Assembly: GCA_014860725.1 (NCBI GenBank)
Contig: JACZJD010000427.1
Coordinates: 1 to 6,575 of the forward strand
DNA length: 6,575 nt
Direction: 5' to 3'
Source of the DNA: Aquamicrobium sp.
GTDB lineage: Bacteria > Pseudomonadota > Alphaproteobacteria > Rhizobiales > Rhizobiaceae
Below are positions 1 through 6,575 of this stretch, piece after piece (the stretch's first letter is position 1; every line of letters begins with the position of its first letter). The translations under genes were made by a program, and so were the position numbers. The notes under the pieces were generated by a model. That model did not search any database and had not been told where the DNA came from. It was given only the letters and a program-made list of their open reading frames with translations.

Positions 1-1363
1 GCGCCGGCCTGCCCGGCGCGCCGGCCTGCTCCAGCTTCTCGCGGGTGGCGATCAGCGAGGAGACCGGATAGCCGATGCCCGAGGCCGCAAGCCCCGCCCT
101 GGCGAGCGCGGCGGGGTCGATGGCATTGCGCAGGTCGACGAAGACCGGCGCGGCGAGGCGGGCCGCGACCCGTGCGAGGTCGAGCTGCCGGAACTCGGCC
201 CATTCGGTCGCAAGCACCGCGCAGTGGGCGCCGGCGACGCATTCGTAGCCGTCCCGGGTGAAGGCGACGCCGGTGAGGAAACCGGCCGCGTTGTCCATGC
301 CCTGCGGATCGTAGACCCGGACCGAGGCGCCGGCCTGCTGCAGCACGGAGATCAGCGCGAGCGCGGGCGAATCGCGCATGTCGTCGGTGTTGGGCTTGAA
401 GGTGAGGCCGAGCACCGCCACCGTCTTGCCGCACACGTCGCCGCCCATCGCGTCGATGATGCGGTGGCCCATGGCGTATTTGCGCTCCTCGTTGACGAGG
501 ATCGCCTCCTCGACCAGCCGCAGCGACATGCCGAACTCGCGCGCCGTGGCGGCGAGCGCGGAGGTGTCCTTCGGGAAGCAGGAGCCGCCATAGCCGGGGC
601 CGGCGCGCAGGAACTCCTTGCCGATGCGGTGGTCGAGGCCGATGCCGTGGGCGACGTCGCGCACGTCGGCGGCGGCCGCCTCGCACAGGTCGGCGATCTC
701 GTTGATGAAGGTGATCTTGAGCGCGAGGAAGGCGTTGGCCGCGTATTTGGTGATCTCGGCGGCGATGCGCGTGGTGGCGACGAGCGGCGCGCCGGCGTCG
801 GTCAGCGGGCGGTAGAGCCGCATCAGCGCGATGCGCGCCTGCGGGTCCTGGGTGCCGATGACGATGCGGTCGGGGCGCAGGAAGTCGGAGAGCGCGCTGC
901 CCTCGCGCAGGAACTCGGGGTTGGACGCCACCGAGACATCGAGGCCGGGGCGGGCGGCGCGGATGATGCGCTCGACCGCGTCGCCCGTGCCGGGCGGCAC
1001 GGTCGATTTGGTCGCCACGACGATGCGGGCGTGGGCCTTGAGCGCGATCTCCTCGGCCACGGCGTGGACGGCGGACAGGTCCGCGCCGCCGCCGCGCGCC
1101 GGCGGCGTGCCGACCGCGATCATCACCAGATCGACGTCGGGGCCGAGGAAGGGCAGGCAGCGGGCGAAGGAGAGCCGCCCCGCCTGCCGGTTGCGCGCGA
1201 TCAGCTCCTCGAGGCCGGGCTCGTAGATCGGGCAATGCCCGGCCTCCAGCTCGGCGACCCTCGCCGGATTGGCGTCGACGCAGACGACCTCGTTGCCGAG
1301 CTCGGCGAAGCAGGCGCCGCTGACCAGACCGACATAACCGCACCCCACGACGATGACGCGCAT
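1..1363 (-). CDS. ugd: UDP-glucose 6-dehydrogenase, C-terminal end cut by the window edge
   Basis: This cytoplasmic enzyme oxidises UDP-glucose to UDP-glucuronate with two NAD+, supplying the substrate of the decarboxylase encoded just upstream. The frame is open from the ATG at 1363-1361 to the window edge, giving 454 visible codons. The N-terminal Rossmann domain begins with GCGYVG (residues 7-12) and an acidic residue ending the second strand (VCVD). The central helix reads NAFLALKITFINE. The catalytic thiol is Cys262 in GGSCFPKD, almost the same position as in characterised bacterial UGDs. The C-terminal UDP-binding domain carries GLTFKPNTDDMRDSPAL. A GGGGAG ribosome site (1370-1375) lies 6 nt before the ATG, and the UXS stop codon is only 23 nt upstream, so the two genes are almost certainly co-transcribed. 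The usual family end falls near Tyr432; at least 22 further residues, rich in Ala, Gly and Pro near the edge, follow without a stop. Family assignment is secure. Confidence 0.97.
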   Translation of the reverse strand, partial: MRVIVVGCGYVGLVSGACFAELGNEVVCVDANPARVAELEAGHCPIYEPGLEELIARNRQAGRLSFARCLPFLGPDVDLVMIAVGTPPARGGGADLSAVHAVAEEIALKAHARIVVATKSTVPPGTGDAVERIIRAARPGLDVSVASNPEFLREGSALSDFLRPDRIVIGTQDPQARIALMRLYRPLTDAGAPLVATTRIAAEITKYAANAFLALKITFINEIADLCEAAAADVRDVAHGIGLDHRIGKEFLRAGPGYGGSCFPKDTSALAATAREFGMSLRLVEEAILVNEERKYAMGHRIIDAMGGDVCGKTVAVLGLTFKPNTDDMRDSPALALISVLQQAGASVRVYDPQGMDNAAGFLTGVAFTRDGYECVAGAHCAVLATEWAEFRQLDLARVAARLAAPVFVDLRNAIDPAALARAGLAASGIGYPVSSLIATREKLEQAGAPGRPA

Positions 1364-1386
1364 GACAGGCTCCCCCGTTCCGTTCC

Positions 1387-2430
<1,044 letters not shown>

Positions 2431-2436
2431 CGGATT

Positions 2437-2442
2437 CTCCTT
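2437..2442 (-). promoter_or_regulatory. Ribosome binding site that fixes the uxs GTG start
   Basis: Read on the minus strand this is AAGGAG, a full anti-Shine-Dalgarno match, followed by a 6-nt spacer and GTG at 2430-2428. It is clearly better placed than the sites before the alternative TTG (2481) or ATG (2376), so it decides the start of the decarboxylase. It lies within the 47-nt gap after the CBM60-like gene. Confidence 0.75.
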
Positions 2443-2477
2443 CGTTGCCTGTCGCGCCGGAACGTCGACCTTTCGGA

Positions 2478-3065
2478 TCAACCTCCGGCGCCGCCTGCTT
2501 CGGGTTTTGCCGTGAGGCGGCTGCTGCGGGCGGCGGCGGCCGGCATCGGCCAGCCTCCCTCGGGCGGCTCGGCCACGGCCATGTGGTTCTGGTGGTAGAC
2601 GGGCAGCAGCCCGGCCTGGTAGTTGACCGTCTGCACCTCCTTGCCGTCCATCAGGCGCAGGTCGCCGGCGCGGACCGTCAGGCCGTTGACCTCGATCGAG
2701 CGGACGAACAGGTTGCGGTCGCGGCCCCAGCCCTCTTCCTTGAACCTGTCGTTGACGAGGACGATGCGCACCGGCGCGTCGGGCCTGAAGTCCCTGTCGG
2801 CAATCCGGAACTCGAAGCGTTCGAGATATTCGTCCGGGGCGGGACTGAAGAACAGACGGCCTTCCGTGACGGTGTCGATCGCCTTCGCAAGCTCTCCGCG
2901 GCCGATCACCTTGTCGCCGAGGCGTATTTCGAACGCCGGCTGGCCCTCATATGCTTCGCCTGCGGCGAGGAAGGATATCCGGGATTCTGCATGGGCGGCG
3001 GATGCCGCAAGCAGAGACGCGGCGCACGCGCAGACCAGGCGTGACTTTATATTTATCGCGTACAT
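2478..3065 (-). CDS. Secreted CBM60-like (calcium-dependent xylan-binding) domain protein
   Basis: This 195-aa protein is predicted to be exported and to bind a polysaccharide; no catalytic motif is visible. Residues 1-26 form a Sec signal peptide: basic n-region (KSR), hydrophobic Ala/Leu stretch, and AHA before the likely cleavage site. Residues about 42-132 resemble the CBM60 module: FEIRLGDKVIG, then RIVLVND (Asn105-Asp106), then RDRNLFV and SIEVNG (123-128). These match the family pattern of I-x-V-x-F-x-N-D followed by RD/RN-x-x-V-x-x-I-x-V-N-G, in which acidic residues bind calcium. The tail (about 140-195) is unassigned: a stretch with VYHQNHMAV and PPEGGWP, then Ala/Gly-rich sequence. 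The only cysteines (12 and 14) are in the signal, so the mature protein has no disulfide. AAAGGAAAGGG ends 8 nt before the ATG. It is the first gene of the operon with uxs and ugd, with the decarboxylase starting 47 nt after its stop. Binding xylan itself is unproven; a xylose-bearing surface polymer is equally possible. Confidence 0.8.
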   Translation of the reverse strand: MYAINIKSRLVCACAASLLAASAAHAESRISFLAAGEAYEGQPAFEIRLGDKVIGRGELAKAIDTVTEGRLFFSPAPDEYLERFEFRIADRDFRPDAPVRIVLVNDRFKEEGWGRDRNLFVRSIEVNGLTVRAGDLRLMDGKEVQTVNYQAGLLPVYHQNHMAVAEPPEGGWPMPAAAARSSRLTAKPEAGGAGG

Positions 3066-3110
3066 CTTTGAAACCCTTTCCTTTTGACCGGGTTATCAGA
3101 AGCATTCCAA

Positions 3111-3140
3111 ATGTTACTCGCAGTTGAAATATGATGTGAA
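3111..3140 (-). promoter_or_regulatory. Candidate sigma70-type promoter of the CBM60-like/uxs/ugd operon
   Basis: On the minus strand TTCACA (3140-3135, one mismatch to TTGACA) is separated by 18 nt from TAACAT (3116-3111, two mismatches to TATAAT). Transcription from here would give a leader of roughly 40 nt before the ATG at 3065, which contains the ribosome site. The match is moderate and the region is AT-rich, so chance is a real possibility. Confidence 0.35.
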
Positions 3141-3173
3141 GATTGCGTTTTATGATTAGTACGTTTTCATGAT

Positions 3174-3191
3174 CTAATCTTTTCGGATTAG
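3174..3191. repeat. Perfect inverted repeat CTAATC-N6-GATTAG, possible operator
   Basis: Arms CTAATC (3174-3179) and GATTAG (3186-3191) flank a 6-nt spacer. A further GATTAG lies at 3154-3159, so three copies of the half-site occur within 38 bp of the divergent control region. The spacing and position between two divergent genes suit a dimeric regulator site. No regulator can be assigned from sequence alone, and short AT-rich arms can arise by chance. Confidence 0.4.
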
Positions 3192-3256
3192 TTGCCTGCC
3201 GGGACGGCGGCGCTATCATGGCGCGCGGTATCGATTGCCGACGCATGGATGTCCCG

Positions 3257-4375
3257 ATGGAGCGACGCCGTTTCCTGCAAGTGCTGGCCGCCGCCTCGTT
3301 CGAGCCGTGGCTGGCGGCCTGCGCCGGCGACGACAAGCAGGCGGGCGAGCCGTTCGAGGAGGAGAAGGAGACCCAGCCGCTGGCGCAGGCGGCGCGGGCG
3401 AGCGCGCGCGAGTTCGGGGCCGCGGTCAACACCACCATGCTGCGCTCCCGCTCGCACGGCTACCGCACGGCGCTGAAGGAGTGTTCCTCGGTGACGCCGG
3501 AATGGTCGTTCAAGTGGGACCGGATGTGCCCGCGGCCCGGCCGCTACGATTTCGACGACGCCGACAGGATCGCCCGCTTCGCGCGCAGCGAACGCAAGCG
3601 CATGCGCGGCCACACGCTGTTGTGGCATCTCGGCATGCCCGCCTGGGCCGACGCGCTCTTGGCCGAGACGCGCGAATGGGGCCATGTGCGCAGCTATTTC
3701 CAGGCCGTGATGCCACGCTATGCCGACGTCATCGACGAGTGGGACGTGGTCAACGAGCCGATCGACCCGGCCGGTGACGGCAACGGCCTGCGGCGCAACC
3801 AGTTCCTGCGCGCCTTCGGCCCCGACTACATCGACTGGGCGTTCTGGACGGCGCGGGAGACCGCGCCCGGGGCGCGGCTGTTCCTCAACGAGTACGGGCT
3901 GGAATATGCCTCGTCCGAGGAGGGCCGCCGCCGCCTCGCCCTCCTCAGGCTGGTGGAGGGGCTGAAGAAGCGCGGCGTGCCGTTGCACGGCGTCGGCCTT
4001 CAGGCCCATCTCGACCTGCGCAAGGGCCGGATCTACACCGACGGCGTCTACGGGCTGCTGCGCGACCTGTCGGGCTTCGGCCTCCGCATCGCGATCACCG
4101 AGCTCGACGTGCGCGAGCAGGACCGCAAGATGGCGCTCAAGGCGCGCGACGCCGCGGTCGCCGACGAGGTCCGGCGCTATCTCGACGTCGTCCTCGATTT
4201 CGCCGCGGTGAAGTCGGTCTCGACATGGGGCCTGAGCGACCGCGATTCCTGGCTCGCCTACAAGGAGGGCGGCCGCCCCGACAATCGCGGCCTGCCCTAC
4301 GACCGCGAATGGCGGCGCAAGCCGATGCGGACGGCGATCGAGACCGCGTTCCGCAACGGGCGGCCGTTCTCGTGA
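3257..4375 (+). CDS. GH10-family glycoside hydrolase (endo-1,4-beta-xylanase family), Tat-exported putative lipoprotein
   Basis: GH10 enzymes are retaining endo-hydrolases, classically cutting beta-1,4-xylan. From the ATG at 3257 this is 372 aa: a leader plus one catalytic domain, without an attached binding module. The leader has a twin-arginine motif (RRRFLQ, residues 3-8) and a lipobox-like LAAC with Cys22, suggesting folded export and possible lipid anchoring; an internal Glu-Pro makes the h-region imperfect. GH10 hallmarks in order are TPEWSFKW (Lys86), RGHTLLWH (117-124), WDVVNEP with acid/base Glu167, GVGLQAHL (Gln249, His251), ITELDV with nucleophile Glu282, and WGLSDRDSW (Trp324, Trp332). 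The usual Asn of TPEN is Trp83 and the usual Gln of WHxQ is Gly126, both in the -2 subsite region. Upstream in-frame ATGs at 3218 and 3245 are possible. I prefer 3257 because it gives a compact Tat n-region and has a partial GGA site. It is divergent from the UDP-xylose operon, so trimming of a self-made polymer is plausible. Confidence 0.93.
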   Translation: MERRRFLQVLAAASFEPWLAACAGDDKQAGEPFEEEKETQPLAQAARASAREFGAAVNTTMLRSRSHGYRTALKECSSVTPEWSFKWDRMCPRPGRYDFDDADRIARFARSERKRMRGHTLLWHLGMPAWADALLAETREWGHVRSYFQAVMPRYADVIDEWDVVNEPIDPAGDGNGLRRNQFLRAFGPDYIDWAFWTARETAPGARLFLNEYGLEYASSEEGRRRLALLRLVEGLKKRGVPLHGVGLQAHLDLRKGRIYTDGVYGLLRDLSGFGLRIAITELDVREQDRKMALKARDAAVADEVRRYLDVVLDFAAVKSVSTWGLSDRDSWLAYKEGGRPDNRGLPYDREWRRKPMRTAIETAFRNGRPFS

Positions 4376-4448
4376 GCGCGGTTGCCGGGCGCTGCCGGAT
4401 GCCAGGGATGCCGGCGTGAATCCGGGCGCCGGCCGAACCGGCGGGGCC

Positions 4449-4495
4449 GCGTCTCGCTCGACGGCGATGGCGGGACGCTCGATCTTTTCGCTTTT
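4449..4495 (+). terminator. Weak candidate terminator after the GH10 gene
   Basis: Arms GCGTC (4449-4453) and GACGC (4474-4478), with an inner TCGC/GCGA pairing (4454-4457 and 4464-4467) and a bulge, are followed by two TTTT runs (4484-4487 and 4492-4495). The geometry is imperfect. Another hairpin in this 169-bp convergent gap (CGCCGG/CCGGCG, 4427-4443) has no T-run, nor does GCCCG/CGGGC at 4499-4512. Termination for the two converging genes must occur about here, but no textbook site is present. Confidence 0.2.
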
Positions 4496-4544
4496 CCTGC
4501 CCGATCCCGGGCGATCGCGCGCTGGCGCCGTGTCCGGAGCGTCG

Positions 4545-5339
4545 CTAGCTCGAGCCGCTGCGCGGCGTGCGCGCGTGGAGGTTGCGGGCAAGCTCGGAGT
4601 AGAGGCCGCGCGTGTCGGAGGAGATGCCCACCCCGAATTCGTTCATCAGTTGGGGCTCGCAGCGCTCGAAAAGATGCTGGAGCCGCGCAAGGTCGCCCTG
4701 CTCGGCGGCCTCGGTCATCAGCGTCTGGAATGCCTGCTCGTTGCAGGGATCGAGCGTCAGGAGCTTGCGGGCGCACGGTCCGCGCTCCGCGGGCGACAGC
4801 GCGGCCTCGTCCTGAAGGGCGGCGGTCAGCTTCTCGATGAACGGGCTGCGCAGGCGCTCGCGCTGCTCGGACAGCCATTCCTCGAACTCGACGCTGGAGC
4901 CGCCGATGTCGGCCAGGAGCTCGCCGCCATAGAGCTCGCAGGCCCTGGTCAGCGCGCCCTCCTCGTCGCTCTCGAGGGCGTCGAGGAAGTCGCGCAGGTC
5001 CCAGTCGACGCTCTCGGGCGTCAGGTAGACCAGGGTGAAGTTGGAGCCGATCAGCTGGAAGTTGTTCTCGTCCTGGAACCGCCGGATGCGCACGAGGCTC
5101 TGGCGGAGATTGGCGCTGGCCTTCTCAGGGTCCGCCTCGGGCCAGAAGAAGGACCCGAGCCGCTGGCGCGACATCATCATCCTTGCGCCGGAAAGCAGCA
5201 GATAGGCGGCTATGCGAAAGTAACTCGACGGTATGGCCGACTGGACGACTCCGTTGATTTCTATGCTGCAGACGCCGAGGGTGTTGAAGGACACCCGCGG
5301 TATCCGTTTTCGATCCGATGTGCCTGTCGCTCTATGCAT
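4545..5339 (-). CDS. Small BTAD/SARP-type transcriptional regulator
   Basis: This 264-aa protein has the two-part architecture of SARP-like activators: an N-terminal OmpR-like winged-helix DNA-binding domain followed by a helical bacterial transcriptional activator domain (BTAD). The winged helix spans about residues 15-107, with the signature FWPEADPEKASANLRQ (65-80) and a basic continuation (VRIRR). The BTAD starts near VDWDLRDFLDAL (111-122) and continues through YGGELLAD and FEEWLSEQRERLR to about residue 252. There is no AAA/NB-ARC, TPR array, cyclase or membrane domain after the BTAD, so this is the minimal form. The ATG at 5339 has a GGGAG 6 nt upstream, and a sigma70-like promoter lies at 5396-5423. 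It is convergent with the GH10 gene and close to the UDP-xylose operon. A role in activating the polysaccharide genes is a contextual guess; the domain assignment is firm. Confidence 0.9.
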   Translation of the reverse strand: MHRATGTSDRKRIPRVSFNTLGVCSIEINGVVQSAIPSSYFRIAAYLLLSGARMMMSRQRLGSFFWPEADPEKASANLRQSLVRIRRFQDENNFQLIGSNFTLVYLTPESVDWDLRDFLDALESDEEGALTRACELYGGELLADIGGSSVEFEEWLSEQRERLRSPFIEKLTAALQDEAALSPAERGPCARKLLTLDPCNEQAFQTLMTEAAEQGDLARLQHLFERCEPQLMNEFGVGISSDTRGLYSELARNLHARTPRSGSS

Positions 5340-5395
5340 GCCCCTCTCCCGATCCCGGTCTAAGGCACGCCCCCCTTCCCATACGGTAACAGATG

Positions 5396-5423
5396 ATTAT
5401 AAGCAATCCTGTTGAGATATCAA
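5396..5423 (-). promoter_or_regulatory. Strong sigma70-like promoter of the BTAD regulator gene
   Basis: On the minus strand TTGATA (5423-5418, 5 of 6 to consensus) and a perfect TATAAT (5401-5396) are separated by 16 nt. Predicted initiation near 5389 gives a leader of about 50 nt, with the GGGAG ribosome site just before the ATG at 5339. The near-consensus match, orientation and distance make this the best promoter in the window. Confidence 0.65.
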
Positions 5424-5550
5424 AGGAATTATCTTCACACTTCGGTGTAGATTGCAGAAACTAATTCGTTATAGTCCTGACATATTCTGGCTTTCCTCCA
5501 TCCTTTCAGTAGGACAAAGTCATCAATACTGACGCAATGGATATGATCGC

Positions 5551-5562
5551 GACAGTTCTGTC
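5551..5562. repeat. Perfect 12-bp palindrome GACAGTTCTGTC, possible operator
   Basis: Arms GACAG and CTGTC flank TT. It lies about 128 bp upstream of the BTAD promoter -35 element, so it could be an upstream activator site for a dimeric regulator. It is short and no binding protein can be named from sequence. Confidence 0.3.
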
Positions 5563-5602
5563 ATGATATTATATGTATTACTATATTTAAGATATATATG
5601 AA

Positions 5603-5642
5603 ACAATCACCAAGATTAATTATTCAATTAATCAATGATTGT
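5603..5642. repeat. Compound AT-rich inverted repeat (15 paired bases in 40)
   Basis: Inner arms GATTAATT (5614-5621) and AATTAATC (5626-5633) are perfectly complementary around a 4-nt loop. Outer arms ACAATCA (5603-5609) and TGATTGT (5636-5642) extend the dyad after a small asymmetric internal loop (4 nt versus 2 nt). On the minus strand it is followed by TTTCATATATAT, so it could form a weak AT-rich terminator for the leftward luxR-type/HEPN-like transcript. Alternatively it is a double operator. The stem is too AT-rich for a standard intrinsic terminator. Confidence 0.45.
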
Positions 5643-5677
5643 AACGGCTTCGTGACATCATATCATGAATTCTTCGC

Positions 5678-5742
5678 CATCCCGCTCCCCGCTGACTGGT
5701 TGCCCGATCGTGTCGATTCATGTTTCATTTCGGGAGCGGATG
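5678..5742. repeat. Bulged GC-rich inverted repeat with a 42-nt loop
   Basis: CATCCCGCTCCC (5678-5689) pairs with GGGAGCGGATG (5732-5742) over 11 bp with one bulged C. The loop contains a small ATCG-TGT-CGAT hairpin (5707-5717). It would lie in the 3' untranslated part of the leftward transcript ending at 5809. It has no T-run after it, so it may be a stabilising or processing structure, or chance. Confidence 0.25.
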
Positions 5743-5808
5743 CCGGCAAACTGACGGCGACGGAGTCTTGTCTCGTGCTCCCTGCAATCCCCCCGAAGAT
5801 ACCGCGCT

Positions 5809-6288
5809 TCAGTATCTGATATTCTTCTCTCTTATGAAATCGAATATAGACCGATTTATCATGATGATGTCGGATGTGGACTCGTCTATCCGCCCGATCT
5901 CCGCGTCGTCGATGGCCTCGATCTTCCCGTATTTGAGGGTATCGCCGTAATCCGCGATCCGCAGAAGCTGCGTCGCCTCGATCTCTCCATTCTCGTCGAA
6001 GGAGTAGATGCAGTGGTTGTATTTGTTGCGCACGCGGGCGGCCGTCTTCATCCTGGCGACGATGGGCGCGAGCCGCGCCCGGATCTCCGGATCGGTCGAC
6101 TCCAGCTTGAGCAGGCGCTCGATGAAGTCGAGCCGCGCCCTCGACGTGTTGAGCGTCAGGAAGGTGACGATCGCCACGTCCTTTCCCGAGCGCATCAGGA
6201 AGGCCATCAGGTAGATCAGCAGGCTTTCGGTGTTCGTCCAGGCGTAGTTGAGCTTGCCGATCAGAAGCAGGAGATCCTCGCTGCGCAT
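5809..6288 (-). CDS. Uncharacterised protein with a HEPN-like RNxxxH motif
   Basis: I do not recognise a named family for this 159-aa, probably cytoplasmic, mainly helical protein. Its layout resembles a broad group of uncharacterised small bacterial proteins. An N-terminal helix with Trp-x-x-Thr-Glu (YAWTNTES, 15-22) leads into a hydrophobic helix (LLIYLMAFLM), then a basic helical stretch, then RNKYNHCIY (87-95). The last fits the R-x4-H motif of HEPN-type domains, some of which are ribonucleases; Tyr95 lies three residues after the His. No classical partner nucleotidyltransferase is adjacent, so a toxin role is not supported by context. The ATG is 11 nt after the stop of the LuxR-type gene, with a modest AGG upstream, so it is probably translated from the same transcript. 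The last 25 or so codons (rich in Ile, Asn, Phe, Lys) are AT-rich, unlike the rest of the gene. The coding call is good; the functional hint is weak. Confidence 0.82.
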   Translation of the reverse strand: MRSEDLLLLIGKLNYAWTNTESLLIYLMAFLMRSGKDVAIVTFLTLNTSRARLDFIERLLKLESTDPEIRARLAPIVARMKTAARVRNKYNHCIYSFDENGEIEATQLLRIADYGDTLKYGKIEAIDDAEIGRIDESTSDIIMINRSIFDFIREKNIRY

Positions 6289-6299
6289 GACGCGCCTGC

Positions 6300-6575
6300 T
6301 TACCAGGCGGCCGCCGCACCGGCGCCGTTCGCGTCGGGCGCCTTGATCGGCGGGGCCATGCCGAGCGCCGTCATCTGGCCCTTGCGGTAGGTGGCCGCGG
6401 CCTGGGTCCGGTTGCTGACGCGCAGCTTCGCCAGGAGGTTGTGGACGTGGACCTTCACCGTATGCTCGGACAGCGACATCTTGTGTGCGATGAGCTTGTT
6501 CTGGTGGCCTTCCGACAGCAGCTCGAGGATTTCCTGCTCGCGGGCGGTGAGCGAGGACAGCGCCGCCGGCGGCGG
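6300..6575 (-). CDS. LuxR/NarL-family response regulator, C-terminal HTH part only (cut by window edge)
   Basis: The 91 visible residues end at a TAA at 6302-6300. They contain a complete GerE/LuxR-type helix-turn-helix: LTAREQEILELLSEGHQNK, IAHKMSLSEHTVKVHVHNLL and AKLRVSNRTQAA, with the conserved E-x-TVK-x-H recognition segment and KL-x-V-x-NRTQA dimer helix. A tail of about 30 residues rich in Ala, Gly and Pro ends in Trp. The N-terminal sensory part is outside the window, so phosphoreceiver (NarL/FixJ type) versus autoinducer-binding cannot be decided. The sequence before the HTH (PPPAALSS) looks like an interdomain linker. It is the upstream partner of the HEPN-like gene, 11 nt apart. 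It could regulate the polysaccharide genes to its left, but that is only a contextual suggestion. Confidence 0.93.
   Translation of the reverse strand, partial: PPPAALSSLTAREQEILELLSEGHQNKLIAHKMSLSEHTVKVHVHNLLAKLRVSNRTQAAATYRKGQMTALGMAPPIKAPDANGAGAAAAW

What the first reader, a model, noticed from the sequence alone, without database searches (positions are those of the whole stretch)
1..4375. UDP-xylose synthesis, a xylan-binding-like secreted protein and a GH10 enzyme in one locus
The leftward operon reads CBM60-like protein, UXS, UGD, with 47-nt and 23-nt gaps. A GH10-family enzyme is divergent from the same control region. Nucleotide-sugar synthesis plus extracellular binding and cleavage functions that all point to xylose suggests a system that builds and remodels a xylose/glucuronate-containing surface polymer. 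From established knowledge, rhizobial exopolysaccharide loci can carry a GH10-family gene (PssW of Rhizobium leguminosarum, from memory), so a GH10 acting on self-made polymer has precedent. A stand-alone CBM60-like protein in such an operon is, as far as I know, undescribed.
Basis: partly seen in the sequence, partly recalled or inferred. Interest (0 to 1): 0.75.

Follow-up and report, generated by a model that had tools for sequence, protein, structure and literature searches.

The report
Sugar-polymer synthase locus with xylan-type proteins
This piece of what is probably an alphaproteobacterial genome is part of a conserved gene cluster that likely makes, trims and holds a surface polysaccharide, using a cellulose-synthase-like enzyme together with proteins usually known from the digestion of plant xylan.

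The parts
2..1363 (-). UGD: UDP-glucose 6-dehydrogenase-type nucleotide-sugar dehydrogenase (cut by the window edge)
   Evidence: PF03721/PF00984/PF03720; TIGR03026 413 bits; GGSCFPKD
1387..2430 (-). UXS: UDP-glucuronate decarboxylase (UDP-xylose synthase), GTG start favoured by homology
   Evidence: UXS1 structures E 4e-108; L001 homology from residue 18 of the TTG frame; YDEGK
2478..3065 (-). stand-alone CBM60-like exported protein, 195 aa
3066..3244 (.). shared divergent control region, AT-richer than its surroundings; one promoter-like site on each strand
   Evidence: GC 0.56 in 2751-3250; 2 sites in 2900-3400, 0.3 expected; consensus matches only
3245..4375 (+). GH10 hydrolase with twin-Arg and lipobox-like signal; both catalytic Glu present; Trp at the -2 subsite position
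   Evidence: PF00331 E 1.8e-73
4545..5339 (-). BTAD-domain regulator of the cluster
   Evidence: PF03704 E 2.1e-8; in 10 of 10 cluster loci
5809..6288 (-). ORF159, unnamed conserved cluster protein
   Evidence: 52-90% identity in L001-L006; no Pfam match above its cut-off
6300..6575 (-). C-terminal part of a LuxR-type (NarL/CsgD-like HTH) regulator, cut by the window edge
   Evidence: PF00196 E 2.3e-20; best NCBIfam rows NarL and CsgD, both far below their cut-offs

Best explanation
The window is the central part of a conserved synthase-dependent surface-polysaccharide locus of Hyphomicrobiales. UGD and UXS turn UDP-glucose into UDP-glucuronate and UDP-xylose (inferred from family). A GT2 synthase, expected just beyond the window and related in fold to cellulose and hyaluronan synthases, polymerises and exports a chain (inferred), with an epimerase-like SDR supplying or altering one of its sugars. 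The exported CBM60-like protein binds the nascent or finished polymer, and the envelope GH10 enzyme or enzymes trim or release it, as BcsZ or AlgL do in other systems (inferred; analogy recalled). LuxR- and BTAD-type regulators control it, and type-I-secretion-linked repeat proteins probably join the same extracellular matrix. Shown here: gene content, conservation, co-occurrence, predicted folds and catalytic motifs. Not shown: sugar composition, binding, cleavage, export route.
Against: The window's own flanks could not be read, so GT2 beside this copy is inferred. L048 lacks UXS and the divergent GH10, and L049 lacks UGD, in the locus. No BcsB-, TPR- or porin-like family appeared among the L001 proteins scanned. 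In L037 the GT2 and SDR stand without UXS, CBM60 or GH10 matches in the 20 kb read. By sequence alone the GT2 resembles cellulose synthase only weakly (E 2e-4; CelA 23.5 bits against a cut-off of 699). The altered GH10 -2 position argues against plain xylan. In 29 of the 39 family genomes with a CBM60-like match there is no GT2 match at 1e-60, so a CBM60-like protein alone does not mean polysaccharide synthesis. No biochemical data.
Confidence: 0.72

Rival explanations
1. Plant-xylan scavenging locus: GH10 and CBM60 attack and bind plant xylan, and UXS/UGD are neighbours serving lipopolysaccharide or other glycans.
For: GH10 and CBM60 are classically parts of xylan degradation (Pfam names). 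A sugar ABC transporter lies further downstream in L004, and a FGGY-type carbohydrate kinase lies next to the convergent GH10 in L027.
Against: The conserved partner is a synthase plus nucleotide-sugar genes, 9 of 9. A twin-Arg plus lipobox-like Cys is seen in 8 of 11 divergent GH10 copies (window, L001, L003-L005, L047, L049, L050); L002 has no such Cys, and L006 and L027 starts were not resolved, so the enzyme looks cell-bound. No xylose-catabolic family appeared among the L001 proteins scanned.
Confidence: 0.12
2. Two adjacent systems: a polysaccharide-synthase operon and an independent type I secretion system that merely share a place and regulators.
For: L027 and L038 hold GT2, SDR, UXS and a GH10 domain (in L038 only a partial match inside a 714-aa protein) without the repeat proteins and cluster-type CBM60.
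Against: In the ten CBM60 loci the blocks stay together: LuxR, ORF159, BTAD and the 465-aa-type protein in 10 of 10, the 671-aa-type protein and the transporter in 9 of 10, the L050 stretch ending before them.
Confidence: 0.3
3. A variant of the Sinorhizobium meliloti arabinose-containing polysaccharide (APS) pathway: UDP-xylose is epimerised and polymerised as an arabinose polymer.
For: UXS is 62% identical to the pSymB copy; both regions have a GT2 with PF13632 and a second SDR.
Against: The pSymB GT2 (taken as apsS by position, since the record is unannotated) gives no tblastn match to the L001 GT2 at 1e-4; the second SDRs are 26% alike; the next pSymB gene is DUF995; no GH10, CBM60 or UGD match there.
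Confidence: 0.15

Closest known systems
Cellulose synthase BcsA / hyaluronan synthase-type synthase-dependent exopolysaccharide systems
   Different: 506-aa GT2 with no PilZ match; no BcsB/BcsC-like family among the L001 proteins scanned; hydrolase is GH10; UDP-xylose synthesis built in; type I secretion proteins in the cluster
GT2 family named XagB in databases, and the Zetaproteobacteria sfz stalk cluster with GH10 Sfz4
   Same: some homologues of this GT2 carry the source name glycosyltransferase XagB; the sfz cluster joins a GT2 with a GH10 (PMC8250860, passages)
   Different: no UXS, UGD or CBM60 in the passages seen; sfz has a BcsB-like protein; no sequence comparison with XagB or Sfz proteins was made here
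[quoted passage not shown]
   Same: UDP-xylose synthase beside a GT2 and a second SDR
   Different: GT2 not detectably homologous by tblastn, SDR 26%, no GH10/CBM60/UGD match in the fetched region; regulator CuxR in print
GH10 genes in flippase-type polysaccharide loci (Rhizobium leguminosarum pRlBT01b, Methylosinus pMSC49c)
   Same: gene annotated endo-1,4-beta-xylanase beside glycosyltransferases and a flippase
   Different: flippase-type assembly; no UXS-UGD block annotated in the stretches shown
vCBM60 (2xfd, 2xhh)
   Different: 18% identity; stand-alone exported protein with an extra conserved C-terminal stretch; ligand unknown

Membership tests
CBM60 | sequence profile PF16841 above its curated cut-off | tested here: met
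   35.6 bits, cut-off 28.2
CBM60 | vCBM60 fold | tested here: met
CBM60 | calcium-dependent binding of a beta-glycan | not testable with these tools
   E37, N105 and N118 are invariant in the 29-row alignment but were not mapped on the calcium site
UDP-xylose synthase (UXS) | close homology to UXS1 and YxxxK | tested here: met
   E 4e-108; YDEGK; activity not tested
UDP-glucose dehydrogenase | NDP-sugar dehydrogenase profile and active-site Cys | tested here: met
   UGD equivalog models below cut-off, substrate not tested
GH10 | PF00331 and two catalytic glutamates | tested here: met
   14 of 14 GH10s compared, the L051 fragment dropped
GH10 classical xylanase | -2 subsite Asn (role recalled; not a formal family criterion) | tested here: not met
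   Trp in 10 and Ile in 4 of 14; Asn in 6 of 6 solved chains whose alignments were displayed
Synthase-dependent exopolysaccharide system | GT2 with DxD, ED, QxxRW and membrane helices | tested here: met
   in relatives, outside the window; processivity inferred
Cellulose (Bcs) system | PilZ domain in the GT2 | tested here: not met
   only PF13632 and PF13641 match the L001 GT2
Cellulose (Bcs) system | BcsB, TPR and outer-membrane porin genes beside the GT2 | tested here: inconclusive
   none among the L001 proteins scanned; other loci and rest of genomes not scanned for them
S. meliloti APS operon | orthologous GT2 (apsS) and uxe | tested here: not met
   no GT2 match at 1e-4, SDR 26%
Wzx/Wzy polysaccharide locus | flippase, polymerase, Wza/Wzc near | tested here: inconclusive
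   not among the L001 proteins scanned; the window's own flanks were not available

The most novel reading that the evidence does not exclude
The locus encodes a dedicated bacterial synthase for a xylan-like (xylose-backbone, possibly decorated) surface polymer. It would bring its own UDP-xylose supply, a GH10 editing enzyme with a remodelled -2 subsite, and a CBM60 protein that tethers the polymer to the cell or to type-I-secreted repeat proteins: plant hemicellulose chemistry made and managed by a bacterium, with the 'xylanase' and 'xylan-binding' parts serving biosynthesis.
Probability: 0.2. Interest if true: 0.8.

Novelty: new variant of a known kind. Interest (0 to 1): 0.57.

Why it matters
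If right, genes labelled xylanase and xylan-binding in such genomes can be parts of polymer synthesis rather than of plant digestion, which bears on how counts of such genes are read as evidence for lignocellulose use. It also gives a small, testable candidate for a bacterial polymer made with UDP-xylose, and a genetic handle (one synthase gene) in named Devosia and Pelagibacterium strains.

Tried and rejected
Own genome: none held. CBM60 protein against plasmids: no match. Solved-structure sequence search with the CBM60 protein gave only polyubiquitin chains with no single significant stretch, treated as noise; the alignment profile gave none. Rfam gave nothing. Whole-window DNA search of plasmids matched mostly UGD/UXS pieces (20 of 90 records listed); one such place, in Azospirillum, has UXS-UGD among rhamnose and type I secretion genes, without GH10 in the stretch shown. 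The S. meliloti APS reading was tested on pSymB and set aside. The idea that every CBM60-like protein marks a polysaccharide locus was set aside: 20 of the 26 loci lack the cluster by tblastn (L024 has a UXS about 9 kb away, L026 a weak LuxR-HTH match; several of the 20 are short contigs). In some of them (L007, L019 and others) neighbours look like CobS, BolA and AroB/AroK, recognised by eye from protein starts, not by profile. My gene caller chose antisense frames in L037 and L039; redone with tblastn and retraining; some frames are likely antisense too. Rows dropped: the L051 GH10 fragment from the GH10 count; the GH10 domain of L038 was not included in it. L006 (cut by my coordinates) and L027 GH10 starts were unresolved, so they do not count for signals. 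Papers on APS PMC6482925 and PMC5474780 are not held. Literature listings, read as listings only unless named above: 18 of 18; 20 of 36; 12 of 109; 12 of 377; 15 of 85, none of the 15 with CBM60; 1 of 1; 15 of 161, xylanase or lignocellulose papers; 1 of 1, unrelated; 0. PMC9495663 and PMC8461298: passages only, not used for the argument.

Full report
What is in the window. Seven reading frames are supported: UGD, UXS and a CBM60-like exported protein on the minus strand, GH10 on the plus strand across a 179-nt AT-richer gap, and a BTAD-domain regulator, an unnamed 159-aa protein and the end of a LuxR-type regulator, all minus. The gaps of 47 and 23 nt are right if UXS starts at GTG 2430, which homology to L001 supports.

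Finding relatives. The CBM60 protein has 29 database relatives at 1e-3. A scan of species genomes with their alignment gave 26 loci, titled Hyphomicrobiales or Rhizobiales bacteria, Devosia, Pelagibacterium or Arsenicitalea. By tblastn, 6 of the 26 (L001-L006) hold all seven window genes in a cluster and 20 do not. Reading L001 outward showed, beyond UGD, a GT2 (13132-14652), an SDR (14645-15784) and a second, convergent GH10 (15790-16899). On the other side lie a type I secretion ATPase closest to the PrtD model (490 bits, cut-off 510, the contig end cutting the gene) and two proteins without a Pfam or NCBIfam match: one of 671 aa, and one of 465 aa in which Ser, Asn and Asp make up 57% of the residues.

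Co-occurrence. Of 136 genomes of the family of G004 (the genome of L004, Devosia indica), 11 hold the GT2 at 1e-60 or better and 39 hold a CBM60-like match at 1e-5. The 39 are: 9 genomes with scores over 200 bits, G1068 with a fragment, and 29 with at most 178 bits and no GT2 match. The cut at 200 bits was set after seeing this gap. All 9 are among the 11 GT2 genomes, with 1252-2651 bp between the two matches. Of the other two GT2 genomes, G1068 has a CBM60 fragment beside a GT2 with one in-frame TGA and a broken second GH10, and G1064 has no CBM60 match, its UXS beginning at the contig start. The hypergeometric value is 1.6e-12, but the genomes are related, so it overstates the case. In wider samples the GT2 is rare: 4 of 297 in the order and 3 of 385 in the class at 1e-80, and 3 of 398 in the phylum at 1e-60, the centre genome counted in each and two other genomes shared by class and phylum samples.

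Gene content of the ten loci with CBM60 (L001-L006, L047-L050). GT2, SDR, LuxR, ORF159, BTAD and the 465-aa-type protein: 10 of 10. UXS: 9 of 10 (not L048). UGD: 9 of 10 (not L049). Divergent GH10: 9 of 10 (not L048, which has a convergent one). The 671-aa-type protein and the transporter: 9 of 10 (the L050 stretch ends before them). Where UXS or UGD is missing from the locus, a copy is elsewhere in the genome (G1018, G1121); both genes were found in 5 of 5 genomes checked. L002 has the same genes in a rearranged order.

Known systems. The S. meliloti APS operon was the nearest by recall; its gene order comes from passages of PMC7902896. Its pSymB region, assigned by position because the record is unannotated, shares UXS at 62%, but its GT2 gives no tblastn match, its second SDR is 26% alike and no GH10, CBM60 or UGD match appears. 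The sfz stalk cluster (PMC8250860, passages) joins a GT2 and a GH10 and is the closest printed idea met. GH10 beside flippase-type genes occurs on two plasmids. I found no paper that joins CBM60 to exopolysaccharide synthesis: 15 of 85 listed; one, unrelated; none. Many subscription papers are not in the library.

Verdict. What remains unproven is the chemistry, and that the window's own copy has the synthase beside it. The most novel reading, a bacterial xylan-like polymer with its own binding and editing proteins, is not excluded, but the GH10 subsite change and the epimerase-like SDR leave room for arabinose, uronate or mixed polymers.

Noticed in passing
L001:1865-5472 (and matching places in L002-L006, L047-L051): Two repeat proteins beside the type I secretion genes, without Pfam families: in L001 one has 5 GxNxxxN and 5 Q-x-N...D-x-D motifs (shuffle means 0.1 and 0.5), the other 18 NDNS-type repeats (mean 3.5; weaker in L002, 4 against 0.8). 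Patterns were chosen after reading the sequences. The larger has 34 relatives, none with a precomputed Pfam domain; no excess of RTX GGxGxD in six sequences.
   Followed up: partly
window 5340-5808: AT-rich stretch (GC 0.44-0.46 in the 500-base windows covering it, against 0.65-0.70 further out) between the BTAD gene and ORF159, with a 12-nt inverted repeat pair 84 nt apart.
   Followed up: no
L007, L012, L019, L025, L026: A second, longer CBM60-like group in Devosia-type genomes beside what look (by eye) like CobS, BolA and AroB/AroK genes; function unknown.
   Followed up: partly
L003:16130-19894 and L027:7384-9120: GGDEF-EAL proteins directly next to the cluster in two loci, a possible c-di-GMP link.
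   Followed up: no
L051 (G1068): The locus looks decayed or mis-assembled: GT2 with an in-frame TGA, CBM60 and second GH10 only as fragments, no divergent GH10 match.
   Followed up: partly
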